Origin: Candidatus Saccharibacteria bacterium 49-20
Lineage (GTDB): Bacteria; Patescibacteriota; Saccharimonadia; Saccharimonadales; Saccharimonadaceae
DNA length: 64,000 nt
NCBI GenBank assembly: GCA_001897295.1
Contig: MKSN01000001.1
Span: 516,011 to 580,010 of the forward strand
Reading direction: 5' to 3'
The stretch's first letter is position 1, and the number at the start of each line of letters is the position of its first letter. Positions 1 through 64,000 of this stretch are shown here, piece by piece. The position numbers were made by a program, and so were the translations under genes. The notes beneath the pieces were generated by a model that was not told the DNA's origin, searched no databases, and saw nothing but the letters and a program-made list of their open reading frames with translations.

Positions 1-1490
1 AGCTCGCTTACGTCAATCGGGCGTGAATATGACTGCTGCAGGATATCCTCGAGCCTAGAAGTTGCAGTACCAATACCAAGTCGCCTAGCCGTACCGACCG
101 TTTCACTCAGTTGTTTTAGGCTATCTTTCAGCTCTTGCGTCTCGCCAACGGTCGCTTTTGCCCCGCCCACAAACGATGCTGCGGATTCAGGCACCCGGTC
201 GATTTGCGCCCCCTGCTGCGCAAGTACTGACTCAAAGTTACCATCTATAACTCCTGCGCGACTTGAGCTAGCCTCAAGACCATTCTCGGTTACATCAATC
301 GCTCGACTCATGTCGGCGACCGGCCCTTCTTCATACCTTCCAGCGGCGCCGTTCACCTGATACAGCTGGTCGATAGTCTGACGAATAAGCGTTTGTACTG
401 CTCCAGTTGGATAATCCTCATAGTGACGAAGTGCGTTGTTTAAGCCGTCGGTACTTATAGTAATTCCCTCTAGAATTGTTCGGGTACCAAGCCCAATAGC
501 ACGCCCTTCTTCATCCAGTACTTTAATTCCCTTCTGCAGTGAACTTGCGAGTTCATCGCGCACATCAAAAATATTCTGCTCATAAATTCGCTTCAAACGG
601 TCAGCTTCACCTTGCTCAACAGACTGCGCTTCACCTTCACTCGAATTTGAATCGACCTCTTGTTCAACCGCAACAGTCTCTTTTACGGGCACCTCACCAA
701 TATCTTCAAGTTCTTCGCGAGAAAGCTCGGGCCGTTCACGCTCCACCTCATTTACGAGTTCTTCGGTGCGCTGATCAATTTCCGCCTCATCTTGAAGCAT
801 AAGAGCCTCGGCGCGTCGTGCGGCATCAGAGAGCCCTTCGGTCGCAGGCTGCTCAGCCTGAGGCGCTCGATCATGAGTGATATCGTCTACCTCGGACTCA
901 TCCGGCTCTGCAGCGTTTGCACGAAGAGCCTCAATCTCCGCTTCCGTAAGACTTGCATCTCCAAATCCCATAACGGACAGCTTCCCCCCTGCATCTTGGG
1001 GGCGTGATACGTTTAAGCCTTTATCTTGATCAAGGGAGACGCTAAAATCTACATCCTTGCCGAAACGGGCTTTTATGACAGCAGGGGTGATTGTCTCACC
1101 AGCACGCAACCCCTTATATCCCTGCTTTTCGCCCATTGCAGGCTGAGATCGATCCACAAGTAGCGCAGCGACGCTGGCATCAAGCAAACTTCCCTGGTAC
1201 TCCACTACCTCCACCTGGCGACCCTTAATTGTCTCTGTTCGACGAGGCAATTTCGTCAGATCGACAACCTCAAACCCAAGAGTCGAATCATTCTGGATAA
1301 ATTCACTCTCTTCGCGAGACGTGGGTTGCGAAATATCTGGCGCGATGACGTAGCGCGCCTCTTTGTTGAAATCAAACGTAGCAGAGCCCTTAACTTCCTG
1401 CACCATATTAAGCTTCGATAGTGATATATCGCGCTCTGGCTGGACGTCTTGTTCTTGTGGGTTTGGCTGGTTTGTTTCGTCGAATGGCAT
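1..1490 (-). CDS. Large hypothetical protein, 3' end outside the window
   Basis: The ORF track omits this gene because its stop codon lies beyond the left edge. Reading the minus strand from ATG at 1490 (MPFDETNQPN...) gives about 496 uninterrupted codons. The first 170 residues look globular, followed by a long acidic Glu/Gln-rich stretch and then helical, probably coiled-coil sequence. I see no signal peptide, membrane segment or catalytic motif and recognise no family. It starts 34 nt after the response regulator's stop, with no obvious Shine-Dalgarno site, so the two are probably co-transcribed. A structural or scaffold role is only a guess. That it is a gene is nearly certain from ORF length, and shadow ORFs on the plus strand here (539-1007) are not genes. 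Confidence 0.85.
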   Translation of the reverse strand, partial: MPFDETNQPNPQEQDVQPERDISLSKLNMVQEVKGSATFDFNKEARYVIAPDISQPTSREESEFIQNDSTLGFEVVDLTKLPRRTETIKGRQVEVVEYQGSLLDASVAALLVDRSQPAMGEKQGYKGLRAGETITPAVIKARFGKDVDFSVSLDQDKGLNVSRPQDAGGKLSVMGFGDASLTEAEIEALRANAAEPDESEVDDITHDRAPQAEQPATEGLSDAARRAEALMLQDEAEIDQRTEELVNEVERERPELSREELEDIGEVPVKETVAVEQEVDSNSSEGEAQSVEQGEADRLKRIYEQNIFDVRDELASSLQKGIKVLDEEGRAIGLGTRTILEGITISTDGLNNALRHYEDYPTGAVQTLIRQTIDQLYQVNGAAGRYEEGPVADMSRAIDVTENGLEASSSRAGVIDGNFESVLAQQGAQIDRVPESAASFVGGAKATVGETQELKDSLKQLSETVGTARRLGIGTATSRLEDILQQSYSRPIDVSE

Positions 1491-1524
1491 GGTTGTTTGT
1501 GTGTAGTTAATCGTTTATTAATTC

Positions 1525-1917
1525 TTACGAATTAGTCTGCGCTACACCTAGATGGTGTCGTACGCGTTCAATCACGTCGCCAATCACAACTTGTGACTTC
1601 ACAAGGTAGTCATCGACGCCGAGTGATTCAGCACGCTCTTTATCTTTAGGTTGGCTGAGCGCGGTCAACATAATAACGTGGATATTTGCAGTGTCCGGTG
1701 TGTTGCGAAGGATGTCGAGTACATCAAACCCGCTAATCTTTGGCATCATCGCATCCAATAGAATCAGATCAGGCTTAAAACGGGTTGCAGCTGCAAGTGC
1801 ATCCTCGCCGTTCCCTACCCATTCGGTTTCAAAGCCTTCAATATCAAGGCGAGACTTATAGACGTTCGCTAACGCTTCGTCGTCTTCTACTAACAAGATT
1901 TTCTTTTTAGTGTCCAT
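1525..1917 (-). CDS. Stand-alone CheY-like response regulator
   Basis: This 130-residue protein is a single receiver domain with no output domain. The acidic pocket is D12/D13 (LLVEDDE), the phospho-acceptor is D55 (LILLDAMMP), the switch Thr is T85 (IMLTA) and the conserved Lys is K107 (YLVKS), so phosphorylation chemistry should be intact. No histidine kinase is encoded nearby; the partner must be elsewhere. It sits between ctpA and a large hypothetical protein. A -10 hexamer TACAAT lies 9 nt before the ATG with no room for a ribosome binding site, so the transcript is probably leaderless. Family assignment is secure; the signal sensed and the output are unknown. Confidence 0.95.
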   Translation of the reverse strand: MDTKKKILLVEDDEALANVYKSRLDIEGFETEWVGNGEDALAAATRFKPDLILLDAMMPKISGFDVLDILRNTPDTANIHVIMLTALSQPKDKERAESLGVDDYLVKSQVVIGDVIERVRHHLGVAQTNS

Positions 1918-1968
1918 ATACGGTGTATTGTACTACGCGCTCCAGATAAGCACAAGCTTGATTGCCCC

Positions 1969-3189
1969 TTAGATTGCCTTTAGTGCCGCTTCGAGCTGAG
2001 GGTCTCGGCTGGCGTTAATATCATCAACACTGCGCACCACGGTCGTATCTGGCACAATGCCCTTCTCAGAGATATTCACCCCTGCTGGCGTATACCAACG
2101 CGCAATGGTGACCTTAAGTGTCGCGCCATCAGACAGGTTCACAAGCTTCTGAACGCTTCCCTTGCCAAACGTCGTCTCACCGACAAGTGTTGCCACCTTG
2201 TGATCGTGCAGCGCACCTGCAACGATTTCACTGGCACTGGCGCTACTTCCATTCACCAACACGATTGTCTTTATACCATTAAGGATTGGCGTACCGGTTG
2301 ATTTAAGTTCCTCGGTCACCTTGCCGTTTGTGCGTTCGGTGGTGACAAGCTGGCGATCAAGCCAAATACCCGCCACAGCCTGTGCAGCAGTCACATACCC
2401 GCCGCCGTTACCGCGGAGGTCAACCACCACACCCTTTACGCCCTTATTCTTGAAGTCCATTGCCACGGCGCGCGCCAGGCTACCGGTTTCATCGTCAAAG
2501 CGTGTAATCGTCAGGATGCCTACGCCGTCCTTAATCTCACCGTACGCGCTTGGGTTATTCACCTGCTCGCGGGTAATGTTGAACTCTTTCTCTTCGCCAT
2601 TTCGAAGTACAGTCAGCTTTACAGTCGTCCCTACTTCACCGCGAATATCCGTGGTCACTTCGGTGAGGGTTTTGCCTTCTGTTGATTCGCCGTTCACCTT
2701 TGTAATAATGTCATTAATCATCACTCCAGATTTTTCAGCTGGGTTATCTTGCAGTACACGCACCACGGTCGGCACGTTGTTACGAATCCCCACTTCCACA
2801 CCGATACCGCCGCCGATATTACCCGAAAGCGCATCGTCGAAGCTGGTAGATTCCTTCTTGTTCATGTAGATCGTATATTGATCACCCGCAGCATCAACAA
2901 GACCCTTATTTGCGCCTTCGATCAGCTTTTGCTTATCAAGGTCACCATCGAAGTTGCTCTCGAGTGCCTGATAGGTTTCCTGGACACTTGCAAGGTCGAT
3001 GTCGCCCTTACCGAGCAGTGTATTAATATTGCCGCTCAGAAGCCCGCTGTTAATACCCCCCGCCACATAGCCAATACCCGCGACAAAGATAAAGGCAAAG
3101 ATCATCACCGTGGTAGGAATGCGCTTTTGCGGCTGAGCTCGGCGAGGTGACGGTGTGATGGGCGTGTTGGTAGTAAGTGGCTCGGCCAT
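1969..3189 (-). CDS. ctpA: C-terminal processing peptidase (S41 family, PDZ)
   Basis: The protein has a short cytoplasmic N-terminus, one transmembrane segment (about residues 25-45), a PDZ domain and an S41 tail-specific protease domain. The catalytic Ser lies in NGSSASASE and the Lys in GETTFGKGSVQ, the normal Ser/Lys dyad. Such enzymes trim C-termini of envelope proteins, often peptidoglycan hydrolases or their regulators. The track starts at a TTG (3210), but a strong GGAGGG site lies inside that extension, so I use the ATG at 3189 (MAEPLTTNT). It follows the CHAP hydrolase gene and the ftsEX pair; regulating that wall hydrolase by proteolysis is a reasonable inference, not shown. Confidence 0.93.
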   Translation of the reverse strand: MAEPLTTNTPITPSPRRAQPQKRIPTTVMIFAFIFVAGIGYVAGGINSGLLSGNINTLLGKGDIDLASVQETYQALESNFDGDLDKQKLIEGANKGLVDAAGDQYTIYMNKKESTSFDDALSGNIGGGIGVEVGIRNNVPTVVRVLQDNPAEKSGVMINDIITKVNGESTEGKTLTEVTTDIRGEVGTTVKLTVLRNGEEKEFNITREQVNNPSAYGEIKDGVGILTITRFDDETGSLARAVAMDFKNKGVKGVVVDLRGNGGGYVTAAQAVAGIWLDRQLVTTERTNGKVTEELKSTGTPILNGIKTIVLVNGSSASASEIVAGALHDHKVATLVGETTFGKGSVQKLVNLSDGATLKVTIARWYTPAGVNISEKGIVPDTTVVRSVDDINASRDPQLEAALKAI

Positions 3190-3267
3190 GATGAAAAGTT
3201 TACCCTCCAAAGGTGTGAATTGTACTGGTATTTATTATACCGCTTTTGCTGGATGAAAGCTGAATTA

Positions 3268-4458
3268 CTAAGTGATTTTTACGTATTGGTCGAAGAAACT
3301 CTTTGAAAGCCACATCTCACTATACATACCCCAACCAGCACCGTAATTGTAGTTGTATTGACTCACGAGTACTTGATTGCCACTCACTGCCTCAACCCAT
3401 GCCACGTGTCCTGGGTTACCAAGAATCACTGCAATTGAACCGGGTTGTGGATTTGAGCCGAGGTTCTGATAGCCTGCGTTAATAGCATTACGCGCAAAGT
3501 CACCACCATTACCCCACTTGTAGTAAATACCTACTTCTTTGGCGATCTTCCACGCCACGTAGCTTGCACACTGACGACAGCCATAGCCACGTCCGTCACC
3601 ACCATTGCCGTTTGCGCCACCTGTCGAGAGGTAACCAAGCATTGGACAGTTTGCGTTGTTCCACGGATAGTCACCGAGGGAACCAGAGTCGACAATTGTG
3701 TAGCCACCGGTTGAATTTGTACGGGCATTCAAGACTGCTTGAATACGCTTCGCTTCGGCAATTTGTGCCTGGCTATCTTTAATCATTCCTTGGTACTTCG
3801 ACTCATCATTTTGCGTTTGCGCAAGAAGTCGGGCCTGCTCGGTCTCTTTTGCTTGAAGCGAATCGCGAGCTGCGGTTTGCGTTGCAAGTACCTTCGTCAC
3901 TTCCTCTTTTTGAGTTGTAAGCTGCGTCTTGAGGTCTTTTACCTTTTTAATTGTCGTACTCAATTGATCCTTTACGGAGTTACGGTACTCTTGCTTGTCG
4001 AGGAAGTCACCAATATTTTGACTACTTGCAAGCATTTCAACTGGCGAAATATCATCATCAAGGTAAAGATCGGCAATGGTGGTACCAAGTGCATCTTGAT
4101 TTTCACTAATTTGCTTTTCCGTGTCCGCAATTTCAATGACGAGCTTATCGTGTTGAGCTTGGCTCACGGCAATTTGCGCAAGAATAGCATTCTTTTCATT
4201 CGTAATCTGAGCTAACGCATTTGCAAGTGAAGCTGCCTCGTCATTAAGTCGGTTCGCTTCAGCCTGGTAACGAGCCATATCAGCTTGAAGCGCAGCGATC
4301 TTGTCGTCGTACTGATCAGCAGAAACGGGACGAATGAATTGTGAGCCCGCAGCAGTGGCTGCAAATACGATGGCAACAGCGATCACCATCCCTCGTTTCA
4401 TCTTTGTTGAGAGTGTGTTTATTTTAGAAGCTGGTGTGGTGGTGCGCAGTTTCTTCAT
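3268..4458 (-). CDS. Secreted coiled-coil CHAP peptidoglycan hydrolase (PcsB-like)
   Basis: From ATG 4458 (MKKLRTTTPA) the protein has a basic N-terminus, a signal sequence or anchor (about 22-45), a long coiled coil rich in Ala/Gln/Lys (about 48-245), a short linker and a C-terminal CHAP amidase/endopeptidase domain. The catalytic Cys is in CRQCASYVAW and the His in GHVAWVE. This is the architecture of PcsB/CwlO-type hydrolases activated by FtsEX, and ftsE-ftsX lie directly upstream, so FtsEX-gated wall cleavage at division is a strong inference. The track start at 4497 is a TTG that is really the -35 box (TTGACG); 17 nt later comes an extended -10 (TATGCTAATGT) ending 10 nt before the ATG, so the mRNA should be leaderless. 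Confidence 0.92.
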   Translation of the reverse strand: MKKLRTTTPASKINTLSTKMKRGMVIAVAIVFAATAAGSQFIRPVSADQYDDKIAALQADMARYQAEANRLNDEAASLANALAQITNEKNAILAQIAVSQAQHDKLVIEIADTEKQISENQDALGTTIADLYLDDDISPVEMLASSQNIGDFLDKQEYRNSVKDQLSTTIKKVKDLKTQLTTQKEEVTKVLATQTAARDSLQAKETEQARLLAQTQNDESKYQGMIKDSQAQIAEAKRIQAVLNARTNSTGGYTIVDSGSLGDYPWNNANCPMLGYLSTGGANGNGGDGRGYGCRQCASYVAWKIAKEVGIYYKWGNGGDFARNAINAGYQNLGSNPQPGSIAVILGNPGHVAWVEAVSGNQVLVSQYNYNYGAGWGMYSEMWLSKSFFDQYVKIT

Positions 4459-4468
4459 TTCTTTTACT

Positions 4469-4497
4469 ACATTAGCATAAGCATTTAGTAGCGTCAA
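4469..4497 (-). promoter_or_regulatory. Promoter of the CHAP hydrolase gene
   Basis: TTGACG at 4497-4492, a 17-nt spacer and TAATGT at 4474-4469, with an extended TATGC before the -10. The 15-mer GCTTATGCTAATGTA recurs exactly in the promoter at 54126-54154. The hexamer ends 10 nt before the ATG. The -35 box touches the right arm of the inverted-repeat element 4496-4628. Confidence 0.75.
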
Positions 4498-4628
4498 GAA
4501 ATCTCAAAGGCAGCCCTGAAACTATAAGGACGACTCTGCAGCCCGAGTTTTTAAGGGCGCTGGGGCCCCATAAAAACCCGGAGCGAAGCCAAGTCCGTTA
4601 GTTTACAGGGGTGAATTTGAGATTTCTT
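4496..4628. repeat. Long nested hairpin between ftsX and the CHAP gene
   Basis: A perfect 13-bp outer inverted repeat (AAGAAATCTCAAA / TTTGAGATTTCTT) encloses a second imperfect stem (CCCTG-AAACTA against TAGTTT-CAGGG) and an inner stem (GAGTTTTTA / TAAAAACCC) around GGGGCCCC. On the minus strand it begins 5 nt after the ftsX stop. It could terminate or attenuate ftsEX transcription ahead of the CHAP promoter. There is no T-tract, so it is not a textbook terminator. Its three-tier architecture resembles the dispersed elements at 26677, 42604 and 46019, but I find no shared primary sequence. Confidence 0.7.
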
Positions 4629-4633
4629 ACAGC

Positions 4634-5617
4634 TTAGAGCTTAAGATAACGTCGAGTCGCAAGAAGTGACGAAATAATACCAATGATCGCACCGACAATA
4701 ATCATACCCAGTAGCACAAACCCAGCGTAGATAGTAAGTAGGCTTTGGGTCTCTGCGACCGCGACGCCCGCGTCCTGCAATGCAGGCTCTGCCAGGATAA
4801 ATAGTCCAAACCCAATTGCGCTGGCGATAATAGCGGCAAAGAATCCATACACGACCGCTTCCACAATAAATGGACCACGGATGAATGAGCGCTCCGCACC
4901 AATCAGCTTCATCATTTGAATTTCTTCACGTCGGTTAAAGATTGCCATGCGAATGGTGTTAAAGATGATAAGCGTTGAGATTGCGACGAATACCACACTA
5001 ATAATGATACCGACTTGCTGTGCAAAGGCTGCGGTACCTGCAATCTTTTCGATTGCTTCACGGCGCTGACCCGCAAACGACGGATCGCGATCTGGATCAA
5101 TTGCCGCCTTTACGGTCTCGTTATCTTTTACGAGTGACGCCAGTTGACTAGTGTCATTAATGTCGACCACCTGAATCTTGAGTGTCCATGGGAACTTATT
5201 GGTAGCTTCTTTCACTGCATCGAGGGTTGAATTGTCGGCCTTGTTGTCTTGAATGAAGTTTTCCCTTGCTTGGTCTGGAGTCTGGACTGCCACGTCGGTC
5301 ACCGAGCTTAATTTCTTTACTTCTGCAACCACCTCATTGGCTTCTTCTTGTGTTGTGTCGTTCTTTAGGTAAATCGACATTGACACACTTTCACGTACCG
5401 TCTGAAGTGTGTTTGACATAACATTTTGTGATACCACGCTCGCAAATACCACGAACAGTGTGATTGTCATGACGGCGGTTGCCGCAATAGTAAGCCACGC
5501 GTTACGGGTGAAGTTGTTCACGCCGTACCGGCACATTCGCAGGAATGTAATCCACTGGCGACGGTGTCGCTTTTGTTGACTAAGTGCTTTTGCGTCTTTT
5601 TTCTTGGTCTTTGCCAT
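4634..5617 (-). CDS. ftsX: Cell-division ABC permease FtsX
   Basis: This 327-residue FtsX has a strongly basic N-terminal tail, a first transmembrane helix, an extracytoplasmic domain (about 75-195) and three C-terminal transmembrane helices ending in LLATRRYLKL. With FtsE it forms a divisome complex that transmits ATP hydrolysis to a periplasmic or extracellular wall hydrolase. The track's start lies inside ftsE; ATG 5617 follows the ftsE stop by one base and has a GAAGAGAAGAA purine run just upstream (within the ftsE 3' end) as ribosome binding site, so the two genes are translationally coupled. The likely hydrolase partner, the CHAP protein, is the next gene. Confidence 0.95.
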   Translation of the reverse strand: MAKTKKKDAKALSQQKRHRRQWITFLRMCRYGVNNFTRNAWLTIAATAVMTITLFVVFASVVSQNVMSNTLQTVRESVSMSIYLKNDTTQEEANEVVAEVKKLSSVTDVAVQTPDQARENFIQDNKADNSTLDAVKEATNKFPWTLKIQVVDINDTSQLASLVKDNETVKAAIDPDRDPSFAGQRREAIEKIAGTAAFAQQVGIIISVVFVAISTLIIFNTIRMAIFNRREEIQMMKLIGAERSFIRGPFIVEAVVYGFFAAIIASAIGFGLFILAEPALQDAGVAVAETQSLLTIYAGFVLLGMIIVGAIIGIISSLLATRRYLKL

Positions 5618-5618
5618 A

Positions 5619-6317
5619 TTATTTCTTCTCTTCCGTTTGGCGGTAGCTGCCCTCTGCTTGATCGGCTGTAATCTTTCCGTCTTCAATGGTAATCACGCGA
5701 CGCTTCAGCTTGTTCACGATCTCGGCATTGTGGGTTGTCAGTAGTACTGTTGTGCCGTACTTGTTAATCTTTTCAAGCAAGCGTACGATTTCCCAAGTAT
5801 TCTTAGGGTCGAGGTTTCCGGTTGGCTCATCGGCAATAAGGATTTTCGGCTGACGCACAATCGCACGCGCAATCGCCACACGCTGGCGCTCACCACCAGA
5901 AAGTTGACTCGGGAAGTTTTTCTCTTTACCCGTAAGGCCCACAAGGTCAATTACCTTTGGTACAGTATTCTTAATTTCGCGCCCTGTCATACCGGCGATT
6001 TCAAGGGCAAAGGCGATGTTTTCAAATACAGTACGCTGTGGCAACAGTTTAAAGTCCTGAAAGACAACGCCGATCTTACGGCGAAGCATTGGAATTTGGG
6101 AATCCTTCAGTGTGTCGTAATCGATACCGCCCACGACAATCTTACCGCTGGTTGGCTTTTCTTCACGAGTCAAAAGCTTCAAAAGTGTCGACTTACCTGC
6201 TCCCGAAGAACCGATAATAATCACGAATTCACGGGGTTCAACAAAAAGGCTCATGCGGTTTAAGGCCGGAGCGTTATCTTTTCCGTATGTTTTTGTTACC
6301 CTATCTAAAAGAATCAT
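5619..6317 (-). CDS. ftsE: Cell-division ATP-binding protein FtsE
   Basis: ABC ATPase of 232 residues. Walker A is GSSGAGKST, the signature LSGGERQRVAIARA and Walker B ILIADEPTGNLD, all canonical. It pairs with FtsX, encoded one base downstream. The track begins at 6488, but the family starts at MILLDRVTKTYG; that ATG (6317) is preceded by an extended -10 (TGC-TATACT, 6333-6328) ending 10 nt before it, so the upstream extension is non-coding and the mRNA is probably leaderless. The C-terminus is short and charged (EEKK). Confidence 0.96.
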   Translation of the reverse strand: MILLDRVTKTYGKDNAPALNRMSLFVEPREFVIIIGSSGAGKSTLLKLLTREEKPTSGKIVVGGIDYDTLKDSQIPMLRRKIGVVFQDFKLLPQRTVFENIAFALEIAGMTGREIKNTVPKVIDLVGLTGKEKNFPSQLSGGERQRVAIARAIVRQPKILIADEPTGNLDPKNTWEIVRLLEKINKYGTTVLLTTHNAEIVNKLKRRVITIEDGKITADQAEGSYRQTEEKK

Positions 6318-6386
6318 TTCTGCATTAAGTATAGCACGAGGTGGCGAGAGAAAAAATCCGCTTGTGGTTTTTTCCGAGCACCGATG

Positions 6387-6415
6387 TGCAATGTCGTACA
6401 AAGTACGAGATTGCA
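6387..6415. terminator. Hairpin after the 58-aa membrane protein gene
   Basis: TGCAAT-gt-CGTAC-aaa-GTACG-ag-ATTGCA forms an 11-bp interrupted stem between the small ORF and the ftsE promoter. No T-tract follows immediately on the minus strand, so it may be a weak terminator or a processing structure. Confidence 0.45.
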
Positions 6416-6438
6416 TAAGTCCTAAAGATGCTTGCGGG

Positions 6439-6615
6439 CTATTCCGAGATTCGCTTTGCGAGCTTATAGCCCAGGATAATCCCAACAATTCCGCCCACTG
6501 TACTCAGCAGAATACTCATCCCGCTAAATAAGTCATTGTCGCCCCATAAAGCTGGGACATATGCGCCGGCGATTCCGCCCACAAGTGCGCCAAATCCAAT
6601 AAGAAGTTTATACAT
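6439..6615 (-). CDS. Small glycine-rich two-helix membrane protein (58 aa)
   Basis: This ORF is below the track's length cut-off. ATG at 6615 gives MYKLLIGFGALVGGIAGAY..., 58 residues with two hydrophobic helices (about 4-20 and 32-50), each with spaced glycines (GALVGGIAGA and GGIVGIILG), and a basic tail KLAKRISE. The pattern resembles glycine-zipper membrane proteins; I cannot name a family. It lies upstream of ftsE on the same strand, but ftsE has its own promoter. A TATACT hexamer lies 9 nt before the ATG, fitting the leaderless pattern elsewhere. That an ORF this short encodes two clean helices with an in-place promoter supports it being real. Confidence 0.7.
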   Translation of the reverse strand: MYKLLIGFGALVGGIAGAYVPALWGDNDLFSGMSILLSTVGGIVGIILGYKLAKRISE

Positions 6616-6679
6616 AACCTATTTAGTATACACCTCAAAAATGTCTATCTCACATAGTACGGAATGCGTAGGTGTTGCA

Positions 6680-6715
6680 GTGTGAGGCCCGGTCGTAGTT
6701 GACCGGGCCTCACAC
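6680..6715. terminator. Perfect 15-bp GC-rich hairpin
   Basis: GTGTGAGGCCCGGTC and GACCGGGCCTCACAC flank a 6-nt loop, 9 nt after the stop of the gene at 6724-7188. There is no T-tract; such very stable tracts-free hairpins are commoner in high-GC bacteria. Part of the foreign-looking cassette. Confidence 0.7.
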
Positions 6716-6723
6716 ATGGGGGT

Positions 6724-7188
6724 TCAGCAGCCCGCCAGGACGCGTTCGATGACCTGCTCGTAGTTGAACGTGAGCAGGCTCTCGAGCTTCTCGCTCCCCG
6801 ACTCGAGCGCCGCGACGACGAGGTCGCTGCTCGTGATGGACGTGTTGTCCGTCGGGTTGGCACCCACCCGCAGCTCGGCGAAGACCGCGCTCAGCCGGAG
6901 CATCCGCTTGTAGGCGGGCGTCTGGTAGCGCTTCTCCGGCATCTTGAGGAAGCCGACGTAGGCGCCCTCTGCCCGCCGACGCAGCCGCTCTGGGTCGAAG
7001 TCCATGTCGAGCAGGATCTGACGAGCCGTCGGGTAGGCCTGGGGGTCCAGGCAAAGCACGGTCGCCGGGAGGTGGATCGAGTCCACCGTGTCGTGCCCCA
7101 TGTTCTCGGCGAACATGTTGACTTCCATCAGCAGCGTGTGTGCGCTGACACTGAAAGGCCGGTTCAAGACCGGGTAGGTTCCGTACAT
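6724..7188 (-). CDS. Clp N-domain-like protein, GC-rich, probably acquired
   Basis: From ATG 7188 (MYGTYPVLNRP) the 154 residues read as two degenerate Clp_N repeats: FSVSAHTLLMEVNMFAENMGHD...HLPATVL...ARQILLDM, then TPAYKRMLRLSAVFAE...ITSSDLVVAALESG...LESLL. Clp_N domains of ClpA/ClpC bind adaptors and substrates; here no AAA+ module follows, so it could act only as an adaptor, decoy or independent binding protein. I choose 7188 over 7215 because GGAGAG lies 7 nt before it. GC content is far above that of the neighbours, with GAC/CTC/GTC/GAG codons dominating. Together with its strong ribosome site and perfect 3' hairpin this suggests transfer from a high-GC bacterium. The Clp_N match is by eye. 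Confidence 0.7.
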   Translation of the reverse strand: MYGTYPVLNRPFSVSAHTLLMEVNMFAENMGHDTVDSIHLPATVLCLDPQAYPTARQILLDMDFDPERLRRRAEGAYVGFLKMPEKRYQTPAYKRMLRLSAVFAELRVGANPTDNTSITSSDLVVAALESGSEKLESLLTFNYEQVIERVLAGC

Positions 7189-7309
7189 GATGTATCTCTC
7201 CATTTCTCGACGCACTCATACTAAGCACCCCGTAGCATGTGACATATCTGTTAACGTGCGACGAATTGTTCTATTACCACATATTGAACACCTTTCGAGA
7301 GTTGAGTTC

Positions 7310-7343
7310 AAGGGGTGGCCGGCATTTTCGCCAGCCACCCCTT
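7310..7343. terminator. GC-rich hairpin between the two Clp_N-like genes
   Basis: AAGGGGTGGC and GCCACCCCTT form a 10-bp stem around a GC-rich loop that can extend it (CGGC...GCC). It starts 10 nt after the stop of the gene at 7354-7911 and again lacks a T-tract. Confidence 0.75.
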
Positions 7344-7353
7344 TAGAGCGAAC

Positions 7354-7911
7354 TCAGGATCGAGCGTGATACGCGAGTGCGTGCAGGTGCGCGATGGACT
7401 CGGCGCCCGACTCGGTTGCAACCTGGAACTGGGCAGTGTAGAAATCCCACTGACTGGCTTCGACCGTCTCGATGTTCGAGTAGTCGTGGTCCGTCACCTT
7501 GCCCCAGGTCACCTCCTCGTCGCCGCTCGTAGCGCTGCGTATCGTGGCGACCTTGTCGTCGACATACACCTCGAACCGCAGCGCGAGGCTGGCGTACATC
7601 TCGACCGCCGGCAACGCCATGTACTGACGCTCCCCGACCACCACGATGTTCGCACGAGCCGTGTCGATCGCCAGAAGCGCCAACACCGACTCGGCGAGCT
7701 CCACGGTGAAGCCGTAGCGCTCGATGAGCTGCTTGACTCGCATGGGCGCGTCGTCGTCGACGAGCGCCGCAAATACGATGTGAATCGGGTCGAGTACGTC
7801 GTGACCGCACTCATCCACGGCGTCATACGCCGCTTCGAATAGCCGCTTTCCACCGAAATGATCGCTCTTAATCATCTCAATGGTTGCAAGTGCACTTCCC
7901 TGAAGGGCCAT
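7354..7911 (-). CDS. Second Clp N-domain-like protein, GC-rich, probably acquired
   Basis: A 185-residue protein whose first 75 residues match one Clp_N repeat (LFEAAYDAVDECGHDVLDPIH...ALVDDDAPMRVKQLIERYGF); the rest is only weakly similar and unassigned. No ATPase domain, signal peptide or membrane segment is seen. The first 25 codons have local base composition while the remainder is strongly GC-rich, so the gene may be a recently acquired body behind a local 5' end. It has a clear promoter (8021-8049), a leader of about 105 nt and AGAGGTG just before the ATG, unlike the leaderless genes around it. With its neighbour at 6724 it forms a two-gene island between the ftsE block and prfB. Confidence 0.65.
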   Translation of the reverse strand: MALQGSALATIEMIKSDHFGGKRLFEAAYDAVDECGHDVLDPIHIVFAALVDDDAPMRVKQLIERYGFTVELAESVLALLAIDTARANIVVVGERQYMALPAVEMYASLALRFEVYVDDKVATIRSATSGDEEVTWGKVTDHDYSNIETVEASQWDFYTAQFQVATESGAESIAHLHALAYHARS

Positions 7912-8020
7912 GCCACCTCTTTCTCTGAGTTTGCCTTATGAAACACCGGATGGTATTCCATATGTAGCAATAGACTTTCAATGCAACTTTCTTGGGTGCG
8001 TACACTCAAAAACTTGCTAT

Positions 8021-8049
8021 ATTATATCACATTTTGTTTATTTTTTCAA
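8021..8049 (-). promoter_or_regulatory. Promoter of the Clp_N-like island
   Basis: TTGAAA (8049-8044), a 17-nt spacer and TATAAT (8026-8021) with TG one base upstream of the -10 on the minus strand. The A/T-rich promoter contrasts with the GC-rich genes it drives. The leader to ATG 7911 is about 105 nt and holds no structure I recognise. Confidence 0.75.
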
Positions 8050-8067
8050 TATATTACAGAGGTGATT

Positions 8068-9147
8068 TTATTCAGTCGGGGCTTCAAGAAAGGCTTCCAT
8101 GAACGGATCAAGTTCACCGTCGAGTACACCTTGCGCATTGTTGGTTTCGAACTTCGTGCGTGTATCTTTTACCAGTGTATACGGGTGAAGGACATAATTT
8201 CGAATCTGACTCCCCCAGTTTGCCGACTCACCCGCTTGAAGCTCCGCAACCGAAGCCGCATGCTGTTCAAGTTGCAGTTGCGCCAACTTCGAACGAAGAA
8301 TCTTCATCGCAGTTTCTTTGTTTTGCAGCTGCGAACGTTCGTTTTGAATTGCAACCATAATACCCGTTGGAATATGCGTAATACGCACCGCAGAATCGGT
8401 CGTGTTGACCGATTGTCCGCCATGGCCACCCGCACGGTACACATCAATCTTAAGATCTTTCTCATCAATCTGCACTTCACTTGGCGCATCAATCTGAGGA
8501 AGCACCTCAACGAGCGCAAAGCTTGTCTGGCGAAGATTATCGCTATTGAAAGGGCTCAAGCGCACGAGCCGGTGCACGCCGTGCTCAGACTTCAAGCGGC
8601 CATACGCATACGCACCAGTCACTTCAAAGACTGCGGACTTAATCCCCGCCTCTTCACCTGTCGAGCGCTCAATCAAACTTGTCGACATATCAGCGCGCTC
8701 GGCCCAGCGAAGGTACATCCGCTCGAGCATTTCCGTCCAGTCCTGTGCGTCAGTTCCACCTACTCCCGCACTAAGGCGAAGGATTGCATTGTGATCGTCA
8801 TACTCACCATCAAACAAAAGATCTTTTCGAAGCGTCTCGTACTCTTTTTCGAAGGCCACAATTTGACCTTCAAATTCACCGAGTAGCTCGTCGTCGCCAA
8901 GGTCCATCAATTCAAGCATGTCGTCGGCCTGTGCTTTTAGCGTAAGCCAAGGGTCGACCATTTTCTTAAGCGCCGCAAGTTGGCGACTCACATCTTGTGC
9001 GTGCTGAGGGTTATGCCAAATTTCTGAAGTTGAAAGCTGAGCCTCCATGTCGTCAATTTGCGCCTGGCGATCTTCAATATGAAGTCGCTCAAGGGCGGCA
9101 TCAATTTGCGTGCGAAGTTCGTTCAGGCGTTTCAGAAGTGGCTGCAT
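8068..9147 (-). CDS. prfB: Peptide chain release factor 2
   Basis: Class I release factor of 359 residues. The SPF codon-recognition tripeptide (VRLSPFNSD) identifies RF2, which reads UGA and UAA, and the peptidyl-hydrolysis motif is intact (GGHGGQSVN). The common programmed +1 frameshift near codon 26 is absent: the frame is open from ATG 9147 (MQPLLKRLNEL). So RF2 is not autoregulated in that way here. TATAAT lies 7 nt before the ATG and follows directly on the murD terminator hairpin, giving a leaderless message. Its presence shows that UGA is a genuine stop in this organism. Confidence 0.97.
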   Translation of the reverse strand: MQPLLKRLNELRTQIDAALERLHIEDRQAQIDDMEAQLSTSEIWHNPQHAQDVSRQLAALKKMVDPWLTLKAQADDMLELMDLGDDELLGEFEGQIVAFEKEYETLRKDLLFDGEYDDHNAILRLSAGVGGTDAQDWTEMLERMYLRWAERADMSTSLIERSTGEEAGIKSAVFEVTGAYAYGRLKSEHGVHRLVRLSPFNSDNLRQTSFALVEVLPQIDAPSEVQIDEKDLKIDVYRAGGHGGQSVNTTDSAVRITHIPTGIMVAIQNERSQLQNKETAMKILRSKLAQLQLEQHAASVAELQAGESANWGSQIRNYVLHPYTLVKDTRTKFETNNAQGVLDGELDPFMEAFLEAPTE

Positions 9148-9154
9148 TATCTCT

Positions 9155-9180
9155 ATTATACCCCGTAAAGGTCGACGGGG
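9155..9180 (-). terminator. murD terminator hairpin abutting the prfB -10 box
   Basis: CCCCGT-cgaccttt-ACGGGG (9180-9161) directly follows the murD stop codon, and the next six bases are TATAAT, the -10 box of prfB. The two signals are compressed with no bases between them. Confidence 0.65.
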
Positions 9181-10485
9181 CTAAAGTGACTTGACTGCGG
9201 CAATAAACTGTTCACCGCGATCCACGTAATTCTTAAATATTCCAAAACTTGCCGCTGCAGGACTCAAAAGAACCACCCCACCCGGCTGAGTTAATTCAGC
9301 AGCTCGTCGTGTAACAGTTTCAGCGACTTGCGGCGCAGGGATACCTTCAATAATTTCATAGTTCCTGAACCCAGCCGCTTCACACGCCGCTGAAATACGC
9401 TGCGCCTCATCACCAATAAGCAGTGCGCGCACATGGTGCTGGGTCAGTTCGTGTGCGAGTTCAGAGAAATCAGAACCCTTATACGAACCGCCTAAGATGA
9501 TTGTCTTTGGCTTATTCTCGAACGCACGAAGCGCTGCAATCGCAGAGCCTGGAGTTGTCGCGATACTATCGTCGTAGTACTGCACTCCATTCACCTCCGC
9601 AACAAATGCAAGGCGGTGTGGAAGACCCTTGAAGTTATTTAGGCCCGCTTTAATCGCCTCGGCGTCCTGGGTATATTGCCAGACTGCATCAATAGCCGCC
9701 AATGCATTCACTTGGTTGTGCTCACCCGGAATACGTAACTCATGAATCGAGCAAAGTGCATTCGAACCATAGCAAAACATCTCGTCGTACATGTGCACGT
9801 ACGCCGCATCGGCCGATGGATACGCAACCTTGCGCGCCTTCGAGGTGCTTGCGATCCGTTCGGTGTATTGGTTGTTTGCGTAGTACACCAAAAGGTCATC
9901 TTCAGTCTGATGGCGCGTAATTTGTGCCTTCGCCTCAACGTACTCGTCCATACTGCGGTGCACGTCAAGGTGCTCCTGTTCGATAAAGAGTACTACTGCG
10001 GTGTGGGGCGACTTCTCAAGGTCCCAGAGTTGAAAACTCGACAGTTCATAGACGACGATATCATCAGGCTGAACCTGCGAAAGTACACTAAGCGCAGGGA
10101 CACCAATATTACCCACGAGCCACACACGCTTACCCGCCGCTTCAAGAATCGAAGTAATTAAACTCGAGGTCGTACCCTTTCCTTTTGAACCAGTCACGCC
10201 AATAATTGGCGCCGTGCACTTTGCGAAAAATTCATTTGTCGCCGACCACACCTTGCCATCGGTTTTAATTTTATGTGGCGCAAGACCTGCGGTACGAATC
10301 ACAAGATCAAAGCCGTCAAGCCGCGTAAATACACCCGGCCCAAGAATAGTATCAGCACCATGAGGGTACGACGCACCGCCATCAGCACGCTCATCAACAA
10401 TCGTCAGTTCATTCGCTGGGTCTTTCGCCCAGTATGTGTAGTTTTCTTGCCCCTCAACACCGTAACCAGCAATCGCAATCTTCAT
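9181..10485 (-). CDS. murD: UDP-N-acetylmuramoylalanine--D-glutamate ligase
   Basis: Cytoplasmic Mur ligase that adds D-Glu to UDP-MurNAc-L-Ala in peptidoglycan synthesis. It is 434 residues long, close to the usual 430-450. The ATP-binding loop is GVTGSKGKGTTSS (about 97-108); the central domain carries the E-H region around IEQEHLDVH and the C-terminal domain contains YDDSIATTPGSAIAAL and ILGGSYKGSDF, typical of MurD rather than MurC/E/F. ATG 10485 is 5 nt after the stop of the M16 peptidase gene, so translation is probably coupled. Confidence 0.96.
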   Translation of the reverse strand: MKIAIAGYGVEGQENYTYWAKDPANELTIVDERADGGASYPHGADTILGPGVFTRLDGFDLVIRTAGLAPHKIKTDGKVWSATNEFFAKCTAPIIGVTGSKGKGTTSSLITSILEAAGKRVWLVGNIGVPALSVLSQVQPDDIVVYELSSFQLWDLEKSPHTAVVLFIEQEHLDVHRSMDEYVEAKAQITRHQTEDDLLVYYANNQYTERIASTSKARKVAYPSADAAYVHMYDEMFCYGSNALCSIHELRIPGEHNQVNALAAIDAVWQYTQDAEAIKAGLNNFKGLPHRLAFVAEVNGVQYYDDSIATTPGSAIAALRAFENKPKTIILGGSYKGSDFSELAHELTQHHVRALLIGDEAQRISAACEAAGFRNYEIIEGIPAPQVAETVTRRAAELTQPGGVVLLSPAAASFGIFKNYVDRGEQFIAAVKSL

Positions 10486-10490
10486 ACTGC

Positions 10491-11783
10491 TTATTCTATC
10501 GTACTAGGGTACAGTTTGGCGATTTTGTCATTCAGCTCAACAAGCTCTTCTTTGTCGCCACTACTTACAGCGGCAAGTACCCAGCGGTTTGCATCGAAGA
10601 ATTCCTGGGCGACCTTCATAATCTTTTCGCGAGTCACCTTGCGAATCATGTCAGGGACTTTGTCGTAGTCTTTCACAACATCGTTATTAAAGTAGCCATT
10701 GGTGTAAAACCCACTAATTTGCGAGACGGTCTGCGCTCCCATTTGGTAGCGCCCCAGGCCAAACGACTTCGCAGATTCGATCTCTTCGTCCTTCAGCTTG
10801 CCATCTAGCACGGCCTTAAACTCTCGCGCAATAATATCAAACAATGCCGGTGCAGTGTCGTGGTTTACTTGGCCCGAAATATCCCAGGCACTGTCGTAGA
10901 AACTTGCACCACTATAGCTCCCCACAAAGTACGCCAGACCCTTCGAGCGCGCTTTTCCATAAATACGCGAGGTCGCCGTGCCAGTCAAAATGTGATTCAA
11001 AGCGTTCAACGCATCCAGCTCTTCATCATCGAGTACGCGCGGCAATGTCATCGTCCAGCCAAACGTAAGGTTTGATGCGTCTTTACGACGAATCAGGCTT
11101 GGGTTCGCTTTGTGAAGTTCGTCTCGTGGCACTTCAAGGCGCTCACCTTCCGGAATCTCGAAAGCTTCAAGTTGGCGAATAATATCAGACTTGCGTCCAC
11201 GGAGCTTTCCTGCAATCACAAAACGCATATTACGCGTGGTGTGGGTACGGCGGTGATGCTCACGAATGTCACTCAATGTCACGTTGTTAATTGTCGCAAG
11301 TCCCTGACGATAGGTCAGCACATCTTCGCCAAGAAGCTGCTGTACCTTTGGCCATAAAATACGGTGATGGTCGTTTAAATAACCTGTAAGTTCGCTGCGT
11401 ACGTTCCCCTTCTCAGCTTCGAGCTCTTTCTCATTAAAACGAGGTTCACAGATACTCAGGCGTTGAAGTTCAAGGATACGATCCCACTCAAAGTCCGCAC
11501 AGTCCGCCTCGTAGACCATCGCAAAGTCAGAGGTATACGCATTGTGATACGCGCCGTTCTTGGTAAACTCTGCTTCAAACGCGCTTTCGCTGCGGAACCG
11601 AGCATTTGCCCCAAACGCCATGTGTTCCATGATGTGGGCAACTTGCTCGATATCCTTGCTTTTCGCATACCTATTACCGGCTCGGAAATGAAACTGCATA
11701 CTCATGACCGTTGCGCCTGGAATATTAATCAGCAGGCCGCGCGCGCCATTTTTTAGTTTCACTTCTTCAACGGTATGGTTCAT
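10491..11783 (-). CDS. M16 family zinc metallopeptidase
   Basis: Pitrilysin/processing-peptidase family protein of 430 residues. The inverted zinc motif HIMEH occupies residues 50-54 and the third ligand Glu (NVRSEL, residue 131) lies at the expected distance. It holds both halves of an M16 clam-shell; the C-terminal half lacks the motif, as usual. No signal peptide is seen, so it is probably cytoplasmic. Substrates are unknown; peptide turnover is the default for the family. It follows secA and precedes murD on the same strand. The ATG (MNHTVEEVKL) has no evident Shine-Dalgarno site. Confidence 0.93.
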   Translation of the reverse strand: MNHTVEEVKLKNGARGLLINIPGATVMSMQFHFRAGNRYAKSKDIEQVAHIMEHMAFGANARFRSESAFEAEFTKNGAYHNAYTSDFAMVYEADCADFEWDRILELQRLSICEPRFNEKELEAEKGNVRSELTGYLNDHHRILWPKVQQLLGEDVLTYRQGLATINNVTLSDIREHHRRTHTTRNMRFVIAGKLRGRKSDIIRQLEAFEIPEGERLEVPRDELHKANPSLIRRKDASNLTFGWTMTLPRVLDDEELDALNALNHILTGTATSRIYGKARSKGLAYFVGSYSGASFYDSAWDISGQVNHDTAPALFDIIAREFKAVLDGKLKDEEIESAKSFGLGRYQMGAQTVSQISGFYTNGYFNNDVVKDYDKVPDMIRKVTREKIMKVAQEFFDANRWVLAAVSSGDKEELVELNDKIAKLYPSTIE

Positions 11784-11835
11784 ACTTTTTTTACTTTCGG
11801 ACGTTCTTGAATTTTATGTATAAGGAGCGGTGCGA

Positions 11836-14460
11836 TTAACGACGACCGGTTTTGCGGTTTTGACGCTGACTCTTCTTTTTCTTACGAGCCGTATTTTTTT
11901 TGTGTGCCGCATCGTTTGCCTTCTCGGCTTTTTTCACCTTAAAGTCATCATCGCGGTTCGCTTCACCCTTGGTGATTTCGTTGACACCCTTTTCGACTGA
12001 TGTTTCAGCAAGGCGGGTAAGTTCGGTATCGTGATCTTCTTCGCTACGAGCAACTGCGTCGCGTACAGTGACGTGCATAATCGCACGAAGTACTTCATCA
12101 CGAAGTGTTGCTTGAAGTGAATCAAACAGTTTTTGTGATTCAGAACGATATTCAACGAGTGGATCGCGTTGACCAACACTGCGCCAGTGGATACCTTCGC
12201 GAAGGTGCTGCATGTTTTCGAGGTGTTGCATCCAAAGTGTGTCGAGAACTTGAAGGTAGACTTCACGCTCTACCTTACGCATCACATCAGTTTCAAGCTC
12301 TTCTTCCTTGCTTGCGTACGCTTTCTTTACTTCCTTAAGGGCAAGGTCGTAGCGGTTCTTGTCGTGCTTTTCAGCACCAATTGCCTTAAGGCGCTTGTCG
12401 CTGAGTGGGAAAATTTCCTCAAATTGTACGTCAAAGTTCGGATTATTCTTTGCAGGAACGACAACAAGCTCGCGCACCTTACCTTCGATAAGGCGTTCGA
12501 TTTCAGCCTTAATGTCTGCACCTTCAAGGATCTTGCGGCGAATCGAATATACCACGCGGCGGTGGCGGTTAATCACGTTGTCGTACTGGACGACGTTCTT
12601 ACGGTTGTCGAAGTTGTAGCCTTCCACGCGCTTTTGCGCCGCTTCGAGGGTCTTACTTACCATCTTGTGTTGCAGTGGCTGGTCGTCATCAACACCAATA
12701 CGCTCCATAAGTCCGGCGATTCGCTCACCTTGGAAGATACGCATGAGGTCGTCTTCAGTTGAGACGTAGAATTGGGTAATACCAGGGTCACCTTGGCGTC
12801 CACCACGTCCACGAAGCTGGTTGTCGATACGGCGAGATTCGTGACGCTCAGAGCCAATCACTACGAGGCCACCGAGTTCCGCAACGCCTTCACCAAGCTT
12901 AATGTCGGTACCACGACCGGCAATGTTGGTTGCAAGCGTAATCGCACCCTTCTCACCCGCTTTTTCAACAATCAACGCTTCACGCTCGTTGTTCTTTGCG
13001 TTCAAGATTTCGTATGGAATCTTTTCTTTATCGAGATGTGCAGCAATCATTTCGTTCTTGGCAATTGATGCAGAACCAACCAGTACTGGGCGCCCCGCCT
13101 TGTGATGTTCCTTAATCACATCAGCAATTGCCTTAAGCTTTGCCTTTTCAGTGCGGAAAATGAGATCTTCCTTGTCTTCACGGGCAATCGGCTTGTTTGA
13201 AGGAATCTGCACTACATCAAGTTTGTAAATTTGCTGGAATTCTTCAGCTTCAGTAAATGCAGTACCCGTCATACCAGAGAGCTTCTTGTAAAGACGGAAG
13301 TAGTTCTGGAATGAAACGGTCGCGAGTGTCATGCTTTCTTGAAGAATGTCGACATGCTCTTTTGCTTCAATTGCCTGGTGAAGACCTTCGTTGTAGCGAC
13401 GACCCTGCATAAGACGACCGGTGAATTCGTCAACGATAATCACTTCACCGTCTTTGGTGACCACGTAGTCTTTGTCGCGCTTGAACAAGGTTTGTGCGCG
13501 AAGTGCTTGGTCGAGGTGGTACACCGAACGAACGTATTCTGGGCTGTACAAGTTTTTTACTCCAAGGAGCTTTTGTACCTTATCAACACCATCGTCAGTA
13601 AGTGATACCATACGACGCTTTTCGTCGAGTACGTAGTCATTTGGCGCAAGCTTTGCAGCGATACGTGCAAATTGCTCGTAGCTTTCAGGGTTTTCGCTGG
13701 CAGGGGCGCTAATAATAAGTGGCGTACGCGCTTCGTCGATAAGAATCGAGTCAACCTCGTCGACGATCGCATAGTGAAGATCGCGCTGACGAAGAAGGTC
13801 AACTTCATTCACCATGTTGTCACGTAGGTAATCGAATCCGAATTCGTTGTTGGTACCGTAGGTAATGTCAGCGGCATATGCTTCTTTACGAGTCACTGGA
13901 CGAAGGTGCTTCATACGAGGGTCGGTGTGTTCTTCATTTTCATAACGTGGGTCGAAAATGAATGATGCATCGTTAATGATGACACCAGTAGAGAGGCCGA
14001 GGAAGTTGTAAAGCTCACCCATCCAACCCGCGTCACGTTGCACGAGGTAGTCGTTTACAGAGACGACGTGCACACCCTTACCTTCAAGTGCATTGAGGTA
14101 TACAGGAAGAGTTGCCACAAGGGTCTTACCTTCACCAGTCTTCATTTCGGCGATGTCACCTTCGTGGAGCACCATACCGCCGATAAGCTGTACATCGAAG
14201 TGACGCATACCAAGTACACGATTACTTGCTTCGCGTACAAGTGCGAATGCATCTGGCAAGATTGAATCGAGCGTGGTGCCCTTTTTCGCAAGTCGCTTCC
14301 TGAGAACTTCGGTCTGCTTCTTAAGCTCTGGTTTCGAAAGCTTTTTGTACTTCTCTTCTAGTGCATTAATGGCAACGACCTTCTTTTCAAGTCGTTTCAG
14401 TATCTTCTTTTGTGGATCGCCAAAAATTTTAGTCAGCGTACCCTGCCGTGTAATTGCCAT
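11836..14460 (-). CDS. secA: Preprotein translocase ATPase SecA
   Basis: Motor of the Sec channel, 874 residues. Walker A is TGEGKT (about 108-113), the DEAD-like region DEVDSILIDEARTPL (about 237) and the helicase-type motif ATNIAGRGTDIKL are all canonical; the scaffold and preprotein cross-linking regions are full length. The C-terminus is a Lys/Arg-rich tail (KKKKSQRQNRKTGRR) without the zinc-binding CxCx8CH motif that binds SecB, which suggests SecB-independent export. Unlike most neighbours it has a leader: TATAAT at 14519-14514 and GGGGGAGAG before the ATG. A dyad AATTAC-N6-GTAATT (14499-14516) lies at the expected transcript start. Confidence 0.97.
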   Translation of the reverse strand: MAITRQGTLTKIFGDPQKKILKRLEKKVVAINALEEKYKKLSKPELKKQTEVLRKRLAKKGTTLDSILPDAFALVREASNRVLGMRHFDVQLIGGMVLHEGDIAEMKTGEGKTLVATLPVYLNALEGKGVHVVSVNDYLVQRDAGWMGELYNFLGLSTGVIINDASFIFDPRYENEEHTDPRMKHLRPVTRKEAYAADITYGTNNEFGFDYLRDNMVNEVDLLRQRDLHYAIVDEVDSILIDEARTPLIISAPASENPESYEQFARIAAKLAPNDYVLDEKRRMVSLTDDGVDKVQKLLGVKNLYSPEYVRSVYHLDQALRAQTLFKRDKDYVVTKDGEVIIVDEFTGRLMQGRRYNEGLHQAIEAKEHVDILQESMTLATVSFQNYFRLYKKLSGMTGTAFTEAEEFQQIYKLDVVQIPSNKPIAREDKEDLIFRTEKAKLKAIADVIKEHHKAGRPVLVGSASIAKNEMIAAHLDKEKIPYEILNAKNNEREALIVEKAGEKGAITLATNIAGRGTDIKLGEGVAELGGLVVIGSERHESRRIDNQLRGRGGRQGDPGITQFYVSTEDDLMRIFQGERIAGLMERIGVDDDQPLQHKMVSKTLEAAQKRVEGYNFDNRKNVVQYDNVINRHRRVVYSIRRKILEGADIKAEIERLIEGKVRELVVVPAKNNPNFDVQFEEIFPLSDKRLKAIGAEKHDKNRYDLALKEVKKAYASKEEELETDVMRKVEREVYLQVLDTLWMQHLENMQHLREGIHWRSVGQRDPLVEYRSESQKLFDSLQATLRDEVLRAIMHVTVRDAVARSEEDHDTELTRLAETSVEKGVNEITKGEANRDDDFKVKKAEKANDAAHKKNTARKKKKSQRQNRKTGRR

Positions 14461-14513
14461 GTAGTCTCTCCCCCGTCTTTTTGGAAATATGGTCGGTAAA
14501 TTACTTTATAGTA

Positions 14514-14519
14514 ATTATA
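14514..14519 (-). promoter_or_regulatory. secA -10 box with adjacent dyad
   Basis: TATAAT with TGG upstream (extended -10). The dyad AATTAC-TTTATA-GTAATT at 14499-14516 overlaps the hexamer's downstream end and could be an operator or a 5'-end hairpin of the mRNA. Confidence 0.5.
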
Positions 14520-14603
14520 CCATAACCACTCGAGTGAAAGCAGTGGGTTTGCAAGTATTTTTTAGAGGTCTACATCACCGCAGCGCGCGTAGCCGCCAAA
14601 AGG

Positions 14604-14936
14604 TTACTGCGCTGCGAGTTTTCGCGCGGTAATCGAGTCTTTATATTTCCGAAGTTGAGCGATTAGTTTCGCTTCTACGATATCAACGGCGGCGTGCATA
14701 TTCATGGTCGTGTCTTTAGCGATAATCGTCTTTTCAGGAACCTTCAGGATAATTTCGGCTTCATACTTATTGCCGTGGTCGCGATTGACCTGGCGAAGCT
14801 TTACATCAGCGACGAGCGACTTTCGTGCGTGTGCCGGAACGTATCGATCGAGTTTCCCAACCCTATCCGTCACGTACTTTTGCATTTTCTCGCTGACGTT
14901 ATATTGAATACCGGTGATATCAATAGATGCTATCAT
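14604..14936 (-). CDS. hpf: Ribosome hibernation promoting factor (short HPF/RaiA)
   Basis: A 110-residue protein of the S30AE/HPF family that binds the 30S decoding region and inactivates ribosomes in stationary phase or starvation. It begins with the conserved MIASIDITGIQYNVSEKMQKYV and contains the basic beta-sheet pattern and DMHAAVDIVEAKLIAQLRKYK-like helix of the family. It lacks the long-form C-terminal dimerisation domain. TATAAT at 14974-14969 and a perfect AGAAGGAGGG ribosome site precede the ATG. A starvation role suits a host-dependent lifestyle, but that is inference. Confidence 0.93.
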   Translation of the reverse strand: MIASIDITGIQYNVSEKMQKYVTDRVGKLDRYVPAHARKSLVADVKLRQVNRDHGNKYEAEIILKVPEKTIIAKDTTMNMHAAVDIVEAKLIAQLRKYKDSITARKLAAQ

Positions 14937-14989
14937 ATCTTCCCTCCTTCTGGTTGGTTGATACTCTTATTATACCAAAAGCATCGTCA

Positions 14990-15916
14990 CTATAAAGGAA
15001 GCGCCGGGCCAAAAGAAGGTGAAGCGTGTGCAGCACCCCACCAAGACCAGCTTTCAGAATCTCCATCGCCGTACTGGTACGCTTTACTGGTCGCCGTTAC
15101 CATATAATTATCGAGGTACACCGTAGCATCACCTTGCTTCCCCCCAGGCATAAACCGCAAAAAGTTAATAGGGCTCGATGCGCTTACGGCATATATCCAA
15201 CTAATCTGATGCGTTCCTGCGGCACTCCCACCACCAGATTGTGAATCAAGCCCGCCCACATTAAACCTGAATCGCGCATTTGTTGGCACCGCCGTTGGAA
15301 TTGTTACCTAAGCGGTTATCGCATAGGTGGTATTTGCTTGCACTCCCCAGTTTGCTAAATCAGCAAAGGTGTCTGTACTTGATGCATAAATCGGCGTCAC
15401 AGCCACTGAACGCGCTCCTGAAAGTACACCCGTTGATGATGTCGCAACCGTTACTCGACTTGAGGCAGTAATGCCAACCGGGTTGCCGTCCGATAGTGTC
15501 TCGAAGCTTGGATTGGTAATAAGGTTTTTTACACAGCGACCCTTTACGGCACCCTTGCTCGAAGATGTATACGCATAGGCAACTTCTGGTTGCACTGTAG
15601 TATCCGTGATGGAAATACAAAATGCGGTTTGATTGGAATTTGTGAAATAGTCATACGTAGCCTTATCTGTCGAGCCAGGCAGTCCCAACTCGGCTAAAAA
15701 CGTCGCCTCAGTCGGTACCGTCTCGCTATGAGTCACTGCGTACGTCTGTACTTTCTTACCCGCTTGAGATACTGAGGATTGTACGGCCGAATTAATTGAC
15801 CTGTCTCGAATGCCTGTATACGCAACAATGGTAATAGCGGCAAGGATTGCAATCACTACGACGACGATAAGAAGTTCAACAATTGTAAACCCTGTTTGTG
15901 TTTGCCCACGCTTCAT
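14990..15916 (-). pseudogene. Type IV pilin-like protein with C-terminal carbohydrate-binding-like domain, interrupted by an in-frame amber stop
   Basis: The track splits this into 15308-15934 and 14990-15289, but both are in the same frame, separated only by TAG at 15310-15308 (codon 203 of about 308). The N-terminus MKRGQTQTG|FTIVELLIVVV is a textbook prepilin leader with Glu at +5. The remainder after about residue 140 (LITNPSFETLSDGNP...) runs across the stop into VPTNARFRFNVGG...VYLDNYMVTA, which looks like a CBM4/9-type jelly-roll that would need both halves. It may be a pseudogene, a strain-specific nonsense change, read-through or an assembly error. The start is ATG 15916, because TTGAAC-N17-TAGAAT ends 7 nt upstream. 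Confidence 0.8.
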
Positions 15917-15923
15917 TACAGTT

Positions 15924-15952
15924 ATTCTAATCAATTAATAAGTATCGTTCAA
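15924..15952 (-). promoter_or_regulatory. Promoter of the interrupted pilin gene
   Basis: TTGAAC (15952-15947), a 17-nt spacer and TAGAAT (15929-15924) on the minus strand, ending 7 nt before ATG 15916. The intact promoter argues the locus was recently functional. Confidence 0.7.
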
Positions 15953-16620
15953 GCTATGACCGCCATCATCGCATGACACCCGTCACTCGGCTTATTCCCC
16001 TTTAGAAATTCACTGTGTGAAAAATACTCAGGGTTAGTGCCCGTATCGGCGGCGTCTTCGATAATATGCTCGGGTACAATACCGGCCTTCGCAAGCTGCT
16101 CATGAATTACTTCTTTCATGCCCTTACCGTCGAGCTTTGTAATTGGGTACGCGTCTTTACTAATGCTCGCCGAAAGCCACACCTGAATATCTTCAGGTTT
16201 TGAATCATAGTGAGTCTGCAAGTAGCGCACCGACTCAACCGCCCCATTCACCTCAAGGCTATGGCGACCTAGGTGCGACAACATCAATACACCGCGCGCT
16301 TCATCATAGAATGTCGTTGCAATGCAATCAGCAACTGGCAAGAACAACACTTGCCCAGGTATGGTCGTGACAAGCGCATCAGCCCATTCGATATCATTGG
16401 CGCGCATACCCTTCCCCATGTCAGTCGCATTAACTTCAAGATACTTCTTATAGGTCTTATCGTCACCATAGGTAATGTAAATTCGCGTCGCATCATCAAG
16501 TGAAAAACCGTGCGAGTGAAGCCACGTCGCACGATTTTCAATAACTTTTTGATCTTCAGGTTGAGTGCGGTCGTACATTGAACCGTCAGCGACTTTAGAA
16601 AGCGCGACCACAACACCCAT
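15949..16620 (-). CDS. pgeF: YfiH/PgeF-family protein (Cu-oxidase_4, peptidoglycan editing)
   Basis: A 223-residue member of the family formerly called multicopper polyphenol oxidase, now linked to peptidoglycan quality control (PgeF) and, in human LACC1, purine nucleoside cleavage. The metal-site region is present: PVADCIATTFYD and LSHLGRHSLEVNG, corresponding to the family's VADC and HAGWRG blocks, though the second is altered (HLGRHS). WLSASISKDAY matches the GPSI block loosely. The ATG (MGVVVALSKV) is 3 nt from the serS stop, so it is translated from the serS transcript. Activity should be regarded as uncertain given the altered motifs. Confidence 0.8.
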   Translation of the reverse strand: MGVVVALSKVADGSMYDRTQPEDQKVIENRATWLHSHGFSLDDATRIYITYGDDKTYKKYLEVNATDMGKGMRANDIEWADALVTTIPGQVLFLPVADCIATTFYDEARGVLMLSHLGRHSLEVNGAVESVRYLQTHYDSKPEDIQVWLSASISKDAYPITKLDGKGMKEVIHEQLAKAGIVPEHIIEDAADTGTNPEYFSHSEFLKGNKPSDGCHAMMAVIA

Positions 16621-16623
16621 AGA

Positions 16624-17931
16624 CTAAAGAATCTCTTTACCACCTAGGTATGGGCGCAGTACAGCCGGAATCACGACAGAACCGTCTTCCTGCTGGCCGT
16701 TTTCAATAATCGCAATCATCGCACGACCCAATGCAAACGCAGTCGCGTCATTCGTGTGAATCAATTCAAGTGAACCATCTTCGCGGCGCACGCGAGTTTG
16801 CAGGCGACGTGCCTGGTAATCGGTCATGTAGTCGGCGGTGTGCGTTTCACGGTACTGGTCTTGTCCAGGAAGCCAAGCTTCCATGTCAATTCCACGCGCA
16901 TTTGGCTTACCGATGTCGGCAGTGCACTTTTGAATTACTTGGTATGGGAGTTCGAGTTGGCTCAAAAGGTATTCTTGAATCGCAACCATCAAAAGGTGCT
17001 CCTTCATACCATCAGCGCCCGTCGTAAAGCTTTCCATTTCGAGCTTGTCGAATTGGTGCATGCGAAGAATCCCCTCCATGTCCTTACCGTACGTACCCGC
17101 TTCACGGCGGAAGCTCGTGGCGTAGCCAAGGTAACGAAGTGGCAACTGAGCCTCAGAAAGAATCTCATTGGCGTGCATACTTCCCATGACGTGCTCAGCA
17201 CTTCCCTGAAGCCAAAGGTCATCTTCTTCAAGCTTGTAGCGGTCGTCGCGCGGCTCAAGTCGATCCATCGCGTCGTAGAGTTCGGTACGAATCATAAGCG
17301 GAGGCAAGATTGGTGTAAATGGCTTCGCGGAAATACCCTCAATACCCGCCTCTTTTGCAATCTTTTCAATCGTTTCAGAATCACTCAGTGAATTAATCAC
17401 GAACTGAATAATCGCAAACTGGAGCTTTACAAGATCACCCTTAATGTAGGCAAAGCGGCTCCCCGCAACTTTTGCGGCACGCTCTTTATCAATCCAGTCG
17501 CGCTGTTCGGCAATTTCCCAGTGGTTGCGTGGTGCAAAGTGAAACTTTGTTGGCTCGCCTACTACCTTCGCAATCACATTCTCGTCTTCAGAAGCACCAA
17601 CCGGCACATCAGCAGCGGCCATGTTTGGCACTTTCTTTTGCAAAGTCAGCACGTCTTGTTCAACAAGGCCAAGGCTTTCTTCGAGCTCGGCAAGTTCGAT
17701 TTTAATAGCCTTACCTTCATCAATAATCGATTGGTCAGGCTTGCCTGATGTACCCTTCATCTTTGCGGCGTTTGCATTGCGGCGCTCGCGGAGTTCATCG
17801 GCACGCGACGATAACTCACGTCGCTGGTCATCAAGCTTCAGAAGCTTGGCAATATCAACTGAGTAATTTTTGCGTGAAGCATTTTCTTGTACAGCTTCGG
17901 CGTTGTCGCGGATGAATCGAATATCTAACAT
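16624..17931 (-). CDS. serS: Seryl-tRNA synthetase
   Basis: Class II synthetase of 435 residues. An N-terminal coiled-coil arm (about 30-100) binds the tRNA-Ser long variable arm. Motif 2 (TSFRREAGTYGKDMEGILRMHQFDKLEM) and motif 3 (GRAMIAIIENGQQEDGSVVIPAVLRPYLGG) are full. The track's start (17958) overlaps the promoter; the family starts at MLDIRFIRDN, ATG 17931, with extended TGC-TACAAT ending 10 nt before it, giving a leaderless mRNA. No T-box is present. pgeF follows immediately. Confidence 0.97.
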   Translation of the reverse strand: MLDIRFIRDNAEAVQENASRKNYSVDIAKLLKLDDQRRELSSRADELRERRNANAAKMKGTSGKPDQSIIDEGKAIKIELAELEESLGLVEQDVLTLQKKVPNMAAADVPVGASEDENVIAKVVGEPTKFHFAPRNHWEIAEQRDWIDKERAAKVAGSRFAYIKGDLVKLQFAIIQFVINSLSDSETIEKIAKEAGIEGISAKPFTPILPPLMIRTELYDAMDRLEPRDDRYKLEEDDLWLQGSAEHVMGSMHANEILSEAQLPLRYLGYATSFRREAGTYGKDMEGILRMHQFDKLEMESFTTGADGMKEHLLMVAIQEYLLSQLELPYQVIQKCTADIGKPNARGIDMEAWLPGQDQYRETHTADYMTDYQARRLQTRVRREDGSLELIHTNDATAFALGRAMIAIIENGQQEDGSVVIPAVLRPYLGGKEIL

Positions 17932-17983
17932 AACTAGGGTTATTGTAGCACAATGCACAGAGGTTGCGTACGAGAAACTGGGC

Positions 17984-19357
17984 CTACTCCGTCCTTAGTG
18001 CTTCAATAGGATCAAGCTTTGCAGCCTTACGCGCCGGGAACCAACCCGCCAGCATCGCAATGATGATGAGTGCAATAATCATAATCGCAATTGGAATCGG
18101 CTGGAAGATGAGCAGGCTCGTGCCCTTTGAAAGTCCTAGCATCTCTGTAATCCACGGGTTTGCAAGCAAGCCTACGACAATCGCGATGCCCGCACCAATG
18201 ATGCCACCGAGGAATCCAATCCACGCCGCTTCAAACTGGAACAAACGACTCACCGATTTACCGCGCATACCAAGCGCCTTCATCAGGCCAATCTCGCGGG
18301 TTCGCTCGAGCACGCTAATGTACTGGGTGTTAATGATGCCAAAGACACTGGCAATAAGCGCAATCACACCAAACCCGAGCACGATACCCTGAAGCGTGTT
18401 CACGACTGTAAATACCACACCTTGAAGGTCTTGCGCGGTCTGGGCGTAGAGGTTATCTTTCGCAAGACTTTCCTTCACGGTGACTGGGTCAATGCCATCT
18501 TTTACGATTGCGGTTGCACCGAAGTACTTTTGGTACTGCGGGGTGCCCTGAGTAGTAAATTCGCTAATTGCACGGGCTGCGTCAGGCGCAATTTGTACGC
18601 TCATGGTTGATGTAAGCGCCTCAGCAGACTTTGCCGATACTGCGCGGACCTTAAAGCTAAAGGTCTGCGTCTTTGGCTGAAGCAAGCTCTGGACCGCAGT
18701 TTCGCCACCAGTGGCAAAGGCCGCCTGGATTTGCTCAGGAGTTGGGCTCGCGGTCGCCTGTACAGCGGTCATCACAACCTTCTTGCCTACAAGCTCTGAA
18801 CCGTTTTTAATTACTTTGTTATCGATCAATGTTTGTACATACGATTCCGGAATCACTACTTCATCGGCGGCAATTGCTTCGCCTTGTGGAGGGACATTTC
18901 CATACGCAACACCGCTAATAATTGAAGCGTTGTAGGTCGACACGTCAGCCACAAACCTAGTGGTGCTGTCACCAAATGTCATAAACTGCACCGACGGTTG
19001 GTAGATTGGCATTACATTCGTGAGGTCGTCGCGATCCGCAAGCATATCAATATCCTCTTGGGTCATTTGCTTCACAGTAATACCCTGTGTGGTCGTGGTG
19101 TCAGGATCATAGACGCGAATAGACGACTGAAGCCCACCGCCCCCCACGATAGACTCATCGGCCACAACAAAGAGCGACTGAGGGTTTACGTTTGAGTTAA
19201 TGAGGTTGTTGGCGTATTCGCGCGCCCCTTGCCCTGCGGCAAGTGACACGGTAATCGTAAATGCACCCACACCAATTGCAAGGCTCGTCAAAATTGTGCG
19301 CGCCTTCGCATTTGCAAGGCTACGAGCAGCGCGTCGGATGATATCGGTCGTTTTCAT
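17984..19357 (-). CDS. MacB-like ABC transporter permease
   Basis: A 457-residue permease with one N-terminal transmembrane helix, a large extracytoplasmic MacB_PCD-type domain (about 45-310) and three C-terminal helices, ending in the FtsX-family signature with EIGLMKALGMRGKSV. MacB/LolCE-type systems do not transport through a channel in the usual way; they couple ATP hydrolysis to extracytoplasmic export of peptides, lipoproteins or antibiotics. Its start ATG overlaps the stop of the ATPase gene by one base (TAATG), so they are translated together. It ends the padR-pspC-ABC cluster. The substrate is unknown. Confidence 0.92.
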   Translation of the reverse strand: MKTTDIIRRAARSLANAKARTILTSLAIGVGAFTITVSLAAGQGAREYANNLINSNVNPQSLFVVADESIVGGGGLQSSIRVYDPDTTTTQGITVKQMTQEDIDMLADRDDLTNVMPIYQPSVQFMTFGDSTTRFVADVSTYNASIISGVAYGNVPPQGEAIAADEVVIPESYVQTLIDNKVIKNGSELVGKKVVMTAVQATASPTPEQIQAAFATGGETAVQSLLQPKTQTFSFKVRAVSAKSAEALTSTMSVQIAPDAARAISEFTTQGTPQYQKYFGATAIVKDGIDPVTVKESLAKDNLYAQTAQDLQGVVFTVVNTLQGIVLGFGVIALIASVFGIINTQYISVLERTREIGLMKALGMRGKSVSRLFQFEAAWIGFLGGIIGAGIAIVVGLLANPWITEMLGLSKGTSLLIFQPIPIAIMIIALIIIAMLAGWFPARKAAKLDPIEALRTE

Positions 19358-20163
19358 TACTCTTCCTCCTCGCTTTCTTTGTCGCCACCAATACGCGAAA
19401 CACCCTTAAGATGCCTCGAATCTTCGCGACTGTCTTGTGGGCCTTTTTCTACCACAACTTCTTCAGGCTCTTCAACAGGTGCAGCTTGCTCGCCTTCAAT
19501 ACGGTCAATCTTGCCATCTTTTACATAAATTTGCATGTCACACTTACTCGCAAGGTCTGCATCGTGCGTCACGATAATAAGGGTGCTGCCGTTCTGCTTG
19601 TTAAGTCCAAATAATAAGTCTTCAACCTTTTCCCCAGTCGTTGAGTCGAGGTTTCCAGTTGGTTCGTCGGCAAAGATAATACTCGGCTTGTTAACAATCG
19701 CGCGTGCAATCGCGAGGCGCTGCTTTTGGCCACCAGAAAGGTTGCGGGCTTTTTGGCGAACCTTATCACCAAGCTCAACAATATTTAATGCATCTACAAT
19801 CTGAGCTTTACGTGCAGTGCCGCTGACGCGGGCAATCTCAAGTGGCAGCGCCACGTTGTCGTAACACGTTTCATTCGCCTGCACGAAAAAGGCCTGGAAG
19901 ATAAATCCGATTTTTTCAGAACGGAAACGGTCAACAGCTTTACTTTTCAGCTTCAAAATATTCGTGCCGTCAATAATCACCTCGCCAGATTCGGGGCGAT
20001 CAAGCCCACTCATGGCGTGCATAAGCGTCGACTTACCACTCCCCGATTTTCCGACAATGGCAACGCTTGCACCTTCAGGAATGCTAAAGCTTACATCATC
20101 AAGCGCTTTAAAAGTGCTATGTTTTTTGCCATACGTCTTCGTCACGTTTTTGACTTCAATCAC
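19357..20163 (-). CDS. MacB/LolD-like ABC transporter ATP-binding protein
   Basis: A 268-residue ABC ATPase. Walker A GKSGSGKST, signature LSGGQKQRLAIARA and Walker B IIFADEPTGNLDS are canonical, with the D-loop and switch His (VTHDAD). A 45-residue acidic and charged tail (EEPEEVVVEKGPQD...SEEEE) extends past the normal domain. It starts at GTG 20163, with GGAGGGG 8 nt upstream. It forms an exporter with the permease encoded next. The run padR, PspC-like protein, ATPase, permease resembles envelope-stress or antimicrobial-resistance clusters of Gram-positives. Confidence 0.93.
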   Translation of the reverse strand: MIEVKNVTKTYGKKHSTFKALDDVSFSIPEGASVAIVGKSGSGKSTLMHAMSGLDRPESGEVIIDGTNILKLKSKAVDRFRSEKIGFIFQAFFVQANETCYDNVALPLEIARVSGTARKAQIVDALNIVELGDKVRQKARNLSGGQKQRLAIARAIVNKPSIIFADEPTGNLDSTTGEKVEDLLFGLNKQNGSTLIIVTHDADLASKCDMQIYVKDGKIDRIEGEQAAPVEEPEEVVVEKGPQDSREDSRHLKGVSRIGGDKESEEEE

Positions 20164-20192
20164 GCGTCATCCCCTCCGTCTTTTTACTGTTC

Positions 20193-21866
20193 TTATTGTA
20201 GCATGGACTCATCTTCGCTAGGCTCGATAACCACCGATGCGCAGCCCGTGCGATGCGTTTCAGCTGGAAGCGACTGACCGTTATAGGTCATCGCCCCTGA
20301 AGTAATTCCATATAGGCGAACACTCGTATTTTCAGATGTCACTCCGCCTGCGCATACATCCGGCTGCGTCACGTTCAACTCGCGCACCGTCCCGGCTGAT
20401 ACCTGGAGACCACTCTTCGCTTGAACCTCAAGGCTTTGGATCGTGCTTTCATCAAGCGCAACCGAACCAAGTCCCTTGACGCTCACCTTTTGGTAAGATC
20501 CCGCTACTGAAATTTGAGAGTTTTCATGGAGCGAATCGACCGTCAGTGTGTCCTGAGTGGTTCCGTTGTACGAGAGCTGCGAGCCACCGTTGCCTGAATC
20601 GACCACTACAGTTGCGATCGCCGGACCATATACTGTAAGAATTGGCTGCACGAATGAGTTACGGAAGCTACTTGGAACCTCTAGCGTGATCGACACCGCC
20701 TGGCCTTCAACCTTCACTACAGGCTTCGCCGATGGCAAAGCGGTAAGTTCGTAGCGCGCAGGGCCCTCGTCAACAACGTAGCGAATCGTTGCATACTGTG
20801 CGAAGAAATCAGTGTCACTTCCATCGGTCGCTTTCGCCTTCACTGAAAGTTTTACAGAATTCACGGTGCTAAATTCTTTTGGAAGATTCGCCGATGTCTC
20901 GCGCATCATACTGCGCGTCTCATTCGCTACGCGCCATGATTGTGTCGTTGAAATTGAAAGTGTCGCCGCCACCGAAGCAATTCCAAGTACCGTAATGATG
21001 ATTCCCGATACGACCATGCGCTTGGTAAGTTTTCGTGCAAAAAATGCGTAGGCAATCAGCCCGAACAGTGCCGTCAGGAGCATCAGGCCAAATACTACAA
21101 TGCCAAACACAAGCCATACGATCCAAGCGTTTCCGTCGCCAAGTCCTGTAAACCCATTGGTAAGATCCATAAACTGCCCATTCATAGTTGCCGCAGCAAT
21201 CACGAGCCACGCAACAAGTAGAAATGTCAGAACTGCACCCGCCGCGCTTCCCGCGCCAAGCACGACCGAAAGGACGCGCTGCAGCACAGGGGCTACTCGA
21301 TTCTCGGGAGCTTTTTCTTCATCGGCATTCAGTTCCTTAATTGATTCAAGTGTCACGTCTTTACCTGCAAGCTGGAGCTTTTCAGTTGCGGTTCGAGCAG
21401 GTGGCAAAATAACCCAAAGTACAATATAGAGTAGCGCCGCAAACCCAAACGAAATGAACATGAGCACAATAAACCCAAGGCGCGCCCATACTGCATTAAA
21501 GTTAAAGTACGTCGCCACACCACTAAGCACCCCGCCAAGTACCGCATCGTCAACCGAACGATAGATACGTCGACTGCCCGCTTCTTGCACGGGTCCAACC
21601 GCAATATCACCCTCACCATCAGCAAACTCGTACGGTTCGCCAAGCTGCTTGCGAAGTGCGGCAACATCGTCACTGCTGATCACTCCGCCCGCCTTCACGC
21701 CGCGCTCATTAAGAAGTTCAGTCATGCGAATTTCAATGTCGGTCAGTACATCACTATCCTGTGTGTATGTCTCAAGGCTTTTAATATATTTTTCAAGTTG
21801 TTTTTTCGCCGCAATCTCAATGTCGTACGCGGTTTTTGCAATGTGAATTCGTGTAATTTCGTTCAT
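20193..21866 (-). CDS. PspC-domain membrane protein with C-terminal beta-rich domain
   Basis: The 557-residue protein starts with a helical cytoplasmic segment (1-90), then a PspC domain (about 97-158: RRIYRSVDDAVLGGVLSGVATYF...LLYIVLWVILPP), further transmembrane helices (about 200-320) and a C-terminal repetitive beta-rich part (about 340-545) like DUF4097 proteins. PspC proteins sense membrane stress. The regulator PadR is encoded 10 nt upstream and a MacB-like exporter downstream, so a PadR-controlled envelope-stress operon is the natural reading. AAGGAG precedes the ATG. Confidence 0.85.
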   Translation of the reverse strand: MNEITRIHIAKTAYDIEIAAKKQLEKYIKSLETYTQDSDVLTDIEIRMTELLNERGVKAGGVISSDDVAALRKQLGEPYEFADGEGDIAVGPVQEAGSRRIYRSVDDAVLGGVLSGVATYFNFNAVWARLGFIVLMFISFGFAALLYIVLWVILPPARTATEKLQLAGKDVTLESIKELNADEEKAPENRVAPVLQRVLSVVLGAGSAAGAVLTFLLVAWLVIAAATMNGQFMDLTNGFTGLGDGNAWIVWLVFGIVVFGLMLLTALFGLIAYAFFARKLTKRMVVSGIIITVLGIASVAATLSISTTQSWRVANETRSMMRETSANLPKEFSTVNSVKLSVKAKATDGSDTDFFAQYATIRYVVDEGPARYELTALPSAKPVVKVEGQAVSITLEVPSSFRNSFVQPILTVYGPAIATVVVDSGNGGSQLSYNGTTQDTLTVDSLHENSQISVAGSYQKVSVKGLGSVALDESTIQSLEVQAKSGLQVSAGTVRELNVTQPDVCAGGVTSENTSVRLYGITSGAMTYNGQSLPAETHRTGCASVVIEPSEDESMLQ

Positions 21867-21876
21867 CGTACTCTCC

Positions 21877-22221
21877 TTATAGTTTCTTCATTGTTGCGGT
21901 CAATGCTGCGATCTTCTTACCTACTTGCGTGACCACTTCGTCTCCAAAATCGGTCGTCTTGTAGTATTTGCGCGGCGGCCCATGCTCGCTCTCTTGCCAT
22001 TCGTGTGACAATAAGCCGTCTTTTTGCAGGCGACTTAGAAGCGGATAGATCGTACCCTCCACCACCACCAACTCGGCGTCGCGAAGTTGCGTAATAATAT
22101 CACTCGTATATTTTGGTTCGTGCGAACAGGTTTTCAGTACGCAGTACGCCAAGAAGCCTTTTCGCAGCTGAGTCGCAAGCTGCTCGGCATATTCACTACT
22201 CGATGTGTGTTCACGTGTCAT
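21877..22221 (-). CDS. PadR-family transcriptional regulator
   Basis: A 114-residue winged-helix repressor. It contains the PadR pattern LRKGFLAYCVLKTC...YTSDIITQLRDAELVVVEGTIYPLLSRLQKDGLLSHEW...GPPRKYYKTTDFG. PadR proteins repress multidrug exporters or stress genes and usually their own gene. The probable -10 (TATAAC) ends 8 nt before the ATG, and TATAGTAC-ctt-GTATAACATA across it is an imperfect dyad that could be the operator, which I hold only weakly. It heads the operon with the PspC-like and ABC genes. Confidence 0.92.
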   Translation of the reverse strand: MTREHTSSSEYAEQLATQLRKGFLAYCVLKTCSHEPKYTSDIITQLRDAELVVVEGTIYPLLSRLQKDGLLSHEWQESEHGPPRKYYKTTDFGDEVVTQVGKKIAALTATMKKL

Positions 22222-22270
22222 GGTTCTATGTTATACAAGGTACTATAAAAAGTCAAACTACTTCTACGCA

Positions 22271-22301
22271 AAATAAAAAGCGGCTGGTTTCTACCAGCCG
22301 C
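22271..22301 (-). terminator. Terminator overlapping the end of the DUF2207 coding sequence
   Basis: GCGGCTGGT-agaa-ACCAGCCGC followed by TTTTTATTTT on the minus strand. The 5' arm encodes the last residues (GGW) of the DUF2207 protein and the stop codon lies in the loop. Confidence 0.9.
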
Positions 22302-24066
22302 CGCCACCACCGCCGCCGCCACCGCCGCCAGAGAATCCTCCCCCGCTCGACCCACCACTTGAGCTCGATGAAGAAATGCCGCCGTACGAAACTGCCGCCG
22401 TAGAAAAACTATGAAGCGATGCGGCGAAAATTGCCCCATTAAACGCTGCGCTACCCCCGTACCAATCCGGTGAGGTATTTGCTCGTGAGTAGAACTCGCC
22501 GAGTTGTTTTGCCCACTGCTGTTCTCGACCAAATAGAATTGCGTATGGTAACGTACGTTCGTATAGCTTCACAAGCTCGCCCGGTTCGTTCGTATTGAGC
22601 GTGTAGCCAATCTTTTCGGCAGTATCGGGTGCCTGCAGGAACTTCAAGCGCTCTACTTCTGAGGCCTTAATGTAACGATCAAGTCCAAGTACATAGCGAC
22701 GCACCACAAGGCCCTTGTCGGTAAGTGGGCGGATAGTCAGTCCAAACATCCAGATAATAAACGCCGCGATGCCCATGACAAACGAAAGTGTCAGTACACC
22801 CAAGACTAGGCAGATAATTGCCCAGCGATAAAAGAACTTCGAAACCCTTGGATCTTTGGCGCGAATCCCGTAAATACCCTCAAGCAACTTTTTGAGCTTA
22901 CTGTCGTTATCGAGCGTACGGCTGTGGTACGACATGTTATTGCGAAGCGTTTTAAGTGGAAGCTGCGAACCGACTTCTACCGAGCCATCAAACATGTCTG
23001 TAAGGATTTCGCGCTCCTCTTCACGAAGTGTCGAAAGGTCAGCCTTAATTTCAATTGTGTATTCCGCCGTTTTCCATGTTGATGCAGGCGCTGTCTCGAT
23101 AATCGCAATATAGCGGCGCACCGCGAGATCAATCAGCTGCGCAGTAAACGTCTGTCCGGACACGGCAACAGTCTGCGCCGACACCACCACGCTCGCGTCC
23201 TTAGGCGGGATATATTCAGCCACAATCGGATCTTGTTCTTTGGTGCGATACATACGGCGGTAAAACAATACACCCATAGTAATAATGAGGATCACCCCAA
23301 ACGGCACCATGAGTATTTGCAGCAGTAGCCAATACCCAAGCAGCCTTTCAAACAAACTCGCTTGGTATGCAGTGAACGTTTGACTCTTAAAACCGAGCGA
23401 AAAGGTCACGTTCTCACCAGCGCTCAAGTCATTCGCCCATGCTTTGTAGACCCCTGGTTCTTCTTCGGTGATTGCGCACGAGTTGGTTGCGTTTTGTGCA
23501 CCCGTGTAACAGTAAGGCTCACCCTCACGCGCAGTAATCAGCGCGTCGTCGATACGAGCCGTAATAGAGAGCTCCTCGATTGGGACTTGCCACTCCGTAC
23601 CATTAGTATCCCAGTACCATTCGTCGCGATTCGTATTCTGGAAGAATCGTGTCACGTCACGCTGCGTATATTCAATCACATAGGTAGTCAGGCCGTGCGC
23701 GTACGTCGCCGCATCGCCAATTCGTACAATCATTGCATCGCCTTCGCTACGAGTCGTGTAATTCCACGCCTGCCCTTCTAGGTCGGTCACGGAGTCAATT
23801 GAAACGTGGGTCGAGTGTCCATCATACGAAGTCGGAATAGCTCGCTCAATCCCGTGATTCTGATCACTCAGCGGAAAATCGGCGGTAATTGTTTCTTTTG
23901 TCTTTAAAACAGAATGGCCCTCGCTATCACGCGAGAGCTCATACTGAATATCATAGGTTGTAATGCGAAAACTATCCACGCTACCCTGCGCACTGGCAGT
24001 TCCAGGCAAAAGCACGCCCGTTACCACGAGCAAGGCTGCAAGTACTACCCCATAAAAGCGCTTCAT
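22291..24066 (-). CDS. DUF2207-family membrane protein with poly-Gly C-terminus
   Basis: The 591-residue protein has a cleavable signal peptide (MKRFYGVVLAALLVVTGVLLPGTASAQG), an extracytoplasmic DUF2207-type beta domain (about 30-240), a transmembrane helix (about 248-270), a cytoplasmic segment, two further helices (about 415-455) and a cytoplasmic tail ending in Ser then an uninterrupted glycine run (SGGGFSGGG...GGW). This is the normal architecture of the family, whose function is unknown. An extended -10 (TGC-TATCAT) ends 8 nt before the ATG: leaderless. The terminator overlaps the C-terminal codons. Confidence 0.88.
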   Translation of the reverse strand: MKRFYGVVLAALLVVTGVLLPGTASAQGSVDSFRITTYDIQYELSRDSEGHSVLKTKETITADFPLSDQNHGIERAIPTSYDGHSTHVSIDSVTDLEGQAWNYTTRSEGDAMIVRIGDAATYAHGLTTYVIEYTQRDVTRFFQNTNRDEWYWDTNGTEWQVPIEELSITARIDDALITAREGEPYCYTGAQNATNSCAITEEEPGVYKAWANDLSAGENVTFSLGFKSQTFTAYQASLFERLLGYWLLLQILMVPFGVILIITMGVLFYRRMYRTKEQDPIVAEYIPPKDASVVVSAQTVAVSGQTFTAQLIDLAVRRYIAIIETAPASTWKTAEYTIEIKADLSTLREEEREILTDMFDGSVEVGSQLPLKTLRNNMSYHSRTLDNDSKLKKLLEGIYGIRAKDPRVSKFFYRWAIICLVLGVLTLSFVMGIAAFIIWMFGLTIRPLTDKGLVVRRYVLGLDRYIKASEVERLKFLQAPDTAEKIGYTLNTNEPGELVKLYERTLPYAILFGREQQWAKQLGEFYSRANTSPDWYGGSAAFNGAIFAASLHSFSTAAVSYGGISSSSSSGGSSGGGFSGGGGGGGGGGGW

Positions 24067-24085
24067 ACGCTCTTATGATAGCATC

Positions 24086-24631
24086 TTAGGCAATAGTTTC
24101 GAGGAGTTCGCTGAGTGTTGCATCAATTTTTTGTGCAACTTCTTCTTGTTCAAGAATTGCGCCGTCAGGTGCGATATGCTTCATGAAGAAAAGGTTCGTC
24201 TGGTTATCCCCCACCTTCGCCTTCAAGTTCACGGCGAGTGACTCACGGGCAGTGGCGTGCGCCTGTCCTGCACCACTTGTCCATCCGTAGCCCACGAGTG
24301 CAACAGGCTTACCGTCCCACTCCTTGCCAATCCAGTCGATTGCGTTGAGCTGTACCGGCGCAAGCGTGTGGTTATACTCAGGTGTCACAAATACGACACC
24401 GTCAGCTTCGGCGACCTGCTTTGTCCACGCAATCACAGATTCATGCGTAGGTGCAAAGTCTGGTGACGTTGGTGAATTTGGGTCATCGAAGAACGGAAGG
24501 TTCATGTCCTTAAGGTTCGCAACGCTCACCTCGGCGCCCTTCGCATCAGCCGCATCAACAACGAGCGGTACAATTTTTTCATTTACACTATTTGGTCGGA
24601 CACTGCCGGTCACAACTAAAATACGAGCCAT
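24086..24631 (-). CDS. NADPH-dependent FMN reductase-like flavoprotein
   Basis: A 181-residue flavodoxin-fold protein of the NADPH-dependent FMN reductase family. The phosphate-binding loop is VTGSVRPNSVNEK and the flavin-binding loop TPEYNHTLAPVQLNAIDW, both typical of azoreductase/chromate-reductase relatives. It probably reduces quinones or flavins using NAD(P)H. The first Met in the track is a TTG; I use ATG 24631 (MARILVVTG) with AAGGGGATC upstream. A separate gene rather than part of the DUF2207 unit, though on the same strand. Confidence 0.92.
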   Translation of the reverse strand: MARILVVTGSVRPNSVNEKIVPLVVDAADAKGAEVSVANLKDMNLPFFDDPNSPTSPDFAPTHESVIAWTKQVAEADGVVFVTPEYNHTLAPVQLNAIDWIGKEWDGKPVALVGYGWTSGAGQAHATARESLAVNLKAKVGDNQTNLFFMKHIAPDGAILEQEEVAQKIDATLSELLETIA

Positions 24632-24692
24632 CAATAAGATCCCCTTTTTATATTTACTATATTTAGTATAGCAATAATTTCAAAGGATGCAA

Positions 24693-25097
24693 CTACAAGC
24701 CGTGCTTTTTGATATGCTTAAGGGTTTTATGCTTTACCGTGCGGCGAACTTTAGGAGTGTCCTCGACGCCGTACTTCGCAAGGATTGAAGCAACAGCCCT
24801 ATTCACCTGCTGGTCTTCCTTAATACCCTCTTCAATCTTTTCAGTAAGATTCGTAACCTGGCGCAGTTCTTCATGGACATCGCGGACAATACGCTTCATC
24901 GCGCGGCTCTGTCGCAGACCATTTACCACCGAAAGAATCGCCAATACAAGCGCGACAATACTTAGAATATACGTAAATGCCTCGTACGCAACGCCACCAT
25001 AGTTATAGACGTAGCGCGATACCAAAAGCACCAGCCCTACCGTCACAACGATAATAAGCGCGATGATTAAAAGCTGGAACTTACGCGTCGGGTTCAT
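24693..25097 (-). CDS. Small membrane protein, two helices plus charged tail
   Basis: About 134 residues with two transmembrane helices (about 10-30 and 38-60), then a basic, helical cytoplasmic tail (VNGLRQSRAMKRIVRDVHEELRQVTNLTEKI...) ending KTLKHIKKHGL. Family not recognised. I use ATG 25097 (MNPTRKFQLL), which overlaps the end of lysS by 17 nt, instead of the TTG at 25112; CAGG lies just upstream. It is presumably co-translated with lysS, though no functional link is evident. Confidence 0.75.
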   Translation of the reverse strand: MNPTRKFQLLIIALIIVVTVGLVLLVSRYVYNYGGVAYEAFTYILSIVALVLAILSVVNGLRQSRAMKRIVRDVHEELRQVTNLTEKIEEGIKEDQQVNRAVASILAKYGVEDTPKVRRTVKHKTLKHIKKHGL

Positions 25098-26616
25098 CAA
25101 CCTGAGTTTCAAAAGTTACTTCTGGATACAGTGATTTTGTCACCTCGTCGTACTCGTGACGAAGCTGAGGGAATGGCACACCTTCACGTGCGGTCACGCC
25201 TTCGAAAATCCAAAATACACGCTCGCTGTAGCCCCAGCCACACGCTGGTGGCATGCCATATTCGAGCATTTCAACGTAATCGATATCCAACATCATGGCC
25301 TCTTCGTCACCCGCGTCACGCATACCTTGTTGTTCAAGGAAGCGATCAAGCTGATCAACCGGGTCATTAAGTTCAGAAAATCCATTACCTAGTTCAGAAC
25401 CCGCAATCACAGGCTGGAAGCGCTCAACCACACGATCGTCCTCGGGGTTAGCCTTTGCGAGAGGCGAAATAAACTTAGGAGTGTTAATAAGCCACACCGG
25501 ACCTACGACATCTTTACGAATATTCTTCCAAAGCTTGTCGATGCCACGCGCACGGTTTTCGGTTTGCTCAACTTCGAGCTTATTGTCGACGAGCGCTTTC
25601 TTCACATCGTCAAGCGAGCTTTCATATACATCAATGTTGTAGCGGTCTTTAATAATCGTCGCGTAATCCCAAACTTCCCACTCGCCCGCCATATTTACTT
25701 CTTGCCCATTCAGGGTAAATTGAAGCGTGCCAAAAGTCTTTTGAAGTACATCTTTGTAAAGCTCTTCCATGAACTTCATGCCGTCTTGCCAGTTAGCGTA
25801 GGCCCAGTACCATTCCATCGCCACGTGCTCAGGAAGGTGTTCGTCTGAATAGTTTTCGTTGCGGAAACGAGGCCCAATGTCATAGACCTTTTCAAAGCCC
25901 GCACCAATAAGGCGCTTCAATGGTAACTCGTGACTAATGCGAAGGTAGAAGTCTTGGTCGAGTGCATCCATGTGTGTCACAAATGGATTTGCGTCAGCAC
26001 CACCGGTCGTGTGCTCGAGCACTGGCACATTCACTTCAATAAAGCCGTTGTGATTCAAGAAGTCGCGAGTCGCCTGCCAAAACTTTGAACGGCGCACGAA
26101 GCGTTCACGCACATCAAGGTTGACGTTCATGTCGATGTAACGACGACGCATGCGCTCTTCCTTGTTGGTGAAGCCGTCTTGTGCGCTCGGCATTGGACGA
26201 AGAGCCTTAGTAAGAAGACGAAGAGTCTGCACTTCCACAGAAACTTCTCCAGTCTTGGTTTTAATCACGGGGCCAGTCGCCTCGAGAAAGTCGCCCGTAT
26301 CAAGCAGTGGCAAGTCTGCCAAAGAAAGTACGCCCGCTGCAGTGTCACGATCCGCCACTTTTCCCTCTTGCAGGAAAAGTTGAATTTCGTCAGTTTGATC
26401 ACGTACCACAATAAAGGCGAGCTTACCGAACTTACGAATACCCATAACTCGACCGGCAACAGTTACCTGTTTACCTTCGAGGGTCTCAAAGTCAGTTTTC
26501 ACGTCGCCCGCGTTGTGTGTGCGATGACTCTCGGCCGGATACGGGTTAAAGCCGAGTGCTTTTAGGTCTGCAAGCTTGCGCAGACGCTCATCACGAAAAT
26601 CTTTTAGTGTCGCCAT
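25081..26616 (-). CDS. lysS: Lysyl-tRNA synthetase (class II)
   Basis: Class IIb synthetase of 511 residues: an N-terminal OB-fold anticodon-binding domain (about 45-150: VTVAGRVMGIRKFGKLAFIVVRD) then the catalytic core with motif 1 (FIEVNVPVLEHTTGGADANPF), motif 2 (RISHELPLKRLIGAGFEKVYDIGPRFRNE) and motif 3 (CGWGYSERVFWIF, somewhat altered from the usual GLGxGIDR). It acylates tRNA-Lys in the cytoplasm. Extended TGC-TATACT ends 10 nt before the ATG, so leaderless. The altered motif 3 deserves a structural check, but the rest is typical. Confidence 0.94.
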   Translation of the reverse strand: MATLKDFRDERLRKLADLKALGFNPYPAESHRTHNAGDVKTDFETLEGKQVTVAGRVMGIRKFGKLAFIVVRDQTDEIQLFLQEGKVADRDTAAGVLSLADLPLLDTGDFLEATGPVIKTKTGEVSVEVQTLRLLTKALRPMPSAQDGFTNKEERMRRRYIDMNVNLDVRERFVRRSKFWQATRDFLNHNGFIEVNVPVLEHTTGGADANPFVTHMDALDQDFYLRISHELPLKRLIGAGFEKVYDIGPRFRNENYSDEHLPEHVAMEWYWAYANWQDGMKFMEELYKDVLQKTFGTLQFTLNGQEVNMAGEWEVWDYATIIKDRYNIDVYESSLDDVKKALVDNKLEVEQTENRARGIDKLWKNIRKDVVGPVWLINTPKFISPLAKANPEDDRVVERFQPVIAGSELGNGFSELNDPVDQLDRFLEQQGMRDAGDEEAMMLDIDYVEMLEYGMPPACGWGYSERVFWIFEGVTAREGVPFPQLRHEYDEVTKSLYPEVTFETQVDEPDA

Positions 26617-26676
26617 ATCACCAAGTAGTATAGCACACCTCTGTTGCTAAGCATCTATACCCCACCCGCCAATCAC

Positions 26677-26778
26677 CGCTCATATACTTCCGAAACTTGC
26701 TTCACGCAAAGAGCCCTAAGGGTCTCTACGCCTTAGAGCTCTTTGGTTACGCGAAAGTGTTCTTGAAGTATATGAGCG
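26677..26778 (+). repeat. Structured dispersed element, copy A
   Basis: Outer stem CGCTCATATACTTC / GAAGTATATGAGCG (14 bp), then box 1 GAAACTTGCTTCACGC, an inner stem (AAAGAGC-CTAAGG / CCTTAG-GCTCTTT), the loop GTCTCTACG and box 2 GGTTACGCGAAAGTGTTCTT. The boxes and loop match copies B (42604) and C (46019) almost exactly, while the stems differ but remain paired. It lies between the greA stop and the lysS promoter. Confidence 0.85.
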
Positions 26779-26795
26779 CCACTCGGCTTGGCAAA

Positions 26796-27251
26796 CTAGC
26801 CTACTGAAACAACAGTGTAGTTAATATCACCCTTAGGTGTCGTGATGGTGACCTTATCGTCAACCTTCTTGCCGTAAAGTGCCATACCGATTGGAGATTC
26901 GTTGCTTACCTTACCCTCGAGTGGGTTCGCCTCAACTGGACCAACGATTGTATAAACAACGGTCTTTGCACCAGTCTTAAGTTCAACGCGGCTTCCGAGG
27001 CCAATGGCGCTCTTCTTTGACGTCTTAATAATCTCGGCGTTTGTCACGATATCTTCGATTTCAGCGATACGAGTTTCAAGCAGACCCTGCTCTTCACGAG
27101 CGGCGTCATATTCAGCGTTTTCACTCAGGTCACCAAAGTCACGGGCTTCAGCGATCTTGTCGGCAACCGCGCCGCGACGAGACTTCAGCTCTTCGAGCTC
27201 AAGTTCGAGTTCTTTTTTACCTTCAGCGGTAATTTGATAGTGCTTCTTCAT
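26796..27251 (-). CDS. greA: Transcription elongation factor GreA
   Basis: A 151-residue Gre factor: N-terminal antiparallel coiled coil (about 1-75) that enters the RNA polymerase secondary channel, with the acidic tip DFGDLSENAEYDAA, and a C-terminal FKBP-like domain (VYTIVGPVEANPLEGKVSNESPIGMALYGKKVDD). It stimulates transcript cleavage in backtracked polymerase. The start ATG has AAAAGGA about 10 nt upstream, so it is translated from a leadered mRNA. Structured element copy A follows 17 nt after the stop. Confidence 0.97.
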   Translation of the reverse strand: MKKHYQITAEGKKELELELEELKSRRGAVADKIAEARDFGDLSENAEYDAAREEQGLLETRIAEIEDIVTNAEIIKTSKKSAIGLGSRVELKTGAKTVVYTIVGPVEANPLEGKVSNESPIGMALYGKKVDDKVTITTPKGDINYTVVSVG

Positions 27252-27297
27252 TTGTTATTAATCCTTTTCAAAAACTAATTCCGCTTCCTTCGCGGAA

Positions 27298-27325
27298 CCC
27301 CCCACGCTATATGTAGCGTGGGGGG
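27298..27325. terminator. Perfect 12-bp hairpin between proS and greA
   Basis: CCCCCCACGCTA-tatg-TAGCGTGGGGGG. A second small hairpin (TTCCGC-ttcctt-cGCGGAA) adjoins it. No T-tract directly follows; the first run of Ts on the minus strand comes after the second hairpin. Confidence 0.75.
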
Positions 27326-27343
27326 CATGTATAAAACCTCTAT

Positions 27344-28582
27344 TTATGCTATTTTAGCAAGCAGCTCGTCGAGTGTCAATAACTCTGTTTCACCCCCGTT
27401 ACGTGGTGTAAATTCAAGCTTTCCGTCCCCTATTAGGCGTTCGCTAATGGTAACACGGTACGGCAAACCAATCAACTCAGCGTCAGCGAACTTCGCGCCC
27501 GGACGCTCGTCGCGGTCATCAAACAGTACCGTCACCCCTGCTGCTTGAAGCTTTTCGTAAAGCTCATTGGCCTGCTCGGCAACATTTCCAATACTCACAA
27601 GGTAAGCCTTATACGGTGCGACGTTTTCTGGCCATACAAGCCCCTTATCATCCGCAAAGTGCTCTGCGATAAGTCCCATGAGGCGGCTTGGGCCAATGCC
27701 GTAGCTTCCCATAATGACCGGCTTTGATTCACCATTTTCATCTGTAAATTTAAGATCGAGTGGATCCGAGAAGCGTGTGCCGAGGGTAAAGATATTGCCC
27801 ACTTCAACCGCCTTCACTTCTTCGAGCTCGTCTTTTGACACACCAAGCTCAGCGAGCACTTCATCGGTATAGACTTCTTCGTTGATTGCAATGTTCTTTT
27901 CGCGGTGCAGATAAATAATATCCTCACCTACTTCGCTAATCGTTTGGAATTCGTGGCTAAACTTTGCGAAGCTTCCGCCGCTCGCAAATGTCTTAAAGGT
28001 GCTGTCGCCAAGCCCAAGACGCTCAAAGACACGGTCATAGGCCAAAGAAATCTTTTCATAAAAGGCATCGTGCTCTTCTTGAGTGCGGCTAAAGCTGTAG
28101 AGGTCTTTCATCCAGAACTCACGTCCACGCATCAGGCCACTCTTCGAGCGAAGTTCGTTACGGAACTTAATCTGGAATTGGTATGGGTAAAGTGGAAGGT
28201 CCTTATAGCTATGAATGTAGCTCTTCATGAGCTTCGTAAGTGGCTCTTCGTGGGTTGGCGCAAGACCGAGCTCGCTTCCATTCGCAAGCTTTGTCTTAAA
28301 CCAGACGTCGAGCACGCTGTCGTCCCAGCGCCCTGAAGCTTCCCAGACTGCACTTGGCTGAAGCGCCGTCAGGCTAATTTCATTACCGCCCACTGCGTCC
28401 ATCTCTTCGCGGATGATTTGAATAATATTCTCTAGCACCTTCTTACCCAGCGGCAAGTACGCGTACACCCCCGCCATCTCTTTGTAGACAAAGCCGGCGC
28501 GAATTAACAGCTGGGCGTTCTTAGCGACTTCATCAGCTGGGGCGTTTTTGAGTGTTTTTGTGAATAAATGAGTAACTCGCAT
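27344..28582 (-). CDS. proS: Prolyl-tRNA synthetase, short form
   Basis: Class II synthetase of 412 residues, well below the 560-570 of the standard bacterial type because the editing insertion domain (INS) is absent. Motif 2 (QIKFRNELRSKSGLMRGREFWMKDLYSF) is followed directly by the rest of the core, motif 3 (GSYGIGPSRLMGLIAEHF) and the anticodon domain. Without INS, Ala-tRNA-Pro may not be cleared in cis. TACAAT lies 9 nt before the ATG: leaderless. Short bacterial ProRS variants are known, so this is unusual rather than new. Confidence 0.95.
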   Translation of the reverse strand: MRVTHLFTKTLKNAPADEVAKNAQLLIRAGFVYKEMAGVYAYLPLGKKVLENIIQIIREEMDAVGGNEISLTALQPSAVWEASGRWDDSVLDVWFKTKLANGSELGLAPTHEEPLTKLMKSYIHSYKDLPLYPYQFQIKFRNELRSKSGLMRGREFWMKDLYSFSRTQEEHDAFYEKISLAYDRVFERLGLGDSTFKTFASGGSFAKFSHEFQTISEVGEDIIYLHREKNIAINEEVYTDEVLAELGVSKDELEEVKAVEVGNIFTLGTRFSDPLDLKFTDENGESKPVIMGSYGIGPSRLMGLIAEHFADDKGLVWPENVAPYKAYLVSIGNVAEQANELYEKLQAAGVTVLFDDRDERPGAKFADAELIGLPYRVTISERLIGDGKLEFTPRNGGETELLTLDELLAKIA

Positions 28583-28597
28583 AGTATTTATATTGTA

Positions 28598-29398
28598 CTA
28601 GAGAAGTGACGGATTGATAAACAGTAAATAAAAGGCCACGCCATTTTTAATCATATGAAGTAAAATCGGCGCCCAGAGGCTGCCCGTGTAGACGCGCAGT
28701 AGACACAGTACGATACTGAGCACGAACACATCGATACCCACGTTCCACTGGAAATGCACTACCGCAAATAACACGCTCGTAAGTAGGATCGACAGCCAAA
28801 GTGGCGCATATTTACGCAATTTCCCTAGCAAATAGCCACGAAACAGCACCTCTTCAGCGATTGGCGCCACAACCACCAGGCTCAAGAACGCCAAGATATA
28901 TTCGGGTCGCGTTGCAATTTCTGCAAAGCCCGTTTCTTGCGTTTGTGAATAGTCCACGAAGGTCAGCGCCTGCGTTGCGATCGCCGTCACAATAGTCGTG
29001 AGCACTAAGTAGACAAACATTCCCAGCGGTGACCATACAAAATCCATCCACTGCGGAAGTCGCTGCAAGCCAAGTTCTTCCCTTGTGGTCGGTCGCTTTT
29101 TCACGAACCACGGCACTCCTACTACTAGGAAAATAGCGAGCGCGTAAATAACCACACCACCGACGGTATTAAAAATTATTGCGTTAATCGATGAGAAATC
29201 CACCCCCATCGCCTGCAGTCCCGATATGGCCGCGAGGATAATCGCCTGTGCCAACATAAAGCCCAAAAATACCCACGCAGGGAGTCCAATCACAAACAGC
29301 AATCGCTTGGTCGGCGAATATTTATGCGGTTGCGGCACAGGCGGCTCGGGTTGAGTCGCCTGTAACGAACTTGGGGCGCTAGAAGAGTTTAGCGACAT
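28598..29398 (-). CDS. CPBP-family intramembrane metalloprotease (CAAX protease-like)
   Basis: A 266-residue polytopic membrane protein with a Pro-rich cytoplasmic N-terminus and about eight helices. The CPBP active-site blocks are visible: VVAPIAEEVLFRGYLLG (EE plus R) and VVHFQW (His), the metal-binding glutamate/histidine set of the Rce1/CAAX-protease family. Bacterial members process peptides or act in bacteriocin immunity; the substrate here is unknown. The start overlaps the end of rseP by 20 nt, so the genes form one operon frr-uppS-rseP-CPBP. Confidence 0.9.
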   Translation of the reverse strand: MSLNSSSAPSSLQATQPEPPVPQPHKYSPTKRLLFVIGLPAWVFLGFMLAQAIILAAISGLQAMGVDFSSINAIIFNTVGGVVIYALAIFLVVGVPWFVKKRPTTREELGLQRLPQWMDFVWSPLGMFVYLVLTTIVTAIATQALTFVDYSQTQETGFAEIATRPEYILAFLSLVVVAPIAEEVLFRGYLLGKLRKYAPLWLSILLTSVLFAVVHFQWNVGIDVFVLSIVLCLLRVYTGSLWAPILLHMIKNGVAFYLLFINPSLL

Positions 29399-30515
29399 CC
29401 GCGACCGTGATTACAACAATCAGGACCATTAGTACCATGAAGCCAGTGCCATGAATCTTCTCTTCCTTTTCTTTGGTAAGGGGCTTTTTCATAACCCTGT
29501 AGAGTGCGGTGACAAACCAGCGACCACCGTCGAGGGCTGGGATTGGCAGTGCATTCATGACAGCCAAAGTAAGCGAGATGATTGCCGCGAGAAATACTAC
29601 TTGTTCAGGCCCCGCTTCGCTGGCCGCTGGGAAGATTACCCCAAGGATTCCGACTGGACCCGCCACGCTCGCGCCCGCTTCACCGAGCTGCTCTGAAGCG
29701 TGCTCACGCGACGCTGAATCAAAGCTCAACTGCCCTACAAGGCCACCCACAAAGTTGTACAAAAGGTTACCAAGCCCTTGGAGCGTCACCCATGTAAACT
29801 GCAGCGTATCAACGGTTGCGGTAATTGGCGCAGACCAGGTCGCTTTAATACTCTCCTGTTGGCCGAGACTCGCACCAAACACGGCACTGTCGGCGTCACG
29901 AAGTGCAACATCAACGGATTTTTGTGCACCATCACGCTCAATGACGACCGCGACGGTCTCACCGCGATGCGCCTTACTGACATCAATCAGCTCTTGAGTA
30001 TTCTCGATTGGCTCACCTGCAAAGCTAATAATCTTGTCGCGTGATTCAAGACCCGCCTTCTCTGCTGGATACCCTTCAACAAGCGTGCCAATTTGCACAG
30101 GAGTCGTGACAACAGTCGTATCGCTCGCGACACTAAACTGGTCAGGAATAATTTTAGGAATACCCGTCGTCCACGCGAGAGCCATCAGGAGCACTACCGC
30201 AGCGAGCCAGTTAATCACCACACCGGCAAATAGGATTTTCGTCTTTTGCCAGAAGGTAGCCGCGCCGTAATCACCCTTTTTAGAGGCGGAGTCATTTTCA
30301 CCCTGAAGCTTTACGAAGCCACCAAGCGGTAGCCAGTTAAGCGTGAAAAGAACACCGTTCTTCAGCTTCTTGCCCCAGGCTTTCGGAGGGAAGCCTACAC
30401 CAAACTCTTCTACTACTACCCCGTTGCGCTTCGCAACAACCGCGTGCCCTAATTCGTGGATGACCACCAAAAAGACTAACACAAATAGCCCAATAATAAT
30501 TCCTAGGATCAACAT
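29379..30515 (-). CDS. rseP: Site-2 intramembrane protease RseP (M50)
   Basis: A 378-residue M50 protease: HELGH zinc motif in the first helix (VVIHELGHAVVAKRNG), one PDZ domain (about 145-225: GTLVEGYPAEKAGLESRDKIISFAGEPI) and the second catalytic motif NALPIPALDGGRWF. One PDZ rather than the two of E. coli RseP is usual for Gram-positives. It cuts anti-sigma factors and leftover signal peptides in the membrane. GGAGGG stands before the ATG. It sits in the classical order frr-uppS-rseP, with cdsA and dxr missing from between, as expected for an organism without isoprenoid and phospholipid synthesis; their absence is only seen locally. Confidence 0.95.
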   Translation of the reverse strand: MLILGIIIGLFVLVFLVVIHELGHAVVAKRNGVVVEEFGVGFPPKAWGKKLKNGVLFTLNWLPLGGFVKLQGENDSASKKGDYGAATFWQKTKILFAGVVINWLAAVVLLMALAWTTGIPKIIPDQFSVASDTTVVTTPVQIGTLVEGYPAEKAGLESRDKIISFAGEPIENTQELIDVSKAHRGETVAVVIERDGAQKSVDVALRDADSAVFGASLGQQESIKATWSAPITATVDTLQFTWVTLQGLGNLLYNFVGGLVGQLSFDSASREHASEQLGEAGASVAGPVGILGVIFPAASEAGPEQVVFLAAIISLTLAVMNALPIPALDGGRWFVTALYRVMKKPLTKEKEEKIHGTGFMVLMVLIVVITVADVAKLF

Positions 30516-30560
30516 ATTCCCTCCACGTTACCCTCTTTTACTTAGACAATTCTGAAATGA

Positions 30561-31262
30561 CTAGCTGCCAAAACGACGCTGTCGGTTTGTATACTCGTTC
30601 ATTATAAATGTGACGTCGTCTTTTGTCATATCTGGCCAGTTTTTATCTATAAACATAAGCTCGCTATAGGCCGCGCGCCACAGCATAAAGTTCGAGATAC
30701 GCTGTTCGCCACTGGTGCGCACAATCAAATCGATTGGCGGAACTTCTGGTGCATACAAATTTTGTGCAATCAGTTCTTCCGTGACGTCTTCGGCTTTCGT
30801 ACCTGCCGCAATGATCTTCTTTACCGCATCGGCAATCTCGAGCTGACCACCGTAATTAAAGCAAAGTGCCAGCTCACCACCGTCATTTTGTGCGGTCGCC
30901 GCCTCAGCTGAGTCAATCGCCTTCAGCACCTTTGCGCTCAACCCTTCACGAGTACCAATGACTTTCAAGCGTACATTGTACTCGTTAAAGATTGGCACGT
31001 CAGAGGTCAAAATGCGAAGAATCAACGCCATAAGGCGCTTCACTTCATCGGCGCTCCGCTTCCAGTTTTCCGTTGAAAACACATAGGCCGACACATATGG
31101 CACACCCTGCTGCACGGTTTCAATCAACACATCCTTAAGGCAGTTGTATCCCGCAAGGTGTCCCTCGTAAGGCGGCAGTCCATGCGACTTCGCCCAACGG
31201 CGATTTCCATCGACGATGTACCCCACGTGCTTTGGAATAGTGAGGGCTTGCTCGTCAGTCAT
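30561..31262 (-). CDS. uppS: Undecaprenyl diphosphate synthase (cis-prenyltransferase)
   Basis: A 233-residue cis-prenyltransferase that makes the undecaprenyl carrier for wall polymers. The catalytic Asp lies in GYIVDGNRRWAK, with the following HxxG-type region and the conserved FSTENWKRS and LIVRTSGEQRISNFMLWRAAYSELMF blocks. The start ATG overlaps the frr stop (TAATG). Together with murD, LCP and ftsEX it shows that a peptidoglycan wall is made. Confidence 0.96.
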   Translation of the reverse strand: MTDEQALTIPKHVGYIVDGNRRWAKSHGLPPYEGHLAGYNCLKDVLIETVQQGVPYVSAYVFSTENWKRSADEVKRLMALILRILTSDVPIFNEYNVRLKVIGTREGLSAKVLKAIDSAEAATAQNDGGELALCFNYGGQLEIADAVKKIIAAGTKAEDVTEELIAQNLYAPEVPPIDLIVRTSGEQRISNFMLWRAAYSELMFIDKNWPDMTKDDVTFIMNEYTNRQRRFGS

Positions 31263-31816
31263 TAAATTGTAAGAATTTCTTTCTCTTTATCCTTGAATGC
31301 TGAGTCGATTTGGCCATTGTAGGCAGCCATCGAGTCATCGATAGACTTTTCTACACGCTTCAGGTCGTCTTCTGAAAGCTCTTTAGCATCCTTAAGGCGC
31401 TTGGCTTCTTTTAGTGCATCCTGGCGCACGTTACGAAGTGCGATACGAGCTTCTTCAACCTTTTCAGAGGTCTGCTTCACAATTTGCTTACGACGCTCTT
31501 CGGTGAGCGGTGGAATTGGCACGCGGATAATACGACCGTCGTCGCTTGGGTTAAGCCCAAGACCCTGATCAGCACGAATAGCCGCAGTAATGACCTGGAT
31601 GTTACTTGGGTCAAACGGTGTAATCGTCAGCATTTGCGCTTCAGCAGCAACTACGTTTGCTACTTGGTTAAGTGGCATTGGTTGACCATAAGCTTCAACG
31701 GTAAGTCCGTCGAGCATCGACGGGTGTGCGCGGCCAGTGCGGACTTTCTTGAGTTCGTCCTCGAAGTGGCTTACTGCACCACTGAATTTATCTTCGTATT
31801 GTTTTGTATCAAACAT
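31262..31816 (-). CDS. frr: Ribosome recycling factor
   Basis: A 184-residue tRNA-mimic protein that splits post-termination ribosomes with EF-G. The family signature is intact (VRTGRAHPSMLDGLTVEAYGQPMPLNQVANV, then IRVPIPPLTEERRKQIVKQTSEKVEEARIALRNVRQDA). I use ATG 31816 (MFDTKQYEDKF), since AAGTGAG lies close upstream, rather than the GTG at 31825. A TATAAT box lies further upstream of a leader of about 30 nt. First gene of frr-uppS-rseP-CPBP. Confidence 0.97.
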   Translation of the reverse strand: MFDTKQYEDKFSGAVSHFEDELKKVRTGRAHPSMLDGLTVEAYGQPMPLNQVANVVAAEAQMLTITPFDPSNIQVITAAIRADQGLGLNPSDDGRIIRVPIPPLTEERRKQIVKQTSEKVEEARIALRNVRQDALKEAKRLKDAKELSEDDLKRVEKSIDDSMAAYNGQIDSAFKDKEKEILTI

Positions 31817-31931
31817 AGTTCTCACTTTCTTAGCTGCCTCTATTATACAGCAATCGAAGCTATTTCACAGGCGACTTGACCCCTGTCTACATTGCGTAAT
31901 TATTAATAAAGTGATATAATATATTCGATAT

Positions 31932-32957
31932 ATGCCCACCCCTTCTCATCAACGCGAGTGGAGCGGCGAGGCGCAACGGCTCAACAAAGAAGCTTCGGAA
32001 GCGCTCCAACCTCTTCATGACGACCTCGCGGAACTCACACCAACTTTCGACGGAATCGTCTATTTTGCGGTAGATAAATGGCACCGCGACAATGCCAGTG
32101 CTGTCGCAACCGTACAGCCAGACTCGGACGACATTGACCGCTTTTTGTTTTACCAAGAAAAAATCAAAAACCATCGCGTTGACCTTGGTGCGGCCGCACT
32201 CGGCACCGCCCTTCGAATGCCCGAGCCGGCGCTCCTTAAAAGCCGAATGAACCCCGATGCCCACATGACATGGGCCCACCGCCTCATCATCGACGACTCT
32301 ATTACGGGCGGACTCCAAGCAGCATACAATAAGGGCTACGGCAAAGTTCCAACCAACACGCGTGCAATAGATGCAGCATGGGCGAAACACGAAGATACAG
32401 TCTACGATGTTGCCGCCGCATTTCGCGACTTTTCGCTCAAAACCGACTCTATCGGCGACACGCTCGAACTCCTTGCGCCTGCCACGCCAAATGCGTTTAT
32501 TCTCAGTTGGGATCTTGATCACTCGACCGAGCTCGCCGCCGAACAGTACGGCACACTGCGCAATTTTCTCATCGACACAAAAAGTCTTTTCCGTCATGAA
32601 ACAGGCGCACTAAGCACCCACATCCATGACACAGGTGATGGCCAAGATATAACCCTATGGCTTCCAGATGGCGTCGATCGCGCCAGCCTTGCTAGCGTGC
32701 AACGTTTTGGAAAAAGTGCCGTCCTCCCGCTTCTCGACCGACTCCAGCAAGTGCACCGCCCACTTAAGGAAGTAACCTATGCCGATATTGAGCCGTCCAT
32801 TCACTATGCAATAGGCCTTGGCTATGTTGAGCACGACCGCCACGACGAACGCACAAGTCAAGAATATTGGCCCATCTCAAAGCTCCATAAAAATTCCGAA
32901 CCTAGCGTCGCATCATTCACGAAAAATGCGCTCCGCGTCCTCGGAAACCTTGAATAA
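31932..32957 (+). CDS. Hypothetical protein with a nucleotide-cyclase-like C-terminal half
   Basis: Family not firmly recognised. The 341 residues have a helical N-terminal half (about 1-180) and a C-terminal half that resembles a degenerate class III cyclase (CHD) fold: AFILSWDLDHSTELA in place of the FaDivgST strand, HIHDTGDGQDITLWLP in place of the tiGDgfla strand, then IEPSIHYAIGLGYVE like the IGIHxG strand. One metal-binding Asp position seems kept and others changed, so it may bind rather than cyclise nucleotides. No signal peptide. TATAAT ends 11 nt before the ATG: leaderless. Codon use matches neighbours. The cyclase resemblance is by eye. Confidence 0.6.
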   Translation: MPTPSHQREWSGEAQRLNKEASEALQPLHDDLAELTPTFDGIVYFAVDKWHRDNASAVATVQPDSDDIDRFLFYQEKIKNHRVDLGAAALGTALRMPEPALLKSRMNPDAHMTWAHRLIIDDSITGGLQAAYNKGYGKVPTNTRAIDAAWAKHEDTVYDVAAAFRDFSLKTDSIGDTLELLAPATPNAFILSWDLDHSTELAAEQYGTLRNFLIDTKSLFRHETGALSTHIHDTGDGQDITLWLPDGVDRASLASVQRFGKSAVLPLLDRLQQVHRPLKEVTYADIEPSIHYAIGLGYVEHDRHDERTSQEYWPISKLHKNSEPSVASFTKNALRVLGNLE

Positions 32958-32986
32958 AAATATCCCCGCATGCCGCGGGGATATTT
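32958..32986. terminator. Bidirectional terminator between the cyclase-like gene and tsf
   Basis: AAATATCCCCGC / GCGGGGATATTT, a 12-bp stem starting right after the plus-strand stop. On the minus strand it is followed by a T-run, which fits rpsB-tsf termination. Confidence 0.88.
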
Positions 32987-33004
32987 CGTAATAGACCGTA
33001 TAAA

Positions 33005-33601
33005 TTAGTCGTTTACGCCAAGCTCAATGCGCTTGAAACGGCGAATCACCACGTTCTCACCTGTAAGAGCGATAGTTTCCTTGAGGAATTGCTCAACAGT
33101 CTTAGAGTCGTCCATGATGTAGTTCTGGCTAAGAAGTACCTTTTCAGCAAAGTGCTTCTTTACCTGGCCGTCGATGATCTTGTCAATCATTTCAGCAGGC
33201 TTGCCAGCGAGTGAGTCGCTGTTCTTTGCTTCTTCGCGCACACGCTCAACTTCTTCAGCTGGAATGTCTGCTTCTGAAACATAGACAGGGCTCATTGATG
33301 CAACTTGAAGTGCAATCATGTGTGCAAATTCTTTGAAGCCGTCAGTGCGAGCAACAAAGTCAGTTTCACAGTTTACTTCTACGAGGACACCGATGCGTCC
33401 ACCGTGTACGTAGCTGTCGATTACACCCTCAAGTGCTTCACGGTCAGCCTTCTTTTCAGCCTTCGTGAGGCCCTTCTTGCGCATTTCTTCGAGTGCCTTA
33501 TCAAAGTCACCGTCAGCTTCTACAAGTGCATTCTTTGCGTCGGTAAGACCAACACCAGTAAGTTCCTTGAGCTTTTTAATGTCGTCGATTGATACTGCCA
33601 T
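33005..33601 (-). CDS. tsf: Elongation factor Ts
   Basis: A 198-residue EF-Ts, the short form, that exchanges guanine nucleotides on EF-Tu. The N-terminal UBA-like domain with LTGVGLTDAKNALVEADGDFDKALEEMRKKG and the core VEVNCETDFVARTDGFKEFAH are typical. It starts 5 nt after the rpsB stop and ends in a strong terminator, so rpsB-tsf is a closed operon. Confidence 0.97.
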   Translation of the reverse strand: MAVSIDDIKKLKELTGVGLTDAKNALVEADGDFDKALEEMRKKGLTKAEKKADREALEGVIDSYVHGGRIGVLVEVNCETDFVARTDGFKEFAHMIALQVASMSPVYVSEADIPAEEVERVREEAKNSDSLAGKPAEMIDKIIDGQVKKHFAEKVLLSQNYIMDDSKTVEQFLKETIALTGENVVIRRFKRIELGVND

Positions 33602-33606
33602 GAGTA

Positions 33607-34323
33607 TTACGCCTCCCCTTCTTTGTCTTTCTTGCTTACGCCCTTACCTGCTTCGATAGCCTTCGCTACGTAGTCGAGGATAAGTTGTACACCCTTGATC
33701 GCGTCGTCGTTACCAGGAATCACGTAGTCGATGCGAGTTGGGTCAACGTTGGTGTCTGCAAGTGCAATAACTGGAACACCAAGAGTCTTCGCTTCGTTAA
33801 TTGCGTTTACATCACCAAGTACGTCGATAAGGAATACTGCACCTGGCTTGCCAGAGAGGTCCTTTACACCAGAGTACTTCTTGTTGAGTTCGTCGATTTC
33901 CTCTTGGAAACGTTGGATTTCAAGCTTGTTGTACTTCTTTTCAAATGCACCTGACGCCATGTTGCGTTCGAGGTCTTTGAGCTTCTTGATTTGTGCAGTG
34001 ACAGTGTTCACGTTTGTGAGCATACCGCCAAGCCAACGCTCGGTCACGTAAGGTTGGTTAAGGCTTTCAGCGGTTGCCCTCACGATGTCCTTAGTTTGCT
34101 TCTTGGTTGCCACGAAAAGAATTGGCTTACCAGCAGCTGCAGTTGCAGTGATGAATGGAAGCGCCTTTTCAAGACCTTCTACAGTTTTAGTAAGGTCAAT
34201 GATGTGTGAATCTTGACGCTTGCTGTGAATGTATGGCGCCATCTTTGGGTGCCAACGGCTCGTTTTGTGTCCAAAGTGCACACCAGCTTCGAGCAGCTGC
34301 TTAATATCAACCTCAACGGCCAT
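33607..34323 (-). CDS. rpsB: 30S ribosomal protein S2
   Basis: A 238-residue S2 with the usual opening (LLEAGVHFGHKTSRWHPKMAPYIHSKRQDSHIIDL) and the conserved RWLGGMLTN and NEAKTLGVPVIALADTNVDP blocks. Unlike most genes here it has a 95-nt leader with AAAAGGAG just before the ATG. That leader can fold to hide the ribosome site (see next entry), suggesting translational autoregulation by S2. Confidence 0.97.
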   Translation of the reverse strand: MAVEVDIKQLLEAGVHFGHKTSRWHPKMAPYIHSKRQDSHIIDLTKTVEGLEKALPFITATAAAGKPILFVATKKQTKDIVRATAESLNQPYVTERWLGGMLTNVNTVTAQIKKLKDLERNMASGAFEKKYNKLEIQRFQEEIDELNKKYSGVKDLSGKPGAVFLIDVLGDVNAINEAKTLGVPVIALADTNVDPTRIDYVIPGNDDAIKGVQLILDYVAKAIEAGKGVSKKDKEGEA

Positions 34324-34427
34324 GATATTACTCCTTTTACTTCCCCGTTCGCGCCTTCTAGCTATTGAGCCAAAGGAGTAACTTGCGATTCGGGTGTTTC
34401 ATTAAATCTCGTTACCCTGTTATTATA
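34324..34427 (-). promoter_or_regulatory. rpsB promoter and leader with self-pairing Shine-Dalgarno
   Basis: TATAAT at 34427-34422 gives a leader of roughly 90 nt. The ribosome site AAAGGAGTAA (34337-34328) is perfectly complementary to TTACTCCTTT at 34381-34372, a 10-bp stem closing a 34-nt loop. This is the form expected of an S2 autoregulatory or stringent-type leader. Pairing is seen; regulation is inferred. Confidence 0.7.
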
Positions 34428-34457
34428 GCGCATTTTACAGGGGTTGTCTAGATGCCC

Positions 34458-34883
34458 CTACGCTTCGGCTTCGCGTGCAATCAAATCCGCCTGCAACACA
34501 CTAAAAACTCGATACCCCGCCGCAACACCCTCAGCATCTGGCTCATAGACAACTTCTGCATCGCCATGACGGAACTTCAACTCAGAATGTTCAAAGACTA
34601 ACGCAGAATCTGGCTCGTCAGAAGAATCAGATGGTAGCTCGATCGCCAGGCTCCCCTCATGCTCGGAAACGACCGTCACGGTATCGGTCTGGCCAAACGG
34701 CAAAGAAACCTCTCGAGACACTACGTCGTCGGGTGCGTCGGCCTCGGCACGGAAGGTAAAAATATCCTGTGGAATGCGCGCAATAATACCATTAAAATCG
34801 CGTTCATAATCAGTGTCGTGTTCAATCGCACTGACGGTAACACTTGGTTCTTTTGGCGGCTCGGGGAATTCAAAATTTACCAT
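34458..34883 (-). CDS. Hypothetical acidic protein downstream of the clan-CD peptidase
   Basis: A 141-residue acidic protein (many Asp/Glu, few Lys) with alternating beta-type segments, for example VSLPFGQTDTVTVVSEHEGSLAIELP. No signal peptide or membrane segment and no recognisable family. The ATG is 5 nt after the stop of the clan-CD peptidase-like gene, so the two are co-translated. It could be an inhibitor, chaperone or substrate of that protein; this is only from position. Confidence 0.7.
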   Translation of the reverse strand: MVNFEFPEPPKEPSVTVSAIEHDTDYERDFNGIIARIPQDIFTFRAEADAPDDVVSREVSLPFGQTDTVTVVSEHEGSLAIELPSDSSDEPDSALVFEHSELKFRHGDAEVVYEPDAEGVAAGYRVFSVLQADLIAREAEA

Positions 34884-34888
34884 ACTAC

Positions 34889-36805
34889 TTACACCTTTTC
34901 CTCTAGTCTACTCGCCTTTCGCACGGGTTCAAAGCTGTCGATTGCGCGCTTACTGATAGTAACTGTCGGTTTTTCAACTTCTCGCAGCCCAAGTCGCGTC
35001 ATCACGCGTTCTTTTCGCGTCAGTGACCTTGGCGGCACCGTTTCAAGCGATAATTCGACACCTGCACTTATCGCATCAAGCACCGAGAGCCCTCGTTGCT
35101 GTGTGTCATCATAGTTCGCAAACCTCACGACGCCCTGTTCATCGTGTCGCCCAGCTGCCATCACGTCCGAGGCACCGATGACCTTAAGGTTCATGCGCTG
35201 CGCACGCTTCAGGAATGTCTGCGCAACCGATACACCATCATCGCGCTCAGCGGCACTGCTACAGTTATGAAGAATAATACGGCGCTCGCCATGCTCGTCG
35301 TCCGTCATAAACTCATCGCTTACCACGCGCGAAAGGTTCATTTGATCAATATGCACATCAACGCTCTTTGGGAGCTTCAACCCGCGATCGGTATTCTCGG
35401 AAAGCAAATAGAAAATATCGACGCCGTCGCTAAACTCGGTCGCTCCGGGTAGTCCATGCGCGGCAATTACAATTGAAGTCGCCTTAATGCCATGTTTCTT
35501 TAGTAGCAATAGGCGGCGATAAAAATCACTCGGCCGAGACACTTCAAATAGCAGCGTCTGCGCATCTTCGCGCGAGTACATGCGCCCCACATCGCCCATG
35601 GCATTGTTATGATCAGAGTACGCCGTTGAAAACACTACTGTTACGCCGTTTCCCTGCATCTTTTCACGCAATTCAATTGATCGGTCATCACTACCAATCA
35701 AGGCTTTCATATTATCAATCGTTGTCTCGTCGTACCGATCAATATTCACTAGTCCAAATTCTTCAGACAATACATTTATAAGTTCGGGCGCAACCCTACG
35801 TGTCAGCTTTTTCGCGCGCTGCACCTGCTCGCGAATAGTTTGGCCGGAAATATACTGCGGCTCGCCCTCCTCGGCATTTACGCGCTGCGCAAGCGAACGA
35901 TGCAGAAGCGCCTGAAGATACTTAGTACTCGTTGCCTCGCTGAGTCCCATCCACTCCAGCATATATTTAAGGCGTTGGCGCATCTGGCTTTCGTGAAGCG
36001 CTATGCCTTCTGGGGTAAATTCTTTTGGCTCACTATGTGCAAATTCATACTCCGCCATAGGGTACATGCCGGACTCACGGCGAAGTAAGTCGACCGCAGG
36101 ATCTTCACCCTTTGGAATAAGATCAAGGGGCTGCTTTTTGTAGTAGGCCGAGGCGAGCACATTCGCCCGACTCTGGGTACTCATATGATCCGATGCCGCC
36201 AGGTTTGCAAGGAAACTACGCCCCGAATGATGCCGCGAGGTTGATTCAGGCGTCAGCCAGTACGTCTCTTGAAAAAGCTCCCGAGGCATCACACCACTTT
36301 CGAGCACACTATCAATATTCGGTGCGCCTGGGATACGCAGCTCGTCTTTTCCATAGGTAAAATCGTCCGCTTCACCCTGCAGCATAAAGACCGCCTTGAG
36401 TAGGCTATCCGCCTCTTCGGCTTTCATGGCACCCCAGGGAAGCTCAGTCAGCTCTTTATGAAATGCGTCGGTCGCACCTTCAAGCTGCTTCCATTCTGGT
36501 GACGCATGCACCGCCGCAACGTTGCCGCCATAGCGCACGGTGACATCCTGGTATTGATAAAGTAGCGCCTCACTCGCACCCATAAAGCCTGCGAATTCTT
36601 TGCGACCCACAAACGGCTCAAAGCCAGGTAACACCGAGTGCTTTGTATCGAGCACCTCGAGTGCTGCGGGCAGATGCGCGTGGGCCTCATGCGTCGCAGG
36701 CCCAGCGCCATATTGTGCATGAAGGTCACTCTCAAGCGCACGAAGTTCAGCGCCCGACTCGTGGTCGGACGAAGATGAACCCTCACCCTCTTGATCAACT
36801 GACAT
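34889..36805 (-). CDS. Clan-CD (caspase/CHAT-like) cysteine peptidase candidate
   Basis: A 638-residue cytoplasmic protein. The C-terminal third holds the two catalytic blocks of clan CD peptidases at the expected order and spacing: a hydrophobic strand then His-Gly (SIVIAAHGLPG, H449) and a second hydrophobic strand then Asn-Cys (RIILHNCSSA, C514). The N-terminal 350 residues are mainly helical and unassigned. No signal peptide or transmembrane segment is seen, so it would act inside the cell, as bacterial CHAT and metacaspase-like proteases do. It is followed at 5 nt by an acidic 141-aa gene. The promoter (TATACT, AAGGAG before the ATG) overlaps that of the divergent DUF475 gene. Catalysis is predicted, not known. 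Confidence 0.7.
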   Translation of the reverse strand: MSVDQEGEGSSSSDHESGAELRALESDLHAQYGAGPATHEAHAHLPAALEVLDTKHSVLPGFEPFVGRKEFAGFMGASEALLYQYQDVTVRYGGNVAAVHASPEWKQLEGATDAFHKELTELPWGAMKAEEADSLLKAVFMLQGEADDFTYGKDELRIPGAPNIDSVLESGVMPRELFQETYWLTPESTSRHHSGRSFLANLAASDHMSTQSRANVLASAYYKKQPLDLIPKGEDPAVDLLRRESGMYPMAEYEFAHSEPKEFTPEGIALHESQMRQRLKYMLEWMGLSEATSTKYLQALLHRSLAQRVNAEEGEPQYISGQTIREQVQRAKKLTRRVAPELINVLSEEFGLVNIDRYDETTIDNMKALIGSDDRSIELREKMQGNGVTVVFSTAYSDHNNAMGDVGRMYSREDAQTLLFEVSRPSDFYRRLLLLKKHGIKATSIVIAAHGLPGATEFSDGVDIFYLLSENTDRGLKLPKSVDVHIDQMNLSRVVSDEFMTDDEHGERRIILHNCSSAAERDDGVSVAQTFLKRAQRMNLKVIGASDVMAAGRHDEQGVVRFANYDDTQQRGLSVLDAISAGVELSLETVPPRSLTRKERVMTRLGLREVEKPTVTISKRAIDSFEPVRKASRLEEKV

Positions 36806-36883
36806 CCCTGCTTTTCTCCTTCTATCTAGTATATTACAATAAGAATAACCGTTTCCACTAAACCAACACAGTAAGAGGTATTC

Positions 36884-37933
36884 ATGTTCTGGAAAACATT
36901 CCGATGGTCATTTGTTATCACCGCGATTTCGCTGGTGCTCGCGTTTTTATATGGGGGCTGGCCTGCGCTGGTGCTTTGTATTATCTTGGGTATCCTCGAA
37001 GTCTCGCTTTCATTCGATAATGCCGTATTAAATGCAACAATTCTTCGAAAGATGAGCCCTTTCTGGCAGAAGATATTCCTGACCATCGGTATCTTTATCG
37101 CCGTCTTTGGCATGCGCCTCGTCTTCCCGCTCCTCATTGTCAGTATTGCGGCGGGCATTAGTATTCCAGACACCCTCAAGCTCGCGCTTGAAAAGGGCGA
37201 CCCGCACGAACCTGGCACCTACGGCTATATCTTCGCCTCAATCCACCCTATCGTGGCCTCATTTGGTGGCATGTTCCTCTTACTCCTATTCCTCAACTTC
37301 GTCTTCGAAACCCGCAAGATTACCTGGATCACTTGGCTTGAAAAACCACTCGCAAAAATCGGAAAGATTCCCCTTATTTCTATCGGCGTTGCGGTGCTTG
37401 CGCTACTCTTCGCGACTCTGCCGCTCGAAGGTGAAATTCGCGTTGAATCACTTGTCGCAGGGCTTATTGGTATCTTCGTCTTCTTCGTCGTGCACGGCCT
37501 CGGCGAAGCCTTCCGTAAGTACGGCGAAAAGAAGGCCAAAACCTCAACCACCCTTGCAGTCGGAAAAGCTGGCTTCTTCCTGTTCCTTTACCTTGAAGTG
37601 CTCGACGCCACCCTTTCATTCGACGGTGCGATTGGCGCATTCGCGATTACTTCAGACCCAATCATCATCGCCCTCGGCCTCGGCCTCATTGGTGCCATTT
37701 TCGTGCGCTCGCTTACCGTGTTCATGGTACGTCGCCGTACGCTTGATAGCTTCGTTCACCTCGAGCATGGCGCGCACTGGGCCATTGGTGCACTCGCCGT
37801 TATCTTGCTTATCAGCATGTCATATCACTTAAATGAGTTCGTGACCGGCCTCGTTGGCGTCGTCTTTATTGGGGCGGCTGTTTGGACAAGTCTGATTTAC
37901 CGCAAGAAGCATCTCACAACAAAGAAAGCTTAG
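36884..37933 (+). CDS. DUF475 / TerC-like integral membrane protein
   Basis: A 349-residue polytopic membrane protein with about nine helices. The repeated acidic motifs (EVSLSFDNAVLNA at about 39-51 and EVLDATLSFDGAIGAF near 240) are the hallmark of the TerC/DUF475 group, which is thought to bind or export metal ions such as Mn or Ca. TACAAT lies upstream in a region shared with the divergent peptidase gene; TAAGAGG precedes the ATG, so it has a leader. Not recognised beyond family. Confidence 0.88.
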   Translation: MFWKTFRWSFVITAISLVLAFLYGGWPALVLCIILGILEVSLSFDNAVLNATILRKMSPFWQKIFLTIGIFIAVFGMRLVFPLLIVSIAAGISIPDTLKLALEKGDPHEPGTYGYIFASIHPIVASFGGMFLLLLFLNFVFETRKITWITWLEKPLAKIGKIPLISIGVAVLALLFATLPLEGEIRVESLVAGLIGIFVFFVVHGLGEAFRKYGEKKAKTSTTLAVGKAGFFLFLYLEVLDATLSFDGAIGAFAITSDPIIIALGLGLIGAIFVRSLTVFMVRRRTLDSFVHLEHGAHWAIGALAVILLISMSYHLNEFVTGLVGVVFIGAAVWTSLIYRKKHLTTKKA

Positions 37934-38778
37934 TCGGCAAGCGATGCGTACTTGGCACTTTCGCCAATGACTTCATGTGCATTTGAAATCACCACAAAGG
38001 CACTTGGATCAACCGAGTAAATCGCCGCTTTAATTTTCTGCTCTTCAAACCGCGTAATCACCGCCAGTAGAATGCCGTGCGGCTCGGGGTCTTTAGGATT
38101 ACTTTCTTTTAAGTAGGTGACGGGCTCCTCAATCACCTCGTTAATCACCGCACCAATGTCGCGCACATGGTGACTCACAATCCAGACACCTCGCGACTCA
38201 TTGAGCCCTTCAACAGTTACGTCGATTGCTTTATGAGCCACAAAATATGCGATAAGCGAATACAGTGCATTCTCCCAGCCAAATACAAACCCAGCGGCAG
38301 CAATAATAATTCCGTTGATCACCATAATCGCCTCACCCACTGAGAATACGGTCACGCGATCGATCAGTACGGCAACCGTGTCAGCACCGTCAATAACTCC
38401 ACCGTAGCGAATAACAAGCCCCGCCCCTACGCCTACAAAAATACCCCCGAATACCGCGGCAAGAATTGGCACATCAGTGAAACCGTGCGGAAGATGTACG
38501 AAGGTTAACCCCGCGAGAGTCACGATACCAATACTCGAGTATATTGCGAAATCTCGACCGAATTTTTTCCAGCCCAAATATACAAACGGGATATTGAGTA
38601 CCAAAAGAAACGCGCCGAACGGAATACCGGATAAGTGAGCACTCAAGATGGATATGCCAGTCACACCACCGTCCAACAGGTGGTTTGGTAGCAAAAAGAG
38701 CTGCAGCCCAACAGCAGCCAATATACTACCGATCACAATCATGCCGATGCGCGCTATTTTTTGTAGTACGATATGCAC
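37930..38778 (-). CDS. YitT family membrane protein (DUF161 plus DUF2179)
   Basis: A 282-residue protein with five to six N-terminal helices carrying the YitT motifs (PNHLLDGGVTGISIL and FVGVGAGLVIRYGGVIDGADTVA) and a C-terminal cytoplasmic DUF2179 domain (EGLNESRGVWIVSHHVRDIGAVINEVIEEPVTYL...VDPSAFVVISNAHEVIG), similar to a PII-like or ligand-binding fold. Function is unknown; some members are linked to cyclic-nucleotide binding. Converges with DUF475, overlapping by 4 nt at the stops. Confidence 0.9.
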   Translation of the reverse strand: MHIVLQKIARIGMIVIGSILAAVGLQLFLLPNHLLDGGVTGISILSAHLSGIPFGAFLLVLNIPFVYLGWKKFGRDFAIYSSIGIVTLAGLTFVHLPHGFTDVPILAAVFGGIFVGVGAGLVIRYGGVIDGADTVAVLIDRVTVFSVGEAIMVINGIIIAAAGFVFGWENALYSLIAYFVAHKAIDVTVEGLNESRGVWIVSHHVRDIGAVINEVIEEPVTYLKESNPKDPEPHGILLAVITRFEEQKIKAAIYSVDPSAFVVISNAHEVIGESAKYASLAD

Positions 38779-38896
38779 CCCCTGTCTGTTTAACCCGCTA
38801 GAGTTACGCGTCTATTACGTCCTATTGTACCGCACAGAGCGTGCCCCATCCCACCCCTTTACAAACTGACGATTTTCAGATACAATAGTTCAGATT

Positions 38897-39217
38897 ATGA
38901 AAAGCAATTTACACCCAACCGACTATAGGCCCGTCGTATTTAGCGATGACGTCGCCGGTTTTGCGTTCTTGACTCAGTCAACTGCACAAACCACCGAAAC
39001 AATTAAATGGGAAGACGGAAACGAATACCCACTCGTGAAGGTACACATTTCTAGTGCCTCTCACCCATTCTTCACCGGTGAAGAAAAAATCATCGACACC
39101 GAAGGTCGTGTCGACCGCTTCAAGAACCGCTTCGCGGCTGCAGAAGCTCGCAAGGAAGCTCTTGCAAACAAGGCTAAGAAGGCTGCGGCTAACAAAGCTC
39201 GTAAGGCTGACGCCTAA
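38897..39217 (+). CDS. rpmE2: 50S ribosomal protein L31 type B
   Basis: A 106-residue L31 without the CxxC zinc motif, so the type B (zinc-independent) form: [29 protein letters not shown]...[37 protein letters not shown] Lys/Ala-rich tail of about 30 residues extends it. TACAAT ends 10 nt before the ATG: leaderless. A strong terminator follows. Confidence 0.96.
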
Positions 39218-39234
39218 CCCTCTCGCATAGCGAC

Positions 39235-39262
39235 AAAACGACTCCTCCTGGAGTCGTTTTTT
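39235..39262 (+). terminator. Intrinsic terminator of the L31 gene
   Basis: AAAACGACTCC-tcct-GGAGTCGTTTTTT, an 11-bp stem with T-run, 17 nt after the stop. Confidence 0.93.
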
Positions 39263-39294
39263 GTTACAATAAAAATATAGTTAAGGAGAATTTC

Positions 39295-39603
39295 ATGGAT
39301 ACACCCCAACCAGTAACTCCCTACCGCAAGCGCGTCAGTGGACGCACACAGCTCACATTATGGCTCATGCTCGCGCCAACCTGCATGATTGCGCTTTCGC
39401 TCATGCTTTTCGCAGTCTTAAACCTTATCTTCAACCCTACGTTTTGGCCAACCCCAGACACCGCGGACTTCAACGCAACACCGTTTGCAATTACCCTCCT
39501 TAACATCGTCCTATTTGTCATAGGGGCGTTTGGTGTACTCGCCTGGCTTCCAGGGCTTGTCATTGGCATTATTCTTCTGATTACGCGTAAAGAAACGCGC
39601 TAA
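39295..39603 (+). CDS. Small membrane protein
   Basis: A 102-residue protein with a short basic cytoplasmic N-terminus and two hydrophobic segments (about 22-47 and 64-95). Family not recognised. TACAAT in the preceding terminator region and AAGGAG before the ATG support expression. Its stop overlaps that of the convergent DUF3817 gene by 4 nt. Confidence 0.75.
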   Translation: MDTPQPVTPYRKRVSGRTQLTLWLMLAPTCMIALSLMLFAVLNLIFNPTFWPTPDTADFNATPFAITLLNIVLFVIGAFGVLAWLPGLVIGIILLITRKETR

Positions 39604-40004
39604 TCTTCTGCGCCCACTGGTGGCGCCACGTACACAGGCTTCGTCTTTCGACGATGCCCCACGATCTGCTCAAACACAATCGAGCCATATGGCGGCATAC
39701 CAGCAACGACGGCTACTGCAATCATTTTGATACCCCAGCCCATACTACGTGCTGTTAAGAATGCGAACAGGAAGTACAGCACAAATCCTAGTCCGTGCAG
39801 ATGCCCCATAAACGACACGACTGAGTCCGCTTCGGGTAAACCCAGGCCTCGATACGCGATTGCGCCGATAAGCAGTGTCCACCCCACCGCCTCGAGGATT
39901 GCAAAAAAGCGAAAAATCCCCCAAGCCTCTTTATCGGTAAACCAATGAGTCTTGTCGTACAGCCACAGAATTTTCTGCCAAATGCTACGCGCTATCGTTT
40001 TCAC
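39600..40004 (-). CDS. DUF3817 membrane protein
   Basis: A membrane protein of about 134 residues; the DUF3817 block GIFRFFAILEAVGWTLLIGAIAYR...VSFMGHLHGLGFVLYFLFAF is clear, with three to four helices. The track start at 40031 is a TTG. TATACT lies there and ends 7 nt before a GTG at 40004, which I take as the start of a leaderless message (MKTIARSIWQKILW); this start is uncertain. Function unknown; actinobacterial homologues are common. Confidence 0.8.
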   Translation of the reverse strand: MKTIARSIWQKILWLYDKTHWFTDKEAWGIFRFFAILEAVGWTLLIGAIAYRGLGLPEADSVVSFMGHLHGLGFVLYFLFAFLTARSMGWGIKMIAVAVVAGMPPYGSIVFEQIVGHRRKTKPVYVAPPVGAED

Positions 40005-40064
40005 TGTTTCTAGTATACCAACTACAGACAAAACAGGGGTAATCTGCTATAATTACCCCTAGTT

Positions 40065-41132
40065 ATGCCACGAATTGAACTCAACATCGGAGAACTCACT
40101 GCCGAAAAAAATGACCTCGACGCATTTTTAGCGCAGCCAACCGCCTATAGCGACCCTGACTTCTCGAAGAAAAACAAACGACTCATTGAACTCCAAAACC
40201 TTCTTGAAAAAGGCACCCTTCGCGACACCCTCGAAGCGCAACTCGTAGAAGCTAAAGCACTAGCGAGCGGTAACGACGAACTCGCAGAGCTTGCGAAAAT
40301 GGAAGTTTCCGAAATCGAAGACCAACTCCCTAAGCTCGAAGAAGAACTCTTCCTCATGCTGGCTCCAAAAGACCCTAACGATGACAAAAACGTTATCGTT
40401 GAAATCCGCGCCGGCGCGGGTGGCGATGAAGCCAGCCTTTTTGCAGCCGAGCTGTACCGTATGTACCTACGTTACTGTGAAGCGCATAATCTCAAGACAG
40501 AACTCATCAGCGAAAGCGCCAACGACACCGGTGGCTACAAAGAAGTTGTTTTCCAAGTAAAGGGCGACTCGCCTTACTCACAACTTAAGTTTGAATCTGG
40601 TGTGCACCGTGTGCAGCGCGTGCCTGCAACCGAAAGCCAAGGCCGCATCCACACCAGCACCATTACCGTTGCGGTGCTTCCCGAAGCCGAAGAAACCGAC
40701 ATCGAAATCAACCCGGCCGACCTTCGTATCGACATCTACCGCGCTTCTGGCCATGGTGGTCAATCAGTCAACACCACCGACTCTGCCGTGCGTATTACCC
40801 ACATCCCATCAGGTCTCGTCGTAACAAACCAAGATGAAAAGTCACAACTGAAGAACAAAGAAAAGGCCATGAGTGTGCTTCGCTCTCGCCTACTTCAGCA
40901 AAAAATTGACGAAGAAAACGCCAAGCTTACCGCCGAGCGCCGCAGCCTGATTGGATCTGGTGACCGCTCTGAAAAGATTCGTACCTACAACTTCCCACAA
41001 GACCGTATTACCGATCACCGCATTGGCTACAGTCGTTCTGGTATTCCGCAGGCTATGAATGGTCAAATTGATGACCTTGTTGAGCATTTGCAGGCCTACG
41101 AACGCGAGCTTGCCGTCCAAAGCGCAAACTAA
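40065..41132 (+). CDS. prfA: Peptide chain release factor 1
   Basis: Class I release factor of 355 residues. The recognition tripeptide PAT ([12 protein letters not shown]) identifies RF1, which reads UAA and UAG, and the GGQ motif is intact ([10 protein letters not shown]). Extended TGC-TATAAT ends 11 nt before the ATG: leaderless. The gene for its methyltransferase PrmC lies 0.6 kb downstream, on the same strand with a convergent gene in between. An active RF1 means the amber codon in the pilin at 15308 should stop translation. Confidence 0.97.
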
Positions 41133-41716
41133 TCTTCGATAATAATTTCATAAGAACGCGGCGCATAGATATGGGTCGCTTCTTCGAGTGGCTTCGCATA
41201 CGCACGTATCTCGTCCAGGTAGTGCCCCGGCGAAAGGATAAATTGGACGAAGTTTTCGTGTGGCATATCCGGGATTGTATCGGGCACTTCGACCATCGGC
41301 GATTCTTCACCCGGCGCAGCCGCAAAGCGGACGATGAAATGCTCAATTGCAGATTCTGGATAGCCTAAGGCCTTACCGATACGCGTCTCGGCAGCGCGGT
41401 CAAGCTGTTTCTTACCCCAAGTAGTTTGAATATCCATGGCAAGCTGGGTAGCGAGCTGCGCATCATAAGATACCGCAATACCTTCGTGTTGCGTTGAAAC
41501 GCAGATAAGTCCCAATTGCTCTAGTAGCGGCGCATACCCGTCCCGCACTTCAATATACGCAGCGGGCTTAATACCCGCCATCACTCCAACAATATTCATC
41601 ACGCACGAAGCGTTTACAACGTCCGACGAAGTTTCGTCGAGCCGTGCAAGCGCCGCTTTTTCTTCATCGCTGAGCTGCGCAAATGATTGCACGTATCTGT
41701 TTTTATTAGGGGTCAT
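41129..41716 (-). CDS. Hypothetical protein between prfA and prmC
   Basis: A 195-residue soluble protein with no recognised family. The sequence is moderately acidic and mixed alpha/beta ([23 protein letters not shown] at the start, [10 protein letters not shown] at the end). No metal or nucleotide motif is visible. Its stop overlaps the prfA stop by 4 nt, convergent, and it diverges from prmC, with only 22 nt between their start codons, so promoters overlap. Orphan; function unknown. Confidence 0.8.
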
Positions 41717-41738
41717 ATGTGCTAAACTATGTCATGTA

Positions 41739-42587
41739 ATGATAGATAAGTCAATTACTACTATCCAGGACTGGCTATCGCGTGCAACCAGCCAACTTAC
41801 CCGTGCCGATATTCCAAGCGCTCGCCTAGACGCTGAGCTCATTCTTTCTCACACCCTGCGCGAGCCACGCACCTGGCTTCATAGTCACCACGACGAGCCG
41901 CTTGAATCGCGCCAACTTGAAATCGCCAACGCACGCCTTGACCTGCGCCTCGACCGCGTTCCAGTCGCCTATATCATTGGCCATAAAGAATTCTACGGAC
42001 ACCCCTTTAAGGTCACAACCGCGACCCTCATTCCCCGCCCCGAATCAGAAACGCTTATCGAACTACTCGATGAAGCGCTCCCTAAAAACGAGCGACTTAT
42101 CGTTGATCGTCCACTACGCCTTGTTGATGTTGGTACGGGCAGTGGAAATCTTGGTATTACCGCAAAGCTTGCACACCCCGAGCTTGAAGTGACACTTGTA
42201 GACATTAGTCGTCACGCACTGAACGTGGCCGAAGAAAATGCCGAAGCACTTCACGCTGAAGTCGACACCGTCCAAAGCGATCTCCTTACTTCATACCCAT
42301 TCGTCGCCGATGTCATCATCGCCAACCTCCCCTACGTTGATATCGAATGGGAGCGCTCACCTGAGACAAATCACGAACCAGACTCTGCCCTCTTCGCCCC
42401 CAACAACGGCCTTGCTCTTATTTTTGAGCTACTTATTCAAACCAAAGAGAAGCTCACCCTAGGTGGCAAATTAATTCTCGAAGCCGACCCCGAGCAGCAC
42501 AAGGCGATTATAAAAGAAGCCGCTATCTACGGCTTCGTGCTTCACGAACAGCGTGACTACGGGCTGCTTTTGGATAAACTCGCGTAG
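41739..42587 (+). CDS. prmC: Release factor glutamine methyltransferase PrmC
   Basis: A 282-residue SAM-dependent enzyme that methylates the Gln of GGQ in RF1/RF2. The N-terminal helical domain (ARLDAELILSHTLREPRTWLHSHHDEPL) binds the factor; the Rossmann domain has the SAM loop VDVGTGSGNLGI. The catalytic motif reads NLPY (IIANLPYVDIEW) instead of the usual NPPY; the Asn and Tyr that bind Gln are kept. TAAACT with TGC upstream ends 10 nt before the ATG: leaderless. Confidence 0.93.
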   Translation: MIDKSITTIQDWLSRATSQLTRADIPSARLDAELILSHTLREPRTWLHSHHDEPLESRQLEIANARLDLRLDRVPVAYIIGHKEFYGHPFKVTTATLIPRPESETLIELLDEALPKNERLIVDRPLRLVDVGTGSGNLGITAKLAHPELEVTLVDISRHALNVAEENAEALHAEVDTVQSDLLTSYPFVADVIIANLPYVDIEWERSPETNHEPDSALFAPNNGLALIFELLIQTKEKLTLGGKLILEADPEQHKAIIKEAAIYGFVLHEQRDYGLLLDKLA

Positions 42588-42603
42588 CACGGAATATGCC
42601 ATT

Positions 42604-42731
42604 CCAGCAAAGTCTTTTCCATACATACTCACGAAACTTACTTCACGCAATAAACCTTAAGGGTCTCTACGCCTTAAGGTTTTTGGTTACGTGAAAGTGT
42701 TCTTTGAATAGTATGGAAAAGACTTTGCTGG
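42604..42731 (+). repeat. Structured dispersed element, copy B
   Basis: Outer stem CCAGCAAAGTCTTTTCCATAC / GTATGGAAAAGACTTTGCTGG (21 bp, perfect), box 1 GAAACTTACTTCACGC, inner stem AAACCTTAAGG / CCTTAAGGTTT (11 bp, perfect), loop GTCTCTACG, box 2 GGTTACGTGAAAGTGTTCTT. It fills the gap between the convergent stops of prmC and the next membrane-protein gene. Confidence 0.88.
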
Positions 42732-42733
42732 GC

Positions 42734-43534
42734 CTAGATTGCTGTTCCGACTCGGTTAAAGACAATGAGTAGCACCACAAGGACGCTAATGGTGAAAAGA
42801 AGCGGCAACAATACGTCTGTCATACGCACCTTTGAGTGATGATAGAACGAGTCATAGACCTTGTATGCAAGGAAACTTACGAGTGTAATCGCGAGTGCAG
42901 CTTGAGGCAGCATAAGTGCAGGCACGACAGGCAGCGGGTACGCAATCGCCCAGTGGTACGAGACCCAGGTAATTTCAGCGATAATGAATCCCCATACGAG
43001 ACCCAGGAACAACCCGTGGGTTTCGTCGTCGTAGGTACTGAGGATGTGCCGTGCGGCCGAGTAGCCGATCAACCACGCGAAGAGCACTACAATTGAAACC
43101 GGCCAGTTGTACGAAATCGTGAACAAAGCAGAAATACCAAGGAAGACCGCAAGTCCCGCCTGAGTTGCCATAAAGGCCCTCTTCGAGCGCGGCTTAATAA
43201 ACAGCAGCCAGAAAATATAGCCGAGCGTCAAACCAATCATAAGGAATAGCTTCGTCGTCTCACCTATCGCCGACACGTTGATGGTGTACATGTGTAGCAC
43301 AATACTAATGCTGACAATAAAGTCGACCATGTTCGAGCGTAAGTTCGCCCACCAGAAGCGTGGACGCACCGCGAAGACGCGCCACTTACTGAGGATCACA
43401 AGAAGAATTGCAAACCACACGGCCTCGGTGTAACGGACAATCAGAAGTACCGCAACGGCGAGTGCAATATTCAATACAGTGTAAATCAATTCACTGAGGA
43501 AAGACCGTTTGCGGACGAGTTTAAGAAGCTCCAT
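42734..43534 (-). CDS. Polytopic membrane protein, family not recognised
   Basis: A 266-residue protein with about eight hydrophobic helices and few charged loops (RSKRAFM, TYDDETHG, HHSKVRM). No transporter signature recognised. A TACAAT box ends 10 nt before the ATG: leaderless. Its stop codon lies 2 nt from the arm of element copy B. Possibly a conserved lineage-specific protein. Confidence 0.8.
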   Translation of the reverse strand: MELLKLVRKRSFLSELIYTVLNIALAVAVLLIVRYTEAVWFAILLVILSKWRVFAVRPRFWWANLRSNMVDFIVSISIVLHMYTINVSAIGETTKLFLMIGLTLGYIFWLLFIKPRSKRAFMATQAGLAVFLGISALFTISYNWPVSIVVLFAWLIGYSAARHILSTYDDETHGLFLGLVWGFIIAEITWVSYHWAIAYPLPVVPALMLPQAALAITLVSFLAYKVYDSFYHHSKVRMTDVLLPLLFTISVLVVLLIVFNRVGTAI

Positions 43535-43561
43535 ACGTGCCTTTATTGTACCACAGAAGCG

Positions 43562-45244
43562 TTACTGCTTGCCTGAAACAACGCTCGCGTCACCGATAAT
43601 CACGACGAAGTCGGTCTCACCCGTAATGCTCACAGGTGGAGTTCCCTTGGTCGGTGCAACGCCGTAAATTTCCTTCAACTTAGCAGCAGAGGCAGTTTTT
43701 TCGGTGTTAATCTGGTAAATCGTCACCTTACCGTATGAACCCTCTGGAGCGTTGCTAATATCACCAATCGTAAAGCCCTTTTCTTCAAGTGCGTCAGCGG
43801 CTAGCTGCGCAATACCCGCAACACCGCTACCGTTAAGGACGGTTACTACCGGCTCTTCTTTGACGAATGGATCAGAAGTGAGTTCTTTCTTGATGTAGGC
43901 TTGTAGCGCTGAATAGTTGCCTACTCCAGCTGCTGGATAGACTGAGCTTCCCGCACCAGGTAGTGTACCTGTGGTAAAGATTTTATTGTCATCACTGTAA
44001 AAATCGAGTGAGTGGATGTTCGCATTGTCGATATGCTGCGCCACATCCATAAGCGTACGAACTTCCTTGGTCTCAATATTAGTACGAAGGTTGTTGCCAA
44101 GCGCATCAATCAGTCCAGTTACCGCACCGAGGTTCGTAAGAGTACCCGCACTTAATGCCTTGTCCTTAATGGCAACAGCGATCATCTGCTGGTTGCGCTC
44201 ACGGTCGAAGTTAGACTGTTCAAATCCGTAGGTTGGCGCACGGTCACCGCGAGCCTGCGCAAGGTACAGCGCGTGCTCGGCATCAAGTGTTACTGGCCCA
44301 TTTGGATATTGAATATAGTGGCCAAGTGGACAGTTTTGCTTGCGAACTGCAGGCTTTCCACACTTCCAGTCGAAGTTGCTATCCATCACACCAAGTGGGT
44401 TGCGACTGTCGATTGTGACGTCGATTGAACCACCAATAGCATTAATCACGTCGCGCATTACTGTGTAGTTCACATGAACACCGTATTGAATATCAAGACC
44501 AACGATACCGCCAATAAATTCTTGTGTCTTAGAGAGACGCTCTTGCTCGGCTTCGTCTGTTTCGGCGTCATTCACACAGTTAAAGTAGACGTTAATCTTT
44601 CCCTTGTAGCCCGACATACACGCCTGACCGTAGTTAACGTAAAGGTCGCGCGGAATACTAAACATGTACGCGTTCTTTTTATCCTGGTCGACACTCATGA
44701 CCATAATAGAGTCAGTAAGATACCCAGCCTCGTGCCCCGGGTCATCCTCGGATGTACCCAAGATAAGGAAGTTACTGCGTCCATTTTCATCTTCCTTAAG
44801 TGGCACATTTTGAATCAAGTCAACAAAACTACCCTTTAGCACCGAGCTTGTGGCGTTAAAGGCCTTAAATGCCAAGAATCCACCAACGGCAAGAATTGCC
44901 GCAACAATCACAAGGATGGCGATAACGATAATTCGCTTACGAATCTTCTGTCCACGAGTGCGGTGCTCTTTCTTAAGCCGCTTGCGTTCTTTACGCGACA
45001 ACTTGCGTTCGTGATGTTTTTCGGTCGGATCATCGATTTGATTCAATGAATCGTCAATATCAGAACGCCCCATGAGACGCCCCGCTCGCGGGGTGCCAAT
45101 TGCACTCTTTTGAAGGTCGTCTTCGCTGCGAAGTTCTTTACGCTTAGGCGCACTCGAAGAAGCGTTCACAACATGACGCTCTCCTACCTGACTACCAGGC
45201 CTACGGGGAACAAACCCGTCGATAGATGAATTTTTCTTTGTCAT
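43562..45244 (-). CDS. LytR-CpsA-Psr (LCP) family protein with LytR_C domain
   Basis: A 560-residue membrane protein: long basic cytoplasmic N-terminus (about 1-105), one transmembrane helix (about 107-130), an extracellular LCP domain with the conserved NFLILGTSEDD, DSIMVMSVDQDKK and SIPRDLYVNY regions, and a C-terminal LytR_C domain (VVTVLNGSGVAGIAQLAADALEEKGF). LCP enzymes attach glycopolymers to peptidoglycan, so a secondary wall polymer is likely. TATAAT ends 13 nt before the ATG. The 150-nt gap to lepB holds the 10-bp inverted repeat GGCAAAATGC...GCATTTTGCC (45265-45334) near both promoters. Confidence 0.94.
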   Translation of the reverse strand: MTKKNSSIDGFVPRRPGSQVGERHVVNASSSAPKRKELRSEDDLQKSAIGTPRAGRLMGRSDIDDSLNQIDDPTEKHHERKLSRKERKRLKKEHRTRGQKIRKRIIVIAILVIVAAILAVGGFLAFKAFNATSSVLKGSFVDLIQNVPLKEDENGRSNFLILGTSEDDPGHEAGYLTDSIMVMSVDQDKKNAYMFSIPRDLYVNYGQACMSGYKGKINVYFNCVNDAETDEAEQERLSKTQEFIGGIVGLDIQYGVHVNYTVMRDVINAIGGSIDVTIDSRNPLGVMDSNFDWKCGKPAVRKQNCPLGHYIQYPNGPVTLDAEHALYLAQARGDRAPTYGFEQSNFDRERNQQMIAVAIKDKALSAGTLTNLGAVTGLIDALGNNLRTNIETKEVRTLMDVAQHIDNANIHSLDFYSDDNKIFTTGTLPGAGSSVYPAAGVGNYSALQAYIKKELTSDPFVKEEPVVTVLNGSGVAGIAQLAADALEEKGFTIGDISNAPEGSYGKVTIYQINTEKTASAAKLKEIYGVAPTKGTPPVSITGETDFVVIIGDASVVSGKQ

Positions 45245-45264
45245 AAAACTTGTACTTATTATAC

Positions 45265-45334
45265 GGCAAAATGCACCATTTTAAAGCCTACAAGGTGTTG
45301 TTGAAAATAACCTTATTATCATAAGCATTTTGCC
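45265..45334. repeat. Inverted repeat between the divergent LCP and lepB promoters
   Basis: GGCAAAATGC (45265-45274) and GCATTTTGCC (45325-45334) flank 50 bp. They lie between the divergent -10 boxes of LCP and lepB and could be a shared regulator site or a long hairpin; neither is shown. Confidence 0.4.
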
Positions 45335-45398
45335 CACAAGGGTCGGTGAACCGCTAGTGGCTTTTACTGCACCTCTCCCGTATAATGGGTAAAGTTCT

Positions 45399-46007
45399 AT
45401 GGAAGCTTCGTTTTTCACACGTCACCCCTTACTCAAAGACATTTTTAGTCTGATTATCTTCGTAATTTGTGTCGTCATCGGCACACTTCTTATTAATACC
45501 TTCGTATTCCGAAGCTATAATGTGGTCGGGCCAAGCATGGAAACAACACTTTACACGGGCGATCGCCTTATCGTGAACCGTCTCCCTGTTACCTGGTCTT
45601 CTATTCAAGGTAAGTCATACATTCCTGCGCGCGGTGATGTCATTGTATTCAAGAACCCTCGCTTCACACTTGGTGCTGACGATGAATACATCGTAAAACG
45701 CGTGATTGGCCTCCCGGGCGAACGAGTTGTGATCCAAGATGGCCACTACGTCGTGTATAATGATGCTCACCCAGAAGGCTTCGACCCCGACCAGTTCAAT
45801 CACGGCGAACCGGGCAGCCCTACAAGTGGCGAAGCCGACACAGTTGTGCCCGAAGGCGAACTATTCGTGTCGGGTGACCACCGCGTGGGAAACTTCTCTT
45901 TTGACTCTCGTAATGGGTCTGAGGGCATGGGGACGATTCCACTTTATGATGTTGTCGGCCCTGTTTCTATGCGAATTTTCCCTTTCAATAAGATTCGAAC
46001 TTTCTAG
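45399..46007 (+). CDS. lepB: Signal peptidase I
   Basis: A 202-residue Gram-positive-type signal peptidase: one N-terminal helix (about 15-35), catalytic Ser46 (VVGPSMETTL), general-base Lys100 (EYIVKRVIGLPGE) and the conserved SGDHRVGNFSFDSR block. It removes signal peptides from Sec-exported proteins such as the CHAP hydrolase and surface proteins found here. TATAAT lies 12 nt before the ATG, leaving at most a few bases of leader. Element copy C follows the stop. Confidence 0.96.
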   Translation: MEASFFTRHPLLKDIFSLIIFVICVVIGTLLINTFVFRSYNVVGPSMETTLYTGDRLIVNRLPVTWSSIQGKSYIPARGDVIVFKNPRFTLGADDEYIVKRVIGLPGERVVIQDGHYVVYNDAHPEGFDPDQFNHGEPGSPTSGEADTVVPEGELFVSGDHRVGNFSFDSRNGSEGMGTIPLYDVVGPVSMRIFPFNKIRTF

Positions 46008-46018
46008 CATCTCGCGGG

Positions 46019-46139
46019 AGCAAAAGATTCCGCAAGGTCTCAAAGAACACTTTCGCGTAACCAATAAAAATAAGGCGCAGAGGCCCTTATTTTTATATGC
46101 GTGAAGCAAGTTTCGTGAGACCTTGCGGACTCTTTTGCT
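46019..46139 (-). repeat. Structured dispersed element, copy C
   Basis: On the minus strand: outer stem AGCAAAAGAGTCCGCAAGG... / ...CCTTGCGGAATCTTTTGCT (23 of 24 pairs), box 1 GAAACTTGCTTCACGC, inner stem ATAAAAATAAGG / CCTTATTTTTAT (12 bp), loop GCCTCTGCG, box 2 GGTTACGCGAAAGTGTTCTT. It lies between convergent lepB and parB; its arm touches the parB stop. Confidence 0.88.
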
Positions 46140-47032
46140 TAACCAAGTAATGCCTTGATGCGGTCGAATTCTTCTTGATTCTTAAAATCGATAGTCAGCT
46201 TGCCGGCACCTTTGGAATTCACTCGAATATTCACACCCGTGCCAAGACGGCTACGGAGGTGCTCAAGAGTCGGTTCGTACTCACTCACCACTTCGGTATT
46301 TTTGGTGACTTCTTTATTGCCGTTTTTAAGATCAACGAGGTATTGCTCGACTTTACGTACGCTCCACTCTTCAGTCACGATGCGCGGGACAAGACTCACA
46401 ATGAAGTCTTTGTCCTGGCCAATAAGCGGGCGCGCCTGGCCTTCAGAGAGCTGGCCTTCGGCAATCAGGGCAATCACCTCTGCAGGAAGCTTCAGCAGGC
46501 GCATAGTGTTAATAACAGCCGATGATGACTTTTGGACGCGCTTAGCGATTTCGTCGTTCGTCAGGTTAAACTGGTCACGCAGCTTCGCATACGCGGTCGC
46601 GGTTTCAATGCTATTAAGGTCACGGCGCTGGATGTTCTCAATTAACGAGATTTCAAGCTGCGTCTGGTCGGACATTGAACGCACAATAACAGGCACTTCA
46701 GTGAGTCCTGCGAGCTTCGACGCGCGGTAGCGACGCTCACCGGCGACAATTTCGTAGCCCTCGCCCTTAGGTGTCACGACAATTGGCTGAATAATACCGT
46801 GTTCGTTAATAGACGCAGCGAGTTCTTCGAGTGCGTCTTTATCAAAGGTTTGGCGTGGCTGATCTGGATTAGCTTGAAGCTTATCAAGCGGTAACGTCGC
46901 CTCCTTGCTGACGCGCTCATCTTGCTGGGCGGTTGGGTCGTAGGCACTATTTGGGTTAAAGCTATCGTCAATAAGATCGGTTGGAATCAGAGACTCAAAC
47001 CCGCGTCCTAGGCCTTTTTTTGCTGCACTCAT
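46139..47032 (-). CDS. parB: Chromosome partitioning protein ParB
   Basis: A 297-residue ParB: N-terminal ParA-interacting region, the ParB/Srx CTP-binding domain (LDKLQANPDQPRQTFDKDALEELAASINEHGIIQPIVVTP, GERRYRASKLAG), the helix-turn-helix (NLTNDEIAKRVQKSSSAVINTMRLLKLP) and a C-terminal dimerisation domain. It binds parS and, with ParA, segregates the origin. The start overlaps the parA stop by 4 nt. I see no obvious parS palindrome within the window. Confidence 0.97.
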   Translation of the reverse strand: MSAAKKGLGRGFESLIPTDLIDDSFNPNSAYDPTAQQDERVSKEATLPLDKLQANPDQPRQTFDKDALEELAASINEHGIIQPIVVTPKGEGYEIVAGERRYRASKLAGLTEVPVIVRSMSDQTQLEISLIENIQRRDLNSIETATAYAKLRDQFNLTNDEIAKRVQKSSSAVINTMRLLKLPAEVIALIAEGQLSEGQARPLIGQDKDFIVSLVPRIVTEEWSVRKVEQYLVDLKNGNKEVTKNTEVVSEYEPTLEHLRSRLGTGVNIRVNSKGAGKLTIDFKNQEEFDRIKALLG

Positions 47033-47817
47033 GAAGCCACCCCTGTCTGCCCACCTTCGCTGCGTTCAATCACTTCTTTTGCAAGTGATTTATATGCGCG
47101 TGAACCCTTTGAAAACTTATCATACACACCAATCGGAATACCGTGGCTTGGCGCTTCGGCCAAACGAATATTACGAGGAATGGTCGTTTCAAACACCTTG
47201 CCCGGGAAGTGGCGCTTAATTTCAGCATGTACTTGGTTACTGAGCGTGGTGCGTGAATCAAGCATAGTTGGAAGCACGCCAAGAAGTTCAAGGCTCGGGT
47301 TCATACCCTTACGCACCAGCTTCATCGTCTCGAGGAGTTGCCCAAGGCCTTCGAGCGCATAGAACTCAGCCTGTACCGGAAGAAGCACGTACTTCGCCGC
47401 AATGAGTCCATTCACCGTCAAAAGGCTCAAACTCGGAGGGCTATCAATAATGACAAAATCATACGCGTCTTGCAGTGGATCGATCGCAAGCTTTAGGCGC
47501 GAGAAGCGGCGTTCAAGCTGCGCAAGCTCAGCCTCTGTATTCGCAAGAATCGAGGTGGTTGGTGCCACCCAAAGGTTCTTGTATTCACTTGGAAGAATCA
47601 CTTGCTCAAGAGTCTGATCACCCTTAATGACATCGGTCATCGTGCCAGTAAGGTCGGCCTTCTCAATACCAAGTCCGCTCGTTGCGTTACCCTGTGGGTC
47701 GAAGTCGATGAGCAACGTGCGCTTGCCCGCCTTTGAAAGGAAGTATGCCAAGTTAATAGAGGTAGTTGTCTTACCCACTCCACCCTTCTGATTGGTGACA
47801 GCAATTACAGTCGCCAT
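47029..47817 (-). CDS. parA: Chromosome partitioning ATPase ParA
   Basis: A 262-residue Walker-type ATPase (Soj family) with the deviant P-loop NQKGGVGKTTTSIN (signature Lys present), FVIIDSPPSLSLLTVN Walker B and TMLDSRTTLSNQV. It positions ParB-parS complexes on the nucleoid. Extended TGC-TATAAT is about 30 nt upstream, and AAAGAGGG serves as ribosome site, so this operon has a short leader. Order parA-parB with 4-nt overlap. Confidence 0.97.
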   Translation of the reverse strand: MATVIAVTNQKGGVGKTTTSINLAYFLSKAGKRTLLIDFDPQGNATSGLGIEKADLTGTMTDVIKGDQTLEQVILPSEYKNLWVAPTTSILANTEAELAQLERRFSRLKLAIDPLQDAYDFVIIDSPPSLSLLTVNGLIAAKYVLLPVQAEFYALEGLGQLLETMKLVRKGMNPSLELLGVLPTMLDSRTTLSNQVHAEIKRHFPGKVFETTIPRNIRLAEAPSHGIPIGVYDKFSKGSRAYKSLAKEVIERSEGGQTGVAS

Positions 47818-47862
47818 TAGAAATTCAGACCCTCTTTCATTGAGACAATTATAGCACGAGGG

Positions 47863-48408
47863 TTAGGTGTGTTGCACGAGGAATTCATCAAGCTTTTGGT
47901 AAAGTTGCTCGATTGTTCCATCGTTTTCCACCGTCGCATCGGCCATGTCCTTCACAACGGTAAGATTCTCAGCCATCGCAGCCCTGCTGGCGAACTCCTG
48001 CTGATCAAGCTTCTTGAGGTCGTCTTGTGTGAAGGTGTCATGTTCGCGACCACGTGTATTCACACGGGTATGGCGCAGCGTATCGGGTGCACTGATATAC
48101 AAAATAATCGCCCCGCGCTCTTTCCACGACTCCGCCTCTACTGGCGAGCGGAAGCCACTGGCGACGAGATGCTCGCTCGACTCGCCTTTACGTTGAATCT
48201 GTTTCGTGACCGCGTCTTGCCCATAATGGGTGCGCAGGAATGTCCCAAAGTCACCCAGCGCCGCCTTCTTGGGCTCAAGACCCAGTGACACTATCATTTC
48301 ACGAAGCACATCTCCACCCGAGACATGCACACCGTTCATCTTTTCTGCTAAGTATTCTGCGGCAGTATCCTTACCCGCACCCAATGGACCCGTAATTGCG
48401 ATAATCAT
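47863..48408 (-). CDS. P-loop nucleotide/CoA-kinase-like protein
   Basis: A 181-residue P-loop kinase: MIIAITGPLGAGKDTAAEYLAE is Walker A, VSGGDVLREM resembles the NMP-binding region of dNMP or adenylate kinases, and ERGAIILYISAPDTLRHTRVNTRGRE the lid with basic residues. It resembles dephospho-CoA kinase and 'AAA_18' nucleotide kinases; I cannot decide the substrate. It lies between rplU and parA with a good frame and normal composition. Confidence 0.85.
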   Translation of the reverse strand: MIIAITGPLGAGKDTAAEYLAEKMNGVHVSGGDVLREMIVSLGLEPKKAALGDFGTFLRTHYGQDAVTKQIQRKGESSEHLVASGFRSPVEAESWKERGAIILYISAPDTLRHTRVNTRGREHDTFTQDDLKKLDQQEFASRAAMAENLTVVKDMADATVENDGTIEQLYQKLDEFLVQHT

Positions 48409-48431
48409 ATTTCCCTATTCCCTATTTTTTG

Positions 48432-48458
48432 CATAAAAAAGAAGCCCCGGAGGGCTTC
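48432..48458 (-). terminator. Intrinsic terminator of rplU
   Basis: GAAGCCC-tccg-GGGCTTC followed by TTTTTT on the minus strand, 3 nt after the rplU stop. Confidence 0.93.
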
Positions 48459-48460
48459 AA

Positions 48461-48769
48461 TTACTTGATTGATGAAATTTCAATCTTTGAGTATTTTTGG
48501 CGGTGACCGTTCACCTTGTGAACACGCTTCTTAGCCTTGTAACGAATGTATTGGACCTTGTCGCCCTTAATTTCGTCTTCGATAACCTTTGCGGTTACCT
48601 TCACGTCTTTGACCGTTGGAGCGCCAACAGTGGTTTTATCACCGTCAATCACCAACAGTGCGTCAAGCGTGAGCTCTTTAGTTCCTTCAGGGAGGAGGTC
48701 CACCATGAGGGTCTCTTTCTCGGCAACAACAAATTGTTTGCCACCGATCTTAACGACTGCTTTTGTCAT
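48461..48769 (-). CDS. rplU: 50S ribosomal protein L21
   Basis: A 102-residue L21: KAVVKIGGKQFVVAEKETLMVDLLPEG...TVGAPTVKDVKVTAKVIEDEIKGDKVQYIRYKAKKRVHKVNGHRQKYSKIEI, with the conserved KxKRRKxxRKxxGHRQ-like end. TACAAT and AAAGGA precede the ATG. The L27 gene (rpmA), normally next, is absent: rplU is closed off by a terminator, then the kinase gene. Confidence 0.97.
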   Translation of the reverse strand: MTKAVVKIGGKQFVVAEKETLMVDLLPEGTKELTLDALLVIDGDKTTVGAPTVKDVKVTAKVIEDEIKGDKVQYIRYKAKKRVHKVNGHRQKYSKIEISSIK

Positions 48770-48884
48770 TCTTAAATCCTTTATTGTTTTAACAATCAGT
48801 TAGTAATTGTAACAGAGATAGAGTGAAATGTAAAGACGCTCAGCCGCCCGCTCGAGCCAAACCTATAGTATACTAAGCATAATT

Positions 48885-49136
48885 ATGATTGAACCAACCT
48901 ACAAACCAGACCAGTGGATTATTTATAAACAAGACGGAGGCGGTGGCTTTGGCCAAATCGTAGGCGGCTCACACGACGGAGAAAGCTGGACATATTCAGT
49001 ACGTGGCCCTATTATCGATACGACCTTTGCAACTGCCCGCCAAGATGAAATTACTCATTACTACGAAAATGGCTCATGGCTTGAACCACACAGTGGCGGC
49101 ATGAACGGCGGTTCGGCTTACACCGAACAGAATTAG
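48885..49136 (+). CDS. Small hypothetical protein (83 aa)
   Basis: An 83-residue soluble protein (MIEPTYKPDQWIIYKQDGGGGFGQIVGGSHDGESWTYSV...) rich in Gly, Tyr and Trp; it may be a small beta-barrel, as 'WIIYK...GxIVGG..W.Y.V' resembles SH3-like repeats. Family not recognised. TATACT with TAG upstream ends 10 nt before the ATG, like other leaderless genes, supporting it being real. Convergent with the CAP-domain gene, overlapping by 4 nt. Confidence 0.75.
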   Translation: MIEPTYKPDQWIIYKQDGGGGFGQIVGGSHDGESWTYSVRGPIIDTTFATARQDEITHYYENGSWLEPHSGGMNGGSAYTEQN

Positions 49137-50077
49137 ATTGACCCGCCGCCAGTTGCAATAATAATAAGCACGCCAAGGCTAATCATACCGAGGAACGTAT
49201 ACATACCGTGGTGTAAACGCCAGCTCTTTTTGAGTGCTTTAGGTAGCTTTTCACGGTGGTGATGTGCAACAACACCCACAATCGCGACAATCGCAAGCAG
49301 TCCTAATACGCCGATTGTCACAGGGCTTAATGATTCAAGAATGGTACCGAAATACGCCAGAGGGTTTTGCGTTTCACTCGCGACCTTTGAAGCCGAGAAA
49401 GTAGGCTGAAGTGAGCGCGTTTCACTTGCCGCCACTGCCGCAACTGGCGCACCGTACAGGGCCACTACTAGCGTGGTCTTTTGGCCGTTTAGTTCGCCGT
49501 CAACCACTGCAAATCCTACATCCACATAGTCATTTTTAAGAAGATTTTCACGGTGAGTCGCCGAATTCATCCACGCAGTGACTGTCGCTTGTGAAGTGGG
49601 ATAATTTTTCGCTAAGTTTTCACCCGCAACACTATAGTTATACCCGACATCACCAAACCATTTCCACGGTTCAGTGCCACTAGGTGAGACGTGCGCCCAG
49701 TACTGTTCAGTAAACATATTTTGCGCCTTCAAGAATGCCGCATCGCTCAGTTGCGCATTAATTTGCAAATCCCCTGCCCCAACTTTTTCACGCTCGAGGT
49801 TCGTATCAGCCAATAACTCTTCGGTTTGAATATTCGATTGCTTCGCCAAGACACTTAAATGGCCTGTTGTCGCGAACCCATATACTACCTGCGCCAATAA
49901 CGCGATGATGAGCACCGCAATAATGCCATGCGCCCGAATCAAATGTGGACGATATTCGTTTGCCTTGTGCGGAACCAGTACGTGCTTCGCGTGGCTCTGT
50001 ACGCGCTTCTTAAGAGGTACCTTTTTTGAGGTACTGCGCTTCTGAATCGGTTTTCGTTGTGTGTGTTTCGTGTTCAC
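49133..50077 (-). CDS. Membrane-anchored CAP-domain protein
   Basis: A 314-residue protein: basic cytoplasmic N-terminus (about 1-45), one transmembrane helix (about 50-70), an extracytoplasmic CAP/SCP/PR1 domain (about 85-215) with SVAGENLAKNYPTS, AWMNSATHRENLLKNDYVDVGFAVVDG, and two C-terminal helices (about 245-310). CAP proteins of bacteria are surface or secreted proteins with lipid- or matrix-binding roles, mostly unproven. It shares its 5' intergenic region with the terminator of the next surface-protein gene. Possible role in host or envelope interaction. Confidence 0.9.
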   Translation of the reverse strand: MNTKHTQRKPIQKRSTSKKVPLKKRVQSHAKHVLVPHKANEYRPHLIRAHGIIAVLIIALLAQVVYGFATTGHLSVLAKQSNIQTEELLADTNLEREKVGAGDLQINAQLSDAAFLKAQNMFTEQYWAHVSPSGTEPWKWFGDVGYNYSVAGENLAKNYPTSQATVTAWMNSATHRENLLKNDYVDVGFAVVDGELNGQKTTLVVALYGAPVAAVAASETRSLQPTFSASKVASETQNPLAYFGTILESLSPVTIGVLGLLAIVAIVGVVAHHHREKLPKALKKSWRLHHGMYTFLGMISLGVLIIIATGGGSI

Positions 50078-50095
50078 GATCAGCCTCAGTATAGC

Positions 50096-50124
50096 AAAAA
50101 GCCCCTACGAGCGTAAGGGCTTTT
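50096..50124 (-). terminator. Terminator of the 823-aa surface protein gene
   Basis: AAAAGCCCTTACG-ctCGTAGGGGCTTTTT on the minus strand, a long stem with T-run, about 25 nt after the stop. Confidence 0.9.
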
Positions 50125-50147
50125 ATGGTATAGCTATTTTTTATTCA

Positions 50148-52619
50148 CTATTCAGCTTGGCGATTGCGCGCTGCGCCGACAATCCACCAGATAAGCGTTG
50201 CGAGTGCTGCAACGATTAGGAGCCACCAGTACCATGCCATTCCAAGCACAGTGCCATCGCTGCTGTCGGTGTCGACTGCTGCAGCGAGGTTCTTTTCGGT
50301 TGAAGTACCTTCGACGGCTTTGGTGCCTTCAGTGGTGTCGTCACCAGTGTTAGCTCCGAGAACTTGGGCTGCGCCAAAGGTTGTAAGTGGCAACCCGCCA
50401 TTTGGTTGATTGCTCAATGAGTTAGAATCTTGAGTAGGTTGAATAGGAGGCGTCACAACTTGGCTAATTATCACATTAGTAGTAAAGGCCTCAGTATCAA
50501 ATGCGTCGTCTACTTCTGGATCAGCGCCTGCTTGGAACACCGCAACCCTGTGAGTCGTGTTGTTTGCAAGGTTCACACCACTGATAGTCCAAATTCCTTG
50601 TTCATCTGTAGTGCGGCTGTACTTTACATCGTCAACATAGATATCAAGTGCAATACCTTCAACACCCACACCATCTACGTTGTAAGAAATCACACCGGAA
50701 ATGTTTGGAGTTGTGGTAGTGCGAGAGATTGGGGCGATTGCACCAATCACTGAACGGTCAATATTCTCTACGCTGTAGCTAAATGAGCCGGTGTTACCTG
50801 CAAAGTCGGTAAAGTTCACAGTTGAAGCTTCGTTATCTGTAACTTCTTTAGTAAAGACCGTACCACCGTTGGTGCTCACCCATCCCTGAGGAGCGTTTGA
50901 GGCTTCGTCAACAGTCACAGTAACAAGTACATTGTTTCGTGTTTGTGCAGTTGTTGAGTAATCAACACTAAGCACTTCTGGTGCAACGCCATCAACGGTG
51001 AAGTTAACGGTTTCATTGAAGGTGTTGCCGCTGTTGTCGCGACCATAGACTTCAAGAGTATAGTCTGAACCATCGACAAAGTTGGTTGTATCAAGGTTAA
51101 AGGTTGGGTTGAGGCTACTACCGCCAGAACCTTGTGCCTTAAACACGCCACCCTTACGTACAGTGAAGTTCGTAAAGTTAACTGCAGTCTTCGTACCATC
51201 GCTCAAGCTTACGTTCACTGTATGCAATTGCTTGTTGGTACGGCTGCCATCTACTTCAGTGCCGTCTGCGTAGTTAATTGAGTTCACTACTGGTGTTGAA
51301 GTGTCGAGGTTGAACGTATTTTCGCGACCAGAAACTTCTTTATTGTACTTACCAAATTGGTCAATCACATACGCACCAGTCCATGTGTCATCGACAAAGA
51401 TGTGCTTTGCTTCGGTGTGCGTGTTGGTGCCGCGTACAGTCAGGATTGCACCCGCCTTGTCCACGTCAATACCGTACCAAAGGTTGCCAGCGGTGTGAAC
51501 GCCGTCGATAGTCACCTTGGAGCCGTTCACAATGAGACCTGCGAGGTTGTCCTTAAGGGTCACATTGGTAATAAGGGCGCCAGTTACGTTATAGGTCACT
51601 ACTGCGTGTGGCTTAGTTGGGAAGCCTGAAGTCGCGGTAAGTGTACTTGTAGTAGTAACAGTAAGGTTTTTAAGAGTCGCGTTATTTGCAGTTACAACAA
51701 ATGCAGCATTATTCAGGTTGCTTGTACGATCAAACGCGCTCGTCACTGTCTTGCCAGCACCATCAATAGTGACTGGCTTGTTTACTTGTACAGGTTGTGT
51801 AAGTGTTACATCTTTATTGAGTTGAAGGGTGTCTCCAGTTGAAGCGGCTGCAATCGCGCTTTCAATACTGTCGTACGCCTGTTGCTTGTTGAGATTAGTT
51901 GCAACAGGGTTTGCGACAGACACGTTGCGGTAAAGATAGGTTTTACCAGGAGCAACATATGAAACTGCAGTAAGTTTTTGGTAGAGTGCAGTGCTATCGA
52001 CTGAACCCTGCCCATCTACTACCCATACAGACGGCTTGTTGACTGCCTCAAAAGGCGCTGATTCACTCCAAAGCGCACCTTGAAGCGTTAATTGTGAGTT
52101 TGAAAGTGAAGGACTACTTCCACGTGACACTTCGATGCCGCCAAATTCGTGGCCATCTACGTGAGTATTACCTTTCAAGGTAACTTGTGAGCCGTTGATT
52201 AAGAAACCGGCGTCACCACCCTTTACACGAAGGCTATTAATCTCAACGTTTGAGACATTGTAAGCCTGGAATACGTAGTCGCTCTTCCAACCCTCAAGCG
52301 AAGAAGTGGCGGTGTTCAATACAATAGTACTGTCGTTACCATTGATGCGTACATCACTTCGGCTCAATACGAGCTTTTCAGGTGCAGTAATAGTCACCTT
52401 TGAAGCAAGGTTAATGTACCCTACATTTGGATCGTTCAACGCATCTTTAAATGCGTCAAATGTGGTAATACCGCTCACGGTAGTCCCCGCAACTGCGCTT
52501 GCGTTTTGAGATAAAATAAACGGCACGCTCGCCGTCAAAGTACTCACCGCTAATATAAATGCAGTTGTTAATAATGTTATTTTCTTTCCTAGCGCTGTCG
52601 CTCGCATACGTAGCTTCAT
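50148..52619 (-). CDS. Large surface protein: beta-helix and Ig-like domains with AWYWW C-terminal anchor
   Basis: From ATG 52619 (MKLRMRATALGKK; AGGGAG 7 nt upstream, better than the ATG at 52640) an 823-residue exported protein. It has a signal peptide (to about 45), two tandem parallel beta-helix-like parts (about 50-200 and 230-420) with NPN-type repeats (NVEINSLRVKGG, VTLKGNTHVDGH...; later ATLKNLTVTTTS, VTIDGVHTAGN), Ig-like domains (about 440-690) and a C-terminus reading G-M-AWYWW, one transmembrane helix and RNRQAE. Beta-helix proteins often bind or cut polysaccharide; no catalytic residues are evident. The tail matches that of the next gene. Confidence 0.85.
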   Translation of the reverse strand: MKLRMRATALGKKITLLTTAFILAVSTLTASVPFILSQNASAVAGTTVSGITTFDAFKDALNDPNVGYINLASKVTITAPEKLVLSRSDVRINGNDSTIVLNTATSSLEGWKSDYVFQAYNVSNVEINSLRVKGGDAGFLINGSQVTLKGNTHVDGHEFGGIEVSRGSSPSLSNSQLTLQGALWSESAPFEAVNKPSVWVVDGQGSVDSTALYQKLTAVSYVAPGKTYLYRNVSVANPVATNLNKQQAYDSIESAIAAASTGDTLQLNKDVTLTQPVQVNKPVTIDGAGKTVTSAFDRTSNLNNAAFVVTANNATLKNLTVTTTSTLTATSGFPTKPHAVVTYNVTGALITNVTLKDNLAGLIVNGSKVTIDGVHTAGNLWYGIDVDKAGAILTVRGTNTHTEAKHIFVDDTWTGAYVIDQFGKYNKEVSGRENTFNLDTSTPVVNSINYADGTEVDGSRTNKQLHTVNVSLSDGTKTAVNFTNFTVRKGGVFKAQGSGGSSLNPTFNLDTTNFVDGSDYTLEVYGRDNSGNTFNETVNFTVDGVAPEVLSVDYSTTAQTRNNVLVTVTVDEASNAPQGWVSTNGGTVFTKEVTDNEASTVNFTDFAGNTGSFSYSVENIDRSVIGAIAPISRTTTTPNISGVISYNVDGVGVEGIALDIYVDDVKYSRTTDEQGIWTISGVNLANNTTHRVAVFQAGADPEVDDAFDTEAFTTNVIISQVVTPPIQPTQDSNSLSNQPNGGLPLTTFGAAQVLGANTGDDTTEGTKAVEGTSTEKNLAAAVDTDSSDGTVLGMAWYWWLLIVAALATLIWWIVGAARNRQAE

Positions 52620-52735
52620 AAAACACTCCCTGGTCGACATTCAGCACGGCCTGTATCCCGGCTATTGATATCTCACCATTAAATTCTTAACACAAATCTC
52701 AACTTTTGTATTTTATTTTTCTTAACTCTATCACT

Positions 52736-53359
52736 TTATTCTGCTTTTGGCAATACTGAACGTTTCCTTAAAACCTTATGTTTAAAAGCAAAGAATAAAG
52801 CAAAACCAATAGCGGCGAGAATTCCCCACCAATACCACGCCGTCCCAAACAATCGCCAGCCTTCAGAAGTGCGTTCCACGGGAGCAGGTTTCATTGTCTG
52901 GGCGGCCGCAACCGCATACGGGCTATACCGGTTAAAATACGCCACGTACTCCGACTCACTCATGCGGCTGGTCGTTGAAGCGGTAACAGGGACTTGCTCA
53001 AGCGGTTCATATTGTGCGAGCGTCTGGTTAGGCGCGCTCACCTCTTGTACCTGTACTTTAGACGAAGTGTTAACTGGTATACTTGCGGTATTAGAGGGAG
53101 TCGCCGCAGGTGGTGGCGTAGGGTTCGCAGGTTGTGGTGCTTGTGTGAGCGCAGGTTGTTGAGTAGAAGATGTCACATTTTTAGGACATTCTACCCACAA
53201 CACCGTCCGAACCACGCACCTTACCGTCCGTAATAAAGAAGGACTCTCGGCAAAAGAAGGCCGAGAGTTGATAATAACGAGACTGGAAGCTAGGAGCGCA
53301 GGCACTACTATATACACGATAAGTATTTTACCCTGTAGGAACCCTCGCAGTGTGCGCAT
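52736..53359 (-). CDS. Pro-rich exported protein with AWYWW C-terminal anchor
   Basis: A 207-residue protein with an N-terminal signal anchor (about 12-32), a Pro/Gln/Thr linker (TQAPQPANPTPPPAATPSN), a short folded region (MSESEYVAYFNRYSPYAVAAAQTM) and a C-terminal helix introduced by GTAWYWWGILAAIGF and followed by basic residues (HKVLRKR) and PKAE. The G-x-AWYWW tail is shared with the gene before it. Extended TGC-TATACT and GGGGAGG precede the ATG. Possibly a wall-spanning spacer protein. Family not known. Confidence 0.8.
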   Translation of the reverse strand: MRTLRGFLQGKILIVYIVVPALLASSLVIINSRPSFAESPSLLRTVRCVVRTVLWVECPKNVTSSTQQPALTQAPQPANPTPPPAATPSNTASIPVNTSSKVQVQEVSAPNQTLAQYEPLEQVPVTASTTSRMSESEYVAYFNRYSPYAVAAAQTMKPAPVERTSEGWRLFGTAWYWWGILAAIGFALFFAFKHKVLRKRSVLPKAE

Positions 53360-53431
53360 GTATACGTGCCCTCCCCACTCGACAACTATATGTAGCGTAC
53401 TTCTAGTATAGCATAACCGCTATATGGTGGG

Positions 53432-53821
53432 TTAATTGTTGAGCTGCTCCATACGGGTATCCATGTCGCGGTGACTCAGGCCGTAATAATGGGCCATTTC
53501 GTGCCATAATGTGCGTTTCACCTCTTGGAAAAGTTTTTCCACGTCATCTTCGGCAACGCGCAGCAGTGAATTCTTAAATAACGTAATCTTATCTGGCAAC
53601 ATACCACTAAAGCCCGAGCCACGTTGGGTCAATGGAATCCCCTCGTATAGGCCAAGGAGCATATGGTGTTCATCAAGGTGTGATTTCTGTACCTGGTATT
53701 CATCAGGGTCATCGGCATAAATAATCGCGACATTGTTGAGTCCCTCAATATATTCTTGAGGTAGTTCATCCATAGCGCGCGTAATCAGCGCATCAAACTC
53801 TTCGTCGGTAAGGGTAAGCAT
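53432..53821 (-). CDS. Metallopeptidase family protein (zincin, HExxHxxGxxH)
   Basis: A 129-residue small zincin. The motif HEMAHYYGLSH (residues about 110-120) is the metzincin-like HExxHxxGxxH, and the N-terminal pattern MLTLTDEEFDALITRAMDELPQEYIEGLNNVAIIYADDPDE matches the PF06262 family. Found widely in Actinobacteria and CPR; function and substrate are unknown. No signal peptide, so cytoplasmic. Confidence 0.9.
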   Translation of the reverse strand: MLTLTDEEFDALITRAMDELPQEYIEGLNNVAIIYADDPDEYQVQKSHLDEHHMLLGLYEGIPLTQRGSGFSGMLPDKITLFKNSLLRVAEDDVEKLFQEVKRTLWHEMAHYYGLSHRDMDTRMEQLNN

Positions 53822-53851
53822 TTTTACAGTATATCAGGTAGCGCGTTTAGT

Positions 53852-54031
53852 TTATTGCACGTTTCCGTGAAGGTCTTTGGTGATCTCTTCCCACTCTTGA
53901 AGGAGCGCCGCGCCGTCTTCATCTTGAGTGAGGTCGATCACTTCGTCCTGTTCATAGGTATCAAGCTCGCTCACGCTGCCGTCATCCTGGGGATCGATTG
54001 GTTGAAGTTGTAAATATTGGAATAATGACAT
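53852..54031 (-). CDS. Small acidic protein (59 aa), divergent from the nuclease-like gene
   Basis: Too short for the track. ATG 54031 gives MSLFQYLQLQPIDPQDDGSV..., 59 residues, very acidic, with a predicted helix at the end (LLQEWEEITKDLHGNVQ). No family. A promoter TTGACT-N17-TTAAAT (54099-54071) with the extended TATGC element lies upstream with a leader of about 40 nt. It shares the 130-nt divergent promoter region with the PD-(D/E)XK-like gene at 54163; a small acidic partner beside a nuclease-like protein could be an inhibitor, but this is only position and charge. Confidence 0.65.
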   Translation of the reverse strand: MSLFQYLQLQPIDPQDDGSVSELDTYEQDEVIDLTQDEDGAALLQEWEEITKDLHGNVQ

Positions 54032-54070
54032 CTTGTTAAACTGCTGTTTGTGTTAATTGGTTATGTGCAT

Positions 54071-54154
54071 ATTTAAGCATAAACATATTAAAAAGTCAAT
54101 CCCCTACGTTCACCCCCCCTTAATATTGACTTTTTATCAAGCTTATGCTAATGT
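54071..54154. promoter_or_regulatory. Divergent promoter pair with near-identical boxes
   Basis: Minus strand: TTGACT (54099-54094)-N17-TTAAAT (54076-54071). Plus strand: TTGACT (54126-54131)-N17-TAATGT (54149-54154). Both begin TTGACTTTTTA and both carry TTATGC before the -10. The plus -10 ends 8 nt before ATG 54163 (leaderless); the minus promoter drives a leader of about 40 nt. CACCCCCCC lies between them. Confidence 0.8.
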
Positions 54155-54162
54155 AACTTCAA

Positions 54163-55161
54163 ATGACCGAACACCAAAATCGCGAAGTCCTTCACAATTC
54201 AGCCTCTCAAGAAACACAGCCAAAACTCTCGGCTCAAGAAAGGCTCGCTCAATCAGAACACTACGTACGCGCCATGTCGAGCGCACGCGTACTGCGTTCA
54301 AAAGAATTCGCACTCGCCCGTAACTCCAACCTATCTGGAGCACAAGCCTTTGGTGAAGCAGCCGCAGCGCTCGCTCAATCACCTGAAGAAATTGATGACT
54401 TTGACCGCTCCCTTCTTACGACGGTTAGTCGCCTCGGTACTTATATGGACGCACAGCGAGAAATCGACGACATCAATAATGTACGCGATTTCGAGAAGCA
54501 ACGCGGTAGTGATATCTCACAGGATGATATCGAGCGCCTCGCCGAGCTTAAACAAGAGTATATGCTCCCCTTCAACCACGCGGTTAAAGAATTGATTCTC
54601 GATAACCCTACCCTCAACGCCGGTGACCTTCGTGACAACCTCGCCGTCGCCTACACCGCCATTTACGGCCGCCACAACACTCTTCGCCCAGAACAGCCTA
54701 CCCAAGAAATCTCTCGACGCCCCGCCGAAGATGTCCTGTATAACATCGAAGCAGTTATTAATGGTATGCGTCATGAGGTTGCGACAGAAACGCTCTTTGC
54801 TGCGGCAGGCCTAAACTACGACTACAACGTAACCGACGAACAAGATAAGCACGGTCGCGATATCTACGCCGAAGTTGATGGAAAATGGGGTGGTATCGAT
54901 ATTAAAGCGAGCTTTGGTAAGGAGCGAAAGACCCACCAGCGCCAACGATTTTCAAAAGCCGTATGGACCGGCCTTACCGACGCCGACTTCCGTGGCCCCA
55001 AGGATGACATGTCAGATTCAGTCTCTATCTCATTTGCCACTGCAAAGAAATATGCACCTGCATTTATTGATCGTATCCGCAAGATGCGCTCGGGTGAACT
55101 TGGCCGTCAGCACCGTGCCGCACGAAACACTGGTTCACGCGCCCTTCAGTACCATTCATAA
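54163..55161 (+). CDS. PD-(D/E)XK nuclease-like protein, otherwise unknown
   Basis: A 332-residue soluble protein. The N-terminal two thirds is helical and acidic (SAQERLAQSEHYVRAMSSARVLRSKEFALARN...). The C-terminal part resembles a restriction-endonuclease core: a helix with Glu (RHEVATETLFAAAGLNYDYNV), then HGRDIYAEVDGKWGGIDIKAS, giving the G-x-D...D-x-K pair of PD-(D/E)XK enzymes (the D and K are within about 15 residues). No DNA methylase is adjacent. The ATG is 8 nt after the -10, leaderless. Composition matches the genome, unlike the GC-rich gene that follows. Confidence 0.6.
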   Translation: MTEHQNREVLHNSASQETQPKLSAQERLAQSEHYVRAMSSARVLRSKEFALARNSNLSGAQAFGEAAAALAQSPEEIDDFDRSLLTTVSRLGTYMDAQREIDDINNVRDFEKQRGSDISQDDIERLAELKQEYMLPFNHAVKELILDNPTLNAGDLRDNLAVAYTAIYGRHNTLRPEQPTQEISRRPAEDVLYNIEAVINGMRHEVATETLFAAAGLNYDYNVTDEQDKHGRDIYAEVDGKWGGIDIKASFGKERKTHQRQRFSKAVWTGLTDADFRGPKDDMSDSVSISFATAKKYAPAFIDRIRKMRSGELGRQHRAARNTGSRALQYHS

Positions 55162-55170
55162 GCGCAATAC

Positions 55171-55199
55171 TTTACAAATCATACAGTTTATGCTATAAT
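55171..55199 (+). promoter_or_regulatory. Promoter of the 106-aa GC-rich gene
   Basis: TTTACA (55171-55176), a 17-nt spacer and TATAAT (55194-55199) with extended TATGC. The 39-nt leader ends in GGGAGAGAGG before the ATG. Confidence 0.8.
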
Positions 55200-55238
55200 G
55201 TTTATCGTACGTCCTCCTACAACCAGAAGGGAGAGAGG

Positions 55239-55559
55239 ATGAACGGGAGATCGACGACTTTTCAAGTCGTTGCCCTCGGACCTGTCCCCCGTAAGGATGG
55301 ACCCGCCCCGAGTGCGCACGAAATCAACGAGTTCCTCGCAGAAGCTGGCCGCCGCAAGACGACCGCAACCTTCTTCGCGAAGAACCTCGATGACCCGAAC
55401 CCCACTGCGCTGCAGTACGAGTTCGTCGTCCGAGTGAAAAATGTTGATTACGAAGATGATTCGTTCGAGCTGATTGACCAATACGGTCGCTGGTTCATGC
55501 TCGACGCATCATCCACCTCCACCAAGATGTCGACCGAGTTCGACATCATCAACCCCTAG
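55239..55559 (+). CDS. Small GC-rich hypothetical protein, probably acquired
   Basis: A 106-residue protein (MNGRSTTFQVVALGPVPRKDGPAPSAHEINEFLAEAGRRK...) with an alpha/beta mix and no recognised family; it contains a beta-type region (ALQYEFVVRVKNVDYEDDSFELIDQYGRWFML). Base composition is clearly higher in GC than its neighbours, codons are GAC/TTC/CTC/AAC-rich, and it has its own strong promoter, strong ribosome site and 3' hairpin. These are the same traits as the two Clp_N-like genes near 7 kb, so a common origin in a high-GC donor is plausible. Confidence 0.75.
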   Translation: MNGRSTTFQVVALGPVPRKDGPAPSAHEINEFLAEAGRRKTTATFFAKNLDDPNPTALQYEFVVRVKNVDYEDDSFELIDQYGRWFMLDASSTSTKMSTEFDIINP

Positions 55560-55606
55560 ACCCCTTGGGTTTTCCGAGTCCCCAGCTTTACGGCTGCGGT
55601 TGAAAC

Positions 55607-55627
55607 GGAAAGCTCGAGGGGCTTTCC
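55607..55627. terminator. Hairpin between the GC-rich gene and ileS
   Basis: GGAAAGC-tcgaggg-GCTTTCC, followed on the plus strand by ATTTCTT. It could serve both convergent genes. Confidence 0.6.
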
Positions 55628-55645
55628 ATTTCTTGCGATACTTCG

Positions 55646-58597
55646 CTACGCCTTTTGAAGAGAGACCGTGAGCACTGCGCCCTCGATCTTTGCCTCTACG
55701 CTAAACGAATAGCCGCCAGTAGACACAGCTTCAGCGAGCGTCTCGGTCGCAATAGTCTCGGCGTACTCTTGAATCGCCTGCTGCAACTCGCCGTCTTCAG
55801 CCTGAAGGCTAAGAGAGATGCGATCATCAACATTAAGCCCCGCATTCTTACGCGCCGCCTGAACGTGACGAATGACTTCACGAGCCATACCTTCGCGGCG
55901 AAGCTCTGGGGTGACATTCTTATCAAGTTGCGTGAACTCAAAGTCGCCATGCGCAACTTCTTTTACGTTCACCTCTTCAGCAATAATCGATTCATAGAAT
56001 GCATCGAGTCGCTCACCGCCATAAGTAAGCTTCGAAAGTGGCTGACGCACCTTAATCTGCGGTTCATGTTCGTCCTTGAACATACGCAGTGCAAGACCCT
56101 GCTCAATCACTTCGCGGGTTTGTGCCATACGCTCAAGTACGAAGTCGTTTGCGTGGCCCACTTCTGGCCAATCGGTCAAGTGAACGCTTTCGCCTCCAGT
56201 AAGCTTCTGGTACAGTTCTTCCGCCATAAATGGCACAAACGGCGCCAAGCCCTGACTAAGCCTTACAAGTACATAGTGCAGCGTCTTGTAGGCATTGTTC
56301 TTGTCAGTGTCATCTTCAGATTTCCAGAAACGACGGCGAGAACGACGCACATACCAGTTCGATGCATCATCGAGGAATGGCAGAATTGGACTTGTTGCGT
56401 TTGGAATATCGTAGGCGTCCATGTTGGTTTCAATTTCTTGAAGCAATTGATGCACACGGCTGATAATCCATTGGTCGAGTGGGTTTGTCACTTCATCGGA
56501 CGGGTCAACCAGCTCGCCGTTAAATTCCCAACCATCGACTTCGGCGTACATAGTAAAGAAGTCGTACATATTCCAGACCATACTGAGCTTACGAGCGACA
56601 TCCCCTACATCTTTATCTTGCAGTGCAAAGTCTTCACCCTTCAGGAGTGGGCTTGAAAGCAGCAAGAAGCGAAGCGAGTCGGCACTAAACTTATCCATGA
56701 GCTCGTTAGGGTCAGTAAAGTTACCGAGACTCTTACTCATCTTACGACCATCGTTTCCCGCTACGACGCCAGTAGTAATAACGTTGTTAAAGGCGTGGTC
56801 GCCAAAGAGTGCCGTGTTCACAGTGTGCACGTAATAGAACCATGCGCGAACCTGGCCGATATATTCGACGATGAAATCGGCTGGATAGTTTTGCTCAAAC
56901 TTTTCTTTATTTTCAAACGGATAGTGAAGCTGCGCGAATGGCATACTGCCACTCTCAAACCAACAGTCGAGCACCTTATCGATGCGCGTAAAGTGCTCAC
57001 CATCGATATCAAACGTGATGTCATCGACCCATGGACGGTGATAATCTTCGAGCTCGACACCGCTCAGATCTTTGAGCTCTTGGTACGAGCCGATAACCTT
57101 TACCGTTCCCCTGTCGCCCTTCCAAACCGGCATCGCTGTCGCCCAGAAACGATCACGACTTAGGTTCCAGTCTGGCGCTTGTTCGATATTCTTTTGGAAG
57201 CGACCATTCTTTAAGTGTGCTGGGAACCAGTTGATATTCTCGTTTTGTTCGAGCATCAGCGGTTTAGAATCTTGCACATCAAAGAACCAGCTTGGAATCG
57301 CCCGATACATAATGCGCTGCTTTGAACGAGGGTTGAAAGGGTATTCGTGCTGGATGTAGTCAATTTTCCATACAACACCCGCCTTTTCGAGCGCCTTCGC
57401 AATATTCTTGTTGTTGTCCCACACCTCAAGAGGCTTCGTACTATCGAGCCACGGCATAAGTGCGTAAAGCTTTTCAGCAACTTCGGGGTAATAGAACCCG
57501 TTGTCGTCAAGCACATGCACACGCGGAATGTCATTCGCCTGCGCGAGTACAAAGTCCTCTTCACCATAGATTGGTGCGAGGTGCACAATACCAGTACCGC
57601 TTTCAGCGCTGACGTAGTCCGCCGCCCATACCTTATGTGCGTTTTCGCCGTGGTTTACAAAGAGCGGTTCGTAGCTAAGGCCGACAAGCTCAGCACCCTT
57701 CAGTTCACGGAGAGTTTCGTAGGCAAGCGGCTGCTTCTTTTCGTCAATCAAGACTTTCGCAGCAAGTTCTTTCGCCAAGATAAATTGATCGTCGCCCACC
57801 TTCACTTCTACGTATTCAAGTTCAGAGTTCACTGCGAGCGCAGTATTGCCCGGAAGCGTCCATGGAGTGGTTGTCCAGGCAAGAAGCGTCGAACCATTAT
57901 CGAGTTTAAACTTCACGTAGACACTTGGGTCGGTGACGGTTTGGTAGGCGTCGTTGTCCATCGTGACTTCGTTCTTACTCACAGGCGTCGCGAAGCGGGT
58001 GTCGTACATAAGCACCTTCTCGCCTTCATAGATCTTGCCCTTTTCATAAAGCGTCTTAAACGCCCACCAGACACTTTCCATAAAGTCTTTATCCATGGTT
58101 TTGTAGGCACCCTTAAAGTCGACCCAACGACCCACGCGGTCAATCACATCCTCCCAAGTTGCGGCGTTCGCCACCATGCTTTCACGGGCTTTGGTGATGT
58201 AGTGCTCAAGCGTGACGGTTGGAAGTTCGTTGCCATCTTTATCAAGCGGTGCCGGTGCGTCAGCAGTGGTCACGATTTGACGACGGTCGACAATACCGAG
58301 TTGTTTTTCGACAAAGTTCTCAGCTGGCAGGCCGTGAGTATCCCAACCCCAGACACGCTCGACGCGCTTGCCTTTCATTGTCCAGTAGCGAGGCACCGCG
58401 TCCTTCACAATGCTACTCAGCAGCGTTCCGTGGTGCGGCACGCCGGTAATAAATGGAGGCCCGTCATAAAATACATAAGCGTTCTCTTTCGAGCGCAGCT
58501 CAATCGATTTCTCGAACGTTTTATTTTCTTTCCAGTAGTTTACGAGTTCTTTTTCGTATTCGAGTGCGCGTCGCCGACTCCCTGATTGAAACTTCAT
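55646..58597 (-). CDS. ileS: Isoleucyl-tRNA synthetase
   Basis: Class I synthetase of 983 residues. HIGH variant PHHGT (GVPHHGTLLSSI), KMSKS (GRKMSKSLGNFTDP), a complete CP1 editing insertion with WTTTPWTLPGNTA, and the tRNA-binding tail (DWPEVG..., anticodon domain). The HHGT form and length fit the eukaryote-like type 2 IleRS, often tied to mupirocin resistance. Its start overlaps the NUDIX gene's stop by 4 nt and both sit behind an isoleucine-type T-box, which would raise expression when uncharged tRNA-Ile accumulates. Antisense ORFs (55655-56656, 57347-58585 on the plus strand) are shadows. Confidence 0.97.
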   Translation of the reverse strand: MKFQSGSRRRALEYEKELVNYWKENKTFEKSIELRSKENAYVFYDGPPFITGVPHHGTLLSSIVKDAVPRYWTMKGKRVERVWGWDTHGLPAENFVEKQLGIVDRRQIVTTADAPAPLDKDGNELPTVTLEHYITKARESMVANAATWEDVIDRVGRWVDFKGAYKTMDKDFMESVWWAFKTLYEKGKIYEGEKVLMYDTRFATPVSKNEVTMDNDAYQTVTDPSVYVKFKLDNGSTLLAWTTTPWTLPGNTALAVNSELEYVEVKVGDDQFILAKELAAKVLIDEKKQPLAYETLRELKGAELVGLSYEPLFVNHGENAHKVWAADYVSAESGTGIVHLAPIYGEEDFVLAQANDIPRVHVLDDNGFYYPEVAEKLYALMPWLDSTKPLEVWDNNKNIAKALEKAGVVWKIDYIQHEYPFNPRSKQRIMYRAIPSWFFDVQDSKPLMLEQNENINWFPAHLKNGRFQKNIEQAPDWNLSRDRFWATAMPVWKGDRGTVKVIGSYQELKDLSGVELEDYHRPWVDDITFDIDGEHFTRIDKVLDCWFESGSMPFAQLHYPFENKEKFEQNYPADFIVEYIGQVRAWFYYVHTVNTALFGDHAFNNVITTGVVAGNDGRKMSKSLGNFTDPNELMDKFSADSLRFLLLSSPLLKGEDFALQDKDVGDVARKLSMVWNMYDFFTMYAEVDGWEFNGELVDPSDEVTNPLDQWIISRVHQLLQEIETNMDAYDIPNATSPILPFLDDASNWYVRRSRRRFWKSEDDTDKNNAYKTLHYVLVRLSQGLAPFVPFMAEELYQKLTGGESVHLTDWPEVGHANDFVLERMAQTREVIEQGLALRMFKDEHEPQIKVRQPLSKLTYGGERLDAFYESIIAEEVNVKEVAHGDFEFTQLDKNVTPELRREGMAREVIRHVQAARKNAGLNVDDRISLSLQAEDGELQQAIQEYAETIATETLAEAVSTGGYSFSVEAKIEGAVLTVSLQKA

Positions 58598-59043
58598 GAC
58601 TTGCTCCTTTCCAATTCTTCTTTTAGATGTTCCATAAATTCACTTTTGAGTAGTTCTTGCCAGGGTGTAAACAGCGGCGAGGGCAACGAGTCGAAGTCTA
58701 CCCAACGTAACTCTTCACACTTTTCGGGCTCGAGGTTTTGCGGCTCCCCGCTCACCCAATCAGCAATGCTAAATATCGAGATAGAGTGCACGCCTTCATC
58801 GGGGAAATAGTTATTAGTAACCGCCCCGAAGCGCAGATTCCCAATTTCGCAGCCCACTTCCTCGAGGACTTCACGCGTCACTGCCTGTTCGAAAGTTTCA
58901 CCAACCTCTTGCCACCCACCAGGGACCGACCACGTACCCGCACCATGCTTACCGGCGCGTTTCATCATCAAGAATTTGCCATCACGCATAATAATCGCAG
59001 CCTGCCCTACCCACACGTGTCCTTGATCGTACATTGAGCCCAT
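58594..59043 (-). CDS. NUDIX hydrolase in the ileS operon
   Basis: A 149-residue Nudix enzyme. The box GGWQEVGETFEQAVTREVLEEVG matches GX5EX7REUXEEXGU exactly. The front part (VWVGQAAIIMRDGKFLMMKRAGKHGAGTWSVPGG) and tail are like those of MutT/NTP pyrophosphohydrolases of dihydroneopterin- or 8-oxo-dGTP type; the substrate cannot be told. AGGAAG precedes ATG 59043. It lies between the T-box and ileS with 4-nt overlap, so it is controlled by isoleucine supply; an unusual companion for a synthetase gene. Confidence 0.93.
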   Translation of the reverse strand: MGSMYDQGHVWVGQAAIIMRDGKFLMMKRAGKHGAGTWSVPGGWQEVGETFEQAVTREVLEEVGCEIGNLRFGAVTNNYFPDEGVHSISIFSIADWVSGEPQNLEPEKCEELRWVDFDSLPSPLFTPWQELLKSEFMEHLKEELERSKS

Positions 59044-59271
59044 AGTGATACTTCCTGTTTAAAAAAATAAAAGACCTTCGTCCATCGGAGCCCGCGTTGC
59101 GGGTGGTACCATCCGATTTCCGAAAGTCTTGCTTTCAGCACTTCGTTAGTTCACTGTGTCGCCGGAATCGCGTTGGGGTCTAGTTTCTTTCGATTTCTTC
59201 CCAAAACTCGTGGGTGATAGCCACTCAAACGTTTATGCCCTTATTTTACCTCAAACTACAGTGGCGTACAA
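59044..59271 (-). ncRNA. T-box riboswitch (isoleucine specifier) upstream of NUDIX-ileS
   Basis: On the minus strand: TTGTAC-N17-TAAAAT (59271-59243), then a small stem GTGG-CTATCAC-CCAC whose loop holds ATC (59218-59216), an isoleucine codon. Downstream lies the T-box motif with the TGG-T-ACC core (59111-59105) in an antiterminator-type stem, overlapped by a terminator: AAGACTTTCG...CGAAGGTCTT with ATCGGA/TCCGAT and CCGC/GCGGG inside (59130-59071), then TTTTATTTTTTT. Folds are by eye. This is the only T-box I see; serS, lysS and proS have leaderless promoters instead. Confidence 0.8.
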
Positions 59272-59280
59272 GCTATTGAA

Positions 59281-60264
59281 CTACTCCGCACCCTGGTCGT
59301 ACAAACTCTTAATCTCCGCACCAGTCAGTGCACGACCATAGAAACGTGCATCATCCAGCGAACCAACAAAACCCTCAGTCCCGCCCGTGTTATAAGCTCC
59401 AACAACAACATCGTTTGTGCCATACCCAGTAATGACAGGTCCGGCTACGTCACAGATTTGAGAGCCGTTCACATATAACTTCATGCGCCCTGTACTCGAA
59501 CTAATTGTGTAAACGACGTGATACCAGGTATTTACCGCGACGCTTACCGGACAGTTATAGGTGTCGGTCCAACCCGTAGTGCTCGATGCGAGCATACCAA
59601 CCGCAGTACCTCCAGCATTAAAGCGATACTTCTGCTTTCCCTCTTTGGCAATCAATGTCCCCACCGAAGCAAGGTTAGTTGAACGCGCCCACACACTTAG
59701 GGTGAGATCTGGTTTATTGAATAGTGTCGAGTTTCCCATCGTAATAGACGCTGCAGCACCCGAAAAGAGGTACGCACCATTTGCGCTGCCGTCCTGCCCA
59801 GTTGTGAGTGTTGCACCACTCACGGTGCCGTTTAGCCCATTTCCACTCGTGTCGTTTGCTCCACCGTCAAAGTTCCAATGTCCAACCATGCCATCAGCTC
59901 CACAACGCCCAACTGCTGGACTCGTCGTGCTTGAACTCGCGTACCAACGCAACGAGCCATTTGAGCTCTCAAGGCAATAGCTGTTATCAAGACTGTTGTA
60001 TTGGTAGTAGTAAGTATTACCAGAGCTTGCAACTATATTAGCCGCGCTTAGTGACGCAGGATACATCTCGGTACCACTCTGCAATTTAACTACCTCAAGT
60101 CGCTTCACGCCATTTTCAATATCAGCTTTTACCGCCGTATCTTTAGTGCGATTCGTAATGCCATTATATGCAACAATTGTAATAGCTGCCAAAATAGCTA
60201 TCACCACGACGACAATGAGAAGCTCAACGATAGTAAACCCTGTTTGTTTTTGCCCACGAATCAT
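59281..60264 (-). CDS. Type IV pilin-like protein with C-terminal LamG domain
   Basis: A 327-residue prepilin: leader MIRGQKQTG|FTIVELLIVVVV with Glu at +5, hydrophobic spine, a short alpha/beta pilin region (to about 125), then a concanavalin/LamG-type jelly roll (MVGHWNFDGGANDTSGNGLNGTVSGA..., FVGSLDDARFYGRALTGAEIKSLYDQ), a glycan-binding fold. The N-terminus is nearly the same as in the interrupted pilin at 15 kb, but the C-terminal modules differ, suggesting a family of minor pilins with swapped adhesive tips. GATACT ends 9 nt before the ATG. Cleavage and assembly genes are outside the window. Confidence 0.92.
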   Translation of the reverse strand: MIRGQKQTGFTIVELLIVVVVIAILAAITIVAYNGITNRTKDTAVKADIENGVKRLEVVKLQSGTEMYPASLSAANIVASSGNTYYYQYNSLDNSYCLESSNGSLRWYASSSTTSPAVGRCGADGMVGHWNFDGGANDTSGNGLNGTVSGATLTTGQDGSANGAYLFSGAAASITMGNSTLFNKPDLTLSVWARSTNLASVGTLIAKEGKQKYRFNAGGTAVGMLASSTTGWTDTYNCPVSVAVNTWYHVVYTISSSTGRMKLYVNGSQICDVAGPVITGYGTNDVVVGAYNTGGTEGFVGSLDDARFYGRALTGAEIKSLYDQGAE

Positions 60265-60277
60265 ATGCTATATAGTA

Positions 60278-61303
60278 TCAAACCACAAAGCGCTCGGCTA
60301 GCGCCTGCTTGATAATCGCAACCTGCAAAAAGACGTCGTTCGCAAACGCATGTGTATCGTCCTTGAGTCGTAGCGCTTTGACCCGCCCCTTCGCCGCATC
60401 GCGATTCAACATATCAAGGCTTGTAGCCATGTGCGCATCGTTTCCAAGCTCACTCTTCCCCGCCCAAGCTACAGACGCAGTCATGTCAGTATGCTTTTGA
60501 AGCGTACGCGTCAAAAGTGGAACAAAATCAACCCGGGCTAGCATAAACCCAATCGCAATATTCACCGGACGCATAATCCCCTGCGAATAATGCACAAACT
60601 TCACCGCATCCTGACGTGCATCCAAAAAAGTCTGCAGCTTCGTGCGATTCACGTACTCACCGAGTGGTTTAAATGTAGCAGTGAAATCTTTTAACAATTG
60701 CTGCGGATAGCGCGGGTGCGCCACCGGGTCTAGTAAAATGAGTCCTTTGGTTTGTGCTGGATTAGCGTAGTATGCAGCGAGTAGCGCCTTTAGCGCACCG
60801 TAAGAGTATCCTACTTGATACGCACCTTCGATGCGCTGCGAGGTGAGGTATTCAAGCTCGACGCCAACCGCGGCTCGAAGTTTTTTCGTAAAAGCCACTC
60901 GCCACCAATCCGCCAACGAAAAGTTCTCTTGCTTGTAGGCAAATGGCTTTCCGCTTGGATTGCCGAACGCAATAATTCGATAGGCCGGGAACGCAAGCGC
61001 CAGCGTCGCCACTTGATACAACTGATTTGGATCAAGCGAATTACCCATTGGCAGATGCACTACCAGCACGCCTTCCTGCGTTTCGCGTGCGTCAACGTCG
61101 ACCAAAGGTACACCCTTCCTTTTTTTGGTAATAAACAAGGTTGGCTCAAGCGGCACGCCAACTTTTTTAAAGAGCGCCTCGTACGTTTCAAACCCCTGCT
61201 GCACCGTCGCCTGCGATGAAACCGCGTCGATCACCTTAGAATCAAATAACCCATACGCCTCAAGCCGCGTACGGGTTATTTTTGAAATAGAATCATTCGG
61301 CAC
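60278..61303 (-). CDS. Alpha/beta hydrolase-like protein
   Basis: A 341-residue protein with the nucleophile elbow GYSYGA (GxSxG) in YQVGYSYGALKALLAAYY and GLILLDPVAHPR afterward, placing it in the alpha/beta-hydrolase superfamily. The acid may be in LILLDPV and the His in KDDTHAFAND, but spacing was not verified. No signal peptide. It follows the VKOR gene and precedes the pilin gene, on the same strand with 9 nt spacing to VKOR. Substrate unknown. Confidence 0.85.
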   Translation of the reverse strand: MPNDSISKITRTRLEAYGLFDSKVIDAVSSQATVQQGFETYEALFKKVGVPLEPTLFITKKRKGVPLVDVDARETQEGVLVVHLPMGNSLDPNQLYQVATLALAFPAYRIIAFGNPSGKPFAYKQENFSLADWWRVAFTKKLRAAVGVELEYLTSQRIEGAYQVGYSYGALKALLAAYYANPAQTKGLILLDPVAHPRYPQQLLKDFTATFKPLGEYVNRTKLQTFLDARQDAVKFVHYSQGIMRPVNIAIGFMLARVDFVPLLTRTLQKHTDMTASVAWAGKSELGNDAHMATSLDMLNRDAAKGRVKALRLKDDTHAFANDVFLQVAIIKQALAERFVV

Positions 61304-61312
61304 GGACGGCTC

Positions 61313-61951
61313 CTATAGGAAGAGGCTGTCACCGTACTTGATAAAGATAGCTGCGATTAGCACCGCAATAGTCACGCCCAGTACGAGCTTGTCGTAGTCT
61401 TTTGCGACGAACTTTTCAGCTGCCTTTTGAGCTTTTTTCGGAAGATACAGGTTATTCTCTCGAATGTTATAGCGGGTAATCGAGAACCAGACAAAGATAG
61501 TCGACGCGGTCACAAGCAGACACCAAGGACAAAGCGCGCCAATGACGAACATGCTCGTAAAGAACAGGTAGATTGCGAACGCGAGCCCAGCTGTATAGCC
61601 AATTTGCGCCCAGAACATAAAGCGGCGCGGAAATGCGATGCCCGCAAGGCCTGCAATCGCCACGGTAATCACGACCGGCTCAGCCATTAGACCAAAGAAG
61701 CTATTTGGAAAACCGAGAAGCTCGGCGCTTGGGTGCTTGGCGACTGTTGCACAGTTTAGCACCACATTCACACTACAGCTTAATTCTGCATTCGGGTTTT
61801 TAGCAAGCTCTACTGCCTCGACCGACAATACAAATGCCGCCAACAGGCTTAATAGCGCACCCACCAACATACTTGCGAAAATCCAGCGATTGTCGCGAAT
61901 CTTTTTGTCATCGTGCTTAAAATAGCCGATAAAATCTTTTACTTTAGACAT
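61313..61951 (-). CDS. Vitamin K epoxide reductase (VKOR) family protein
   Basis: A 212-residue polytopic protein with VKOR's four-helix core. The redox cysteines are present: C59 and C67 (SCSVNVVLNCATV) and the CPWC pair C141/C144. Bacterial VKORs reoxidise a DsbA- or thioredoxin-like protein that forms disulfides in exported proteins, passing electrons to quinones. The partner gene next door (61944-62201) is thioredoxin-like but without its own cysteines. The start overlaps that gene by 8 nt. Confidence 0.93.
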   Translation of the reverse strand: MSKVKDFIGYFKHDDKKIRDNRWIFASMLVGALLSLLAAFVLSVEAVELAKNPNAELSCSVNVVLNCATVAKHPSAELLGFPNSFFGLMAEPVVITVAIAGLAGIAFPRRFMFWAQIGYTAGLAFAIYLFFTSMFVIGALCPWCLLVTASTIFVWFSITRYNIRENNLYLPKKAQKAAEKFVAKDYDKLVLGVTIAVLIAAIFIKYGDSLFL

Positions 61952-62201
61952 AGTAGCTCACTTCACTTAGGGTTGGTAGTGGAAGGCCCTTCCACTGGTT
62001 TTGGATTTGACCATCGTCAGAGATGGCAATAATCGTTGGGTACTCCACGACGTCATAGGTTTGAGCAAACCCACTCCCCTCCCGAGTGTCCGGGTCGAGG
62101 GTTTCGAGCTCACGCCCGGTTTGACGCTTAAAGTCTTCCAGAAATTCGTCAACGCGACGTGCGTAATCAGTTGCTTGCTTGTAGACCACCACTACGCGCA
62201 T
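61944..62201 (-). CDS. Thioredoxin-like protein lacking a CxxC motif
   Basis: An 85-residue protein with thioredoxin-fold strands (MRVVVVYKQ..., VVEYPTIIAISDDGQ), including the cis-Pro segment (YPTII), but no cysteine at all; the N-terminal strand leads into KQATDYARR where CxxC would be. It starts 3 nt after the nrdR stop and overlaps VKOR. It may be a structural partner or a degenerate thioredoxin; it cannot do thiol exchange by itself. Confidence 0.8.
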   Translation of the reverse strand: MRVVVVYKQATDYARRVDEFLEDFKRQTGRELETLDPDTREGSGFAQTYDVVEYPTIIAISDDGQIQNQWKGLPLPTLSEVSYYV

Positions 62202-62204
62202 AGC

Positions 62205-62669
62205 TTAGGCGACCTTCTTGGCTTGATTTTGCTCGCGGCGCTCTTCGAGGATTTTCACGAAGTCATCGAGCGTCTTGAACTCTTGGTACACACTGGCGAA
62301 TCGCACATAGGCAACCTCGTTACGCGCAGCAAGTTCGTCGAGCACCTTGTCTCCGATTTGCTGGCTGGTGATTTCACTTTCACCAAGGTCGTACAAGCCG
62401 TCCTCGATCACATCGATCATCTCTTCAACTTCAACTTCTGAGGTAAAGAACTTGCCAACCGAACGCTTAATAGCCGTTGCAAGCTTATCGCGGTCATATA
62501 GCTCGCGCGCACCATTCTTTTTTACAATCGCAAGATTTGGCTTTTCAATGCGCTCGTAAGTAGTAAATCGAGTTCCATCAGGTGCTTCGCGGCGGCGGCG
62601 AATCGTTACGCCGTCACTCACTTCGCGTGATTCAATAACACGACTATCGCCGATTACTACTTTTGCCAT
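62205..62669 (-). CDS. nrdR: NrdR-like repressor lacking its zinc-ribbon cysteines
   Basis: A 154-residue protein that aligns throughout with NrdR, the nucleotide-sensing repressor of ribonucleotide reductase genes: DSRVIESREVSDGVTIRRRREAPDGTRFTTYERIEKP, then an ATP-cone (AIVKKNGARELYDRDKLATAIKRSV...DKVLDELAARNEVAYVRFASVYQEF). The N-terminal zinc ribbon CPxC...CxxC is absent: the first residues are MAKVVIGDSR and the second pair is replaced by APDG. DNA binding normally needs that ribbon; the RRRRE basic patch remains. It lies between ftsZ and the thioredoxin-like gene, with 6 nt to ftsZ. Confidence 0.9.
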   Translation of the reverse strand: MAKVVIGDSRVIESREVSDGVTIRRRREAPDGTRFTTYERIEKPNLAIVKKNGARELYDRDKLATAIKRSVGKFFTSEVEVEEMIDVIEDGLYDLGESEITSQQIGDKVLDELAARNEVAYVRFASVYQEFKTLDDFVKILEERREQNQAKKVA

Positions 62670-62675
62670 ATATGA

Positions 62676-63887
62676 CTACTCCTCGTCCTTCTTGTTCTTT
62701 TTGTTCTTTTTGCGGCGACGTAGGAATGCCGGTGTGTCAGACTCATCGTCTTCTTCTACCGCTTGGTTCCACATGCTTTCAGTTGGCTCTTCGTTGAAGA
62801 TTTGAGCGGCCTCTGTGTGGTCGAGGTTCATGTCGATGTCTTTTACTTCGGTTTCATCGATTGCTGCGCTCATCTTTTCTGCAATCTCAGGGTCAGCAAC
62901 TTCAGTTGCAGGCTCTTCATCTTGGAAGTAGGCAGAATCAAAGCCAGTTGCGATGACGGTAATAATCAGCTCGTCTTCGATGTCCGGCTTAAGCGTTGCA
63001 CCAAAGATGATGTTTGCGTCAGGAGACACGGCGCTGGTGATGATTTCGGCAGCTTCTTGGATTTCGCTCATAGACATGTCGTAGCCACCGGTTACGTTGA
63101 AGAGTACGCCCCGTGCGCCGTCGATTGATACTTCGATAAGTGGTGACTCAATCGCCTGTTGTGCAGCAAGTGCAGCACGGTTGTCGCCTGAAGCGCGCCC
63201 AATACCCATAAGCGCTGAGCCAGCGTTGCTCATGATTGCCTTTACGTCGGCGAAGTCGAGGTTAATGAGTCCATGCTCGGTAATGAGCTCGGAAATACCT
63301 TGGACACCCTGACGAAGCACATCATCGGCGATCTTAAAGGTTTCAAGAAGTGGGGTGCGGCGATCGATGGTTTGGAGAAGACGATCGTTAGGAATAGTAA
63401 TCAATGTGTCGACGTGACGGCGGAGCTGAGTAATTGCCCAGTCAGCGTTTTGGCGACGTTTCTCGCCTTCGAAGCTAAATGGCTTGGTTGCAACACCAAC
63501 CACAAGGATGCCCATTTCGCGGGCCACTTCGGCCACGACGTAGCCGGCACCAGAACCAGTACCACCACCCGCACCGATAGTGACAAACACCATGTCAGCA
63601 CCTTCAAGTGATTGACGAATATCATCACGAGATTCATTTGCTGCAGCCTCACCCTTTGAAGGATCAGCACCCGCACCAAGGCCACCTGTTGTGGTGTGGC
63701 CAAGGTGAATCTTAATATCAGCTTTACTGTTGTGAAGTGCCTGTGCATCGGTGTTCATGGCAATAAATTGCACACCGGCAAGGCCAGCTTCTTTCATACG
63801 ATTTACTGCGGAACCACCCGCGCCACCTACACCAACAACCTTAATACTCGCGAAGGTCTGGATGTCACTTGGTTTTACTTCAGGCAT
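62676..63887 (-). CDS. ftsZ: Cell-division GTPase FtsZ
   Basis: A 403-residue FtsZ. The GTP-binding N-domain has VVGVGGAGGSAVNRMKEAGL and the tubulin signature GAGGGTGSGA; T7-loop NLDFADVKAIM is intact; an acidic linker and a basic C-terminus (FLRRRKKNKKNKKDEE) follow. It forms the division ring. TATACT (63938-63933) and AGGAGAGA before the ATG show a leadered transcript. It leads a run ftsZ-nrdR-thioredoxin-like-VKOR-hydrolase. Confidence 0.97.
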   Translation of the reverse strand: MPEVKPSDIQTFASIKVVGVGGAGGSAVNRMKEAGLAGVQFIAMNTDAQALHNSKADIKIHLGHTTTGGLGAGADPSKGEAAANESRDDIRQSLEGADMVFVTIGAGGGTGSGAGYVVAEVAREMGILVVGVATKPFSFEGEKRRQNADWAITQLRRHVDTLITIPNDRLLQTIDRRTPLLETFKIADDVLRQGVQGISELITEHGLINLDFADVKAIMSNAGSALMGIGRASGDNRAALAAQQAIESPLIEVSIDGARGVLFNVTGGYDMSMSEIQEAAEIITSAVSPDANIIFGATLKPDIEDELIITVIATGFDSAYFQDEEPATEVADPEIAEKMSAAIDETEVKDIDMNLDHTEAAQIFNEEPTESMWNQAVEEDDESDTPAFLRRRKKNKKNKKDEE

Positions 63888-64000
63888 GCCTGTCTCTCCT
63901 AGATTTGTTTCCTATAATTAACCCTTTGCTCTAGTATACCACGCACCCGCAAACGGCAACACCTATGTGTTCGAACAAGTAGTGTGTGCAGCTAAAGCTG
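63888..64000 (-). promoter_or_regulatory. ftsZ promoter region up to the window edge
   Basis: Holds TATACT (63938-63933), the ribosome site AGGAGAGA (63900-63893) and, at the edge, the short palindrome CAGCTTTAGCTG (63989-64000). No gene is seen in the remaining bases; the upstream gene lies outside. Confidence 0.6.

Follow-up and report, generated by a model that had tools for sequence, protein, structure and literature searches.

The stretch of DNA analysed here (the window, 64,000 nucleotides, to which all coordinates refer) represents bases 516011-580010 of a single-contig genome of 904,897 bases that is 98% complete. Two genes on its minus strand, A (7354..7911, 185 amino acids) and B (6724..7188, 154 amino acids counted from an ATG), lie between prfB, which encodes release factor 2 (8068..9147), and ftsE (5619..6317), both likewise on the minus strand; prfB is the same neighbour in all carriers examined. 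Between B and ftsE, a further minus-strand gene starting at 6616 codes for a short membrane protein (~6440-6616); among the genus members read, it is common to G013 and G010 only. An extended -10 box (TGTGATATAAT; 8021..8031, minus strand) can be read off the sequence in cassette A (the gene with its flanks), and TGnTATAAT-like boxes occupy the equivalent position in most relatives of this cassette. Both genes are preceded by a Shine-Dalgarno site, and directly after each stop codon there is a GC-rich minus-strand hairpin without a T-tract, at 7310..7343 for A and at 6680..6715 for B (fold energies of approximately -33 and -35 kcal/mol respectively). These Shine-Dalgarno sites are not foreign features, as native rpoC and rpsG of the same genome have them too. 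A preliminary description of this DNA had claimed a GC-rich gene pair at this place, with both signals at each gene and with base composition and codon use unlike those of the neighbours, and in these respects it agrees with what we found. Its remark that most genes in the region are leaderless holds for some genes, such as ftsE in relatives from the genus, but is only partly right: a crude scan placed a -10 box at the start codon in just 10 of the 47 window genes.

The G+C content at third codon positions (GC3) is 0.78 in A and 0.91 in B, against a median of 0.51 (standard deviation 0.044) among the 47 other window genes; the two genes thus lie 6 and 9 standard deviations above the others and are anomalous in composition. 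Codon bias associated with high expression was ruled out as the source, because rpsL, rpsG, rpoB/C and fusA of the same genome have a GC3 of 0.43-0.49. Amino-acid composition was ruled out as well, given that native ClpC N-domains have a GC3 of 0.33-0.53.

Neither protein yielded a match in Pfam, NCBIfam or PHROG, and neither reaches the curated cut-off of Clp_N (PF02861), which the near-canonical relatives encoded in the same slot do reach. Against a profile that we built from 35 ClpC/ClpB N-domains, B scores 17.2 bits (E = 1.8e-4, Z = 1000), a value equalled by none of 1000 shuffled sequences (the best of 2000 B shuffles scored 4.7 bits). The corresponding score for A is 10.0 bits, which was reached by 0 of 1000 shuffles in one run and by 1 of 2000 in another; none of the remaining window ORFs scores on this profile. 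With leave-one-out profiles of positional relatives, the scores are 15.1 bits for A and 22.9 bits for B, neither attained by any of 1000 shuffles, so that both are linked to Clp_N through intermediates; the G016 copy (L050) is the sole slot protein still doubtful on such profiles. The slot proteins span a range from a plain ClpC N-domain, represented by the G006 copy (L054; 130 bits, Pfam E 6e-27), through near-canonical positional relatives at 56-103 bits, above the Pfam Clp_N cut-off, to sequences that are barely recognisable. Judged by these profiles, B is clearly a divergent double Clp_N domain, and A, likewise divergent, is marginal alone and backed through its positional relatives. Both ORFs stop after the N-domain and have no AAA+ module, as the preliminary description had proposed in calling them Clp_N-like proteins without an ATPase; on the question it raised of whether the genome encodes ClpC, we found that it does so in full length, and that another Clp ATPase is encoded elsewhere in the genome as well. 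AlphaFold2 predictions from single sequences had low pLDDT (41 for B, with nine helices, and 33 for A), giving no confident structure and leaving Foldseek unusable. Both proteins have lost the glutamate that is conserved in the (T/S)EH motif of Clp_N repeats; A and B therefore need not bind the normal ligands of ClpC, and their ligands have probably changed.

Single-protein searches found no close relatives of A or B in plasmids, phages, viral contigs, 84,980 species genomes or 61 relatives, these contig scans being able to detect close relatives only. The impression that A and B are strain-specific orphans, to which such searches had led, was overturned by direct reading of the slot. Among 16 genomes of the same Saccharibacteria genus with prfB, the interval from prfB to ftsE contains a GC-rich gene for a Clp_N-only protein in ten, and the other six have a tight empty slot of 29-99 bases, in which we noticed no target-site duplication. 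Each carrier in the genus has a different Clp_N-only gene, flanked by prfB and ftsE; the variability among strains that had been raised as a possibility is thus real, as the slot gene differs between genomes and is absent from some. A profile search of the genus, Clp ATPases set aside, found one locus per genome and always the same slot; the window genome has two copies there, arranged in tandem. Eight genomes from other genera of the family also have a Clp_N-only gene in the slot (L110, L111, L113, L114, L115, L118, L120 and L125). For this comparison 107 intervals outside the genus were inspected, seven of which had been picked because the profile flagged them, and the frequency of carriers in other genera is roughly 8 in 142 genomes sampled. 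Of the 100 intervals that had not been preselected, about half contain next to nothing, and unrelated genes occur in some. The slot is not reserved for Clp_N-only genes: that idea was ruled out by the NUDIX, pilin and transporter genes present there in other genera. One further occupant, in L213 (G431), a different genus, is a GC-rich orphan of 178 amino acids (GC3 0.72) at 67-601 after the prfB stop, with neither inverted repeats nor Clp_N likeness.

Clp_N-only genes also occur elsewhere. In other Patescibacteria families they are found at other sites (L122, 4153-4821; L123, 3254-4084 and 7754-8224) and fall close to firmicute-type ClpC in the protein tree; of these, L122 has a short flank match (P = 0.022) and no clear flanking repeat. 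The Pseudarthrobacter plasmid pACHL01 (L007) has four such genes amid small hypothetical genes at 3027-6451, some of them with extra C-terminal parts, and there is a similar cluster on plasmid pPA-B-2242 (L227). On a high-GC viral contig (L239, IMGVR_UViG_3300010430_000022), a Clp_N-only gene of 286 amino acids (3001-3858) adjoins a ribonucleotide-reductase-like gene. The Mycobacterium phages Myrna (L013, 5971-6678) and Phabba (L012, 6001-6666) encode ClpC N-domain-only proteins that are very close to the N-domain of actinobacterial ClpC1 (MFERFTDRARRVCVLAQEEARMLNH...); the Myrna protein, gp251, is annotated as 'ATP protease' and its Phabba counterpart as hypothetical. These phage proteins are likely to be decoys or modulators of ClpC.

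In the window, the leader of each gene and the region past its 3' hairpin form imperfect inverted repeats (usually 16-30 bases long in the cassettes). The preliminary description had noted the hairpins but not these repeats, and the hairpins are part of a larger structure around each gene. For A, the leader arm (7947..7974, minus strand; TCTATTGCTACATATGGAATACC) matches the right, 3' arm with which it is predicted to pair (7270..7297, minus strand; reverse complement TCTATTACCACATATTGAACACC) at 22 of 28 positions (shuffle P < 0.002). For B, the leader arm at 7221..7246 (TATGTCACATGCTACGGGGTGCTTAG) and the right, 3' arm at 6646..6671 (reverse complement TATCTCACATAGTACGGAATGCGTAG), both on the minus strand, match at 20 of 26 positions (shuffle P = 0.002). 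Seventeen of the 19 cassettes have a repeat better than that of shuffles (P <= 0.05), the exceptions being L118 and L120, and none of 13 Clp_N-only genes from actinobacterial plasmids or phages has flanking inverted repeats. We examined 806 ORFs, taken from the window, from further stretches of the same genome and from 100 loci of the family; only three have a repeat score of at least 14, and all are Clp_N cassettes, namely A, B and the one in L125. Leaders and 3' flanks are also matched to each other within cassettes: their summed fold energy is -959.5 kcal/mol, compared with -849.8 kcal/mol for the best of 20,000 permutations (P < 5e-5), and DNA repeat scores are likewise better for matched than for swapped flanks. 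No such matched-flank effect was found for 47 ordinary window genes (P = 0.86). Mismatches in the arms lean towards RNA, with a ratio of G-U to A-C of 32:18 that is not significant (P = 0.065), and some of the repeat signal may therefore arise at the DNA level; the strand asymmetry of flank folding leans the same way and is not decisive (P = 0.12).

At equilibrium, 17 of the 19 full transcripts are predicted to form 22-47 base pairs between the leader and the downstream region (exceptions L114 and L120), with 35 pairs expected for A and 33 for B. Long-distance 5'-3' pairing with co-variation, of the kind known from hok and aapA mRNAs, is thus predicted for 17 of the 19 cassettes. Whole cassettes fold better than dinucleotide shuffles (z = -8.4 for A and -5.0 for B), and the coding regions are folded too. 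Against synonymous shuffles, which preserve the protein and the codon counts, the coding region of A has a z of -3.9 to -4.2; over all cassettes the mean z is -2.01, with 19 of 19 negative. The corresponding values for controls are -0.29 (48 window ORFs), -0.60 (49 high-GC actinobacterial or phage ORFs) and approximately -0.34 (30 prfB/ftsE segments), and the differences from the cassettes are significant (P <= 5e-5). In cassette genes, the coding strand folds more strongly than its complement (P = 0.011). In the orthologous pairs the predicted base pairs overlap more than those of shuffled sequences, as only 1 of 40 and 2 of 40 synonymous shuffles reach the observed overlap. The synonymous-shuffle results speak for selection on how the RNA folds, and such selection could give rise to GC-rich codons without a foreign source. 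The start region is unpaired to 0.40 in cassettes versus 0.49 in ordinary genes (seven controls); being just slightly more paired than usual, it lends translational repression weak support. No Rfam family matches the cassettes at its gathering score. One might go further and regard the cassette transcripts, of 600-860 nt, as structured bacterial RNA elements of a novel class that only Saccharibacteria have, with ends that pair around a Clp_N frame, a fold that is itself selected and a hypervariable protein as its paired product; we consider this doubtful, if conceivable. In its most extreme form, the GC-rich, Shine-Dalgarno-led transcript would be made to persist and be translated in an actinobacterial host.

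We then compared the slot proteins with ClpC. For all eight near-canonical cassettes (seven from other genera, and L054) the best reference is an actinobacterial ClpC N-domain (75-150 bits), compared with 33-56 bits for ClpC of their own family and 55-115 bits for firmicute ClpC, in a reference set of three actinobacterial and two firmicute sequences only. In the protein tree, the ClpC N-domains of the family form a clade of their own (100/99) with no cassette inside it; the cassettes lie outside own ClpC on inner forks that do not resolve, and neither, hence, does the exact donor. The cassettes probably descend from an actinobacterial-type ClpC N-domain and are diversifying fast. In two pairs of close relatives, L049/L051 and L110/L113, prfB is 97% identical, whereas the identity of the Clp_N protein is as low as 48% and 58%, respectively. 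Synonymous divergence of the Clp_N gene is nonetheless of the same order as that of prfB (1.55 versus 0.96, and 0.89 versus 1.31), which indicates vertical descent in both pairs. The ratio dN/dS is approximately 0.31 and 0.39 for the Clp_N genes and 0.016-0.019 for prfB; the slot protein evolves at roughly 20 times the rate of its neighbours. All 19 cassette genes have a higher GC3 than the mean of prfB and ftsE. The more a copy resembles actinobacterial ClpC, the smaller this excess tends to be (Spearman -0.54, P = 0.018), and the most diverged copies show the largest; genes that had been imported recently and were then ameliorating should show the reverse trend.

These results bear on the proposal, made in the preliminary description, that the two genes form an island likely to come from an actinobacterial donor of high GC, possibly the host. 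An actinobacterial source is upheld in part, by the best matches of the near-canonical relatives, but a recent transfer of the pair as an island is not. Recent import from a high-GC actinobacterium, whether host, plasmid or phage, with the donor's codons retained, would account for the high GC3 of A and B and for the resemblance of near-canonical cassettes to actinobacterial ClpC, and possible donors exist: plasmids of Rhodococcus, Mycobacterium and Arthrobacter often carry Clp_N-only genes, and such genes are also found in Myrna and Phabba. However, the genes are not absent from relatives at the same site, given the ten carriers among 16 genus members; the same slot, mostly with the same flank structure, recurs across genera of the family; the searches of plasmids, phages, viral contigs and species genomes, sensitive to close relatives only, returned none; and vertical descent in two pairs, a GC3 trend opposed to amelioration and synonymous choices that favour RNA folding all argue against it. 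We therefore regard recent import as unlikely, and a transfer island is not established. The inverted repeats might instead be the DNA-level ends of a non-autonomous mobile cassette, with RNA pairing incidental, as single genes flanked by repeats, two different cassettes in tandem in the window and the co-variation of matched arms would suggest. Against it stand the coding regions, which also fold better than synonymous shuffles, and more so on the sense strand; the single locus per genome, always in the same slot in the genus; and the empty sites, in which no target-site duplication was noticed. We consider this explanation quite unlikely.

It is also possible, if improbable, that the protein is a mimic directed at the host, delivered to or released in the actinobacterium, where it would compete with host ClpC1 for adaptors and substrates. 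The known cultivated Saccharibacteria live on actinobacteria, and a target inside the host would be consistent with slot proteins that resemble the ClpC of actinobacteria. All eight near-canonical copies resemble actinobacterial rather than own ClpC N-domains, the protein evolves fast, as effectors do, actinobacterial phages too encode ClpC N-domain-only proteins, and phage SPO1 acts on ClpC through Gp53 (PMC6873191). On the other side, no export or secretion signal was seen in A or B, no VirB4-type T4SS ATPase (PF03135) was found in the genome, and the ClpC N-domains of the family are on a long branch, so that the actinobacterial likeness could be retained ancestry. A search with PADLOC gave no match to a known defence family.

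The reading that we prefer, with a probability of about 0.45, is that A and B are Saccharibacteria-specific cassettes of the prfB-ftsE slot, each of which expresses an ATPase-free ClpC N-domain decoy from a closed, probably autoinhibited mRNA. From the family, slot, inverted flanks, predicted folding and fast evolution obtained by computation, we infer both control through the RNA and action as a decoy. The mRNA would close by pairing of its leader with the 3' flank, with a hairpin after the stop and a coding region that is folded too; by analogy with hok and AapA mRNAs, the closed transcript would probably be stable and poorly translated until opened or trimmed. The protein most likely binds ligands of the ClpC N-domain, such as adaptors, marked substrates, peptide toxins or proteins of phages or hosts and, having no ATPase, would withhold them much as mycobacterial ClpC2 does. 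Interception of ClpC ligands, as the preliminary description proposed, is our best guess.

Few of the molecular tools that Saccharibacteria direct at their hosts, whether to harm or to help them, are known. A decoy of the ClpC N-domain that changes quickly while its chromosomal position stays the same would suggest that protein quality control is a contested target among epibiont, host and phage, and a closed, selected mRNA fold around a gene that is not a toxin would extend a design best known from type I toxins. The cassettes also suggest caution in the detection of transferred genes, as GC-rich codons in a small island can stem from RNA folding rather than foreign origin.

Among known systems, Gp53 of phage SPO1 is a foreign adaptor-like protein that interacts with and modulates ClpC, and it marks ClpC as a target in conflict (PMC6873191); it differs from the cassette protein in not being a copy of the N-domain. 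The genes of plasmids pACHL01 and pRHL3, Myrna gp251 and Phabba gp107 encode ClpC N-domains without an ATPase and, like the cassettes, lie in accessory DNA that varies. The actinobacterial plasmid and phage genes differ from the cassettes in having no flanking inverted repeats (0/13), and ORFs from plasmid and phage records have ordinary codon-fold statistics (mean -0.60). The mRNAs of the type I toxins hok and aapA form compact transcripts in which the leader pairs with the 3' end around the coding region (PMC6733600), an arrangement also predicted for the cassettes; however, hok and aapA encode short toxins under antisense RNA control, whereas the cassettes encode a soluble domain of 137-228 amino acids and have a GC-rich hairpin after the stop. 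Mycobacterial ClpC2 is an ATPase-free partial homologue of ClpC1 that has the fold of the ClpC N-domain, binds cyclomarin, a ligand of the ClpC1 N-domain, and acts as a sponge (PMC10030653), and A and B, judged by their sequences, share with it the form of a stand-alone ClpC N-domain-like protein without an ATPase. ClpC2 is in addition a DNA-binding autorepressor with the operator CGTCAAC-n5-GTTGACG at the start codon, an extra dimerisation domain and a transcript described as leaderless (PMC10030653); no match to this operator was found near A or B. Unlike ClpC2, the cassettes have a long folded leader, a 3' flank that closes on it and a hypervariable protein.

Follow-up and report, generated by a model that had tools for sequence, protein, structure and literature searches.

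Proteases of the caspase type turn up repeatedly in bacterial immunity and in regulated death. In Craspase, the TPR-CHAT protein Csx29 cleaves Csx30. Other points of comparison for a bacterial protein of this kind include SAVED-CHAT, the C14 group (caspases, MALT1 and metacaspases), DUF4347 and the C80 domains, together with two-gene toxin-antitoxin and protease-inhibitor operons. Clan CD is recognised by the positions of the catalytic His and Cys and by a Gly beside the His, and the residues that form the S1 pocket lie in loop 1/helix 1, loop 4 and loop 5, Asp365 of MALT1 being in helix 1 (PMC4357240). Patescibacteria are little covered for caspase-like proteases: the candidate phyla radiation could not enter the habit statistics of one study (PMC7159879), and an orthocaspase survey leaves Patescibacteria unmentioned (PMC6426788). 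Saccharibacteria live as epibionts, and a type IV secretion system is conserved among them (PMC12102498). The sequence considered here, referred to below as the window, is a stretch of 64,000 nucleotides from a Saccharibacteria genome that consists of a single contig of 904,897 bases; the ribosomal genes around the cassette and the named relatives agree with that placement.

A Two-Gene Cassette Upstream of rpsB

The gene pair lies on the minus strand of the window and comprises the following features.

34889..36805, minus strand: predicted clan-CD cysteine peptidase gene, 638 aa (ORF, homologues, invariant dyad and fold models)
35681..36805, minus strand: N-terminal region (residues 1-375), variable and for the most part helical, a candidate sensor or regulatory part
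35036..35680, minus strand: predicted caspase-haemoglobinase catalytic domain, residues ~376-590 (models and conservation)
35600..35614, minus strand: D398-H-N-N-A402 motif after strand 1, the family signature, in the predicted S1 pocket region
35543..35545, minus strand: E421, which closes strand 2 and is kept in >=90% of sequences, a possible helper of the catalytic His
35456..35458, minus strand: predicted catalytic His450, invariant in 20 sequences, at the end of strand 3 in the AlphaFold model
35261..35263, minus strand: predicted catalytic Cys515, invariant in 20 sequences, directly after strand 4 in the model
34884..34888, minus strand: 5-nt gap from protease stop to partner start, indicating translational coupling (sequence, and homologue gaps of -8 to +5 nt)
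34458..34883, minus strand: acidic partner gene, 141 aa, net charge -23 (ORF, partner family, charge and co-occurrence)

Both reading frames stand where an earlier note on this DNA had placed them, with the protease directly before the 141-aa acidic gene, and the junction between them reads TAA-GTAGT-ATG. On one flank of the cassette lies an alx/TerC-like gene, on the other rpsB-tsf-frr-uppS, and the 64-kb window around the protease is a setting of housekeeping genes rather than a defence island. Within the genus the protease occurs in one of 17 genomes, that of the source; in the nearest congener, whose rpsB is 94% identical, rpsB comes straight after alx and the site is empty. Elsewhere in the genus the slot before rpsB is either empty or filled by pilin-like genes, an RCC1-repeat gene or others again, and since its contents differ among congeners it is a general variable site that sometimes carries a phage-defence gene. 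There is strong support for regarding the two genes as an accessory cassette in this variable slot.

Several observations concern the same region. In congener G192 a gene for AbiH (PF14253, E 4.3e-31; L084:2389-3363) lies directly upstream of rpsB, in the cassette's slot, and in congener G164 a gene for an RCC1-repeat protein (E ~1e-80; L077:5-1348) takes the corresponding position. A 434-aa ORF before rpsB in L081 has no His-Gly/Cys pair and was not counted as a relative. Between tsf and frr the window carries, on the opposite strand (31932-32957, plus), a 341-aa ORF with no family match; because relatives carry different ORFs there, the rpsB operon region has a further variable slot at this point. 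Upstream of rpsB there is also a TATAAT-like sequence (34421-34430, minus strand) that is, by eye, conserved in L073, a congener without the cassette, which suggests that rpsB is served by a promoter of its own.

Predicted Fold and Catalytic Residues

Alignments of 18 and then 20 homologues, the latter 15-37% identical to the window's protease, leave H450 and C515 as the sole invariant columns, and for this reason the two blocks in which they lie are more than chance resemblances. The earlier note had picked out these His-Gly and Asn-Cys blocks correctly, its numbering (H449 and C514) falling one residue short of the actual positions. A Gly follows the catalytic His here (H450-G451) and in most relatives; certain members of one branch (type B, below) have Ser or Thr instead. 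The family also carries a signature after strand 1, D-x-N-[GN]-[AG], which reads DHNNA in the window's protein (residues 398-402), with Asp at the D398 column in 17 of 20 homologues. It recurs in relatives from more remote Patescibacteria, as DWNGG in L069, DHNNA in L106 and DWNGA in L107. As D398 sits at the place that matches Asp365 of MALT1, Arg or Lys is predicted at P1; D398 and N400 would line the S1 pocket, and cleavage would then most likely follow Arg or Lys. The type-B pair L045/L047 is under purifying selection (dN/dS ~0.07), dN in the N-terminal part being nearly three times that in the catalytic part.

An AlphaFold2 model of the window's protease, built with five homologues, has a mean pLDDT of 58.7, with values per block of 74-91 over residues 321-400 and of 54-89 over most strands from residues 411 to 550; the N-terminal region is poorly conserved and has low confidence before residue 250. 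The modelled order of elements is strand 1 (388-394), helix, strand 2 (417-422), helix, strand 3 (442-452, including H450), hairpin, strand 4 (508-514) followed at once by C515, helix, and strand 5 (540-545). In the model, the His thus ends strand 3 and the Cys ends strand 4, as in members of clan CD. The best VIA match of this model was to a SAVED-CHAT structure (8tl0, Z 7.5, 147 residues, 4.2 A) and the next to caspase-6 (Z 7.4, 143 residues, 3.8 A). The catalytic region of the homologue L055, modelled alone, reached a pTM of 0.71 with clan-CD topology and the same placement of His and Cys, and all 50 of the 50 VIA matches listed for it belong to clan CD (SAVED-CHAT, caspases, MALT1 and C80/CPD domains). 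VIA Z was <8 throughout for both models, and Foldseek returned no match with E <0.001 for either; given these weak E-values and Z scores, the fold assignment draws on the VIA lists together with conservation. The earlier note had proposed a check by AlphaFold and Foldseek; the caspase-haemoglobinase topology appeared in the AlphaFold models and a Foldseek match at E <0.001 did not, while its claim of a clan-CD fold with a His/Cys dyad is upheld by conservation and by the two models. A clan-CD caspase-haemoglobinase fold, in which H450 closes strand 3 and C515 closes strand 4, is accordingly a strongly supported prediction for the C-terminal domain, and the protein is very probably a clan-CD cysteine peptidase.

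No hydrophobic membrane or signal segment was found in any of the 19 family members checked (19/19), all of which look soluble. This agrees with the cytoplasmic location given in the earlier note and is compatible with type IV export as well.

Relation to Described Families

By sequence the protease stands apart from the named families. Scans against Pfam, NCBIfam and PADLOC gave no significant match for protease or partner; the protease is by sequence neither CHAT nor a member of another named family. The CHAT profile (PF12770) had no match in Pfam scans or in a genome search, and the caspase C14 profile (PF00656) none in Pfam scans. The window's protease was likewise unmatched by DUF4347 (PF14252) in a Pfam scan, and in a genome search with the DUF4347 profile in which no positive control responded. 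One relative, L098, matched DUF4347 over the His-to-Cys stretch at E 0.043, below the curated cut-off; this is the only clan-CD-like sequence match and the nearest sequence signal for the family. Sequence searches of the PDB found nothing with the protease profile and nothing useful with the partner profile, and a literature search found no paper on the protease family.

The likenesses are of other kinds. SAVED-CHAT 8tl0 is the best or tied best structural match (Z 7.5 and 7.2), the Craspase structure 7xsr with TPR-CHAT/Csx29 gives a VIA Z of 5.4, and in CHAT proteins, as here, the clan-CD domain is C-terminal to a helical N-terminal region. The window's protease differs in having no CHAT profile match and no SAVED, TPR or Cas neighbour, and its family has a D-x-N-[GN]-A motif and a small acidic partner of its own. 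With caspases, MALT1 and metacaspases (C14) it shares the fold and the order of the His and Cys strands, and with MALT1 an acidic residue in the S1 loop (PMC4357240), but it lacks a C14 profile match, a known caspase prodomain and caspase-linked gene neighbours. DUF4347 has a similar HG-PG...G and ...C pattern. The C80 domains, compared by structure lists alone, reach VIA Z 6.1-6.5 for the homologue model; unlike them, the window's protease has no sequence match, is not within a large secreted toxin, and shows no evidence of an InsP6 site. As in toxin-antitoxin and protease-inhibitor operons, the two genes are coupled, and the small acidic one is never confidently alone; here, however, the small gene comes after the large one, many homologues have no small gene, and there is no toxin-antitoxin profile match. 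The window's protease thus has the structural features of the clan and yet forms a genuine new family of its own.

The Acidic Partner

The partner contains 32 D/E against 9 K/R residues. Partner ORFs accompany 7/12 type-A homologues and 0/6 type-B homologues. The seven are acidic and 126-145 aa long, and relative to the stop codon of the protease their starts lie between -8 and +5 nt. In leave-one-out profile searches the window's partner was recovered at E 2.5e-7, that of L046 at 2.3e-4 and that of L013 at 2.6e-3; the other members scored weakly and are assigned mainly by position. Searched against 198 genomes, the partner profile gave five confident matches, all five adjoining a protease, and a sixth, marginal match inside a 752-aa frame; since the profile was built from these same partners, the search tests for solitary copies and is not an independent count. 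Only M1 and R45 are invariant among the seven, and there is no conserved candidate cleavage site. A 127-aa ORF after L017 did not belong to the partner family by profile (E 67), and a 435-aa ORF of no known family (L019:8082-9389, G088), 12 nt upstream of a partner-less homologue, is perhaps an alternative partner.

The small acidic partner of the earlier note is therefore present at this locus, though not a constant companion of the protease. Type B and several type-A members lack it and it is never confidently found alone, so dependence runs one way, from partner to protease. It is thus not essential to the enzyme, and so is an accessory regulator, chaperone or substrate.

Distribution and Genomic Context

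Profile and sequence searches yielded homologues at ~20-30% identity, with strong matches in 10 of 198 genomes of the source's taxonomic family and in 13 of 392 genomes of its order, plus three weaker ones. More distant members in other Patescibacteria were matched at E ~1e-15 (L106 and L107) or at marginal E-values (L068, L069 and L071). Nothing was found by a single-sequence scan of genome contigs, by alignment scans of viral contigs, or by protein searches of plasmids and phages. Reading of the ORFs showed some profile matches to be false positives, namely trigger-factor ORFs in L031-L034 and a pilin-like ORF in L054, and L070, which matched in its first part only and has no His-Gly/Cys pair, was rejected.

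The tree divides the family into types A and B with support of 100/99, the order within type A being unresolved. The type-B proteins L014 and L045 are 60% identical and come from different taxonomic families, whereas type-A members of one taxonomic family are only ~20-25% identical, a comparison which suggests that type B may have spread horizontally. Protease copies also decay, since the homologue at L012:2345-4714 (G043) has one in-frame TAG before the catalytic His and the L097 copy is a fragment that ends before the Cys.

Direct defence context was seen for one homologue, the type-B protease L047, which is convergent to a Shedu gene 1 nt away (PADLOC E 2.6e-66 for Shedu); an HTH_17 gene and a large serine recombinase are found at a distance of ~0.4 kb from it. 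In this region (L047:6316-11239, G434) Shedu SduA, the protease, HTH_17 and the recombinase stand side by side next to ychF; it is a small mobile defence island. Taken together, the Shedu neighbour, the AbiH gene in the slot and the patchy distribution make the chances about even that the family has a role in defence or cell death.

Possible Functions

The explanation preferred here, at close to an even chance, is a soluble clan-CD endopeptidase that is restrained or licensed by a coupled acidic protein and acts in phage conflict or cell suicide. C515 would act as nucleophile and H450 as base, perhaps helped by E421. The variable helical N-terminus may sense a trigger or recruit a target, and the co-translated acidic protein would bind the enzyme and silence or license it until triggered. 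Once triggered, the peptidase would cut one or a few cell proteins, and the cleavage would stop a phage or mobile element, or kill the infected cell. Such an enzyme would be a self-contained regulated protease, on which the acidic protein acts only where it is present. Should it have no protease activity, the caspase-like fold would serve as a binding or scaffold protein. VIA Z values <8, the lack of a curated family match and the Ser or Thr that certain type-B members have in place of the Gly after the His are consistent with that idea, but the His and Cys are the sole residues kept in 20 divergent proteins, the opposite of what a dead enzyme would show, and it is highly improbable.

Where the protease acts, and on what, bears on the remaining alternatives. 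Secretion chaperones are typically small, acidic and encoded in coupled position. The partner's size, acidity and position are typical in the same way, and could mean that it is the chaperone of an effector protease which the patescibacterial type IV secretion system delivers into the host bacterium. Epibiont Saccharibacteria conserve such a system (PMC12102498), the C-terminal tails of some members are basic (+6 over the C50 of the window's protein, +11 in L018), and rapid divergence would fit a host-interaction gene. Against export, type-A members do not agree in the charge of their C-termini (-5 to +8 over the C30), type B has no partner and has one member beside Shedu, and no export signal was found; an exported effector is on the whole unlikely. 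Alternatively, the triggered protease may cleave the acidic protein itself, which would then be the real effector or regulator, much as Csx29 cleaves Csx30 in Craspase. Tight coupling, and a partner that strictly requires the protease (5/5 confident matches adjacent), accord with this, and an acidic partner would suit an enzyme with predicted basic P1 only if a basic site were exposed. However, the partner is small and poor in basic residues (9 K/R), no candidate cleavage site is conserved in it, and 5/12 type-A proteases are without it, all of which makes a substrate role improbable.

The location of the cassette invites a reading outside conflict altogether, in which a regulatory or maturation protease has been kept by a few lineages at an old rpmE-rpsB locus and lost by most. 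The place beside rpmE and rpsB is common to members of two taxonomic families, the neighbourhood is one of housekeeping genes, and purifying selection in type B is strong. Yet the protease is present in ~5% of genomes and in one of 17 congeners, identity is very low at the same locus, some copies are broken, and type B occurs at other loci near a recombinase; private processing of this sort is distinctly unlikely.

Implications

If the preferred conflict reading holds, it could extend beyond this genome, to caspase-like executioner proteases across Patescibacteria, one branch of which has an acidic inhibitor coupled to it, and which would give obligate epibionts of <1 Mb genome size a new system against phages or for cell suicide; taken jointly, these claims are tentative and the balance lies against them. 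The clear dyad, the defining motif and the linked partner make protease-based defence or suicide in 0.9-Mb epibionts testable, and equally the alternative that epibionts use such proteases on their hosts. What the cassette adds is a previously unclassified caspase relative, with a small acidic partner, scattered across Patescibacteria and found here in an ultrasmall, host-dependent bacterium.
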